Both the position numbers and the translations under genes were made by a program. A stretch of 41,658 nt of DNA, from contig JAPJNH010000065.1 in the NCBI GenBank assembly GCA_026461075.1, forward strand, positions 1 to 41,658. Direction: 5' to 3'. A model generated the notes under the pieces. It made no database searches. It had not been told where the DNA came from and saw only the letters and a program-made list of their open reading frames with translations. This document shows positions 1-41,658 of this stretch, piece after piece (positions within the stretch are counted from its first letter, which is position 1; each line of letters opens with the position of its first letter). Source of the stretch: Chitinophagales bacterium (GTDB lineage Bacteria; Bacteroidota; Bacteroidia; Chitinophagales; CAIODY01).

Positions 1-2284
1 CGCTCAAATGAACTTCAGTACCCTTTGCAACAGCATTTGACGGAGATGCAGCTGCTGAACGCGCACCGGTTTGGGCGGCTGTAATGGTATTTATTTGATC
101 TTGTAAGGACTTATTAGTTGAATCTAGGCTTTTAATGGCTGAAATCAATACAGGAATTAATTCTAGGTAATTAAGGCCTTTTACATCATAGGCTGCTGTG
201 ATGATATTCCCAACACTGTCTATTGTTGCGGGATGATGAATTAAACGAACTGCACTTGGGATCACTCTTTCAACTTCTTGGGCAAATAAGCCTATTTGTG
301 GTTGACTGTTAAGTCCAAGAGATGGGTAGTTTGCTGAATCTAAGGTATAAGTTTTCGGATGTAATTGTGCTAATATGTGAAGTGAAGAATCGCTACTCAA
401 ATTGACAACACTTGTTTTAACGATGGAATCCGATACTTGAAAAAATCCAGCCGTTGTACCAATATTACCATTGAAATATCCTGCCCAAGAGTTTGTTTGT
501 GAAGCTGCCTCACCATAAACACCTGCGAATAAACCCATAAGGCTACCAGATTGATTATTAGAGGAGTTCTCAACACCGCCATAAACCCCTATGTGCGCAC
601 CATATAAATTTAAACCTGAATTTAAAAAATGTGCATTATTCATGGTGTTGAAAGCACCGCTCTGATCATCATAGGTCATAAATAAACCCCCAACTGAAGT
701 GAGAGTGTTTACAATTACATTACCTGTTTTAATACTTTGAGCGGCAACACCATGCACACCGACATTCATTGTATTACTATGCGCGATGCCTAAGACACCA
801 TCACCTTGAATATCTGATCCTGTTGCCATACCTAGAACTCCTGTTCCGTACTGATTAAGCATACCCAAATACGGCCTTGTTTCACTCAATGTACCTATAT
901 TATAAACTCTATTACCTAATGCAATGCTGTGCGTACCTATATTACGACTTTGGTTAATGCTAGGACTTGGGACTCCCATTGGCAGATAGTTATTAGATAC
1001 ATTATTCTCAACTAAAACGCCGACCATATCGGTGGTGCCTGCTAAATCATAATAATTTCCGGCATGCACAAATCGACCCGCATAGGCATTCGAATAGAAC
1101 GGGGTAATTGGACTAGCTGTATTGTTTGTATAATTATACACATCCAATTTAGCTTGTAAAGGAGTACCGCAAGTATAGCCTATACCAAGGTCGGCAGGAT
1201 TATTGGCACTCATATCCGATTGGCCACTCATATACATACTGTTTTGTATGTTAGGATTCGAAGGATCTACAAATGGAATCTCCCAATCTGTATTTAATGG
1301 AACAGGACTGCTATTGCATGGATTTCCTAAGGAAGCACCTGCAGATCCGCCTACTTGGTCGGGAACTAAAATCACATCACCATTTGCATCAACGGATAAA
1401 GCCAATCCATTGGATGATTGAGGTGTACTGGAAGATGTTAATTGACGAAAACGCAAGCCACTCCCGAAATTGATATTGTCATTAATTTCTAACTTATTCT
1501 GTGGTCCAAGAAGATTATTAGATAATCCAATTCCAACATTAATAAAATTGCTACCTAAAATCATTGTATTTCTTGTTGGTGCAATACAACCATACCCTAT
1601 TGCATTAGAATTACTAGCACCAACACTAGCATTGGCACCTAAAACCACGGTACGATGAATACTATCAACAGTAATATCTGCATTAGCCCCTAAGATGGTA
1701 TTAAAATTTCCACTCTTATTTGTTTGACCACTCTTAGCCCCCAAGAAGCTATTACTATTACCAAAAACACCTGGCGCAGTAGTGGTGGTATTCAAACCAG
1801 ACTGAGAACCAATGAAGGTGTTAAAGTCTCCAAGAATATCATTTCTCCCTGCGTTATACCCCAAATACGTGTCATCTGCTCCATTACACGTAGCACCAGC
1901 ATTATTCCCGACAAAGGTTAAACGATTCATGCCCCATGCCGCACCTGCCCCCCTACCAACAAATACACTAGAGGAATTTCCGCCGCCACCATACGACAAA
2001 ATACGGCTCCCTCCCAAACTATAATATTGTGTAGCATTAACCAAATCAAGAATACCGAATGCATCGAGCACCATATGTTTGCTACCTGATGTAAAAAAGT
2101 TGATCGGCTGGTTTAAAGTAGTTTTAATATCCAATGCAGGATTACCAAGTGTACCATCCCAACCTAAATATGGGGTTAAGCTAGTTCCAGCATTATTACT
2201 TAAAATAGAAGCCTGAGGAAAAGATTTTAAAAAGAAAAAAAGAGCTATAACTAAGCTAAGACAGAACCTAAAAAGAGTTTTCAT
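1..2284 (-). CDS. Surface fibre protein with YadA-like head repeats and S74 chaperone domain (partial, C-terminus off left edge)
   Basis: The minus-strand frame is open from an ATG at 2284 to base 1 with no stop, giving 761 codons; the C-terminus lies outside the window. A hydrophobic N-terminus ending near SFPQAS suggests Sec export. Residues about 110-230 hold repeated short motifs such as TYLGYNAG, TFIGSQSG, SFLGAKSG and TILGANA, typical of YadA-like trimeric heads and tail fibres. Near the end a Ser-Asp pair (S618, D619; SDSIVK) begins an S74 / endosialidase-chaperone-like domain, with PKTYTLD, QIGLFAQEVE and LNYLELIPVL, followed by a probable coiled coil (SAIKSLDSTNKSLQDQI). In this family the domain trimerises the fibre and may cleave itself off. 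The frame starts 9 bases after the stop of the T9SS-sorted gene, so the two are probably co-transcribed. Function as adhesin or surface fibre is inferred; whether a sorting domain follows cannot be seen. Confidence 0.85.
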   Translation of the reverse strand, partial: MKTLFRFCLSLVIALFFFLKSFPQASILSNNAGTSLTPYLGWDGTLGNPALDIKTTLNQPINFFTSGSKHMVLDAFGILDLVNATQYYSLGGSRILSYGGGGNSSSVFVGRGAGAAWGMNRLTFVGNNAGATCNGADDTYLGYNAGRNDILGDFNTFIGSQSGLNTTTTAPGVFGNSNSFLGAKSGQTNKSGNFNTILGANADITVDSIHRTVVLGANASVGASNSNAIGYGCIAPTRNTMILGSNFINVGIGLSNNLLGPQNKLEINDNINFGSGLRFRQLTSSSTPQSSNGLALSVDANGDVILVPDQVGGSAGASLGNPCNSSPVPLNTDWEIPFVDPSNPNIQNSMYMSGQSDMSANNPADLGIGYTCGTPLQAKLDVYNYTNNTASPITPFYSNAYAGRFVHAGNYYDLAGTTDMVGVLVENNVSNNYLPMGVPSPSINQSRNIGTHSIALGNRVYNIGTLSETRPYLGMLNQYGTGVLGMATGSDIQGDGVLGIAHSNTMNVGVHGVAAQSIKTGNVIVNTLTSVGGLFMTYDDQSGAFNTMNNAHFLNSGLNLYGAHIGVYGGVENSSNNQSGSLMGLFAGVYGEAASQTNSWAGYFNGNIGTTAGFFQVSDSIVKTSVVNLSSDSSLHILAQLHPKTYTLDSANYPSLGLNSQPQIGLFAQEVERVIPSAVRLIHHPATIDSVGNIITAAYDVKGLNYLELIPVLISAIKSLDSTNKSLQDQINTITAAQTGARSAAASPSNAVAKGTEVHLS

Positions 2285-2293
2285 AAAATTGAA

Positions 2294-3268
2294 TTAAATT
2301 TTAATAATTTGTTTAAAGTAAAATTGATTATCCAAGGAGTTTATTTTAAGAATATAATGTCCAGGAGGAATATCATCTAATTTATTAGAACATGCTTGTT
2401 TGCCATATCCTTCTAAGACTTTAATCAAAAATCCAAGACTAGACCAAATCTCAATTTTTTTTATACCATAGTTTGCTGAAATAAATAAGTCATTAGCAAC
2501 TGGATTTGGATAAATATTGGTTCGTTCATTTTGTTGCTCCATTCCATCAGCTTGATATGTAGTGTCCAAAATCACACTTATATCATCGAAAAAGTTACCT
2601 GAAATTATCGTTCGAGAATCAAACAATGTATGAATACTATCATAAAAATTTCCAAGGTATAAATATTCATAGGCAGAATCTGCTATAAAATATTTTTGAA
2701 AAAGGGTCCAATTCATCGTATCTCTATTAATTGAATCGGCTGATACATGGGCAAAATGGGGATTGTTTCCATAATAAAAAGTAGAGTCTCCAGCTGTAAA
2801 ATCATGCTTTTTGGTGCTAAATAATATCCCTTGATCATTTGAGCATGTGAGGTAATTGGGAAAAGTATATGCGTTATAATAAAAAGACACCAAATAACGT
2901 TTGCCAATTTCTAAATCTGAATTCAACTTGCAACCTATAATTTCACGATAATGATAGGCGATATTAGCATATGCACGCCTATCAACCTCAAAAGCTAAAT
3001 GCGCATAATTTGAACCTGAGTGTGGGTATTGAAAATAAATGAAACTTTGATGATTAAAATTAGGAGGGGCACAATTACTACACGACGCATTAGCAAAATC
3101 TGGAGTTGCTACCGCTATAAACCAATTTGCAACTTGATTAAAGTTATTCATACAACCCATGCTACAAAAGCTAGTATCCTCAAAACTGGGATTAGGTACT
3201 AAATTTTGCTGTGCCTGCACGGCTCGCGTAAAAAGAAGGGTGAAGATTAGTAGGTAGAAATGTTTCAT
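2294..3268 (-). CDS. Secreted protein with type IX secretion C-terminal sorting domain
   Basis: The product is 324 residues from the ATG at 3268. The frame stays open upstream to 3316, but that would add a hydrophobic leader before the real signal peptide (MKHFYLLIFTLLF, ending near VQAQQ), and a perfect -7 box at 3293-3300 lies between the two starts. The mature N-terminus begins NLVPNPSFED, a motif common at the start of secreted Bacteroidota proteins with a carbohydrate-binding-like jelly roll. Several cysteines near the start (CSMGCMNN, CSNC) suggest disulfides. The last 75 or so residues, from TNIYPNPV through GHYILKI to KQIIKI, form a type A T9SS sorting domain, so the protein should be exported through the outer membrane and anchored or released. 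Its ligand is unknown. It precedes the S74 fibre gene by 9 bases and may be delivered with it (inference). Confidence 0.85.
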   Translation of the reverse strand: MKHFYLLIFTLLFTRAVQAQQNLVPNPSFEDTSFCSMGCMNNFNQVANWFIAVATPDFANASCSNCAPPNFNHQSFIYFQYPHSGSNYAHLAFEVDRRAYANIAYHYREIIGCKLNSDLEIGKRYLVSFYYNAYTFPNYLTCSNDQGILFSTKKHDFTAGDSTFYYGNNPHFAHVSADSINRDTMNWTLFQKYFIADSAYEYLYLGNFYDSIHTLFDSRTIISGNFFDDISVILDTTYQADGMEQQNERTNIYPNPVANDLFISANYGIKKIEIWSSLGFLIKVLEGYGKQACSNKLDDIPPGHYILKINSLDNQFYFKQIIKI

Positions 3269-3292
3269 AGTGCTATCACATTTAAATAATAG

Positions 3293-3300
3293 CAAATATA
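3293..3300 (-). promoter_or_regulatory. -7 promoter box of the T9SS protein / fibre unit
   Basis: On the minus strand the bases read TATATTTG, a perfect match to the Bacteroidota -7 consensus TAnnTTTG, 24 bases before the ATG at 3268. No clear TTTG -33 element is found 19-21 bases upstream, so the call rests on the -7 box and its position. Confidence 0.45.
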
Positions 3301-3327
3301 AACATAAAAAAAACACATTAAAAGAAA

Positions 3328-3354
3328 AAAAATACCCCTGTAAGGGGTATTTTT
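3328..3354. terminator. Hairpin with A- and T-tracts between divergent genes
   Basis: CCCC at 3335-3338 pairs with GGGG at 3344-3347, and the stem continues through AT pairs to about 12 bp, with A-rich sequence on the left and T-rich on the right. It has the form of a bidirectional intrinsic terminator but lies upstream of both flanking genes (minus 3268, plus 3443). It may insulate the two units, or be left from a lost gene. Confidence 0.55.
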
Positions 3355-3442
3355 AATTCAGCGTATTAACTATGTCAAATTACGAGGCATTAATTTCAAA
3401 AAATGCATCAAAAAACACAGAAAAGAACGTAATTTCGCCACA

Positions 3443-4198
3443 ATGAAAACGAGCTGGACACAACGTATTTTAATGCAGATCCCCAACCTAATTACCTTGG
3501 GTAATCTTTTCTGCGGGGTCTATGCAATCGTACTTTTGTTCGGAGAGAAAATTCACTGGGCTTGTATGCTTGTTTTCATAGCAGCCCTCCTCGATTTCTT
3601 AGATGGTTTCGCCGCGAAATTGCTTAACGCTAAATCACCCATGGGTGGGCAGCTCGACTCCCTAGCGGATGTCGTTACTTTCGGCGTAGTGCCAGGTATC
3701 ATCATGTACCAATTATTAGCCTATGCGTATCAGTTGAAAGACAATGCCATCGGCTCCAACAACGCATGGTTTGCCATCGCATTTATCCTGCCTCTTGCTT
3801 CGGCATGGCGCTTGGCGCGTTACAACATCACAGAAGCGCCGGCAGACGGACGTTTCTTCGGTTTACCCACACCTATGATGGGCCTAACCGTAGCTTGCCT
3901 ACCAATGACCCTATTCATGAACAACCCAATCATCAACGATTGGATTCTTCGACCTTGGATCCTACATTCCATTATCTTAGTATTAGCTTGGCTAATGATT
4001 TCCAAAGTGCCGATGATGAATTTGAAACCAGCTAAATGGACCATCGCTGGTAACGAATTACGCCTTTTACTAATCGTCCTTGCGGTAGCTGCTGCCATCT
4101 TTTTGCAATACGCCGCAGGTCCTATTATCTTAGTTTTGTACATCGGTTTATCCGCTTTACAGAACAAACCTGTTTTAGAAAATAACAATACGAACTAA
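3443..4198 (+). CDS. pssA: CDP-diacylglycerol--serine O-phosphatidyltransferase
   Basis: This 251-residue integral membrane enzyme transfers phosphatidyl from CDP-diacylglycerol to L-serine, the step leading to phosphatidylserine and, after decarboxylation, phosphatidylethanolamine. The CDP-alcohol phosphatidyltransferase motif is visible: D51, D54, G55, A58, then K59 in place of the usual Arg, G68, D72 and D76, with correct spacings. Hydrophobic helices flank it and fill the C-terminal half. The N-terminal stretch QIPNLITLGNLFCG is typical of Bacteroidota PssA. Five bases before the ATG lies TAATTTCG, one mismatch from the -7 consensus, suggesting a very short leader. The gene heads a tight plus-strand operon, with purS one base after its stop. 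The family is near certain; PssA rather than another CDP-alcohol enzyme is judged from overall similarity. Confidence 0.92.
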   Translation: MKTSWTQRILMQIPNLITLGNLFCGVYAIVLLFGEKIHWACMLVFIAALLDFLDGFAAKLLNAKSPMGGQLDSLADVVTFGVVPGIIMYQLLAYAYQLKDNAIGSNNAWFAIAFILPLASAWRLARYNITEAPADGRFFGLPTPMMGLTVACLPMTLFMNNPIINDWILRPWILHSIILVLAWLMISKVPMMNLKPAKWTIAGNELRLLLIVLAVAAAIFLQYAAGPIILVLYIGLSALQNKPVLENNNTN

Positions 4199-4199
4199 T

Positions 4200-4457
4200 A
4201 TGAAATTTATCGCCGACATTAAAGTGATGCCTTTGAAAGAGTTGTTAGATCCTCAAGGGAAAGCTGTATTAAATGGATTGAAGAACATGAGTTTCCCGCA
4301 AATCAAGAATGTGCGCATTGGAAAACATATTCAATTGGAGATCGAAGCACGTGACGCACAAGAGGCGAACGCAAAGACACAAGCGGCTTGCAAGCAATTA
4401 TTGGCAAACCCTGTGATGGAATATTTCGAATTCACGCTTTCTGGCTCTGGTATCTAA
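4200..4457 (+). CDS. purS: Phosphoribosylformylglycinamidine synthase subunit PurS
   Basis: This is an 85-residue protein of the size and pattern of PurS, the small dimeric subunit that bridges PurL and PurQ and channels ammonia in step four of purine synthesis. Features are the opening strand KFIADIKVMPL, the segment LDPQGKAVLNGLKNM, then IKNVRIGKHIQLEIEA and a final helix-strand ending in MEYFEFTL. These match the PurS fold and its conserved LDPQG-type and G-K-type motifs. No purL or purQ gene is in the window, so the partners must be encoded elsewhere. It starts one base after the pssA stop and is followed by rsmI after six bases, so expression is almost certainly shared. Confidence 0.9.
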   Translation: MKFIADIKVMPLKELLDPQGKAVLNGLKNMSFPQIKNVRIGKHIQLEIEARDAQEANAKTQAACKQLLANPVMEYFEFTLSGSGI

Positions 4458-4463
4458 TTAAAG

Positions 4464-5144
4464 ATGGAGCCGGCAACGCTTTATATCGTTCCAACGCCTA
4501 TCGGCAACTTGGAGGATATCACCTTGCGCGCCTTAAAGGTGCTGAAGGAGGTCGACACCATTCTGTGTGAAGACACGCGCACTAGCTCCTATTTATTGAA
4601 GCATTACGAAATCACGCGCCCGCTACAGGCCTATCACCAACACAACGAACATAAGGTTACGCAGCAGTTGGTGGAGCGTTTGTCGGCAGGAGAAAAAATG
4701 GCGATGATTAGTGATGCGGGCACCCCGGGCATTTCCGATGCTGCTTTTTTATTAATCCGCGCCTGCCATGTGGCGGGTGTTAAAGTAGTTTGCCTCCCTG
4801 GCGCTACAGCACTGATCCCCGCATTAGTTGCTACAGGATTCCCCACCGACCGATTTACATTTGAAGGCTTTTTGCCGCATAAAAAAGGAAGGCAAACACG
4901 CATTAAAGCCATCAGCCAGTCTGATTGCAGCGTAGTGATGTATGAGAGTCCGCACCGTTTGGTAAAACTCATTGATGAGTTTATCGAATTCGCTGGTCCG
5001 GAACGCATCGCTGCCGTAAGCCGTGAGCTTACCAAGCATTTTGAAGAAAACAAACGCGGCCCCCTAACGGAGCTCAAAGCGTATTACGAAAAACATCCCC
5101 CGAAAGGAGAGATCGTGTTTATTTTGATGGGAGAAAAACACTAA
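4464..5144 (+). CDS. rsmI: 16S rRNA (cytidine-1402-2'-O)-methyltransferase
   Basis: RsmI 2'-O-methylates C1402 in the decoding centre of 16S rRNA using S-adenosylmethionine. The 226-residue protein opens with LYIVPTPIGNLEDIT, followed by CEDTRTSSYLLKHY, the SAM-pocket segment ISDAGTPGISD, CLPGATALIPAL, FEGFLPHKKG and YESPHRL. All are hallmark motifs of the tetrapyrrole-methylase-fold RsmI family. It is shorter than the E. coli enzyme of about 286 residues because it ends soon after EIVFILMG; short forms are common in this phylum. It is the last gene of the pssA-purS-rsmI operon, and the 5145-5806 repeat array starts directly after its stop. Confidence 0.95.
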   Translation: MEPATLYIVPTPIGNLEDITLRALKVLKEVDTILCEDTRTSSYLLKHYEITRPLQAYHQHNEHKVTQQLVERLSAGEKMAMISDAGTPGISDAAFLLIRACHVAGVKVVCLPGATALIPALVATGFPTDRFTFEGFLPHKKGRQTRIKAISQSDCSVVMYESPHRLVKLIDEFIEFAGPERIAAVSRELTKHFEENKRGPLTELKAYYEKHPPKGEIVFILMGEKH

Positions 5145-5160
5145 TTTTTTTGAATTAAAA

Positions 5161-5257
5161 ATTAAAAATGAAGAATTAAGAATTGTTTAATGGTTCACTT
5201 TTCTAAGAACATGACAAAACCAATTCTTAATCTTTAATTCTTAATACTTAATTAAAA
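5161..5257. repeat. 97-bp palindromic repeat, copy A
   Basis: It begins ATTAAAAATGAAGAATTAAG and ends near CTTAATTAAAA. AAGAATTG on the left faces CAATTCTT on the right, so a transcript could fold into a long imperfect hairpin with a central loop of about 45-50 bases (TTTA...ATGACAAAAC). Copies B and C have the same 97-base length without indels. This copy lacks the 49-base upstream extension. Confidence 0.8.
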
Positions 5258-5330
5258 ATGGTTCCCCACTGCCCCATAGAAGGTAATGCGTCAAAATGGA
5301 GATTTGGTGTAGCGTAAAAGCGAAATCCCC

Positions 5331-5345
5331 GCTCACGAAGTGAGC
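5331..5345. repeat. Short perfect inverted repeat
   Basis: GCTCAC and GTGAGC are perfect reverse complements separated by GAA. It lies between repeat copies A and B. No function is assigned. Confidence 0.6.
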
Positions 5346-5408
5346 TTTGTTCGCTGGCGAAACCAAACGAACATTTTAGCATTAGATTCTTTAAGGGCGA
5401 TTTTTTAC

Positions 5409-5431
5409 TCCACTTTTTGGGAAAAAGTGGA
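5409..5431. repeat. Perfect inverted repeat, 10-bp arms
   Basis: TCCACTTTTT and AAAAAGTGGA are perfect reverse complements around GGG. It lies 26 bases before the 146-bp repeat copy B and is not followed by a T-tract, so it is not called a terminator. Confidence 0.65.
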
Positions 5432-5456
5432 AAAGAAGCTAAAGAAAGTTTACATA

Positions 5457-5602
5457 CACATTATTTTCAGATTCGTGAGACACGAACCTGTGGCAAGTAT
5501 TTTAAATTAAAAATGAAGAATTAAGAATTGTTTAACTGTCCACTTTTCCTAGGATATGACAAAACCAATTCTTAATCTTTAATCCTTAATCCTTAATTAA
5601 AA
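5457..5602. repeat. 146-bp repeat, copy B (contains the 97-bp element)
   Basis: The first 49 bases carry an inverted repeat around ATTCGTGAGACACGAAC (one mismatch in the arm), then GTGGCAAGTATTTTAA. The 97-bp palindromic element follows at 5506-5602. It aligns base for base, without indels, with 5656-5801. Confidence 0.82.
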
Positions 5603-5615
5603 AAAGGCCTTCAAC

Positions 5616-5652
5616 TTGGTTCGTCCCGAATGTTCGGGACCCCACGAACCAA
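5616..5652. repeat. Nested palindrome
   Basis: Outer arms TTGGTTCGT (5616-5624) and ACGAACCAA (5644-5652) enclose an inner hairpin CCCGAA / TTCGGG (5625-5638). The outer arm shares GGTTCGT with the small palindrome inside the 146-bp repeats, so the two are probably related. Confidence 0.7.
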
Positions 5653-5655
5653 TAA

Positions 5656-5801
5656 CACGTTATTTTCAGGTTCGTGAGACACGAACCTGTGGCAAGTATT
5701 TTAAATTAAAAATGAAGAATTAAGAATTGTTTAGCTATCCACTTTTCCCAGGACATGACAAAACCTATTCTTAATCTTTAATTCTTAATACTTAATTCAA
5801 A
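5656..5801. repeat. 146-bp repeat, copy C (contains the 97-bp element)
   Basis: This is the second full copy. Its small palindrome is perfect here: AGGTTCGTG, spacer AGA, CACGAACCT at 5668-5688. The 97-bp element occupies 5705-5801 and runs straight into the terminator shared by rsmI and the ribosomal-protein unit. Confidence 0.82.
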
Positions 5802-5834
5802 AAAAAGGCCTCGCAATTTGCGAGGCCTTTTTTT
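5800..5834. terminator. Bidirectional intrinsic terminator
   Basis: GGCCTCGC and GCGAGGCC form a perfect GC-rich stem around AATTT (5807-5827), flanked by an A-tract on the left and a T-tract on the right. It can end the pssA-purS-rsmI transcript on plus and the rpmB-rpmG-DUF4295 transcript on minus, whose last stop lies four bases away. Confidence 0.88.
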
Positions 5835-5837
5835 AAC

Positions 5838-6005
5838 TTATCCTTTCAAGTGATCAGCTAGGTTATCTTTATGAACCATTGCTTCTTTGAACACATAAGC
5901 ACCAGACTTAGGTGAACGTTCACACTTAATAACTTTAGTGTAGGCCTTGGCATTCGGATCGATCGAACCTTTGGCCTTAATTGCGGTTTTTGCTTGCTTA
6001 GCCAT
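5838..6005 (-). CDS. DUF4295 small basic protein
   Basis: This is a 55-residue basic protein starting MAKQAKTAIKAKGS, with a core YTKVIKCERSPKSGAYVFKE followed by a short acidic-basic tail. The core matches the DUF4295 family, a Bacteroidota-specific small protein encoded beside rpmB and rpmG and thought to be ribosome-associated. The location here, eight bases after the rpmG stop, fits exactly. In many relatives ftsY follows; here the terminator at 5800-5834 comes next instead. The molecular role is not established. Confidence 0.85.
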   Translation of the reverse strand: MAKQAKTAIKAKGSIDPNAKAYTKVIKCERSPKSGAYVFKEAMVHKDNLADHLKG

Positions 6006-6013
6006 ACTACTAT

Positions 6014-6196
6014 TTATTTAATTTCTTTATGAATGGTGTATTTGCGCAAAATTGCGTTGAACTTACGCAACTCAATACGCTCTGGATTGTTTTTCTTGTT
6101 CTTAGTGGTGATGTAACGGCTTGTACCCGCTGCTCCACTTGACTTATGTTCGCTGCATTCTAAGATAACTTGAACGCGATTTCCTTTCTTTGCCAT
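6014..6196 (-). CDS. rpmG: 50S ribosomal protein L33
   Basis: This 60-residue protein has the L33 pattern: a basic N-terminus [18 protein letters not shown], the segment [21 protein letters not shown] and a final [12 protein letters not shown]. It has a single Cys (ECSEH) and no CxxC pairs, so it is the zinc-free type. It belongs to the large ribosomal subunit near the E site. It sits 21 bases after rpmB in the same minus-strand unit. Confidence 0.95.
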
Positions 6197-6217
6197 TATC
6201 GTGTGCTGATTTTAGAT

Positions 6218-6451
6218 TTAGCGCATTTCCTTCTCTTGAATCTCCTTCAAGTATTGGTAAATACCTTTTTTGTTAATGTTACGGATAGCTGCTGCTGAAA
6301 CGCGCAACTCAATCCATTGATTGAATTCAGGAACGAAGAACTTCTTGCGTTGTAAATTCGGCAAGAAACGACGCTTCGTCTTGATATTGGAGTGCGACAC
6401 ATTGTGTCCGTACATTGGTCGCTTTCCGGTTAAGTCACATACTCGTGCCAT
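6218..6451 (-). CDS. rpmB: 50S ribosomal protein L28
   Basis: The 77-residue product from the ATG at 6451 begins [20 protein letters not shown], the standard L28 start, followed by [19 protein letters not shown] and [17 protein letters not shown]. The frame stays open upstream to 6571, but the extra 40 residues have no family match and a good promoter sits at 6486-6517, so the internal ATG is chosen. It is the first gene of the rpmB-rpmG-DUF4295 unit. Confidence 0.95.
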
Positions 6452-6485
6452 GATACTTAAAGGCTTTATTTTATTATCGGGAGCG

Positions 6486-6517
6486 CAAATATCAAAAATT
6501 CTTCTCTTAAAAACAAA
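6486..6517 (-). promoter_or_regulatory. Promoter of the rpmB operon
   Basis: On the minus strand TTTG (6514-6517), a 20-base spacer and GATATTTG (6486-6493) match the Bacteroidota -33 (TTTG) and -7 (TAnnTTTG) elements with one mismatch. The -7 box ends 34 bases before the rpmB ATG, leaving a leader of roughly 25-30 bases. Confidence 0.65.
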
Positions 6518-6583
6518 CTTTTTCACTTTTATTTTAAAACAAAAGCGAAAATCTTTAATTTCAGGAAGCAAAACCTCTGCAGT

Positions 6584-9100
6584 ATGCGCCTTTTAACTCG
6601 ACAAAAATACATTTTTTTCGTCACCTTTTCGCTACTGATGGCGCTTTTAATTTTCTTAAACAGCAATTTTTTCAATTTACCACCCCTCGGCACCCTACTC
6701 GACCCCTTCCACGGACTCCTACAACAAGCCGAAGACACCCACCACCCATCCACCAGTCCACACCTTCAGCTCCCACAATTACAGGATAGCGCCACCGTCC
6801 TCTTCGACGCACAACGTCATCCGCATATCCTAGCACAAAACGATCACGACGCCTACTTCCTGCAAGGATACCTCAGCGCCCGCGACCGCCTTTGGCAAAT
6901 GGATATTCAAACACGCGCCGCCGCCGGCAGAATCTCTGAAATCCTAGGTCCTTCCACCCTCGAATTCGATCGAAAACAGCGCCGCAAAGGTATCGCAAAC
7001 GCCGCCCGCAAATCCCTCCCCCTCGTCATGGCCGACAGCAACAGCGCTTCCATGCTACAAGCCTATACCGACGGCGTCAACGCATTCATCAGCTCTCTAT
7101 CCTACAAAGATTATCCCGTAGAATTCAAATTACTCAACTACCACCCCGAAAATTGGAGTGTCTACAAATCACTCCTCATGCTAAAATATATGGCCGACGA
7201 CCTCAGCGGCTACTCCAATGACTTGCCAAATACCAATGCCCGCAAAACCCTTGGAATCGATCGCTACCGTCAGCTCTATCCCGACTTCCCAATCTATTCG
7301 CCTGTCATCGTGAGCAATGAAAATGCGCATTATTGGCATTTCAACTTAAAAGATATAGACCTCCATTTTCCAATTCAAATGACACCAACCGACTTCCATA
7401 ATGAAGGTTCGGACGAGCTAGTGCCTTACAACTATCAACTAAAAAATCAATTTTCTCCTTTATCCATCAGCGCCGCTAGCACTCCAAATCCTGAAGCTCC
7501 GAACGGAAGCAATAACTGGGCCGTCGGTCCGTCTAAAACAACCGATAGCAGCGTCATCCTCTGTGGCGACCCTCACCTGCATCTCTCCCTGCCTTCCCTA
7601 TGGTACGAAGTGCAACTCAATATCAAAGGCGCTTCCTTTACAGGCGCAAGCCTGCCAGGCCTACCAGGCATCATCATCGGCTTTAACGATTCGATCGCTT
7701 GGAGTCTTACCAACTCCGAAAGAGATGTCCGCGACTGGTATCATATCGAATTTAAAGATGCGACTCAAGGCGAATACAAACTGCAAGGAAAATGGACTAA
7801 AACACAATTCGCCTTCGATACTATTTCTATAAAAGGCAAGCCAATCTATATCGACACCATCCTGCAAACAGCTTTTGGAAGGGTCTTCTACGACCGTAGC
7901 TTCAGAGAAGAAGGAGTCCCTAACAATATGGCGATCCGTTGGATGGGCGAACAAGCCTCTAACGAAGTCGGGGCCTTATATCTTTTGAACCGAGCACAAG
8001 ATTATGCCGACTTTCAAGAAGCCTTACAGCAATATCAATGTCCGGCACAAAACTTTCTATTCGCCGCACGCCGTGGGGATATCGGGATACAACAACAAGG
8101 AAAGTTTCAACTCTTAAAACAAGATGAAGGTGAATTTATTCAAGAGGCTGACACTAGCTCGCTGGTACAGATCTATATCCCTTTTAACGAAAACCCGCAT
8201 CTGTTCAACCCGGCTTGCGGCTACGTGATGAGCGCCAATCAGCAACCGACCGACATCTTCTATCCTTACTTCTATTCAGGCGACTTCCACAACTATCGCG
8301 CCTTGCGCATCGATGAAGTGCTTAAATCAAAAGCGCGTTTCAATCTGGCAGAGATGATGCAATTGCAAAATGACGCCTATAACCTTTGGTTTGGCGACCT
8401 GAAAAACGTTTGCAGAAAGGCCTTTCATAACGAAGACGTGTTTAAACATCAACTATTAAGAAAAGGCCACGAAGCTTTCTTAGGTAAATTCTTCAACACT
8501 TGGAATCAACAAAACACCCTCGACAACCCATATACAGCCTTAGCGAAATTATGGTACGAGGCCTTGGTAAAAAGTGTCTATGATGATGAGTTGAAGAAAG
8601 ATCAACAAATTATCGACTACCCAAAGAAGGATGTGGTGCTTCGTCTAAACTTGTTGGATAGCAATTTCGCCTTGATAGACAATATCAACACAAAAAAGAA
8701 AGAGAACTTGCGGGAGCTATTAATCAGCTCGCTAGATATCGCATTAGAAAAGTATGACGCCAATGCGAATGCCAAGAATTGGTCGAGCTATCGGCAGACA
8801 AAAATTGCGCATATCGCCAAGCTAGATGCCTTTGGCATAAATATCCAAGCCGCTGGTGAACTCAACTCCGTAAACGCCTTAGGCGCTGATTTTGGGGCCT
8901 CGTGGCGCATGATCGTCAAGCTCAGTAAAAACACTATCGAAGCGTATGGCACCTATCCTGGTGGCGCAAGTGGCAATCCAGGTTCTGCCTATTACTGCAA
9001 TCAAGTGAAGGAGTGGGAACAAGGTAAATATCATGCATTACAGCACTGGAACCTCCACAATCGTAAAGACGCATTATTCATTCAAACCTTTTCAAAATGA
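6584..9100 (+). CDS. Penicillin acylase family Ntn-hydrolase
   Basis: This is an 838-residue amidase of the penicillin amidase (S45) family. Residues about 8-28 form one hydrophobic segment, a signal peptide or anchor that would place the enzyme in the periplasm. The alpha-chain motif [17 protein letters not shown] is present, and the nucleophile is Ser309 in NGSNNWAVG, the residue exposed when the precursor cleaves itself. The early beta chain contains [21 protein letters not shown], with its conserved oxyanion-hole region. The late motif [11 protein letters not shown] is also typical. The substrate cannot be read from sequence; relatives act on beta-lactam side chains, acyl-homoserine lactones or other amides. 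Codons in the first third are noticeably C-rich. The stop overlaps the next start (ATGA), implying translational coupling. Confidence 0.92.
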
Positions 9101-9540
9101 TTTTAGGCTATACTCAAGGCAAGCGGGTCAATAATGGAATTGGCAAAGGCGGTAATCGTAGAAAAAAGCAAAAAGGCCAACGAGCTTTTTGGATAGAATG
9201 GATCATCTTGCCTATCCTACTTTTACTGACGCAAGCGGGATTGCAATACTTTTTCTTTTGGTGGTTGATGGTGCTCCCCTATTTGATCTATGGCCTGCTC
9301 ACCGATAAGCGTGAAGGCACGCGTAGCTTCTGGCTTCCCTTCGTCTGCTCCTTCTTACTATGGGGTGCTTATGGATTTTATCTATCGTATCAGAATGATC
9401 ACATTTTAACGAATAAACTAGCGATGCTTTTCTTGAAAAGCGAACATCCCTATTTGTTCTTGGCCTTAGGACCTATTTTGGCGGGCCTATTAACAGGAAT
9501 GGCCGGATATACCGGCCATCTGTTCAAAAAACTCTTATAA
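9097..9540 (+). CDS. Small membrane protein coupled to the acylase
   Basis: I do not recognise this 147-residue protein. After a basic cytoplasmic N-terminus (KGGNRRKKQKGQR) it has about four hydrophobic segments near residues 33-50, 52-68, 80-97 and 120-140, linked by short charged loops such as TDKREGTR. Many Trp, Phe and Tyr residues are typical of small integral membrane proteins. Its ATG overlaps the acylase stop, so the two are expected to be made together. It ends four bases before the stop of the convergent TlpA-like gene, and the junction includes the 12-bp palindrome ATAAAGCTTTAT. No function is assigned. Confidence 0.75.
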   Translation: MILGYTQGKRVNNGIGKGGNRRKKQKGQRAFWIEWIILPILLLLTQAGLQYFFFWWLMVLPYLIYGLLTDKREGTRSFWLPFVCSFLLWGAYGFYLSYQNDHILTNKLAMLFLKSEHPYLFLALGPILAGLLTGMAGYTGHLFKKLL

Positions 9541-9544
9541 AGCT

Positions 9545-10066
9545 TTATTTCAAGCGACGATTCAATTCTTCGGCTACATTCTCCGGACGCATACCTGCTC
9601 CGATAATCGTGCCCTCTCCGTCGATCAAATAACATTGAGGAATAGACTCGATGCCATACATTCTTCCTGCTTCACTTCCCCAACCTTTTAAATCACTCAC
9701 ATGATAAGGCCAAGTTAAGCCATCCTTTTCGATAGCCGCTTTCCACGCGTTCATATCCTTATCTAAAGACACGCTATAGATTTCAAAGCCATTACCGCCA
9801 TTGAATTTCTTGTTGTGATACTTCTTGTACATATCGACCACAAAAGGATTCGCACGACGACAAGGTCCGCACCAGCTAGCCCAGAAATCAATCATAACAA
9901 TTTTACCTTTCAATTCTGAAAGTGCCATTACTTTTCCTTCTGGATTAGTAAAAATTAAATTAGGAGCCTTCTCCCCATTCATAGGACGGCTTTGCATAGG
10001 CTTGAAGGAATAAAGACCAACAACCACAGTCAAAAGCACAACGATACCAAGAATTATTTTTTTCAT
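9545..10066 (-). CDS. TlpA-family thiol:disulfide oxidoreductase
   Basis: This 173-residue thioredoxin-fold protein has an N-terminal hydrophobic anchor or signal (residues about 3-21). The active site is WASWCGPCRR with C66 and C69, and the cis-proline region is GIESIPQCYLID. The central insertion (YKKYHNKKFNGGNGFEIYSVSLDKD) is typical of the TlpA/ResA group. The protein should face the periplasm and reduce or exchange disulfides, for example in cytochrome c maturation or on exported proteins. It starts two bases after the stop of the glycosyltransferase gene. A well-matched promoter at 10080-10111 suggests it can also be transcribed on its own. Confidence 0.92.
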   Translation of the reverse strand: MKKIILGIVVLLTVVVGLYSFKPMQSRPMNGEKAPNLIFTNPEGKVMALSELKGKIVMIDFWASWCGPCRRANPFVVDMYKKYHNKKFNGGNGFEIYSVSLDKDMNAWKAAIEKDGLTWPYHVSDLKGWGSEAGRMYGIESIPQCYLIDGEGTIIGAGMRPENVAEELNRRLK

Positions 10067-10068
10067 GC

Positions 10069-12069
10069 TTATTTTTTTTCAAATTTAGGATAAAATCGTG
10101 CCAAAAGCAAAGCTTTCGCTAAGCGAAAATCTAGCTTCACGCGATAATTTTGAACATATTCTTTAAGAAGTCGTCTAACCAACCAAGCCTCTTGCGGAGC
10201 GAATGAACTATTCCAGACTGGAAATACCCCTTCCTTCAATTGCAGTCCCTCCTCTTTCAACAGCGTGCGTTGATCTGTTAGCGTACCAAACCAAGTAGTT
10301 CGTCCTGCTAAAACCGTCCATAACCCATGCCAGAGCTTTGTTCGCTGCTGTTTATCCCACAATATTATGGCGAAGATTGGGACGAAGAAACAGCTTAGGA
10401 TTACTACACTAAACAATACATCAAAAAGACGTTTATTCCGCTTGGCGAAGGTATTGTGTAAAGAGAAGCGTTGATCCCACAAATACGTGTCGCCAGCCGT
10501 TTCTTTACTATTACTACCGACAATCGCCGTTCCATTTTCTGCCAATACTTTAAAACTGCAGATCCCTTTTAATTCGGCCATCGCCGTAATCATCTCTTCT
10601 ACTTGCACATCCTTCAAGCAAAACAAGACTTCATTCACTTGCAGTGTCAAAACCAACTTTTTCAAATCGCGCAAACTGCCGACATAGGCTTCGTTCGGAG
10701 TACTTTCCAATTTATCAGAACCCTGAATCGTTCCTAATACGGTATGCGGAATATGTAGGTCTTGAATCATTTTTTGAACGCGCGCGACTTCGGCTATTTC
10801 TCCGACAAACAACATTCGCTTCTCTTCGCTCTCTCTAAAGTTGGAAGCTGGGTTCATTCGCACCGCTAGGCGACGCCATCCCCAGAAACAGAGTCCGTTC
10901 AAAGAAGCACCTAACAAAATGATCGCTCGCGAAAACTGCAATTCTTTTGGCAAGAAGGCATAGACCGCGGAAATAATTACAGTACCCAATAACAAACCTC
11001 TTCCGAGATAACGCCATTTAAATTGCTTATCGTAGGCGCCGTTGAAATACAAGGAAACAACCCATACGAGCGCATAGATCGGCAATACGAAATAAGTATA
11101 GGTGGAAGGATAATAATGTTCAGGTATATCTGCAGAACGATGTAGCCATAGCCATTGCGCCGACCATACGCCGGTCACCGACAAGAGCGCATCGAACAGA
11201 AAGGGAGAGAGCTTTGCGCCAATTTGTGAAAAAAGACTCAACATGGCACGCAGATAAATCGCTAATTGCAAAAAGAGTATAAAGCTCGCAGAGAAAGCGC
11301 CTTTGAAGTGCTTCTTCGCAAAGATGATCATCGCCTGATAGAATAGCTTCACATAGTTGAAGGTCGCCTTCTTCGTGCTTTCGCCTTTATAGTGAATGAT
11401 TGGATTCTCCGAAAAGTAAATATTTTTATAGCCGCCTTGAATGATACGCCAGCTGAGATCGATATCCTCGCCATACATAAAGAAGGTATCATCCAAAAGA
11501 CCGATCTTATCGAGCGTTTCCTTACGGAGCAACATATAAGCGCCGGCTAATACTTCCGCTTCTTGAATTTGATTTTCGGAAAGATGACCGAGATAATAAT
11601 GATTAAAGCGCGCCGATTTAGAGAAGAGCTTGTTCAGTCCACTCAACTTATAAAACGCCGTAGACGGCTTTGGAAAGCCACGCTTACTTTCCGGCAGATA
11701 CTGCCCTTGGCCATCGAGCATTTTTATTCCTAGTCCACCCGCTTCTGGATGTGCATCCATATAATCGAGCGGCTCTGTAAAGGAGTGTTCTCCGACAATT
11801 GTATCTGGGTTGAGTAAAAGGATATATTCTCCTTTGGATTCGCGAATCGCTTGGTTATTGGCGGCAGAGAATCCGACGTTTTTAGCATTGGCAATCAGCT
11901 TGACTTCTGGAAAGCGTTCTTGCACCCATTCTACGGATCCGTCGTTAGAGGCGTTATCGACTACAAAGACCTCTGCTTCGATGTTGGCAGTGGCTTTACG
12001 CACCGACTGCAAGCAAGCTTCTAAGAAGTACTTGACTTTATAATTAACGATAACGATAGAAAGCTTCAA
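10069..12069 (-). CDS. GT2 glycosyltransferase fused to a membrane / phosphoglycosyl-transferase-like region
   Basis: This 666-residue fusion starts with a GT-A family 2 glycosyltransferase (residues about 1-235): LSIVIVNYKVKYFLEACL, VVDNASNDGS, the NPD motif in LLLNPDTIV and FMYGEDIDLSWR. About five or six membrane segments follow (near 255-400). Next comes a Rossmann-like domain (near 405-530; KRMLFVGEIAEVARVQ) like the CoA-binding-type domain of WcaJ/EpsL polyisoprenyl-phosphate transferases. Then KRNKRLFDVLFSVVILS resembles the entry helix of the bacterial sugar-transferase domain. What follows is short and lacks the acidic catalytic motif of that family, keeping only weak similarity (LAGRTTWFGT, YRVKLDFRLAK). 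The GT2 half is probably active in surface polysaccharide or glycan synthesis; the second half may be a regulatory or docking relic. Confidence 0.85.
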   Translation of the reverse strand: MKLSIVIVNYKVKYFLEACLQSVRKATANIEAEVFVVDNASNDGSVEWVQERFPEVKLIANAKNVGFSAANNQAIRESKGEYILLLNPDTIVGEHSFTEPLDYMDAHPEAGGLGIKMLDGQGQYLPESKRGFPKPSTAFYKLSGLNKLFSKSARFNHYYLGHLSENQIQEAEVLAGAYMLLRKETLDKIGLLDDTFFMYGEDIDLSWRIIQGGYKNIYFSENPIIHYKGESTKKATFNYVKLFYQAMIIFAKKHFKGAFSASFILFLQLAIYLRAMLSLFSQIGAKLSPFLFDALLSVTGVWSAQWLWLHRSADIPEHYYPSTYTYFVLPIYALVWVVSLYFNGAYDKQFKWRYLGRGLLLGTVIISAVYAFLPKELQFSRAIILLGASLNGLCFWGWRRLAVRMNPASNFRESEEKRMLFVGEIAEVARVQKMIQDLHIPHTVLGTIQGSDKLESTPNEAYVGSLRDLKKLVLTLQVNEVLFCLKDVQVEEMITAMAELKGICSFKVLAENGTAIVGSNSKETAGDTYLWDQRFSLHNTFAKRNKRLFDVLFSVVILSCFFVPIFAIILWDKQQRTKLWHGLWTVLAGRTTWFGTLTDQRTLLKEEGLQLKEGVFPVWNSSFAPQEAWLVRRLLKEYVQNYRVKLDFRLAKALLLARFYPKFEKK
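10080..10111 (-). promoter_or_regulatory. Internal promoter for the TlpA-like gene
   Basis: On the minus strand TTTG (10108-10111), a 20-base spacer and TAAATTTG (10080-10087) match the Bacteroidota -33/-7 consensus at every defined position. It lies inside the last codons of the glycosyltransferase gene, 13 bases before the TlpA-like ATG. It is the best consensus match found in the window, though AT-rich lysine codons could produce it by chance. Confidence 0.55.
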
Positions 12070-12115
12070 CGTAGAATTTTTAACGCTTCAAGTTACTAAA
12101 AAAGATGGATACAAT

Positions 12116-12152
12116 AAAAAACCGCGACTTCGTAACGGAGCCGCGGTTTTAG
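12116..12152 (-). terminator. Intrinsic terminator of the DHS-like gene
   Basis: AAAACCGCG and CGCGGTTTT form a stem around a loop of about 15 bases, followed on the minus strand by a T-rich tract. It lies 18 bases after the stop of the deoxyhypusine-synthase-like gene and before the glycosyltransferase gene. Confidence 0.8.
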
Positions 12153-12169
12153 AATTTAAAAGGAGTTTA

Positions 12170-13144
12170 TTACCAACCCAAGATCCAGGCGAACATCAAA
12201 GGTGCAACAATTGTCGCATCACTTTCAACGATGAATTTCGGTGTATTAATATCTAATTTACCCCAGGTAATTTTCTCATTCGGAACAGCGCCGCTATAAG
12301 AACCATAAGAGGTAGTGCTATCAGAGATCTGACAGAAATAGCTCCAGAAAGGCACATCATGCCATTCCAAATCTTGGTACATCATAGGTACTACGCAGAT
12401 AGGGAAATCACCAGCGATACCGCCACCAATTTGGAAGAAGCCAACGCCTTTTCCAGAAGAGTTGTTACGATACCATTCTGTCAACCATACCATATATTCG
12501 ATACCCGACTTCATCGTCGTAGCTTTCAATTCATTCTTCACCACATAAGAAGCGAAGATATTTCCCATGGTGCTATCTTCCCAACCTGGAACGACGATAG
12601 GAATATTCTTTTGCGCAGCTGCCAACATCCATGAATTCTTTGGATCGATTTCATAGTATTGCTCTAATTCTCCACTCAACAAAATTTTATACATGTACTC
12701 ATGCGGGAAATAACGCTCCCCCTTATCTTCTGCACCTTTCCATACGCCATGGATATGCTTTTGCAAACGACGGAAAGCTTCTTCTTCAGGGATACAAGTA
12801 TCTGTTACACGGTTGTAATGATTTTCCAATAGATCCCACTCTTCTTGCGGACTCAAATCGCGATAGTTTGGTACACGCTTATAATGGCTATGTGCTACCA
12901 AGTTCATGATATCTTCTTCCAAGTTAGCACCTGTACAAGAGATAATGCTCACTTTATCTTGACGAATCATTTCAGCAAGAGAAATGCCTAGCTCGGCAGT
13001 TGACATCGCACCCGCTAAGGTGATCATCATTTTTCCACCTGCATCTAGATGTTCTACATATCCTTTAGCCGCATCCATCATGGCTGCCGCATTGAAATGG
13101 CGATAGTGATGCGCCATGAATTGAGAAATAGGTCCTTGTTGCAT
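12170..13144 (-). CDS. Deoxyhypusine synthase family protein
   Basis: This 324-residue protein is of the deoxyhypusine synthase (DHS) family, NAD-dependent enzymes that move the aminobutyl group of spermidine to a lysine. MITLAGAMSTAELG, VSIISCTGANLEED, a GVGFFQIGGG segment and the C-terminal ITWGKLD are present. The Lys of WGK (K296 here) aligns with the catalytic lysine of the eukaryotic enzyme, and the tail (ESDATIVAPLMFAWIL) matches the end of the fold. Bacteria lack eIF5A, so the acceptor must differ; homospermidine synthesis is one possibility (inference). The ATG at 13144 is preferred to an in-frame start at 13165 because the -7 box at 13163-13170 overlaps the latter. A terminator follows, so the gene is probably monocistronic. 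Confidence 0.9.
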   Translation of the reverse strand: MQQGPISQFMAHHYRHFNAAAMMDAAKGYVEHLDAGGKMMITLAGAMSTAELGISLAEMIRQDKVSIISCTGANLEEDIMNLVAHSHYKRVPNYRDLSPQEEWDLLENHYNRVTDTCIPEEEAFRRLQKHIHGVWKGAEDKGERYFPHEYMYKILLSGELEQYYEIDPKNSWMLAAAQKNIPIVVPGWEDSTMGNIFASYVVKNELKATTMKSGIEYMVWLTEWYRNNSSGKGVGFFQIGGGIAGDFPICVVPMMYQDLEWHDVPFWSYFCQISDSTTSYGSYSGAVPNEKITWGKLDINTPKFIVESDATIVAPLMFAWILGW

Positions 13145-13162
13145 AATTATTGTTTTGCGCCG

Positions 13163-13170
13163 CAAAGTTA
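13163..13170 (-). promoter_or_regulatory. -7 box of the DHS-like gene
   Basis: The minus strand reads TAACTTTG, a perfect TAnnTTTG match, 18 bases before the ATG at 13144. The same octamer precedes the OstA-like gene. No clear -33 TTTG is visible at the expected spacing. Confidence 0.5.
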
Positions 13171-13190
13171 ATACTTCACAGCCGATTTTG

Positions 13191-14102
13191 TTAATATCCG
13201 AAGCTCTTTAACGAACGCTCATTATCGATCCAATTTTCTTTCACCTTCACACGCGTATCCAAAAAGACTTTCTTCCCTAAAAATTTCTCCATATCCGCAC
13301 GAGCTTCCGTACTAATACGCTTTATAAGCGCACCACCTTTTCCAATCAACATACTCTTGTGCGACTCACGATTCACATAGATCTCCGCTGTAATCACGTC
13401 TATATCCTCCTTTTCCTTATAATCCACTACCACAACTTCCGTATGATAAGGGATTTCATCATGGGTATACAAGAAGATTTTTTCACGGATAAAGTCTGAC
13501 ATAAAGAAGCGCACATTACGATCACTGATATGTTCCTTATCGTAAAAGGCAGGACCTTCCGGAAGATATTTCAAGATCATCGCCTTCAAAATATCTAAGT
13601 TTCTTTTCTTCAAAGCAGAGACAGGCACCACTTCTTTAATCCCTTCAACACCCGCCCAGAAGCCCATCTTCATACGAAGCACCGGCTCCGTTATTTGATC
13701 AATCTTGTTCAAAACCAATATCACGGGCACCTTAAATTTCAGCTGATCGAATTGCGCTTTGGCAGCCATTTCATTCATATTCGCTTCGATCAAAAACAAA
13801 GCGATATCGACATCTTGCATCGCTTCCTGAATGACATTCGCCATGCTCTCTTGCAACTTATAATGCGGTTCTAAAATACCAGGCGTATCGTTGAACACCA
13901 CCTGAAAACGCGGATCGTTCCAAATGCCAATGATACGCTTACGTGTCGTCTGTGCCTTCGGAGTTACAATCGATATTTTCTCATTGAGCAATGCATTTAA
14001 CAAAGTCGACTTACCGACGTTCGGCAAGCCAAATATATTAACGAAGCCGGAATGATGTTTCGTCACCTTCACCTCTTTGAGGTCAGTTTGTTTTTTAGCC
14101 AT
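13191..14102 (-). CDS. era: GTPase Era
   Basis: This 303-residue GTPase is needed for 30S subunit maturation and binds the 3' end of 16S rRNA. G1 is GLPNVGKST (residues 25-33), followed by the switch motif AQTTRKRI, G3 DTPG (72-75), G4 NKID (132-135) and G5 SAL. The C-terminal KH domain carries LIGKGGALIKRIS. The ATG at 14102 gives MAKKQTDLKE and an 8-base overlap with the upstream symporter gene. A second in-frame ATG at 14114 would extend the overlap to 20 bases and cannot be excluded. Overlap implies translational coupling with the symporter gene. Confidence 0.95.
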   Translation of the reverse strand: MAKKQTDLKEVKVTKHHSGFVNIFGLPNVGKSTLLNALLNEKISIVTPKAQTTRKRIIGIWNDPRFQVVFNDTPGILEPHYKLQESMANVIQEAMQDVDIALFLIEANMNEMAAKAQFDQLKFKVPVILVLNKIDQITEPVLRMKMGFWAGVEGIKEVVPVSALKKRNLDILKAMILKYLPEGPAFYDKEHISDRNVRFFMSDFIREKIFLYTHDEIPYHTEVVVVDYKEKEDIDVITAEIYVNRESHKSMLIGKGGALIKRISTEARADMEKFLGKKVFLDTRVKVKENWIDNERSLKSFGY

Positions 14103-15327
14103 GATTTGTTTCACTTAATTCGTTTTCCCACTTACTTACTGCTACGGTAGCTACTGCGTTTCCAATCACATTGGTAGCAGAGCGTCCCATATCTAGTAAC
14201 TGATCGATTCCCATCAATAATAATAGTCCAGCCTCTGGGATGTGAAACTGTGCTAAAGCGCCTGAAATAACAACGAGAGAGGCGCGCGGTACGCCAGCAA
14301 TTCCTTTAGAAGTCACCATCAAGGTAAGCAACAAAGAAATCTGTTCGTACAAAGGCATTTCAATATGATAAGCTTGCGCGATGAATAAGGACGCGAAGGT
14401 CATATACATCATACTTCCATCGAGGTTGAACGAGTAACCTAATGGCAAGGTAAAGCTGACAATTTTCTTTTGGCAACCGAATTTTTCCAGCTGTTGCATC
14501 AACTGCGGGAACGCCGATTCACTCGATGCGGTAGAGAAGGCCAATAAGACACTTTCTTTCACACCGAGGAATAAATCTTTAATGCGTTTACCTACCCAAA
14601 GAGAACCTAGGATATATAAAATAACCCAAAGCAAAAACAAGCCTAAATAAAACTCGCCAATCAGCTTTCCATAAGTGATGAGCACACCTAAGCCCGACTT
14701 CGCAATGATAGCGGATATCGCTGCAAAAACAGCCAACGGAGCCATATTCATCACGTAGCCTGTTATTTTAAGCATCACCTTTGAAATGCTTTCAATAGCA
14801 TTGACCAAGCCATGTGTTTGTTCAGGTAAAGAAGCGCAAGCCATCCCGAAGAAAATAGAGAATACGATGATTTGCAGAATCTCATTACCCGACATCGCCA
14901 TAAAGAAAGAGTCAGGAACTAAATGCGTTAAAAAGTCTTTCGGGTTGATTTTCGCTTTCGCAATTCCAGCTACAGTGTCTTGACTTGGCAAAGGCAAATT
15001 CAATCCAGCACCAGGTTTGAAGAAATTAACCAATACCATTCCTAAGGATAAAGAAATAATGGTAGCAAATAAAAACCACGCCAGTGTTTTCAAACCGATA
15101 CGTCCTACCACTTTCATATCGCCGAGCTTAGCAATTCCTACGATCAAGGTAGAAGCAACTAAAGGCGCAATGATCATTTTGATCAGACGAAGAAAAAGGC
15201 TACTGATTAGGGTGATATTATCCTGATAAGCAGGCGCAGTATTGAAAAAGGTATTGAGCACATAACCAACGCCGATACCGAGTAGCATGGCGATGAAAAT
15301 AAACTGGGTTAGGCCTTTTGATTTCAT
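14095..15327 (-). CDS. Dicarboxylate/amino acid:cation symporter (DAACS family)
   Basis: This 410-residue transporter of the GltP/DctA type takes up glutamate, aspartate or C4-dicarboxylates with protons or sodium. Several hydrophobic helices are followed by the family signature region: the serine-rich hairpin FSTASSESAFPQ, then FTLPLGYSFNLDGS and the C-terminal MGIDQLLDMGRSATNVIGNA with the substrate-coordinating Asp and Asn residues. The ATG at 15327 is chosen (MKSKGLTQF); the longer frame to 15372 would run into the secDF terminator at 15364-15393. Exact substrate and coupling ion are not determined. Its 3' end overlaps era. Confidence 0.92.
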   Translation of the reverse strand: MKSKGLTQFIFIAMLLGIGVGYVLNTFFNTAPAYQDNITLISSLFLRLIKMIIAPLVASTLIVGIAKLGDMKVVGRIGLKTLAWFLFATIISLSLGMVLVNFFKPGAGLNLPLPSQDTVAGIAKAKINPKDFLTHLVPDSFFMAMSGNEILQIIVFSIFFGMACASLPEQTHGLVNAIESISKVMLKITGYVMNMAPLAVFAAISAIIAKSGLGVLITYGKLIGEFYLGLFLLWVILYILGSLWVGKRIKDLFLGVKESVLLAFSTASSESAFPQLMQQLEKFGCQKKIVSFTLPLGYSFNLDGSMMYMTFASLFIAQAYHIEMPLYEQISLLLTLMVTSKGIAGVPRASLVVISGALAQFHIPEAGLLLLMGIDQLLDMGRSATNVIGNAVATVAVSKWENELSETNHG

Positions 15328-15363
15328 TCGTTGACTTAATATTGGGATAAAGATAAAAAACAA

Positions 15364-15393
15364 CAGCGCCATTTTGCGGACAAAATGGCGCTG
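15364..15393 (-). terminator. Intrinsic terminator of secDF
   Basis: CAGCGCCATTTTG and CAAAATGGCGCTG form a perfect 13-bp stem with a 4-base loop. On the minus strand it is followed by TTGTTTTTTATC. It lies 20 bases after the secDF stop. Confidence 0.88.
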
Positions 15394-15412
15394 TGCATAT
15401 CAGTTGTTTAGA

Positions 15413-18400
15413 TTACTTCTTAACAGCTTCGGCGATTTGATCTTCGCTCTTATTACGCAAGTCGTAAAGAACTGGCATCGCAATAAAGATAGAAGAATAA
15501 GTACCCGTGATAACACCCACCAACATAGCGAAGGCGAATCCACGAGTTACCTCACCACCGAACAAGAACAAGATCAATACTACCAAGAATACAGTCAATG
15601 AAGTCATGATTGTACGGCTCATGGTATGGTTGATCGCGTCGTTAATGATTAATTTCAAATCACGACCTTTTTGTTCTGCAACATATTCACGGATACGATC
15701 GAATACGATAACGGTATCGTTCATTGAATAACCGATGATAGTCAAAATCGCAGCGATAAACGTTTGATCAATCTCTAAAGAGAAAGGCAAGATACCATGG
15801 AAGATAGAGAACAAGCCTAAAACAACCATAACGTCGTGGAACAAGGCGATGATAGTTCCTAAACCATACTGCCAACGACGGAAACGAATCACGATATAGA
15901 TGAAGATCACAATCAAGGAGAAGATAGTCGCCCAAACGCTGTTCTTCTTAATATCATCCGCAATGGTTGGACCTACTTTTTGAGAGCTTAATAGATTCTT
16001 AGATTTGAAAGTTTCGAAGTCAGAATTAGGGAAGAATGATTTCAAACCTTCATACAATTTAGCTTCTACTTGTCCATCAACTTGATCACCTGATTCATTG
16101 ATTTTATAGGAAGTAGTGATACGTAATTGATTATCTGTTCCTACAGTTTTAACGTTCGGGAATTCACCGAAAGTAACCTTCAACGCGTTACGAACGTCAT
16201 CTGTCTTAGCAGCTGATTCGAATTGGATCGTATAAGTACGACCACCTAAGAAGTCGATACCTTTATCAAAACCACGTGTAAAGATTGAAACGATACCTGC
16301 AATCGTTAATAGACCAGAGATAACGAAAGCGATCTTACGATTTTCAACAAATTTGAAGTTGAATGATTTGAACAAGTTACGAGACATACCTGTCAAGTAG
16401 TTGATGTTCCAATTGCGCTTAGAAGCCCAATCAGTCAACAAACGTGTAACCAAGATACCGCAGAACAAGTTCACCACCAAACCTACGATAAGGGTTGTAG
16501 CGAAACCTTTCACCGGACCTAATCCGAAGTAGAACAAGATACCACCTGTCAACAATGAAGTGATGTGGGCGTCGATGATTGGCGCATAAGAGTGCTTATA
16601 ACCATCTTCAACAGTTTTATCTTTTCCTTTACCACGGTTGATTTCATCTTTGATACGTTCGAAGATGATGATGTTTGTATCAACGGCCATACCGATTGTC
16701 ACCACCAAACCTGCGATAGCAGACATTGTTAAGGAGAAACCGAAACCGATCAAAATACCAATTGTGAAGAACAAGTTTAAGATAAGCGCGATGTTCGCGA
16801 TCAAACCACCTGTGCTATAGTAGAAGTACATGATCAATACGATAACCAATAATGCAATCATGAATGAGCGGAAACCTGCAGTTACAGAATCCTGACCTAA
16901 TGACGCACCTACGATATCTTCTTGAATGATTTTTGCAGGAGCAGGTAATTTACCTGTTTGCAAGATATTTGCTAAGTCTTGTGCTTCTTTAGCTGTGAAG
17001 TTACCAGTGATTGAAGAACGACCACCAGCGATTTCACCTTGTACTACAGGAGCTGAATATACTTGATCATCCAAAACGATCGCTACACAACGCTTTACGT
17101 TTGCAGCAGTCAGACGTTGCCATGAAGCAGCGCCTTCTGGATTCATTTGCATAGAGATTTCATTGCCACCACCTTGAGCTACGTCTTGTTTAGCATCTGC
17201 AACAGCAGAACCATCTAACGGAGCGCTATCGTCATTCATACGCTTTTTGATAGCATATACCTCATATACATTTGACTTCGCGTCGAAAGGCTTTGCTGCG
17301 TAAAGAATCTTTAAGTTATTTGGCAAAATGCTCTTCAATTCAGGTATTGCTAAGTACTCGTTCAACTTTGCAGTATCACGACCACGAACATAACCGATTA
17401 CGCAACCTGGGCGCAATTGTTGTTGTCCTTTTTCGTTTTGAGCTACCGGAGGAGACATCAACATAAACAATGCGTTTTCAGAACGAAGCTTCGCATCTTT
17501 ATCAGAAGTATCTTTCTTAGCAGTTGCAGCAGCCACAGCAGGCTTTGTTTCAGTGCTACCTGCACCTAACAAATTAGCAGCACTATTTTTTGCAGTATCT
17601 AATTTAGCTTTTGCAGTATCTGTTGTAGCAGCACCGCCTTTAGCGATGTTCGCACTAATAGCTTTGTTTGCTTCTTCAATCTTCGACCAGATTTCTGCTG
17701 TTTCAAATGTTTCCCAGAACTCTAACTTCGCAGTCGCTTGTAAATAACGACGAACACGATCAGGATTGTCTACACCAGGCAATTCCACGATGATACGACC
17801 TGTTCTTTCTTCCAAAGAAATGTTCGGCTGAGTAACACCGAATTTATCGATACGAGAAGAGATAATTTTATGTGTACGCTTAACAGCTTCTGTAACTTCT
17901 TTCTGTACCACATCAATTACTTCAGAGTTACTTGCATTGAAATTGATTTTCTCATGCAAATCAGGCGTACTGAAAATAGACGCCAAACGTCCTTGCGGAG
18001 CGTTTTTCTGATAGGCTTTGTAGAATAAAGTCACGAAGTTATCTTGACTATTAACCTGTGCAGCACTTGCTTCAGCCATTGATTTACGGAAAGCAGGATC
18101 TTGGCTATAACCGCTCATCGCGTTTACAACATCTTCCTCACTTACCTGCAATACGACACTCATACCGCCTTGCAAATCAAGTCCCATAGCTAATTCCTGC
18201 TCTTTACACTCTTGGTACGTGAATTTAGAGAAGCCTAAGTTGTAGGCAACTTCTGTATTCATCGAATCCAATAAGTGATTGCGAACAGTCTTATACTTCG
18301 CCGTTTGCTCAGGAGTAAGATTACTGCTACTGCTCAATCCGAGTTGCTTCAAAGCCTTCGCTTCTACATTGCTCTCTACTCGGCGAGCTACCCAGGTGAA

Positions 18401-18469
18401 TGACAACTGGTAAATACAAAGTACAATCAAAGCGATTGTAACAAAACGAACAAGTCCTCTAAGTTGCAT
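15413..18469 (-). CDS. secDF: Protein translocase subunit SecDF (fused)
   Basis: This 1018-residue fusion of SecD and SecF uses the proton gradient to help the Sec translocon complete export. Residues about 7-27 form TM1. The SecD periplasmic part contains MGLDLQGGMSVVLQV and IIVELPGVDNPDRVRRYL, then the membrane half with GMAVDTNIIIFERIKDE. SecF follows, with FDKGIDFLGGRTYTIQF, the region ILTIIGYSMNDTVIVFDRIRE and a final helix. Fusion is usual in Bacteroidota. Two low-complexity stretches rich in Ala, Lys, Asp and Thr (near residues 275-335 and 410-430) are inserted in the SecD periplasmic part. A promoter is at 18519-18549 and a strong terminator follows, so the gene is probably monocistronic. 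Confidence 0.96.
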   Translation of the reverse strand: MQLRGLVRFVTIALIVLCIYQLSFTWVARRVESNVEAKALKQLGLSSSSNLTPEQTAKYKTVRNHLLDSMNTEVAYNLGFSKFTYQECKEQELAMGLDLQGGMSVVLQVSEEDVVNAMSGYSQDPAFRKSMAEASAAQVNSQDNFVTLFYKAYQKNAPQGRLASIFSTPDLHEKINFNASNSEVIDVVQKEVTEAVKRTHKIISSRIDKFGVTQPNISLEERTGRIIVELPGVDNPDRVRRYLQATAKLEFWETFETAEIWSKIEEANKAISANIAKGGAATTDTAKAKLDTAKNSAANLLGAGSTETKPAVAAATAKKDTSDKDAKLRSENALFMLMSPPVAQNEKGQQQLRPGCVIGYVRGRDTAKLNEYLAIPELKSILPNNLKILYAAKPFDAKSNVYEVYAIKKRMNDDSAPLDGSAVADAKQDVAQGGGNEISMQMNPEGAASWQRLTAANVKRCVAIVLDDQVYSAPVVQGEIAGGRSSITGNFTAKEAQDLANILQTGKLPAPAKIIQEDIVGASLGQDSVTAGFRSFMIALLVIVLIMYFYYSTGGLIANIALILNLFFTIGILIGFGFSLTMSAIAGLVVTIGMAVDTNIIIFERIKDEINRGKGKDKTVEDGYKHSYAPIIDAHITSLLTGGILFYFGLGPVKGFATTLIVGLVVNLFCGILVTRLLTDWASKRNWNINYLTGMSRNLFKSFNFKFVENRKIAFVISGLLTIAGIVSIFTRGFDKGIDFLGGRTYTIQFESAAKTDDVRNALKVTFGEFPNVKTVGTDNQLRITTSYKINESGDQVDGQVEAKLYEGLKSFFPNSDFETFKSKNLLSSQKVGPTIADDIKKNSVWATIFSLIVIFIYIVIRFRRWQYGLGTIIALFHDVMVVLGLFSIFHGILPFSLEIDQTFIAAILTIIGYSMNDTVIVFDRIREYVAEQKGRDLKLIINDAINHTMSRTIMTSLTVFLVVLILFLFGGEVTRGFAFAMLVGVITGTYSSIFIAMPVLYDLRNKSEDQIAEAVKK

Positions 18470-18518
18470 GTCGTGTTATGATTAGTTTTTCAAATATTAC
18501 TTGGTAATCCAAGGATTG

Positions 18519-18549
18519 CAAAAATAACAAAATTGGCAAGTAAAGCAAG
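18519..18549 (-). promoter_or_regulatory. Promoter of secDF
   Basis: On the minus strand CTTG (18546-18549), a 19-base spacer and TATTTTTG (18519-18526) match the Bacteroidota promoter with one mismatch in the -33 element. The -7 box ends 49 bases before the secDF ATG. A near-identical TTATTTTTGCA stretch precedes the OmpA/TSP3 gene at 24543. Confidence 0.6.
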
Positions 18550-18738
18550 GAAAATTCGTTCATTTTTAAGTTAGAAATGGATTAATTCCTTGCTTCGCAC
18601 CTAGCTTCTACGCTTATCCTCCAACAGATTGCCAACATTTGAAGAGCCGTTTTGACTAAAAATGAATAAAGTTCTTGGAACTTGGCTATACTATTTCGCT
18701 GCGCTAATGCGTTATTAAATGAAATAATCCATTCAGTC

Positions 18739-19527
18739 GTGAACCTAGTTAATTCAATAAAGCACCAATACTTCCCTTGTCTGCTCCTCAGTTTCCTATT
18801 TAGTTCTCTTCCTTTACTAGCGCAGTCAAGTCGACCCTACTCGATTTTTGGCAGTTTATCAGCCTTAGAATTAAATACTGCCCCTATCTCACCTAAACAG
18901 CTCCGAGGATCGCTCATGGGCTCAAAAACAGCCTATTTGCCTAAAGGTGGCCTAACGCAAGCGCAACTACAAACCCATATTTGGAGCATACATATGCAGC
19001 AACAGGCATGGGATCATACGCTAAAGCAAACTAGCCTTCACCTTCTCACCTATCTCTACCCAACCAAAAACTTAGTATTAACGCCTACTATCTGCTTCGA
19101 ACAAATGAAGGTGGCAGAAAGCCAATTACCAGTCAGAATGAAAGGCGAACTCACGCTCCGTTATCAACTTTCACAAAACTGGCGCCTCGCGTCAGCAATC
19201 ACTTTCGATCAAAAACAAACCGAGATAAACCAAGTGACCTGGATAGCCGGGATACTATTTGCCCCAAACCCCTTATTCCAACTAGAATTTAATATTCGTA
19301 GAAATGAATTCCAAAACAATTTAAACAGCACCCTTTTATTACAATGGCAGGCGCACAAAAAATTAAACCTTTGCTTAGGCAGATGCACTAACGGAGAACT
19401 GCTTTGGAACACCGTGTGGTCTTATAAAGAATTGAAAATTGCGACGCTTACAAAGTTTCATCCTATTCTAGGAACTACATTTGCAATAGCTCTTTCTGGG
19501 CCTTTACTTTTGAGAACGAACAGATGA
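18739..19527 (+). CDS. Unknown exported protein, possible outer-membrane barrel
   Basis: I do not recognise this protein. The frame is open from about 18682 but has no ATG before the mature region. A GTG at 18739 gives a fitting signal peptide (NLVNSIKHQYFPCLLLSFLF, cleavage near LLAQSS) and a product of 262 residues; a TTG at 18682 is the alternative. The mature part alternates polar and hydrophobic residues in short runs (LTLRYQLSQNWRLASAITF, LFQLEFNIRRNEF, STLLLQWQAHKKLNLCLG), like the strands of a small beta-barrel. Its last 24 bases overlap the convergent thioredoxin gene. Confidence that it is a gene is moderate, and function is unknown. Confidence 0.6.
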   Translation: MNLVNSIKHQYFPCLLLSFLFSSLPLLAQSSRPYSIFGSLSALELNTAPISPKQLRGSLMGSKTAYLPKGGLTQAQLQTHIWSIHMQQQAWDHTLKQTSLHLLTYLYPTKNLVLTPTICFEQMKVAESQLPVRMKGELTLRYQLSQNWRLASAITFDQKQTEINQVTWIAGILFAPNPLFQLEFNIRRNEFQNNLNSTLLLQWQAHKKLNLCLGRCTNGELLWNTVWSYKELKIATLTKFHPILGTTFAIALSGPLLLRTNR

Positions 19528-20625
19528 CTTTCGTGCATTATTAGCCTCAGATAAACGCTTTTTCGACCGCTCCTCAGAATAACTCGTGTAAAAGTTTTGC
19601 CATGGCATAGACTTAAAACTATTCGAAGCATAAAAAGTTAAAATAGCCGCAATCATTTCAGGCTCGTGATATTGCGGAATTAAGTCAATCGGATTCAAGT
19701 CTTCATCCAATACCACCATACTCGGAATCATCAATTGCTGATTCTTAGCAAAAGACATCGCCAATTCATTGACCCTGCTTGTACCAATCAACAAAGTGTC
19801 AAATACCTTCCCTTTAAACATTACCGGACGCACATCAAACAAATCCATATAGACGAAATTGAACTCTTTATTGACCAAGCGATACAATAAGGAATCCTTG
19901 CTTAAATCATTCAGTAATACTTTTCCAGAGACAGCCCAATCCGCCCCAATAAGCGCGATAGTCTTTCTTTTATTCAAAGGAGAAGCGGCAATGGATTCAA
20001 AGCTAGTGCCCTTTATTTCTGCAGAACGTTTGGTCCATACACTATCATAAAAGGCATGCTTGAACGACTGAGAAAAATCATTATAGTTGGTGGCTTTAAA
20101 AACCCCTTCCACCATAAAAATCAACATAGGCTCAATGCTCTGCACTTCCAAATATCCTGCTGTATTAAATTGAAATTTAAAATCAGAAGATATAAATACC
20201 GTCGAAGGATAAGAAAGCTGCCCATTCAACATTTTAACAGCGAAGCTATTAGGCGACCGCTTTGCCGGGTTAGGATTCGTAAAAATAGTATCCATAAAAT
20301 GAATGGTATCGTGCGTTTCAGCATCTACTTTTACGGGATAAAAATAGGTGTTGATATAATCCGCTAAGCCTTGTGTGGAATAGGTTGTGCGCATCATATG
20401 TTTACACCAACCACACCAATCCGTATAGAAGTCGATCAAGAAAGGTTTAGGCTGTGTTTTATTCAACTTTACAGCTTCGTCCAATGTAAGCCACTTAACT
20501 AAGGAAGTTGGCTCATCGTTAGGAGCGGCAGGAATGCTATGTGGAACTATACTTTGTGCTTGTAGCTTAGTACACAAGGTGGCAACAAAGAAAATTAGGG
20601 CGATAAAAAAAGTAATCTTTCTCAT
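19504..20625 (-). CDS. Exported tandem thioredoxin-fold protein
   Basis: This 373-residue protein starts at the ATG at 20625 with a signal peptide (MRKITFFIALIFFVAT, cleavage near LQAQS). The first domain has the redox motif DWCGWCKHM (C71, C74) in the form seen in DUF255/SoxW-like and thioredoxin_7 proteins, followed by FYPVKVDAE and SYPSTVFI with the cis-Pro. The second half (from about KRKTIALIGADWAVSG) repeats the fold pattern and keeps a cis-Pro-like IPSMVVLDED, but has no CxxC. The protein should act in the periplasm; the second domain may be for binding. An in-frame ATG at 20664 gives an unlikely leader and lies in the divergent palindrome. The substrate is unknown. Confidence 0.85.
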   Translation of the reverse strand: MRKITFFIALIFFVATLCTKLQAQSIVPHSIPAAPNDEPTSLVKWLTLDEAVKLNKTQPKPFLIDFYTDWCGWCKHMMRTTYSTQGLADYINTYFYPVKVDAETHDTIHFMDTIFTNPNPAKRSPNSFAVKMLNGQLSYPSTVFISSDFKFQFNTAGYLEVQSIEPMLIFMVEGVFKATNYNDFSQSFKHAFYDSVWTKRSAEIKGTSFESIAASPLNKRKTIALIGADWAVSGKVLLNDLSKDSLLYRLVNKEFNFVYMDLFDVRPVMFKGKVFDTLLIGTSRVNELAMSFAKNQQLMIPSMVVLDEDLNPIDLIPQYHEPEMIAAILTFYASNSFKSMPWQNFYTSYSEERSKKRLSEANNARKSSVRSQK

Positions 20626-20654
20626 AGTAAAATCATCTGCAAGATAATGTAAAT

Positions 20655-20668
20655 TGCATTGCAATGCA
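20655..20668. promoter_or_regulatory. 14-bp perfect palindrome in a divergent promoter region
   Basis: TGCATTGCAATGCA is a perfect palindrome in the 38-base gap between the divergent thioredoxin and ThiE-like genes and covers the ThiE-like start codon. It could be an operator for a dimeric regulator. The idea rests only on symmetry and position. Confidence 0.35.
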
Positions 20669-21287
20669 CCACTTCAAATTGATTCTTATTTCGGACGAGC
20701 ACTTTTCAGTGGAGGAGATCCCTTTTATCAAATGGGCCTTCGCGAATGGCTTAGACCGCTTTCATTTACGCAAGCGTGCTTCGAAGCAAGAAGAAATCAA
20801 TTCCTTATTACAGGCATTCTTGCCAGAAGAGTTGAGTAAAATATCCGTGCATTATCAGCATGATTTACCGTTCGAACTTTTACAAAAGACTGGGCTACAT
20901 TATTCCTTAGACTTCTTGCGTGAATCTTTAACGCAAGCGAAAATTATGCAATTACCAAAAATTGGGCAATCGCAATCGTTCTCTATTCATCAGTGGAAGG
21001 AATTAGAACTACTTCCCGAAAATTGTGATTACGCCTTTATTAGTCCACTTTACCCAAGCATTAGCAAACCCTCTTATCAGAATCCCAGTTTGCTAACAGA
21101 AGTGAAAAACAGCCTAGAATCTTCATCTATTGCATTAATTGGATTAGGTGGTATTCGTCCGGAACACCTTCAAGAGTTGAAACTAAAGGGCTTTAACGGA
21201 GCCGCAATCTTAGGTGCAGTTTGGCAAGCCTCGGATCCTAAAGTTGCATTAGCGGCTTTCTTCCAATCACGCAATACCTTAAAATAA
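20664..21287 (+). CDS. Thiamine phosphate synthase / TenI-like protein
   Basis: This 207-residue TIM-barrel protein is of the ThiE/TenI family. ThiE joins the pyrimidine diphosphate and thiazole phosphate to make thiamine phosphate. Visible correspondences are DRFHLRKRA (the usual Q-L-R-x-K phosphate strand), VHYQHDL (usual INDR-like), FSIHQWKEL, DYAFISPLYPSISKPSY (usual DYvgfGPvfpTxtK) and IGLGGIRPEHL with GAAILGAVW. Several diphosphate- and pyrimidine-binding residues differ from classical ThiE, so it may instead be a TenI-like thiazole tautomerase or a diverged synthase. No other thi gene is nearby. It is transcribed away from the thioredoxin gene, with a palindrome over its start codon. 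Confidence 0.75.
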   Translation: MHHFKLILISDEHFSVEEIPFIKWAFANGLDRFHLRKRASKQEEINSLLQAFLPEELSKISVHYQHDLPFELLQKTGLHYSLDFLRESLTQAKIMQLPKIGQSQSFSIHQWKELELLPENCDYAFISPLYPSISKPSYQNPSLLTEVKNSLESSSIALIGLGGIRPEHLQELKLKGFNGAAILGAVWQASDPKVALAAFFQSRNTLK

Positions 21288-21289
21288 AA

Positions 21290-21317
21290 AACCCCTCCTT
21301 ATTGCTAAGGAAGGGTT
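21290..21317. terminator. Bidirectional terminator between ThiE-like and OmpA genes
   Basis: AACCCCTCCTT and AAGGAAGGGTT pair with one mismatch around ATTGCT. The A-tract on the left gives a T-tract on minus, so it mainly ends the OmpA/TSP3 transcript. It lies three bases after the ThiE-like stop. Confidence 0.75.
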
Positions 21318-21337
21318 CTTCGATATAGAATTATTTC

Positions 21338-22936
21338 TTATTGAATTGAAATGTCTACGCGACGATTCAACTCATCTGAATTTTGGAAACGAATTGAACG
21401 CTTACCATTCGACTTGATATTGATACGATCAGCAGAAATTCCGAAACGCTTAATCAAGATATCAGCAACTGCTTTCGCACGACGCATACCTAATTTATCG
21501 TTATAGTCATCACTGTGATGCTTATCTGTATTACCAGAGATAGTAACGATCATTTTAGGATTAGCCAACAAAGTCATTGCAATATGCTGAATAGTAGGCA
21601 TGTATTCTTTATCAACTACGTTGTTATTTGTTTTGAAATAGATAGATTCAAAAGAAATTGGAGCAATTGTGGCAGGAGCTGGAGGAGGAGGACAAACACC
21701 ATGTTGGTCAACTTTGCAACCTACTGCAGAGTGAACTTCCCAATCCAAATTATCAGCGATACCATCCCCATCAGAATCTGGAATTTGAGCAACACCATAT
21801 TGATCAACTGGGTAACCAGCAGGTGATAAACGCTCACGATCGCGACAGTCAACAACACCATCACCATCTGTATCCATAGCACGACCAGTACCATCTACAC
21901 GGCAACCAGCAGGTGTATTAGGTTCTTTATCCATCAAATCTGAAACACCATCACCATCCGCGTCAGCAGCTAAATCAGCTTGAGAAATCAATTTCTCGTT
22001 GATGATTTTGTTATCGTAAGGGTTAGTCCATTCGATATTTTGAGCCTTTGCATTTGTTCCAAGGATATTGTAGTTCATGGTAACAGCAAATACACCGTAT
22101 TTGTCATAAGCACCATTACGCAACCACAAACCAGTACCTGTAGTGCTTCCATTAACCGGAGCAGCATTTACATACGCATCCAATTTGTCAGACATCACGT
22201 TGTTCAAAGTATACTCAGCACCTACGCTGATCTTGTTATTTACTTTGTATTTGAAACCTGTAGACATTGGGATATTTGTCTCGTACGTTTTACCATTTTT
22301 GTTAGTAATACCAGACATATATTTGTTTGAAGCCAAAGCCTCACCAGTCTTAGAACTGTAAATAGTGCTATTGAAAGCAGTCATTCCAAATCCTAATGTA
22401 GAATAGAATGTGTATTTACGATCATAAACTGACTTATTTGCAGACAACAAAGAATAACCTAAGTTAGACCAGTTGAAGTACAAATTAGCATTCAAAGCTA
22501 AAATGTTTGTACGGAAATAAACACCTGATTTTGCAGCTGCAACACCAACAGCACCAAGGCTTTGGAAGTACAATTGCTGTTCAGTGTTAGAAGTAGAACT
22601 TAAAGGACGTAATGTACCTTGAAGTGTACCGTAGCTTAACAAACCTTGGAAACCAATTACGTTAGAGACCATTTTCTGTGCACCTACCGTTAACATTGGT
22701 TGGTTTTCATTTTTGTGGTTCCAAACTTTATAGTACTGATACATATTGATATCAGTGTAAGGCTGAGTAATTCCCAACTTTACGATAGCAGACCATCCAG
22801 TATAAGCATCATTGCTTTTAAAAGGATTAGTAAAATTCATTCGATCAGAACAAGTTAAAGCAGCAGGAGCTGTTTGCGCTTGTACAGTGGTAGCGAAAAG
22901 AGCTGCCGACAAAATGGATAAAATATATTTTTTCAT
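21338..22936 (-). CDS. OmpA-family protein with TSP3 repeats, paralog 1
   Basis: This 532-residue outer-membrane protein starts with a signal peptide (MKKYILSILSAALFA, cleavage near VQAQT). Residues about 25-315 form a strand-rich barrel-like domain. Residues about 320-415 carry calcium-binding thrombospondin type 3 repeats (DADGDGVSDLMD, DTDGDGVVDCRD, DSDGDGIADNLD). The C-terminal OmpA domain (about 425-532) has FESIYFKTN, NPKMIVTISGNTD and YNDKLGMRRAKAV, the peptidoglycan-binding motif with Gly in place of the usual Ser, then NRRVDISIQ. It should tie the outer membrane to peptidoglycan. The gene lies 23 bases after a paralog of the same architecture, with the terminator at 21290-21317 downstream. 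Confidence 0.92.
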   Translation of the reverse strand: MKKYILSILSAALFATTVQAQTAPAALTCSDRMNFTNPFKSNDAYTGWSAIVKLGITQPYTDINMYQYYKVWNHKNENQPMLTVGAQKMVSNVIGFQGLLSYGTLQGTLRPLSSTSNTEQQLYFQSLGAVGVAAAKSGVYFRTNILALNANLYFNWSNLGYSLLSANKSVYDRKYTFYSTLGFGMTAFNSTIYSSKTGEALASNKYMSGITNKNGKTYETNIPMSTGFKYKVNNKISVGAEYTLNNVMSDKLDAYVNAAPVNGSTTGTGLWLRNGAYDKYGVFAVTMNYNILGTNAKAQNIEWTNPYDNKIINEKLISQADLAADADGDGVSDLMDKEPNTPAGCRVDGTGRAMDTDGDGVVDCRDRERLSPAGYPVDQYGVAQIPDSDGDGIADNLDWEVHSAVGCKVDQHGVCPPPPAPATIAPISFESIYFKTNNNVVDKEYMPTIQHIAMTLLANPKMIVTISGNTDKHHSDDYNDKLGMRRAKAVADILIKRFGISADRINIKSNGKRSIRFQNSDELNRRVDISIQ

Positions 22937-22959
22937 AATATTGGATGTGCGTTCTTTTA

Positions 22960-24543
22960 TTATTGATTAACTGAAAAATCTACACGACGATTGTGCTCTT
23001 TACGTGTTGACAATGGTTTAGTTGCGCCATTAGATTCAACAGTAATGATTCTGTCTGCAGCAATTTGGAAGTTAGTTGTTAAGTATTTAGCAACGGCATC
23101 CGCACGACGCTTACCTAACTTGTTATTGTAGTTATCAGAACCGTCAGAATCAGTGTTTCCAATGATTGTAATTTTGATAGAAGGGTTAGTCATCATCAAG
23201 CGAGCTAAATCAGCTAATTGCTTATTGTAGTTTGATTTGATTGCACTTGAGTTAACATCGAAGTAAATAGAAGGAACAGCGAGGATACAGTTACGAACCT
23301 TTGCGCTATCGTTACGAGCTCCGATAGATACACCACGGAAATTAACTAGAGCACCTGCTTTTGATTGAGGCTCCATATCACGGATGTCCGCAACACCATC
23401 ACCATCTGCATCAGCAGCAATACCATTTTCGTTTACACTAGCACCTTTAGGCGTGAACAATTCTTCGTCTTTGTAATCAGCAACACCATCACCGTCTACG
23501 TCTAAAGCTTGACCAGCACCATCCACCTTTGCAGTTGAAGGAGTGTTATTTTCTTTATCAAAAGCATCACTTACGCCGTCTTTATCAGCATCATTCAACA
23601 AAGCTTTCAATTTACCCATTTCATTATCCATTGCTTTGATGATAGCGTACTCAGGATCATTCCACTCAATGTTCTTATTCGCTTTATTATCAGAACCAAT
23701 TTTGTAATGTAAGTTTAAACCTACTAAAGCATATTTATCATTTGCATATCCTGCATACGGAGAAGGATTGATAAGCGCTGTAGTGAAATATTTATTGCCT
23801 TGTGCACCAAGATCGTTTACACCATCTAATTTATCAGAAGCAACAAAACGTAATGAAGCTTCAACACCTAAATCAAAACGATCGTTAATCTGATATTTGA
23901 AACCAGAACCAACTGGCAAAATTGCGTCATGAACACCTTTGAAGAAACCACTTTCAGAAGGATCGTATGCATAACCATGCAAATAAGTAACTTCTTTAGC
24001 AATCTCAGCATTGTCAACTGCATAAAGCGCAGCAACCTTTGGATTGTAAATAGACATACCCACACCTACATAAGAGTAAGCAGCCCATTTGCGAGCTTTA
24101 GCATGTTTGTTATTGGCAACATTCGCAAACCATGAAAGATTAGTCCAGTTAACATACAAGTTAATGGTACCATCTTTAATTGGTGTATTGAAATATATTG
24201 GACGAGTAAATCCTAAACGTTGGTAACCCATAGCTTCGGTAGTGAAACGGTTAGGCGTCCAGTTAGGAGAAATACCTTGAATAGAACCAATGTTCGCATC
24301 TACTTTAATTCCGACTGCATGAGAGAACATATACAAGAAATCAATACCAGCGAATGCACGGTACTCACTCTTGCTGTTTTTTGGAGTCTTCATGAATTGA
24401 TGACTGCGAATATCTGTATAGGCTAAAGTGGATCCTACACGCAATCCTACAGACATAGGCGTGTATTTAGACTGAGCGAACACCGAAGAGCTCATTGCAC
24501 ATAATAATGCAGAAGCTAAAATTGTTTGACGAAGAAACTTCAT
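22960..24543 (-). CDS. OmpA-family protein with TSP3 repeats, paralog 2
   Basis: This 527-residue product starts at the ATG at 24543 (MKFLRQTILASALLCAM, cleavage near VFAQS); the frame extends to 24576 but would cover the -7 box at 24574-24581. It has the same order as its neighbour: barrel-like N-terminus, TSP3 repeats (DADKDGVSDAFD, DVDGDGVADYKD, DADGDGVADIRD) and an OmpA domain with IKITIIGNTDSDGS, YNNKLGKRRADAV and HNRRVDFSV. The repeats bind calcium in relatives and may act as a stiff periplasmic spacer. Tandem duplication followed by divergence is the simplest explanation for the pair. It lies between the TonB receptor and paralog 1. Confidence 0.92.
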   Translation of the reverse strand: MKFLRQTILASALLCAMSSSVFAQSKYTPMSVGLRVGSTLAYTDIRSHQFMKTPKNSKSEYRAFAGIDFLYMFSHAVGIKVDANIGSIQGISPNWTPNRFTTEAMGYQRLGFTRPIYFNTPIKDGTINLYVNWTNLSWFANVANNKHAKARKWAAYSYVGVGMSIYNPKVAALYAVDNAEIAKEVTYLHGYAYDPSESGFFKGVHDAILPVGSGFKYQINDRFDLGVEASLRFVASDKLDGVNDLGAQGNKYFTTALINPSPYAGYANDKYALVGLNLHYKIGSDNKANKNIEWNDPEYAIIKAMDNEMGKLKALLNDADKDGVSDAFDKENNTPSTAKVDGAGQALDVDGDGVADYKDEELFTPKGASVNENGIAADADGDGVADIRDMEPQSKAGALVNFRGVSIGARNDSAKVRNCILAVPSIYFDVNSSAIKSNYNKQLADLARLMMTNPSIKITIIGNTDSDGSDNYNNKLGKRRADAVAKYLTTNFQIAADRIITVESNGATKPLSTRKEHNRRVDFSVNQ

Positions 24544-24573
24544 GGTTCTTGGTTTGAGATTATTGGTTTTGTG

Positions 24574-24581
24574 CAAAAATA
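24574..24581 (-). promoter_or_regulatory. -7 box of the OmpA/TSP3 pair
   Basis: On the minus strand TATTTTTG is a perfect TAnnTTTG match, 30 bases before the ATG at 24543, in the 78-base gap after the TonB receptor gene. The surrounding GTTATTTTTGCA is shared with the secDF promoter. No clear -33 box is seen. Confidence 0.5.
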
Positions 24582-24621
24582 ACTTAAAATTTCAAAAATC
24601 CTACTGATTATAGTCAATTAA

Positions 24622-27468
24622 CTAGATTTTTATGGTAAAACCTAACAAAATATGCCTTGGTTCGTTAATTCTAGATGGATTTTCACCTTGCGATAGCAAA
24701 GAACTTCTAGTATCTCTTGGATCGAGATACATAGGGTCTTTCCATTCCGTAGGCACAGGATCACCTAATTTATAATAGGTTCCCGTAACCGGATTCACAA
24801 TCTGACAATTTTTATTGTTTAACAAGTTGGTCACCTCAAACGTCAATGCCACAGAATGACCTTTTACTGTCCACCACTTTTTCAAGTTGGCACTCATCAA
24901 AAAGCTACCAGTACTTAACTTTGAAAAACGATGAGATGGATCAGGATCCATTTCATACAAAGGACGTCCAGAATTAGGTTCATTGCCTGTATAGAGATAA
25001 GGTGTATAACGGCGACCACTACGGTAAACCGCATCAACATACAAGGCAATATGATTCAACCAAGATTTGCCAAACAATCCTGCACCCGCTTTTACATCTT
25101 CTTTGAACAAAGCATAGGCTTTAATATCCCACGGAGAATCCCATGCCAAATAAGTCTCTTTTGGAGAGATACGAGAACCATTCGTCAGGATATCTTTAAT
25201 GGCATCAGAAGAGCTGGAAGATTGACCAGTAGCAACGCTATACGCGGCACTTAATTGACCTTCAAACCATTTACCAATACGCTTTTGATAAGCGGCCTCA
25301 ATACCACGAACGCGCGCATAATCAGCATTTACATAAATCGTTCTGTTCACTTCACGACCTGTAACATCTTTTACCGGAATGGTCATCGAAGTAATGAAGT
25401 CGTATTTATCCTTCCAATACGCAGAAACAGTTAAGGCGTCCTTACTTGTAATTTGCGACTTCAAGCCTAACTCATAACTAATATCTACCTCTGGATTTAA
25501 ATCAGGATTACCAATTTTCGAAAGCGTACTGCGATCAGAATAGTAAGGATCCAAACCAGGATAAACATAGGAAGGATGCGGTGCTACCGTCGAATGACCA
25601 TAGTTAAAATACATCACTTGATTCTCTTTGATTGGGAAGGAAGCGGACACCTTTGGCAACAAACGTAACTTAATTCTTCTTCCTGCAATACCTATCGAAT
25701 TATCCAAATAAGACTGACGAATTTCATCACGGATTGGACTGTTCGCATCCAACACAGCACGATCCGTAAACTTACCAGGCATCCAACCTTCTAAGCGCAA
25801 GCCGAAGTCGGCTACCAAGCCTCTAAATTTAAAGTGATCGTTGGCGAATACAGCCATGCGCGTTGGGTAAACATGCCATACATCGCTGATATCTCCTAAA
25901 CGAAAACTTTGCGTTTGCTCTCCGCTAGAAAGAGTAATAGGTGCACCGATCCAAGGACGATAAATATCTATCCACTGCATATCTTGTTGCTTGATCTCCT
26001 CTCCGATATCAAAGCGATTCATAGCATTCAAAGAATAACAAGTAGCCACAGATTTCAATGTCAATTCCTCCACATAGTGATCATGCCACAAGGTGGCAAT
26101 ACCGCCATTATTATAAAAACCACTAGCCGCTTGCACAAAGACAATAGAGTCGCTTGGATTAAATTGCGTCGTTGGAAAAGTAACGATACTACGTGGATCA
26201 AATTCGGAATTCACTACATCCGGACGCCATTTTCTACCATTCGCATCGGCACGCAAATGTACGAACAATCGAGAGGCTGTAACACGATACGACCAACGCT
26301 TGTTAATCAATTGAAACCAATTCAAAGATTCTAAGTTAGTGTCGTGCGTATAGCTATTCGCATTATCCGGACTCATGGCAAATGCATATTGATAGCCCGG
26401 TGTAAAGGACACATCATTCCCTGTAATACGCAGCATGTTTACATCCTGATTAATATTCAAGGACCGAACATACGTGAAGGATAATTTCATTTTCGGAGAG
26501 AAATTATAATTCAGCTTCAAATTCGCTGCCCAACGATTATCCTGACGTGGTGATACAGCATTATACGGATACAAACTTGATACTAATTGATTGGCTGGCG
26601 TATTAAAATAATTATCCGAAACCATGTTCTTCACACTCATGAATACGCGCAACTTATTCTTCTTAGAGGTTGGAATACTTCCTCCTATACTCGCATCCTG
26701 AATGGTTTGGTTGAAATAAGACTTCCATGATTTATTAAATCCTAAATTATCTTGCTTGCGTGTATAACTCACCTCCCATTTATCTCCTCCGGTACGCGTT
26801 GAAGTACTTACCACACCGGCTGTTGCATTACCATATTCCACACCAGCACCTCCGGTAGTTACTTCCACATTATCAATTGCATTCGTTCCTAAATCAATAC
26901 CAAAGCCTGTTCCAGCCAAGGGATCACTCGCCGAAACACCATCAATATAAAATCCTGTCTCATAGGTACGACCACCACGAATGTGAATACCTTCGACATT
27001 CTGCACAACCCCCGTTTGCGCATTAATCAAACTCTGCACATCCTTTACTGGTGCTGCATCAATCACATCCTTACCGACCGTCTTCTGCGTTTTACTATTA
27101 TCGACATCAATCAAAGGCTTGTCACCGTAAACGGTTAATTCCTTACCAGAGACCATTACTGAAGTCATATCGAAATTCAACTCTCTGCTCTCCCCTGCCT
27201 TCAACTTAATGCCCGTGAAAATTTGCTTTTCATAACCTACATAGGTGCACTCCACAGAATACTCTCCCGGAGGGATATTGGCAATTTCATACTTCCCATC
27301 CAATTCTGTCGTCGCACCTAGGGAAGTCCCTTTCAAATAGACATTCACCGACATCAACGGTTCATTGTTCTTTGTATCACGTGCGATACCACGTAGCGTA
27401 GCCTTGTTTTGAGCCAATGCAGGAAGGGTGAAGAGGGTCAAAAGCAATAAAAGCAATCGATTTTTCAT
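24622..27468 (-). CDS. TonB-dependent receptor with carboxypeptidase-like domain
   Basis: This 948-residue outer-membrane receptor starts with a signal peptide (MKNRLLLLLLTLF, cleavage near ALAQN). Residues about 22-105 form a carboxypeptidase-regulatory-like domain (LRGIARDTKNNEPL, LDGKYEIANIPPGEY). A plug follows near 115-225, with VEGIHIRGGRTYETGFYIDG and VEVTTGGAGVEYG, and a long strand-rich barrel ends HILLGFTIKI. It takes up a substrate using TonB energy. No SusD partner gene is adjacent, so it is not a standard SusCD pair, and the substrate is unknown. A weak -7 match (TATATTCG at 27475-27482) lies seven bases before its start. Confidence 0.9.
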   Translation of the reverse strand: MKNRLLLLLLTLFTLPALAQNKATLRGIARDTKNNEPLMSVNVYLKGTSLGATTELDGKYEIANIPPGEYSVECTYVGYEKQIFTGIKLKAGESRELNFDMTSVMVSGKELTVYGDKPLIDVDNSKTQKTVGKDVIDAAPVKDVQSLINAQTGVVQNVEGIHIRGGRTYETGFYIDGVSASDPLAGTGFGIDLGTNAIDNVEVTTGGAGVEYGNATAGVVSTSTRTGGDKWEVSYTRKQDNLGFNKSWKSYFNQTIQDASIGGSIPTSKKNKLRVFMSVKNMVSDNYFNTPANQLVSSLYPYNAVSPRQDNRWAANLKLNYNFSPKMKLSFTYVRSLNINQDVNMLRITGNDVSFTPGYQYAFAMSPDNANSYTHDTNLESLNWFQLINKRWSYRVTASRLFVHLRADANGRKWRPDVVNSEFDPRSIVTFPTTQFNPSDSIVFVQAASGFYNNGGIATLWHDHYVEELTLKSVATCYSLNAMNRFDIGEEIKQQDMQWIDIYRPWIGAPITLSSGEQTQSFRLGDISDVWHVYPTRMAVFANDHFKFRGLVADFGLRLEGWMPGKFTDRAVLDANSPIRDEIRQSYLDNSIGIAGRRIKLRLLPKVSASFPIKENQVMYFNYGHSTVAPHPSYVYPGLDPYYSDRSTLSKIGNPDLNPEVDISYELGLKSQITSKDALTVSAYWKDKYDFITSMTIPVKDVTGREVNRTIYVNADYARVRGIEAAYQKRIGKWFEGQLSAAYSVATGQSSSSSDAIKDILTNGSRISPKETYLAWDSPWDIKAYALFKEDVKAGAGLFGKSWLNHIALYVDAVYRSGRRYTPYLYTGNEPNSGRPLYEMDPDPSHRFSKLSTGSFLMSANLKKWWTVKGHSVALTFEVTNLLNNKNCQIVNPVTGTYYKLGDPVPTEWKDPMYLDPRDTRSSLLSQGENPSRINEPRHILLGFTIKI

Positions 27469-27528
27469 ATTAGGCGAATATACAGCCTTTTTACCGTGCT
27501 TACAATATTAAAAAACAACGAACAATAT

Positions 27529-27536
27529 TAACTTTG
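27529..27536 (+). promoter_or_regulatory. -7 box of the OstA-like gene
   Basis: TAACTTTG matches TAnnTTTG and lies 10 bases before the ATG at 27547, implying a nearly leaderless transcript. No clear -33 element is seen at 19-21 bases. Confidence 0.5.
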
Positions 27537-27546
27537 TACCATCAAA

Positions 27547-29031
27547 ATGCGCCTCCATTACCTTCTTACTTTTCTATCAGCGCTGCTGTTCTCTCATTGG
27601 GTTTATGCTCAAGAAAGACAAACAGTAGAAATCGTTAATTCCGACCTTATGGAATTTATGGAAACGCCAGAAGGTAAAATGAAAATTTTAACAGGCAATG
27701 TAGCCTTACGCCAAGGCAATAGCATGCTCTATTGCGATAAGGCTGATTTCAACGACGAGTCCAATATGGTACATGCCACCGGACATGTACACCTTACCAA
27801 AGGGGATAGCGTTCATCTCTACTGTAACATCCTTGATTATAACGGCGACGAAAAATATGCAAATGCCCACCAACAGGTTCGTCTCCGTCAAGGTAAATCA
27901 ACCCTCTATACAGAAGAACTTCATTACGATCTGAACCAGTCTATTGGCAGATTTAATACGCCTGCTCGTCTGGTGAATGACAGTACCACCCTCACGAGTA
28001 AAAGAGGCGTTTATAACGGAGCATTCGGTATCGCTACTTTTTATCAAGATGTACGCTTGACGGACCCGCATTTTAAAATGCAAGCAGATTCCTTCGGCGT
28101 AGACATTCTAAGAAAAATCAACTATTTCATTGGCTTAAGTAAAATCGATTTAGACTCGCAAAAAATTGTCTGTTCTGGCGGATATATGGATAATGTCAAC
28201 AAACGCACCTTATTCACCAAAAACGCAAGCGTTCGTAGCAAAGGACAGTTCATCAGTGGCGATTCTATTTACTTCGACCAAAAACAACAAAGTGGATTAG
28301 TTACTTCCAATGGCCTTGTGTACGACTCTGTACAAAAGCTATTTATCAGAGGAAACGAAATTCATCTATGGCAAAACCCAAGTCGAATGATGGCGACGCA
28401 ATCGTCACGCATTTATGTGCTACTGGATAAAGACACCTTACAATTACGTGGTGACACCTTATGGGCAGGCAATATTCCGAAGACGAATGATCGTTACATA
28501 ACAGCCTATTCCCACGTGCAAGTATGGCACCCCGAACTGCAAGTAGCTTGTCGGAGAATGGATTATTTCAGCAGCGACTCCACCTTCTATTTCACGGGCA
28601 ACCCGTTGATGTGGGCCGATAGCACGCAACTGAGCGCCGACTCCATTTTGCTTACTACTGCGAACAAAAAATTAGATCGCTTATTCTTGCTCCAACATGC
28701 TTTCATGGCTTCTCATGTGAAGTCGAAATTTTATCAGCAACTATCTGGTCGTAAGATGGATGGAATATTTAGCGACAACCATTTGAGTCTGATAAACATA
28801 TTTGGCAACGCATTGAGTATTTACCATTCACAAGATGAAAAGGGTGCATTTATAGGCACTAACAAGGCAGCCTGTAGCTCCATGCGCATTAATCTAGAAA
28901 ACAATAAAGTAAAACAAATACGATTCTTTGGTCAACCAGAATCGGTGTTCTCACCAAGCAAACGCTTGAGTAAAGAAGAATTATTCTTAAAAGGGTTTAC
29001 TTGGCAGAGCGCCTTACGCCCTACCAAATAA
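27547..29031 (+). CDS. OstA-like LPS-transport protein
   Basis: This 494-residue exported protein (signal MRLHYLLTFLSALLF, cleavage near VYAQE) has the OstA/LptA beta-jelly-roll repeat pattern through most of its length. Repeats follow the form GNVALRQGNSMLYCDKADF, GHVHLTKGDSVHLYC, VRLRQGKSTLYTEELHYDL and VRLTDPHFKMQADSFGVD. In LptA and LptD these repeats stack to carry lipopolysaccharide across the periplasm. At this length, with no terminal barrel, it resembles the OstA-like proteins common in Bacteroidota rather than LptD. It has its own -7 box, and its 3' end is six bases from that of valS. A role in LPS transport is inferred from the family. Confidence 0.85.
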   Translation: MRLHYLLTFLSALLFSHWVYAQERQTVEIVNSDLMEFMETPEGKMKILTGNVALRQGNSMLYCDKADFNDESNMVHATGHVHLTKGDSVHLYCNILDYNGDEKYANAHQQVRLRQGKSTLYTEELHYDLNQSIGRFNTPARLVNDSTTLTSKRGVYNGAFGIATFYQDVRLTDPHFKMQADSFGVDILRKINYFIGLSKIDLDSQKIVCSGGYMDNVNKRTLFTKNASVRSKGQFISGDSIYFDQKQQSGLVTSNGLVYDSVQKLFIRGNEIHLWQNPSRMMATQSSRIYVLLDKDTLQLRGDTLWAGNIPKTNDRYITAYSHVQVWHPELQVACRRMDYFSSDSTFYFTGNPLMWADSTQLSADSILLTTANKKLDRLFLLQHAFMASHVKSKFYQQLSGRKMDGIFSDNHLSLINIFGNALSIYHSQDEKGAFIGTNKAACSSMRINLENNKVKQIRFFGQPESVFSPSKRLSKEELFLKGFTWQSALRPTK

Positions 29032-29037
29032 ACTTAA

Positions 29038-31680
29038 TTATAAACCTAGATTTTGTTCTAGCACTTTAATCTTAGCAACAGCATCCGCTTGCTTTTTGCG
29101 CTCTACCTCCACTAATTCAGGCTTCGCATTCGCTACGAATTTTTCATTCGCCAACTTCGCATTAACTGATTGGAGGAAGCCTTGTAGATACTCCAACTCC
29201 TTTTTCCACTCTTCTGCTTGCGCTACCGCATCCACGATCTGACCTGTATGCAAGAACAAACGATGTGTATCCACTACAAAAGCTACACCGCCCTCTACAG
29301 GGGCTTCTACCAAATTCATCGCAGATAAATTAGCGGCCTTCATCAATGGTTCTTGAATACGAAGCAATAAATCTTTGTCCGTACTAAGAATATCTAACGC
29401 GAGCTTATCTTTTGGCTTAATCTGCTGCTTGTTACGAACATCGCGAATAGCACTGATCAAGTCTTGCGCTAGTTTGGCTTCTGCCAAAATTTTATCTGAA
29501 GCAGGATTACTTGGGGCAAATTGTTTCACCGCCAAATCATCCGTTTGTTCGTTCACTAAGTGATAAAGTTCTTCTGAAATAAACGGCATGAACGGATGTA
29601 AGAGATGCATCAATTCTTCGAAGAAACGTTTCGTTGCTTCAATCGTAGCAGCATCCATTCCTTGCGCTTGCCCATCGACAAACTCAGGCTTAACCCATTC
29701 TAAATACCAAGAGCAGAAGTCATCCCAAATCAATTGATAAACGCCCACCAATGCTTCACTCAGACGGAATCCTGTAATTAAAGAATGATATTGTTGTTTA
29801 ACCGCATTCAAACGATTTTCAAACCAGTTCACCGCCCATTCATTCTTCGCGCTTGTAGCGCAAGATGGATCGGCCTGCCAACCTTTAATTAGCTTTAAGG
29901 CATTCCAAATTTTGTTATTGAAATTACGACCTTGTTCACAGCTGCTTTCATCGAATAATAAATCATTCCCTGCAGGTGAAGCAATCATAATACCGAAGCG
30001 CACAGCATCTGCACCAAACTGATCGATCAAAGCCAATAAATCAGGAGAATTCCCCAAGGATTTACTCATCTTACGACCTTGCTTATCGCGTACCATACCC
30101 GTGAAGTAAACGCGTTCGAAAGGACGTTTATCCGTAAACGTATAACCGGCCATCATCATGCGCGCAACCCAGAAAAACAAGATATCTTGTCCGGTAACTA
30201 AGGTTGTCGTTGGATAGTAATAATTAAATTCTTCGTTATTAGGCTTTGTAATACCCTTGAACACTTCAATTGGCCATAACCATGAAGAGAACCAAGTATC
30301 TAAAACATCGACATCTTGAACAATCTCCTCTGCTTTTAAACCAGGTATTTTAGCTTGCAATTCAGCGATAGCAGCTTCTTTTGTACTAGCTACGGCTAAG
30401 GTGCCATCCGGTGCATAATAGGCAGGTATTTGCTGTCCCCACCATAACTGACGACTAATACACCAATCCTTCAAATTCTCCATCCAATACTTGAAGGTAT
30501 TGTCAAATTTGTCAGGATAGAATTGAACTTCGCCAGTTGCATGTGCTTGCATCGCCTTCGGACCTAGCTCACTCATCTTCATAAACCACTGCGTAGAGAT
30601 ACGGGGCTCAACAACAGCATTACTACGTTGCGAGAATCCGTTTTTATTCGTGATCTCTTCTTCTTTTTCTAAAAGTCCCGCTTCCAACAATGCTTTAGCC
30701 ATTTTCTTACGCGCCACAAAACGATCGTCTCCGACAAACATTCCTGCTTCCGCGCTTAAGGTACCATCCGCATTCAAGGTATCGATAATCGGCAAATTAT
30801 ATTTCAACCCTAAATTATAATCCGCCAAATCATGTGCTGGAGTGATTTTCAAACAACCAGTACCAAAAGCCATATCCACATACTCATCGAAGATTACCGG
30901 AATCACACGACCTACTAACGGAACCTTAACAAAAGCTCCTTTCAAATTTTTATAACGCTCATCTTCAGGATGCACACATATAGCCACATCTCCCAAAATC
31001 GTTTCCGGACGGGTGGTTGCAACGGTTAGCTTGCCACCTAATTCATTTCCGTCCTTATCGCACAAAACATAATTGATAGAGTATAACTTACTCTTCACTT
31101 CGCGATATTCAACCTCCTCATCACTCAAAGCGGTTAATGCAGATGGATCCCAATTGATCATTCTTGCACCACGATAAATCAAGCCTTTATTATACAAATC
31201 AACAAATGTCTCGATTACCGCTTCGTAATAATGATCATCCATTGTAAAGTGGACGCGATCATAATCGCAAGAGCAACCTAACTTGTGTAATTGCGAGATG
31301 ATAATCCCTCCATATTTATCTTTCCACTCGAAAGCATACTTTAAAAATTCTTCACGCGTAAGCGAGCTCTTCGCAATCCCACGCTCTTTTAACATTGCCA
31401 CCACTTTTGCTTCTGTAGCAATGGAGGCATGGTCGGTACCAGGCACCCAACATGCGTTCTTACCCGTCATACGCGCATGACGGATCAAAATATCTTGAAT
31501 AGTTTCATTCAAGGTATGTCCCATATGCAATACCCCTGTTACGTTTGGCGGCGGGATTACAACGGTATAGGCTTCACGACTGTCGGGAGTAGATTTAAAA
31601 TACCCCTTCCCCATCCAATGTTGAAACCAACGATCTTCTACAGAACCAGGCGTATAGGTTTTGGCTAATTCAGCTGACAT
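29038..31680 (-). CDS. valS: Valyl-tRNA synthetase
   Basis: ValS is a class I synthetase of 880 residues, usual length, that charges tRNA-Val. The HIGH-type motif is HMGH (52-55) within PPPNVTGVLHMGHTL, and KMSKS is at 537-541 (GRKMSKSLGN). The editing domain has TTRPETILGDVAICVHP and DHASIATE-type motifs, and the C-terminus has the expected coiled-coil arm (about 815-880; rich in Lys and Glu). The gene lies downstream of thrS on the same strand, separated by the terminator at 31697-31726, so it likely has its own promoter, although none is obvious. Confidence 0.97.
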   Translation of the reverse strand: MSAELAKTYTPGSVEDRWFQHWMGKGYFKSTPDSREAYTVVIPPPNVTGVLHMGHTLNETIQDILIRHARMTGKNACWVPGTDHASIATEAKVVAMLKERGIAKSSLTREEFLKYAFEWKDKYGGIIISQLHKLGCSCDYDRVHFTMDDHYYEAVIETFVDLYNKGLIYRGARMINWDPSALTALSDEEVEYREVKSKLYSINYVLCDKDGNELGGKLTVATTRPETILGDVAICVHPEDERYKNLKGAFVKVPLVGRVIPVIFDEYVDMAFGTGCLKITPAHDLADYNLGLKYNLPIIDTLNADGTLSAEAGMFVGDDRFVARKKMAKALLEAGLLEKEEEITNKNGFSQRSNAVVEPRISTQWFMKMSELGPKAMQAHATGEVQFYPDKFDNTFKYWMENLKDWCISRQLWWGQQIPAYYAPDGTLAVASTKEAAIAELQAKIPGLKAEEIVQDVDVLDTWFSSWLWPIEVFKGITKPNNEEFNYYYPTTTLVTGQDILFFWVARMMMAGYTFTDKRPFERVYFTGMVRDKQGRKMSKSLGNSPDLLALIDQFGADAVRFGIMIASPAGNDLLFDESSCEQGRNFNNKIWNALKLIKGWQADPSCATSAKNEWAVNWFENRLNAVKQQYHSLITGFRLSEALVGVYQLIWDDFCSWYLEWVKPEFVDGQAQGMDAATIEATKRFFEELMHLLHPFMPFISEELYHLVNEQTDDLAVKQFAPSNPASDKILAEAKLAQDLISAIRDVRNKQQIKPKDKLALDILSTDKDLLLRIQEPLMKAANLSAMNLVEAPVEGGVAFVVDTHRLFLHTGQIVDAVAQAEEWKKELEYLQGFLQSVNAKLANEKFVANAKPELVEVERKKQADAVAKIKVLEQNLGL

Positions 31681-31696
31681 ATTTTTATGTAATTAA

Positions 31697-31726
31697 AAAC
31701 ACCACTTGCTAAGGCGAGTGGTGTTT
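31697..31726 (-). terminator. Intrinsic terminator between thrS and valS
   Basis: AAACACCACTTGC and GCGAGTGGTGTTT form a 13-bp stem with one G-T wobble and a 4-base loop, followed on the minus strand by TTTTTAATT. It lies 17 bases after the thrS stop and 16 bases before the valS start. Confidence 0.85.
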
Positions 31727-31743
31727 CTGTATTTGAAGAAAAT

Positions 31744-33687
31744 TTAAAGACGTTCCTTAATCTCGTTTTGTAAGGATGGAATTAATTCAGAAACTGCCAT
31801 CGCACCTAGATCACCTTTCCCTTTACGGCGAACAGAAACTTGATTTTCGTTCATTTCTTTTTCACCTACGATAAGCATGTAAGGGATACGTTTTAATTCC
31901 GCATCACGGATTTTCTTACCAATCTTTTCATGACTCGCATCTAAGTGTGCGCGAACGCCTGCTGCTTTCAACTGCGCACGAACAGACTCTGCATAATCAT
32001 TAAACTTATCACTAATAGGCAATACTATCGCTTGTTGTGGCGCAATCCATAACGGGAAATTACCTGCATAATGTTCAATCAAGAAACCGATGAAACGTTC
32101 GTGTGTACCTAACGGAGCGCGGTGAATGATTAACGGTGTATCCGTTCCATTATCAGAAGTCGTGAAATGCAAATCAAAGCGATTGCCTTGCGCAAAGTCG
32201 ACCTGATTCGTTGCTAAAGTAAATTCACGTCCGATAGCACTATAAATTTGTACGTCGATTTTCGGACCGTAGAACGCTGCTTCATCCGGAACTTCGATAT
32301 AAGGAATACCTGATTCTATCAAAGCTTCACGAACCATGTTCTCCGTCATAGCCCACAACTCAGGTTCGTTGATATACTTCTGCCCTAATTTGCTTGGATC
32401 GTGTTTTGAGAAACGCATAACGAACTTTTCAACTCCGAAGATTTTGAAGTACTTCATGTACATTTCATTCACGGCACGGAACTCTTGCGCAAACTGTTCT
32501 TTCGTACAGTAAATATGGGCATCGTTCATATGCAAACAACGAACACGCATCAAACCGAACAATTCACCACTTTGCTCATAACGATAACAAGTACCATATT
32601 CAGCCAAACGGATTGGTAAATCGCGGTATGATTTAGGTTCCGCGCCAAAAATTTTGTGGTGATGCGGACAGTTCATCGCTTTCAAATAATATTTCTCTCC
32701 ATCCAATTCCATTGGAGGATACATCGATTCAGCATAGTAGGGTAAGTGACCGCTACGCAAGTAAAGACTTTCCTTTGCGATATGTGGAGTTACTACGCGT
32801 TGGTAGCCAGCTGCATCTTCTGTTTCTTTCGCCAATTTCTCCAACTCTTCAATGATGATTGCACCATTCGGCATCCATAATGGCAATCCACCACCCACTT
32901 CATCTTCGAATGTGAAGATGCTTAATTCTTTTCCTATTTTACGATGATCGCGCTTCTTAGCTTCTTCAACCATGAACAAGTATTCTTGCAACTCTTTCTC
33001 ATTCGGGAAGGTAATGCCGTAGATACGCGTCAATTGAGGATTCTTCTCATTCCCTCTCCAATATGCACCTGCAATTGAAGTTAGTTTCAAGGCTTTTACA
33101 AAGCCAGTATTTGGCAAGTGCACCCCACGACATAAGTCGGTGAAGTTACCTTGTGAATAGAAGGTGATATCACCATCCTTCAAATCTTGTAAAAGTTCTA
33201 ATTTGTAAGGATCATTCTTTTCGGTGAAGTAAGCAATCGCATCTCCTTTAGCAACTTCCTTACGGATATACGGATTGGCTTGCTTAGCCAATTCAGCCAT
33301 TTTCTTTTCGATACGAGCTAAATCTTCTTCCGTAAGTTTATGTCCGCCAAGATCGATATCATAGTAAAAACCATGATCGATGGAAGGTCCGATACCGAAC
33401 TTTGGATTTTCAAATAAGGACTCAATCGCTTCGGCCATTAAGTGCGCAGAAGAATGCCAGAATACAGATTTAGCTTCTTTATCTAAACGATCGTCGTTAT
33501 TCTTCCATTTCAACAACTGAATGCTTGCGTCCGTCGGGATTGGTGTAGCCATATCGGTTAGTACACCATTTACTTTTGCAACTAAACATTGCTCAGCTAA
33601 TTTCGGGCTAATGGACATAGCAATATCCATAGCGGAGGCGCCATTTTCAAACTCCTTAATGTTTCCGTCAGGGAATGTAATTTTCAT
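31744..33687 (-). CDS. thrS: Threonyl-tRNA synthetase
   Basis: ThrS is a class II synthetase of 647 residues that charges tRNA-Thr. The ATG at 33687 gives MKITFPDGNIKEF, the start of the N-terminal TGS domain; a TTG five codons upstream is less likely. The editing domain carries HSSAHLMAEAIE (H78 and H82), and the catalytic core has KAMNCPHHHKIF with the zinc-binding Cys and His, RLAEYGTCYRYE, RVRCLHMNDAHIYC and a final HRAPLGTHERFIGFLIEHY. The C-terminal anticodon-binding domain follows. A terminator separates it from valS. Confidence 0.97.
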   Translation of the reverse strand: MKITFPDGNIKEFENGASAMDIAMSISPKLAEQCLVAKVNGVLTDMATPIPTDASIQLLKWKNNDDRLDKEAKSVFWHSSAHLMAEAIESLFENPKFGIGPSIDHGFYYDIDLGGHKLTEEDLARIEKKMAELAKQANPYIRKEVAKGDAIAYFTEKNDPYKLELLQDLKDGDITFYSQGNFTDLCRGVHLPNTGFVKALKLTSIAGAYWRGNEKNPQLTRIYGITFPNEKELQEYLFMVEEAKKRDHRKIGKELSIFTFEDEVGGGLPLWMPNGAIIIEELEKLAKETEDAAGYQRVVTPHIAKESLYLRSGHLPYYAESMYPPMELDGEKYYLKAMNCPHHHKIFGAEPKSYRDLPIRLAEYGTCYRYEQSGELFGLMRVRCLHMNDAHIYCTKEQFAQEFRAVNEMYMKYFKIFGVEKFVMRFSKHDPSKLGQKYINEPELWAMTENMVREALIESGIPYIEVPDEAAFYGPKIDVQIYSAIGREFTLATNQVDFAQGNRFDLHFTTSDNGTDTPLIIHRAPLGTHERFIGFLIEHYAGNFPLWIAPQQAIVLPISDKFNDYAESVRAQLKAAGVRAHLDASHEKIGKKIRDAELKRIPYMLIVGEKEMNENQVSVRRKGKGDLGAMAVSELIPSLQNEIKERL

Positions 33688-33755
33688 CTTCTTTAGGGTC
33701 AAAATTCAAAACGTGAAAATAACGATTTGTTTTGACTTTAGGAAGTGAAAAAGAC

Positions 33756-34715
33756 TTAGCGTTGTTTATCAAAAAACGGTACCGGAACAGGTGCTGTTTG
33801 GTAAGGATCTGAAGGGATATCTGCCAAATATTCCCAATGATCTTTCTCCCATCTAAACCCTTCATAGGTGCCGTCCGGATACTGATCATAACCACGTTGA
33901 CGGCCTGGCATATTGGTTTTACCTTGCAGTACCGCTTTAGTCACCAAATGATCAAACATCACGCGATTATTTTCTGCATCGTAATTGAGGCTTACGGCAG
34001 CAGAGCAATTGTATGGCAAAACAAAGCGCTTACGCCATACCATAGTGCTATCAAAATTTTTGCAATGAATCATAGCTTTCTCTCCGAATACAGGTTGTTG
34101 ATTTTCATCAAAGTGCATCATATCCATGATCTTTCTGCATTCCATCGGATTCACAGCCTTCCAACCAAATAGCGTATAATAGGTCATTTTACCCACTTTC
34201 AAGGGTACGATTTTATAAATGATATTACCATACCAAGTCTTGGCAGAGCAGGTAGTATCTTCATATTTTCTAATTGCAGGGGTATAATCTATCAATGGAA
34301 CTAACTGCAACTTTTTTTCATCCTGCATTTGAATGGCGCCATAATATCTAGAAGAACCATTATCAAATTGAATGGCCATAGTAAAGGTTCTAAATTTATC
34401 ATCCGGAGACTCCGTAATAGAAACTGTTCGTAGGGAATCAAAAGGATATAAATAGGATTGAGGTGTTTTGAGGGCAGCCACTAATTTCTTGATGTAAAGA
34501 AAGGCAGTTTTTTGACGAGCTGCATCCGATTCAGCAGCTAAAAGCGAATCCCCCATTCGCTTTAAGGTATCTTCAAATTTCTGTAATACTAACAAGTTGT
34601 TCGCTTTAATCTTTGCGATTGCGGCTTCCTTTGAAGAAGGTGTTCCTTGTGCAAAAATCAAATTTTGACTACTCGACAAGCATAAAAAAAGGAGGAATAC
34701 GAAAAGGTTTTTCAT
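33756..34715 (-). CDS. Unknown exported protein
   Basis: I do not recognise this 319-residue protein. It has a clear signal peptide (MKNLFVFLLFLCLSSSQN, cleavage near IFAQG). An alpha-helical, Lys- and Ala-rich stretch (about 30-90) is followed by a mixed, strand-rich domain with motifs such as SSRYYGAIQMQD, TWYGNIIYKIVPL, MTYYTLFGWKAVN and YDAENNRVMFDHLV. The C-terminus (YPDGTYEGFRWEKDHWEYL) ends in proline-rich PVPVPFFDKQR. It lies between thrS and the divergent sigma-factor gene. Such proteins are common in Chitinophagales-like genomes, but no function is assigned. Confidence 0.7.
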   Translation of the reverse strand: MKNLFVFLLFLCLSSSQNLIFAQGTPSSKEAAIAKIKANNLLVLQKFEDTLKRMGDSLLAAESDAARQKTAFLYIKKLVAALKTPQSYLYPFDSLRTVSITESPDDKFRTFTMAIQFDNGSSRYYGAIQMQDEKKLQLVPLIDYTPAIRKYEDTTCSAKTWYGNIIYKIVPLKVGKMTYYTLFGWKAVNPMECRKIMDMMHFDENQQPVFGEKAMIHCKNFDSTMVWRKRFVLPYNCSAAVSLNYDAENNRVMFDHLVTKAVLQGKTNMPGRQRGYDQYPDGTYEGFRWEKDHWEYLADIPSDPYQTAPVPVPFFDKQR

Positions 34716-34822
34716 ACACGCAAAATAAGGGCAATTTTATTAATTGTTAATTTAAAATTTTAATGAAACAAATTAAGGGGCTGAGCGTACTAAAGGGGTA
34801 TAACCTTTTAAATTATCAGCTT

Positions 34823-35689
34823 ATGAGACAGTTAAAAATTGCCACATTAATTACGCAGCGGGATAGTGAGAGCATTGATATGTATTTGCATGAAATCGGC
34901 AAAATCACTATGCTTACGGCAGATGAAGAAGTCACGCTCGCTCGTGCCATTCGCACCGGAGATCAAAAAGCCTTAAAACGACTTGTAGAAGCGAATCTGC
35001 GATTCGTGGTTTCCGTTGCCAAACAATACCAACATCAAGGAATGAACCTTTCCGATTTAATCAACGAAGGGAATATCGGCCTGATAAAAGCAGCCTCCCG
35101 ATTTGATGAGACGAAAGGCTTCAAATTCATTTCCTATGCCGTTTGGTGGATTCGCCAATCGATTCTAAGTGCCATCCAAGAGCAAGGTCGCTTAATCCGA
35201 ATGCCACAACATAAAGGTGGTCATTATAGCAAAGTACAGAAGGCAATTATTTCTCTTTCACAGAGCGAGGAACGCGAGCCAACGGCTGAAGAAATCGCTT
35301 CTGTCACCCATCTAAGTCTTAAAGAGGTTGATCTATTCATCAATGAAGGCATGAAACGCCCTATCAGTATGGACAGTCCCTTGCAAGACGGGGATGATTT
35401 ATGTGTCGGAGATTCGATTGCAGAAACTACTTTCGGAGGGCCAGATACAGATTTGTTAGTAGCTTCCGTCAAGACAGACCTTTTGCAATGGTTAGAAATT
35501 CTGCCGGAGCGAGATGCGACCATTGTCAAGCAGTTTTTTGGACTCGAAGGACCAGCAAGAAGTTTGGATGAAATAGCCAACAGCATGTCCCTTACGCGAG
35601 AACGTGTACGACAGTTAAAAGAGAAGGCTTTAAAGAAAATGCGCAGATGCAGCTTCGCGAAGCAATATCAATATCACTTAGCTAGTTAA
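34823..35689 (+). CDS. Diverged primary-type RNA polymerase sigma factor (sigma-70)
   Basis: The 288-residue product starts at the ATG at 34823, giving MRQLKIATLITQRDSESIDMYLHEIGK, the usual opening of Bacteroidota RpoD; upstream in-frame codons to 34763 are unlikely. Regions 2.1-2.4 are intact (EANLRFVVSVAKQY, DLINEGNIGLIKAA, FKFISYAVWWIRQSI). Region 4 has LTRERVRQLKEKALKKM, the helix-turn-helix. Just after region 2.4 the usual RLPLNK-type stretch of the phylum is replaced by RMPQHKGGHYSK, and the region 4 entrance (ILPERDATIVKQFFGLEG) also differs from standard RpoD. It is therefore likely a second, primary-like sigma factor, though it could be this lineage's main one. Its 3' end overlaps trmH by eight bases. 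Confidence 0.88.
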   Translation: MRQLKIATLITQRDSESIDMYLHEIGKITMLTADEEVTLARAIRTGDQKALKRLVEANLRFVVSVAKQYQHQGMNLSDLINEGNIGLIKAASRFDETKGFKFISYAVWWIRQSILSAIQEQGRLIRMPQHKGGHYSKVQKAIISLSQSEEREPTAEEIASVTHLSLKEVDLFINEGMKRPISMDSPLQDGDDLCVGDSIAETTFGGPDTDLLVASVKTDLLQWLEILPERDATIVKQFFGLEGPARSLDEIANSMSLTRERVRQLKEKALKKMRRCSFAKQYQYHLAS

Positions 35690-36428
35690 TCGCTTGCGTT
35701 ACAGCATTCATCAAAATAGCAGCGGCGACAGCCACATTTAAGGACTCCACTTTGGAGTCCTTTGCTTTTTCAATGGTTATACCATCACTCACTAAGCGTA
35801 AAATTTCAGGACGTATCCCATTGCCTTCATTGCCTAGAACAAGAATCCCTTCTTTAGAAAAACTCGTCTTGCGTAAGGGCTTACCATCCAAAACAGCGGC
35901 GTAGATAGGCTTCTTCTGCCCTGCAAGATATTGTGACAAATCTGTGTATTGAATGGGCATCGTAACAAACGCTCCCATCGACCCTTGAATCACTTTCGGA
36001 TTGTACATTTCCACAGTGTCCGTGGAACATACTATTTGGGAAAAGCCAAACCAAGCAGCACTTCTAATGAGTGTACCCATATTGCCTGGGTCTTGCACAC
36101 CATCCAAAACCAATATCCAACCATTTTGAGCCGCGCTTTTATTCGTTTTCATTCGCACAACAGCTAAAGCATCTTGCGGAGCTTGGAGACCGCTCAAACG
36201 CTCCATTTCCATATCTGAAACGATTTGAATACAAGAATGATACTTTGCACAGAGCGCTTTATGCGTTGCCACAAAAGATTCTTTGACATACAATGATTCA
36301 AATTCCCAGTCAGAATCTCCCAATTCAGCAACTAATTTATTACCTTCGGCAACAAAGCATTGGTATTTCTGCCTTGCTTTTTTTTGTTGCAAAGACTGAA
36401 CATAAGTGATCACATTCTTACTAATCAT
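35682..36428 (-). CDS. TrmH/SpoU-family RNA 2'-O-methyltransferase
   Basis: This 248-residue SPOUT methyltransferase has an N-terminal RNA-binding segment (KARQKYQCFVAEGNKLVAEL) and the three SpoU motifs: I, LDGVQDPGNMGTLIRSA; II, LVLGNEGNGI; and III, KVESLNVAVAAAIL with the trefoil knot. Such enzymes methylate the 2'-O of tRNA or rRNA; RlmB-like or TrmH-like targets cannot be separated from sequence. The start lies three bases from the GTG start of the divergent tamL gene, an arrangement that puts each promoter inside the other gene. Its 3' end overlaps that of the sigma-factor gene. Confidence 0.92.
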   Translation of the reverse strand: MISKNVITYVQSLQQKKARQKYQCFVAEGNKLVAELGDSDWEFESLYVKESFVATHKALCAKYHSCIQIVSDMEMERLSGLQAPQDALAVVRMKTNKSAAQNGWILVLDGVQDPGNMGTLIRSAAWFGFSQIVCSTDTVEMYNPKVIQGSMGAFVTMPIQYTDLSQYLAGQKKPIYAAVLDGKPLRKTSFSKEGILVLGNEGNGIRPEILRLVSDGITIEKAKDSKVESLNVAVAAAILMNAVTQAIN

Positions 36429-36431
36429 AGC

Positions 36432-38810
36432 GTGAAGTTAAGAGATATTCTTGGGATGCTAGTTTTTCTACTACTTTTCAGTTGTAGTGGAACGATACAT
36501 TTACAGCCTGGTCAATGGCTTATGAACAAAAACACTGTTGAGATAAAGTCGCAGTTGACCTTAAAATCAAAGAACATTAATGCGGACGAACTGCTTGCTA
36601 TAGCCCAACCAGCAGAAAACAAAGAAGTTTTTTCATTTCTCCATCATAGTCTAAAAAAAGGAATCGCCATCAGGCCTAATTTGGTAATTTATGATTGGTT
36701 ATCAGGCGGGCGGGCGACTCCATTAAAATGGTGGTTACAGCAAAAAATCGGAGAACCTTATCACTTGTTTGATAGTACGCAGGTGCGTAAATCGGCTACT
36801 AAAATGCGGGGCTATCTATTTAACAAAGGCTACTTTGACGCGAATGTTCAATATAAGATTGAACGTAAAAAGCATCATAAAATAGATGTCACTTATCAAG
36901 TCAACCCAAAAACACTCTACTATATAAACGATTTAATTTGGAAGGCAGAAAACGACACCATTCAGCAGCTTATCAATAACAGACAAAAGGAAAGTTTGTT
37001 AAAACTGAAAGACCCATATGACGACAATTTACTAAAATCAGAACGTGAGCGCATTGAGTTAATTTTAAGAGATCGAGGGTATTATGATTTCAGTCAAGAG
37101 TATGTTTATTTCATTGTAGATACGGGGGTCACTGACAACAGAAAAAACATCGAATTAATCAATACTGTTTTAACGGAGGATAAACATCCTGTTTCAATTC
37201 AGATTATCGTAAAGAACCCAAGTGGATCTTTTCATATCCCCTATCAAATTGGGTCGGTACATATCTATCCACAACACTCTGTTTTCGATAGTTTGAATCG
37301 TTATAACCCAACAGATACCTTGCATTTTGCAGGATATGTTTTCAATCCGAAACATTTCAATTGGAAGCCAAAAACACTGACGGATAAAATTTATATCGAA
37401 ACCGGTGAATTATATTCCTTGAGTAACCATCAGTTGACGGTGAGTCAGCTTTCAGGACTGGGTCAGTTTAAACGAACGGATTTGCTTTTCGCGAGACGGG
37501 ATTCTAGTATCGGCATTTTAGATGCCGCTATTTTCCTTGTTCCTAGAGATAGAAGAGATATCGGCTATGAATTGGAAGTAAGTACCAATACAGATTTTGT
37601 GGGAAGTGGTATTAATATTATTTATCACAATTACAACCTATTTAGAAGAGCGGATATATTGAGTGTAACGCTTAAGGGAGCGCTAGAATCGCCTTTTGAG
37701 AACGCGAATAATCAATTACGAACCTTAGATGGAGGACTTCAAGTCAGTGAGGTATTTCCACAATTTTTGGTTCCATTCAAAATTAAACACAACCACAAAA
37801 ACCAAATTCCAAAATCGCGCATCACTGGTAATTACAACTATTTAAAACGTTTGAATTATTATACCCAACATCAAACAAGTTTCAGTTTTGGTTATGAATG
37901 GAACGAGACGAAACAAAAAAGGCATTTATTAAACCCACTTACGTTAAATTATACCCAATACTTCGAGCCTAGTAATGAATTCGAAGAGTTGCTGGCGCAA
38001 AATCCACTTTTAAAATCGAGCTTCCAGAGCAGGTTGATTCCGGGAATGAACTATGTTTATCAATATAACAACCAAAAAAGCGGACGTCCTTTTACTAATT
38101 TTTATTCCCTTAAAACACTGGTAGAACTTGCGGGTAATAGCATATTTGGAGTTAATCAGTTGCTTAACAAATGGCAAGGAACACCGGATCAGGCCTTGAA
38201 ATTCGCAGGCATTAATTATTCGCAGTATGTAAAAGCGGAAATTGACAATAAGTACACGTTTTATTTCTCGAAGCGTCATTACCTAGTGGCTCGAATGGAG
38301 GCTGGTGCGGCCTATGCCTATGGTTATACGAATGTACTGCCCTTCATCAAACAGTTTTATAGTGGCGGTCCGAACGGATTAAGAGGCTGGCGAGTACGTT
38401 CCATCGGACCAGGTGCTTGGTTTGATAGTTCGGCCAATACACTTACTTTGAACCAAACCGGAGATATTAAATTGGAGGGCAACCTGGAGTATCGCTTTGA
38501 TATTTGGGGTTATATAAAAGGGGCTCTTTTTGTTGATGCAGGTAATATCTGGCTATTAAGAAAGGACACTTTGCGCCCGAACGCAAACTTCGAGTTTAAC
38601 AAATTTTACAACCAATTAGCGGTAGCTGGTGGATTCGGATTGCGCTCCGATTTCGATTATTTCGTCATTCGCTTCGATATTGGTGTTCCTATTGTTTCCC
38701 CCTATTTGCCTGTTGGCAACAAATACTTAGGAGGGCAAATTCAACCTATGGATGCTGATTGGCGGAAAAGGGCGCTGAAGTACAATTTGGCTATTGGGTA
38801 TCCTTTTTAG
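36432..38810 (+). CDS. tamL: Outer-membrane assembly lipoprotein TamL (Omp85/BamA-like)
   Basis: The 792-residue product uses a GTG start at 36432, giving MKLRDILGMLVFLLLFSCSG, a lipoprotein signal with lipid Cys18 in LFSC; an ATG at 36456 would leave no charged region before the hydrophobic stretch. POTRA-like regions follow (MRGYLFNKGYFDANVQY, LRDRGYYDFSQEY). The C-terminal Omp85 barrel contains the loop-6 motif GGPNGLRGWRVRSIGPG with the conserved RG, and ends in Phe (AIGYPF). Lipidated TamA homologues of this kind are called TamL in Bacteroidota and work with TamB in outer-membrane transport. No tamB lies downstream here. The gene is divergent from trmH and may lead the envelope cluster to the right edge. 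Confidence 0.9.
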   Translation: MKLRDILGMLVFLLLFSCSGTIHLQPGQWLMNKNTVEIKSQLTLKSKNINADELLAIAQPAENKEVFSFLHHSLKKGIAIRPNLVIYDWLSGGRATPLKWWLQQKIGEPYHLFDSTQVRKSATKMRGYLFNKGYFDANVQYKIERKKHHKIDVTYQVNPKTLYYINDLIWKAENDTIQQLINNRQKESLLKLKDPYDDNLLKSERERIELILRDRGYYDFSQEYVYFIVDTGVTDNRKNIELINTVLTEDKHPVSIQIIVKNPSGSFHIPYQIGSVHIYPQHSVFDSLNRYNPTDTLHFAGYVFNPKHFNWKPKTLTDKIYIETGELYSLSNHQLTVSQLSGLGQFKRTDLLFARRDSSIGILDAAIFLVPRDRRDIGYELEVSTNTDFVGSGINIIYHNYNLFRRADILSVTLKGALESPFENANNQLRTLDGGLQVSEVFPQFLVPFKIKHNHKNQIPKSRITGNYNYLKRLNYYTQHQTSFSFGYEWNETKQKRHLLNPLTLNYTQYFEPSNEFEELLAQNPLLKSSFQSRLIPGMNYVYQYNNQKSGRPFTNFYSLKTLVELAGNSIFGVNQLLNKWQGTPDQALKFAGINYSQYVKAEIDNKYTFYFSKRHYLVARMEAGAAYAYGYTNVLPFIKQFYSGGPNGLRGWRVRSIGPGAWFDSSANTLTLNQTGDIKLEGNLEYRFDIWGYIKGALFVDAGNIWLLRKDTLRPNANFEFNKFYNQLAVAGGFGLRSDFDYFVIRFDIGVPIVSPYLPVGNKYLGGQIQPMDADWRKRALKYNLAIGYPF

Positions 38811-38827
38811 AATTGTTGCTTATTTAA

Positions 38828-38859
38828 CTTGCTTAGGCTGCTTTTTTTTTGCATTTTTG
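38828..38859 (+). promoter_or_regulatory. Possible promoter of the PorV-like gene
   Basis: CTTG (38828-38831), a 20-base spacer and CATTTTTG (38852-38859) match the Bacteroidota promoter with one mismatch in each box. It lies six bases before the ATG at 38866, in the 55-base gap after tamL, so the genes downstream may be started independently. Confidence 0.4.
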
Positions 38860-38865
38860 AAGGAT

Positions 38866-39858
38866 ATGCGTTGGCTAATCATTTTACTCTGCTTGTTTAC
38901 TTTGCAAGCACCTGCTCAAATACTACCAAAGTACGGTGATAGCCGTACAGGCTCTACAGGTTTTCAATTCCTCAAAATAAATCCAGATGCACGTTCTACA
39001 GGAATGGCTGAAAGTAATTCGGCTACGGTGGATGACCTTTCTTCGATGCTTTTTAACCCTGCAGGATTAAGTCAAATTGACACGTCGAAAATTCATATTG
39101 CGGCGGGTATGACACAATACATGGCTGCGAGTAGTTTGAAGCATTGCTTGATAGGAAAAAAAATCAACTACGGCACTAGCATCGGCTTACAAGTCATTCA
39201 ATTTGGGAGTGGCGAAATGCCCGTTACGACAGAGTTTATGCCGAATGGAACTGGACAGACCTTTCGTTTTAATGACCTCTGCGTGGGCTTGAGTTTAGCA
39301 AAAATCTTAACAGACAATTTCTCTTTCGGCGTTAGTTTGAAATATTTAAATGAGCGAACAGCAGCACTCGTGAATCAGAATATGGTGGCCGACTTTGGCT
39401 TTCAATACAATGTCGGAAAGGGGCATACCCGCTTTGCCGTTGCAATCAGCAATTTCGGAGCAGGAAGCAAACCAGATGGCAAGTTCAGTCAATTAACCCT
39501 CTTAGGTCAATCAGCGCAAAGCTCGTTCGAAGCAGTAGCAGTTCCGGCTATCTTCCGTTTAAGTATCTCGAAAGACCTTCTTTATAGTAAAGAGCATTTC
39601 CTAACCGTAAATGGTCAGTTGAATCACCCAACGGACAATAATGAAACTTTAGCCTTTGGTGCAGAATACTCCTGGCGTAAAATCTTGTATGCACGTACGG
39701 GCTATACCTTTGGAGTGGACGAAAAAGGGGCTCCGTGCGCAGGCTTAGGCTTTACCCTACCGAAGCGTTGGGGTGGATTCCAAGTAAACTACTCTTTTAT
39801 CAGCAAACCATTAGCAGGTCAGGTACATCGCTTAGGCTTTAGCTTTAACATACGTTAA
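38866..39858 (+). CDS. PorV/PorQ-family outer-membrane beta-barrel protein
   Basis: The 330-residue product starts at the ATG at 38866 (MRWLIILLCLFTL, cleavage near APAQI); the frame extends to a TTG at 38794 inside the tamL end, which is rejected. The mature N-terminus has GFQFLKINPDARSTGMAESN and SMLFNPAGLS, the hallmark of the PorV/PorQ family of FadL-like barrels. PorV and PorQ are shuttle or partner proteins of the type IX secretion system. Which member this is cannot be told, and no porU or porKLMN genes are in the window. The NHL-type lipoprotein gene follows after seven bases. Confidence 0.88.
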   Translation: MRWLIILLCLFTLQAPAQILPKYGDSRTGSTGFQFLKINPDARSTGMAESNSATVDDLSSMLFNPAGLSQIDTSKIHIAAGMTQYMAASSLKHCLIGKKINYGTSIGLQVIQFGSGEMPVTTEFMPNGTGQTFRFNDLCVGLSLAKILTDNFSFGVSLKYLNERTAALVNQNMVADFGFQYNVGKGHTRFAVAISNFGAGSKPDGKFSQLTLLGQSAQSSFEAVAVPAIFRLSISKDLLYSKEHFLTVNGQLNHPTDNNETLAFGAEYSWRKILYARTGYTFGVDEKGAPCAGLGFTLPKRWGGFQVNYSFISKPLAGQVHRLGFSFNIR

Positions 39859-39865
39859 TCGACAC

Positions 39866-41089
39866 ATGAAAAATAATCGTATACTTCTATTTATAGTTTG
39901 TTTGTTGCCAATCATCAGCTCTTGTAATTTCTTATTTGGAAGTAAGAAAGACAAGCAAGTAGATGATATTTTCAAGCAAGGAAAAATCGATCCTCATTTA
40001 GTCAACAACCAAGTAGGTTATGTCCCTATTCAACCAATTTGGAACAACTTTTCATCTCCTACTGATGTTTATGTTGGCTTTGACGAAATGGTCTACGTAA
40101 CGGATGCAAATGGTTTGCATGTACTCGATCAAAAAGGGCAAGAACATCGATTGATTGCAATTACAGAACCGAGCGACGTGGTGCAGGACAGAAGCTTGCG
40201 TACCTATGTATGCGGTCGAATTTACAAGGATGTTACTGGCGATGGAGTTCCTGAAAACTTAGCGGCAGTATATATTTTGCAAAACACCTCTAGCGCAAGT
40301 GGAGTGATATTCTTAGATACACTTATTCATCCATTCTGTGATGCTACACGTAATACCTCAACTTTCAGAGGAGCAAGTGATGAGCAAGTCTATTTTACTG
40401 GCGTTGCCCCCCTAGCTGACAATCGTTACTATGTGGCAAGAAAAGGACCAGCAAACAGCTTAACGTCCATTGCACTACCTGATAATGCAGTGATGATTTT
40501 TAATCATTCAAATTTGAATGTTGGTTATGCGAACGGTTTAAATCCATTATATAGTAGCTTAAAATCTTTGTTGAGTGTGAGTGGTATTTGCACCGCTGTT
40601 GCACCGCCACAGTCGTATGAAAACAGTAACAACAATTTCTTCGTTACACAACAGGATGCCAAGGCTGAATACAAAGTACTTTCGATAAGAGAGACGAATG
40701 ATGTGGACGCCGGAATCACGTATACCGAAGACGCGTTCTTTCTGAACCAAGACAAGAGCAAGGCGAATCATTTTTTATACGAGAGCTTCCGCTTTAATAA
40801 GCCTAGTGATGTCTATAAATCACCTGACGCCTTGGGTTATATTTTTGTAGTGGATGAAGGCAATGATTCTTTGTATCAATTTTCTAGTAAAGGTTATGAA
40901 GGGGTAAATCCTCCTGCCAATAGTACGGAAACAAAGCAAATCATCGCTTCCTTCGGAGGAAGTGGCAATGGTCCTTTCCAATTCAATTCTCCTAGCGGAG
41001 TCTGCTATTTTAGAAATGTCGTGTACGTAGCCGATAAAGGCAATAATCGTATTTGTAGATTTAAGTTGAGCACAGATTTAGAGCGTTAA
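39866..41089 (+). CDS. NHL-repeat-type lipoprotein
   Basis: This 407-residue lipoprotein (MKNNRILLFIVCLLPIISSC, lipid Cys20) probably folds as a beta-propeller. Blade-like repeats are visible near the start (SSPTDVYVGFDEMVYVTDANG, VLDQKGQEHRLIAI) and most clearly near the end (NKPSDVYKSPDALGYIFVVDE, GNDSLYQFSSKG, NSPSGVCYFRNVVYVADKGNN). These follow the NHL pattern of a PSGV-type strand then V-Y-V-A-D. The middle part is less regular. It lies in the same tight plus-strand unit as the PorV-like gene and the M16 peptidase gene, so an envelope role is likely, but function is unknown. Confidence 0.8.
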   Translation: MKNNRILLFIVCLLPIISSCNFLFGSKKDKQVDDIFKQGKIDPHLVNNQVGYVPIQPIWNNFSSPTDVYVGFDEMVYVTDANGLHVLDQKGQEHRLIAITEPSDVVQDRSLRTYVCGRIYKDVTGDGVPENLAAVYILQNTSSASGVIFLDTLIHPFCDATRNTSTFRGASDEQVYFTGVAPLADNRYYVARKGPANSLTSIALPDNAVMIFNHSNLNVGYANGLNPLYSSLKSLLSVSGICTAVAPPQSYENSNNNFFVTQQDAKAEYKVLSIRETNDVDAGITYTEDAFFLNQDKSKANHFLYESFRFNKPSDVYKSPDALGYIFVVDEGNDSLYQFSSKGYEGVNPPANSTETKQIIASFGGSGNGPFQFNSPSGVCYFRNVVYVADKGNNRICRFKLSTDLER

Positions 41090-41101
41090 TCCCCTACCCT
41101 T

Positions 41102-41658
41102 ATGTATTCATTCGAGAAGTATAGTTTAGAAAATGGTTTGAAGGTAATTTTGCATCATGATAAGGCAACACCTATGGTTTGTGTAAACGTACTTTATGAT
41201 GTGGGTGCAAGAGATGAAGAAGAAACGAGAACAGGTTTCGCGCATCTATTTGAACATTTGATGTTTGGCGGTTCTGTGAATGTCCCAATATTCGATGAAC
41301 CAATAGAAATGGCTGGAGGAAAAAACAATGCGTTTACCTCTAACGACATGACCAATTACTATGAGGTCGTGCCGGCAGAAAATATAGAGACGGCGCTTTG
41401 GTTGGAATCCGATCGCATGATAAGTCTTGCTTTTAGTCCTGAATCATTGGAGGTACAAAGAAAGGTTGTTTGTGAAGAGTTCAAAGAGCATTATATCAAT
41501 CAGCCTTATGGCGATGTTTCACATATCATTCGTGAGTTGTCGTATAAGGTTCATCCTTATAAATGGCCAACTATTGGCAAAAACTTAGCACATATCGAAG
41601 AAGCTAGCTTGGAGGATGTGAAAGCATTTTTCAAAAAGCACTATGCTCCTAATAACGC
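41102..41658 (+). CDS. M16-family zinc peptidase (partial, runs off right edge)
   Basis: The frame opens at the ATG at 41102 (MYSFEKYSLENGLKVILHHD) and stays open to the window edge, giving 185 codons of a protein that is normally 400 or more residues. The inverted zinc motif HLFEH of the insulinase/M16 family is present in TGFAHLFEHLMFGG, followed by AFTSNDMTNYYEVVPAEN and the third-ligand region CEEFKEHYINQPYGDV. These peptidases act on small peptides or precursor sequences. The gene starts 12 bases after the NHL-type lipoprotein stop, in the same transcription unit. Confidence 0.92.
   Translation, partial: MYSFEKYSLENGLKVILHHDKATPMVCVNVLYDVGARDEEETRTGFAHLFEHLMFGGSVNVPIFDEPIEMAGGKNNAFTSNDMTNYYEVVPAENIETALWLESDRMISLAFSPESLEVQRKVVCEEFKEHYINQPYGDVSHIIRELSYKVHPYKWPTIGKNLAHIEEASLEDVKAFFKKHYAPNN

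Follow-up and report, generated by a model that had tools for sequence, protein, structure and literature searches.

Extragenic repeats are known to serve as landing sites for mobile DNA in bacteria. The elements IS1397 and ISKpn1, both of the IS3 family, insert into the REP palindromic units of enterobacteria (PMC1525189). A different class of repeat is formed by TAACTGA heptamer direct repeats, which occur in Beggiatoaceae, Cyanobacteria and some Bacteroidetes, the latter having other heptamers as well, and are found mostly just upstream of start codons (PMC4679880). Insertion of IS3 elements into REP palindromes and heptamers carrying stop codons are thus both already known. In the open-access literature, however, we found no description of IS elements that target heptamers in Bacteroidetes or of an IS3 element using heptads at gene ends, and no paper on the particular repeat sequences considered here.

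The window, i.e. the whole stretch of 41,658 nucleotides analyzed, from a Chitinophagales bacterium, contains three copies of a 97-bp palindromic element in an intergenic region. In our reading, this element is probably the fossil insertion site of an IS3-family element within facing tracts of 7-base units (heptads), later copied locally; what had been guessed to be a regulatory element would thus be replaced by a traceable history. By analogy, the best precedent would be the insertion of IS1397 and ISKpn1 into REP units, since here too an element of the IS3 family prefers dispersed extragenic palindromic repeats and lies within the palindrome in intergenic DNA. Unlike the conserved REP core used by those elements, the target in this case is a period-7 tract that varies by site and by species, and an apparent 2-bp target duplication and many one-end stubs are further differences, along with the fact that the present system is known from sequence alone. 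The arms resemble REP/BIME elements in being dispersed extragenic palindromes that serve as IS targets and are enriched away from divergent (promoter) regions, but they are variable period-7 arrays in which a conserved core, as found in REP/BIME, was not seen. With the TAACTGA repeats they share intergenic 7-base units whose stop codons yield stops in all frames; they differ in that the units are not TAACTGA but AATTAAR, GTGAAKR or similar, follow stop codons in the sense direction, and form imperfect arrays that often face each other.

Organization of the array

As stated in the first-pass annotation, the array is flanked by genes whose 3' ends converge on it. On its left, rsmI (4464-5144, plus strand), encoding 16S rRNA (cytidine1402-2'-O)-methyltransferase (TIGR00096, E = 4e-71, above cut-off), ends at 5144 facing the array, while on its right the first minus-strand gene (5838-6005) ends at 5838; from its translation we take this small gene to be DUF4295-like, and the minus-strand genes beside it to be rpmG and rpmB. 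The three copies, at 5161-5257, 5506-5602 and 5705-5801, align over 97 columns with no gaps. Identity to copy 2 is 91% for copy 1 and 92% for copy 3, and the full-length BLAST matches between copies (E = 6e-33 to 3e-45) are not due to chance. For RsmI, the best named matches among the records searched are 65% identical, and they point to Bacteroidota.

The extra bases that copies 2 and 3 had been said to share upstream are real, and belong to 150 nt in common with 93% identity (5456-5605 and 5655-5804). The upstream part of this duplicated unit occupies 5456-5505 in its first copy, where it holds the palindrome TTCGTGAGACACGAA, and 5655-5704 in its second. The homology continues downstream into AAAAAAAGGCCT (5599-5610 and 5800-5811), which is half of a terminator-like hairpin: in copy 3 it makes up the left-hand side of a perfect inverted repeat of 17 nt whose ends are poly-A/poly-T (5800-5834), whereas copy 2 keeps that half only, as a truncated terminator at 5599-5610. 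The inverted repeat ends in TTTTTTT, lies next to the stop codon of the DUF4295-like gene and, judging from its sequence, is likely a bidirectional intrinsic terminator. Given the shared block and the AAAAAAAGGCCT half left in copy 2, copies 2 and 3 are the product of a local segmental duplication of about 155 bp with its edge within the terminator, copy 3 being probably in the ancestral place.

Each copy consists of two arms and a loop. In copy 1 the 5' arm (5161-5185) is contained in a sense-oriented tract of AATTAAR heptads that follows rsmI (5152-5185), the loop spans 5186-5216 on the plus strand, and the 3' arm (5221-5257) is made of heptads read on the minus strand. Copy 2 has its 5' heptad arm at 5506-5530, its loop at 5531-5561 and its minus-strand arm at 5565-5602; the corresponding positions in copy 3 are 5705-5729, 5730-5760 and 5764-5801. 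Some details of the initial description had to be amended. The loop had been given as 45-50 bases long, while the gap from AAGAATTG to CAATTCTT is 35 nt; exact facing octamers are not present in every copy, one arm octamer of copy 3 being broken (CTATTCTT); and the edges of the supposedly exact 97-bp element are not sharp, as its arms belong to a period-7 tract reaching upstream of copy 1 (5152-5169).

A BLAST comparison of the array with plasmids gave no match. In the genome of a sister species of the same genus, whose RsmI is 99% identical, the region downstream of rsmI is too different (other repeats, another downstream gene) to date the array. At this same place the sister species carries three tandem copies of a different unit of about 119 bp, and the change of downstream gene there makes the repeat-rich end of rsmI a synteny break.

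The loop matches the right end of an IS3-family element

The three loops have the consensus TTTAACTGTCCACTTTTCCNAGGACATGACA, a match to the right terminal repeat (IRR) of an IS3-family element. This match extends over 24 of 31 bases in copy 1, the tip of the IRR stub being at 5216, and over 26 of 31 in copies 2 and 3, while no other place in the window matches at more than 20. The loop of copy 2 was also recovered by BLAST with the IS right end, and that of copy 3 with an IRR pattern allowing 3 mismatches, for which the reversed control gave 0 hits. The conserved loop of the 97-mer is an IS3 IRR, and the earlier suggestion that its conservation pointed to a mobile element was well founded.

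The genome from which the window derives (2.5 Mb in 166 contigs) has one intact IS of this type, on contig C6. It is about 1.27 kb long, has the ends TGTGACGTCCAGAACAAAAGTAGACA (left) and GTCCACTTTTTTCAGGACATGACA (right), and encodes orfA (298-663) and orfB (768-1490). OrfB scores 231.9 bits against NF033516 (IS3 family, cut-off 160) and contains the rve domain PF00665 (E = 4e-22), while the HTH_Tnp_1 match of orfA (24.0 bits) is slightly below the cut-off of 24.1. This is the architecture of IS3 elements, with an orfB carrying an IS3-type DDE/rve integrase core preceded by an HTH-encoding orfA. The terminal inverted repeats are imperfect, with TG...CA ends; in the sister species they are TGTAACGTCCTGAAAAAAAGTAGACA and TGTCTTGTCCTGAAAAAAGTGGACA, which are alike after a one-base gap. 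In another genome (G032, contig C32), a related IS3 element has downstream of orfB, in the right subterminal region, a succession of repeats resembling the IRR (CTGTCAACCTGTTTCAGGGATAAC and variants).

The arms are period-7 tracts located at gene ends

A search of the genome with the 97-mer gave 78 matches, and only those to the three adjacent copies are full-length in direct orientation; the remaining ones cover mostly arms alone. These arm-type matches are tracts of the 7-base units AATTAAG, AATTAAA and ATTAAGG, which are mostly located directly after stop codons and in the sense direction. As 7 equals 1 modulo 3, a repeated unit with one TAA or TGA gives stops in all frames. Runs of TTAA-containing heptads were found 12 times in 26 kb of intergenic DNA, versus 0.1 in mononucleotide shuffles. 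Averaged over the whole intergenic DNA, autocorrelation at lag 7 gave no signal, because the arrays are rare, and a local array scan was needed: over 0.44 Mb of the genome it detected 14 intergenic arrays of period 7, against 0-2 for each other period from 4 to 12. With regions delimited by simple ORF calls, arrays were present in 5/23 convergent regions versus 4/159 others (p = 0.002) and in 0/50 divergent regions; when the sister species was included, the figures were 7/43 convergent regions versus 4/287 others (p = 9e-5). The proposal that the repeat was REP-like therefore holds in the sense that its arms are a dispersed repeat class located at gene ends. Since the heptads follow stop codons, read in the sense direction and are enriched between convergent genes, the palindrome of the 97-mer can be understood as what results when two sense-oriented tracts of the same dialect converge. 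Intergenic repeats of another kind, of the ATCGCGA/TTCGCGTA type, with high CG and an apparent period of 7 or 14 bases, were noticed in the same genome around 9100-9300 of contig C99.

These data bear on two other ways of looking at the element. That the 97-mer is a structured RNA, as had been suggested, or a bidirectional transcription terminator with its stem under selection, seems improbable to us. It does lie between convergent genes and folds better than shuffled sequences (z = -2.0 to -3.6), but this only restates the inverted repeat. No compensatory change was seen in the arms: of the 19 outer-stem pairs, 18 are invariant and the one that varies is broken, and the only double change affects a pair of the 5-bp hairpin within the IS end, a number reached by 282 of 500 shuffles, in a test that is weak with three related copies only. 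Furthermore, a GC-rich terminator-like hairpin already exists at 5800-5834, and heptad units differ at orthologous gene ends. No Rfam family matched the 97-mer at a meaningful score; with a loose E-value, all matches over the array were below gathering scores and resulted from the terminator and from the AT-rich hairpin.

Least probable of all, and very much so, is a MITE-like family moving as a 97- or 146-bp unit, an idea suggested by a palindromic, repeated and intergenic element whose arms are dispersed. A MITE would have both terminal inverted repeats and would have moved as a unit with target duplication, whereas here there is a single IS terminus, the 97 bp are covered by the three adjacent copies only, and copies 2 and 3 share their flanks as in a segmental duplication. 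Elsewhere in the genome arms and loop recur independently, as arms or as the loop with part of an arm. According to the first-pass annotation, a genome with no further copies and arms lacking compensatory changes would point to a mere local duplication of AT-rich sequence. Both observations were indeed made, but each component of the element is dispersed in the genome, so that more than a local duplication has to be invoked, and we favor a fossil IS3 insertion between facing heptad tracts.

Intact IS copies lie beside heptads in the sister species

The sister species has at least five copies of the IS, each broken by contig ends. All five readable right flanks are period-7 arrays in a strict test, versus 1.6% of random intergenic windows, the heptads directly past the right tip being TTCATTA, TTTTCCC, TTCACTC, TTAACTA or TTCACCC. 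By eye, 4/5 left flanks consist of heptads or of a small palindrome embedded in them, but only 2/5 passed the strict test. When flanks were joined, 2-bp duplications (CT, CT, CC, CT and GG) became apparent, with four of the five flank pairings assigned by us and one, that of contigs C27 and C12, backed by synteny with contig C99 of the window's genome. Target duplications in the IS3 family are usually 3-5 bp long. A distantly related IS from a different family of the order (OrfB 48%) likewise ends at 7-base units. It is thus likely, in the small sample of five insertions in one species, that this IS3 element prefers to insert in or beside heptad tracts. Nature would thereby offer a replicated example of an IS3 element that picks period-7 repeats at gene ends, its target being set less by sequence than by periodicity and position.

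Solo stubs derive from the right end

Isolated IS ends were searched for with 70 bp of each end of the elements of both species, outside intact copies and with E < 0.01. Seven stub sites were obtained, counting the three copies in the window as one, and all of them derive from the right end, the tip being intact in each and the inner edge ragged; the same search gave no left-end stubs. Further stubs of this right end are on contigs C22, C99, C119 and C71, and in the window's genome several stubs coexist with only one intact IS. A stub was also seen after the same gene in both species (contig C161 in the window's genome, C14 in the sister species). Its tip is in each case the variant proper to that species (TGTCATGTCC or TGTCTTGTC), which looks as though the resident IS had converted the stub or supplied it anew.

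The abundance of stubs relative to intact elements and the uniform preservation of the right tip could suggest that the stub is itself an active miniature unit, i.e. that short right ends were placed in heptads by one-ended or aborted IS transposition rather than being remnants of deletions. We consider this unlikely, although somewhat less so than the RNA and MITE alternatives: at the site where contig C99 has a stub, the sister species has the whole IS, as expected from decay, stub lengths vary, and target duplications flanking the stubs are not in evidence. The strict right-end bias is unexplained by simple deletion, yet it could arise from deletions running through the left flank. Deletion is most likely the route from IS to stub, and no intermediate between the two was seen at the array locus.

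The succession of events that we propose would be as follows. Many genes of this Bacteroidota lineage end in sense-oriented, purine-rich 7-base units, each with TAA or TGA, and convergence of two such genes would bring their tracts face to face in an AT-rich palindrome. The IS3-family element, with its apparent 2-bp target duplication, would prefer these heptad tracts, a preference presumably residing in the transposase. One copy would have entered the palindrome at the array and then shrunk to some 30 bp from its right end, and the resulting unit (arm, IRR stub, arm and half terminator) would have been duplicated locally and later diverged.

Heptads differ between species at the same gene ends

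Fifteen gene ends of the window's genome were picked for their AATTAAR heptads, and 14 of them had orthologs in the sister species. By eye, clearly different sense heptads (GTGAATA, GTGAAGG, AAAGTGA) were present at 6 of these 14 orthologous ends, weaker or mixed tracts at 3, AATTAA-type units at 2, and none at 3. In the strict test, 6/14 of the orthologous ends had period-7 arrays, versus 3/105 background 3' ends (p = 6e-5). Thus the same gene ends may carry AATTAAG in one species and GTGAAKR or GGGAAAA in the other. Among named Bacteroidota loci, period 7 also leads, with 20 arrays against 10 of period 8, and facing arrays exist in further dialects, such as AATTAGG/CCTAATT in Sediminibacterium roseum; AGTGAAG/CTTCACT arrays were found facing each other in a Chitinophagaceae MAG.

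Tentatively, and with more doubt than conviction, these observations could be taken to mean that heptad tracts are a maintained feature of gene ends in Bacteroidota, constant in where they lie, in their period of 7, in their sense orientation and in giving stops in all frames, the unit of which is swapped as a species dialect by some active rewriting process, and which serves IS3 elements as landing pads. The different heptad sequence at orthologous ends of sister species is in our opinion the most surprising part of this work and the most worth following. If dialect replacement is true, gene 3' ends of this phylum would carry a fast-rewritten repeat, something that a comparison of strains could test.

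A covarying hairpin and other small palindromes near the array

Between copies 1 and 2 there is a separate dispersed hairpin repeat, R2 (5266-5402, plus strand), of about 135 bp. About ten copies exist in the window's genome and fewer in the sister species (contigs C101, C156, C64, C121, C6, C134, C127, C122 and C146 of the former, and C14 of the latter). R2 folds with z = -3.98; five pairs have changed on both sides and 97.7% of cells are paired, and for four of five measures the observed values were reached by 0-2 of 500 shuffles. In Rfam, no family matched R2 at gathering score, and none was convincing at a loose threshold. The structured element hoped for in the first reading of this region is therefore R2, next door, and not the 97-mer; R2 may represent either a structured RNA or a mobile hairpin of miniature type.

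R2 is followed by a small palindrome, CCACTTTTTGGGAAAAAGTGG (5410-5430), and other R2 copies have a TCCCGA..TCGGGA palindrome at the same point. Short TCCCGA..TCGGGA palindromes with varying middles are found inside heptad tracts and R2 copies as if inserted (loci L014, L017, L029, L044, L205, L207, L216, L258, L259, L271 and L297), and in the heptads of the sister species they often have GTGA on both sides. Another palindrome, TTCGTG(AGA/TCT)CACGAA, is present in the window at 5468-5490 and 5667-5689, and in both orientations at many intergenic loci of the two species; the outer bases of these copies differ and mostly still pair.
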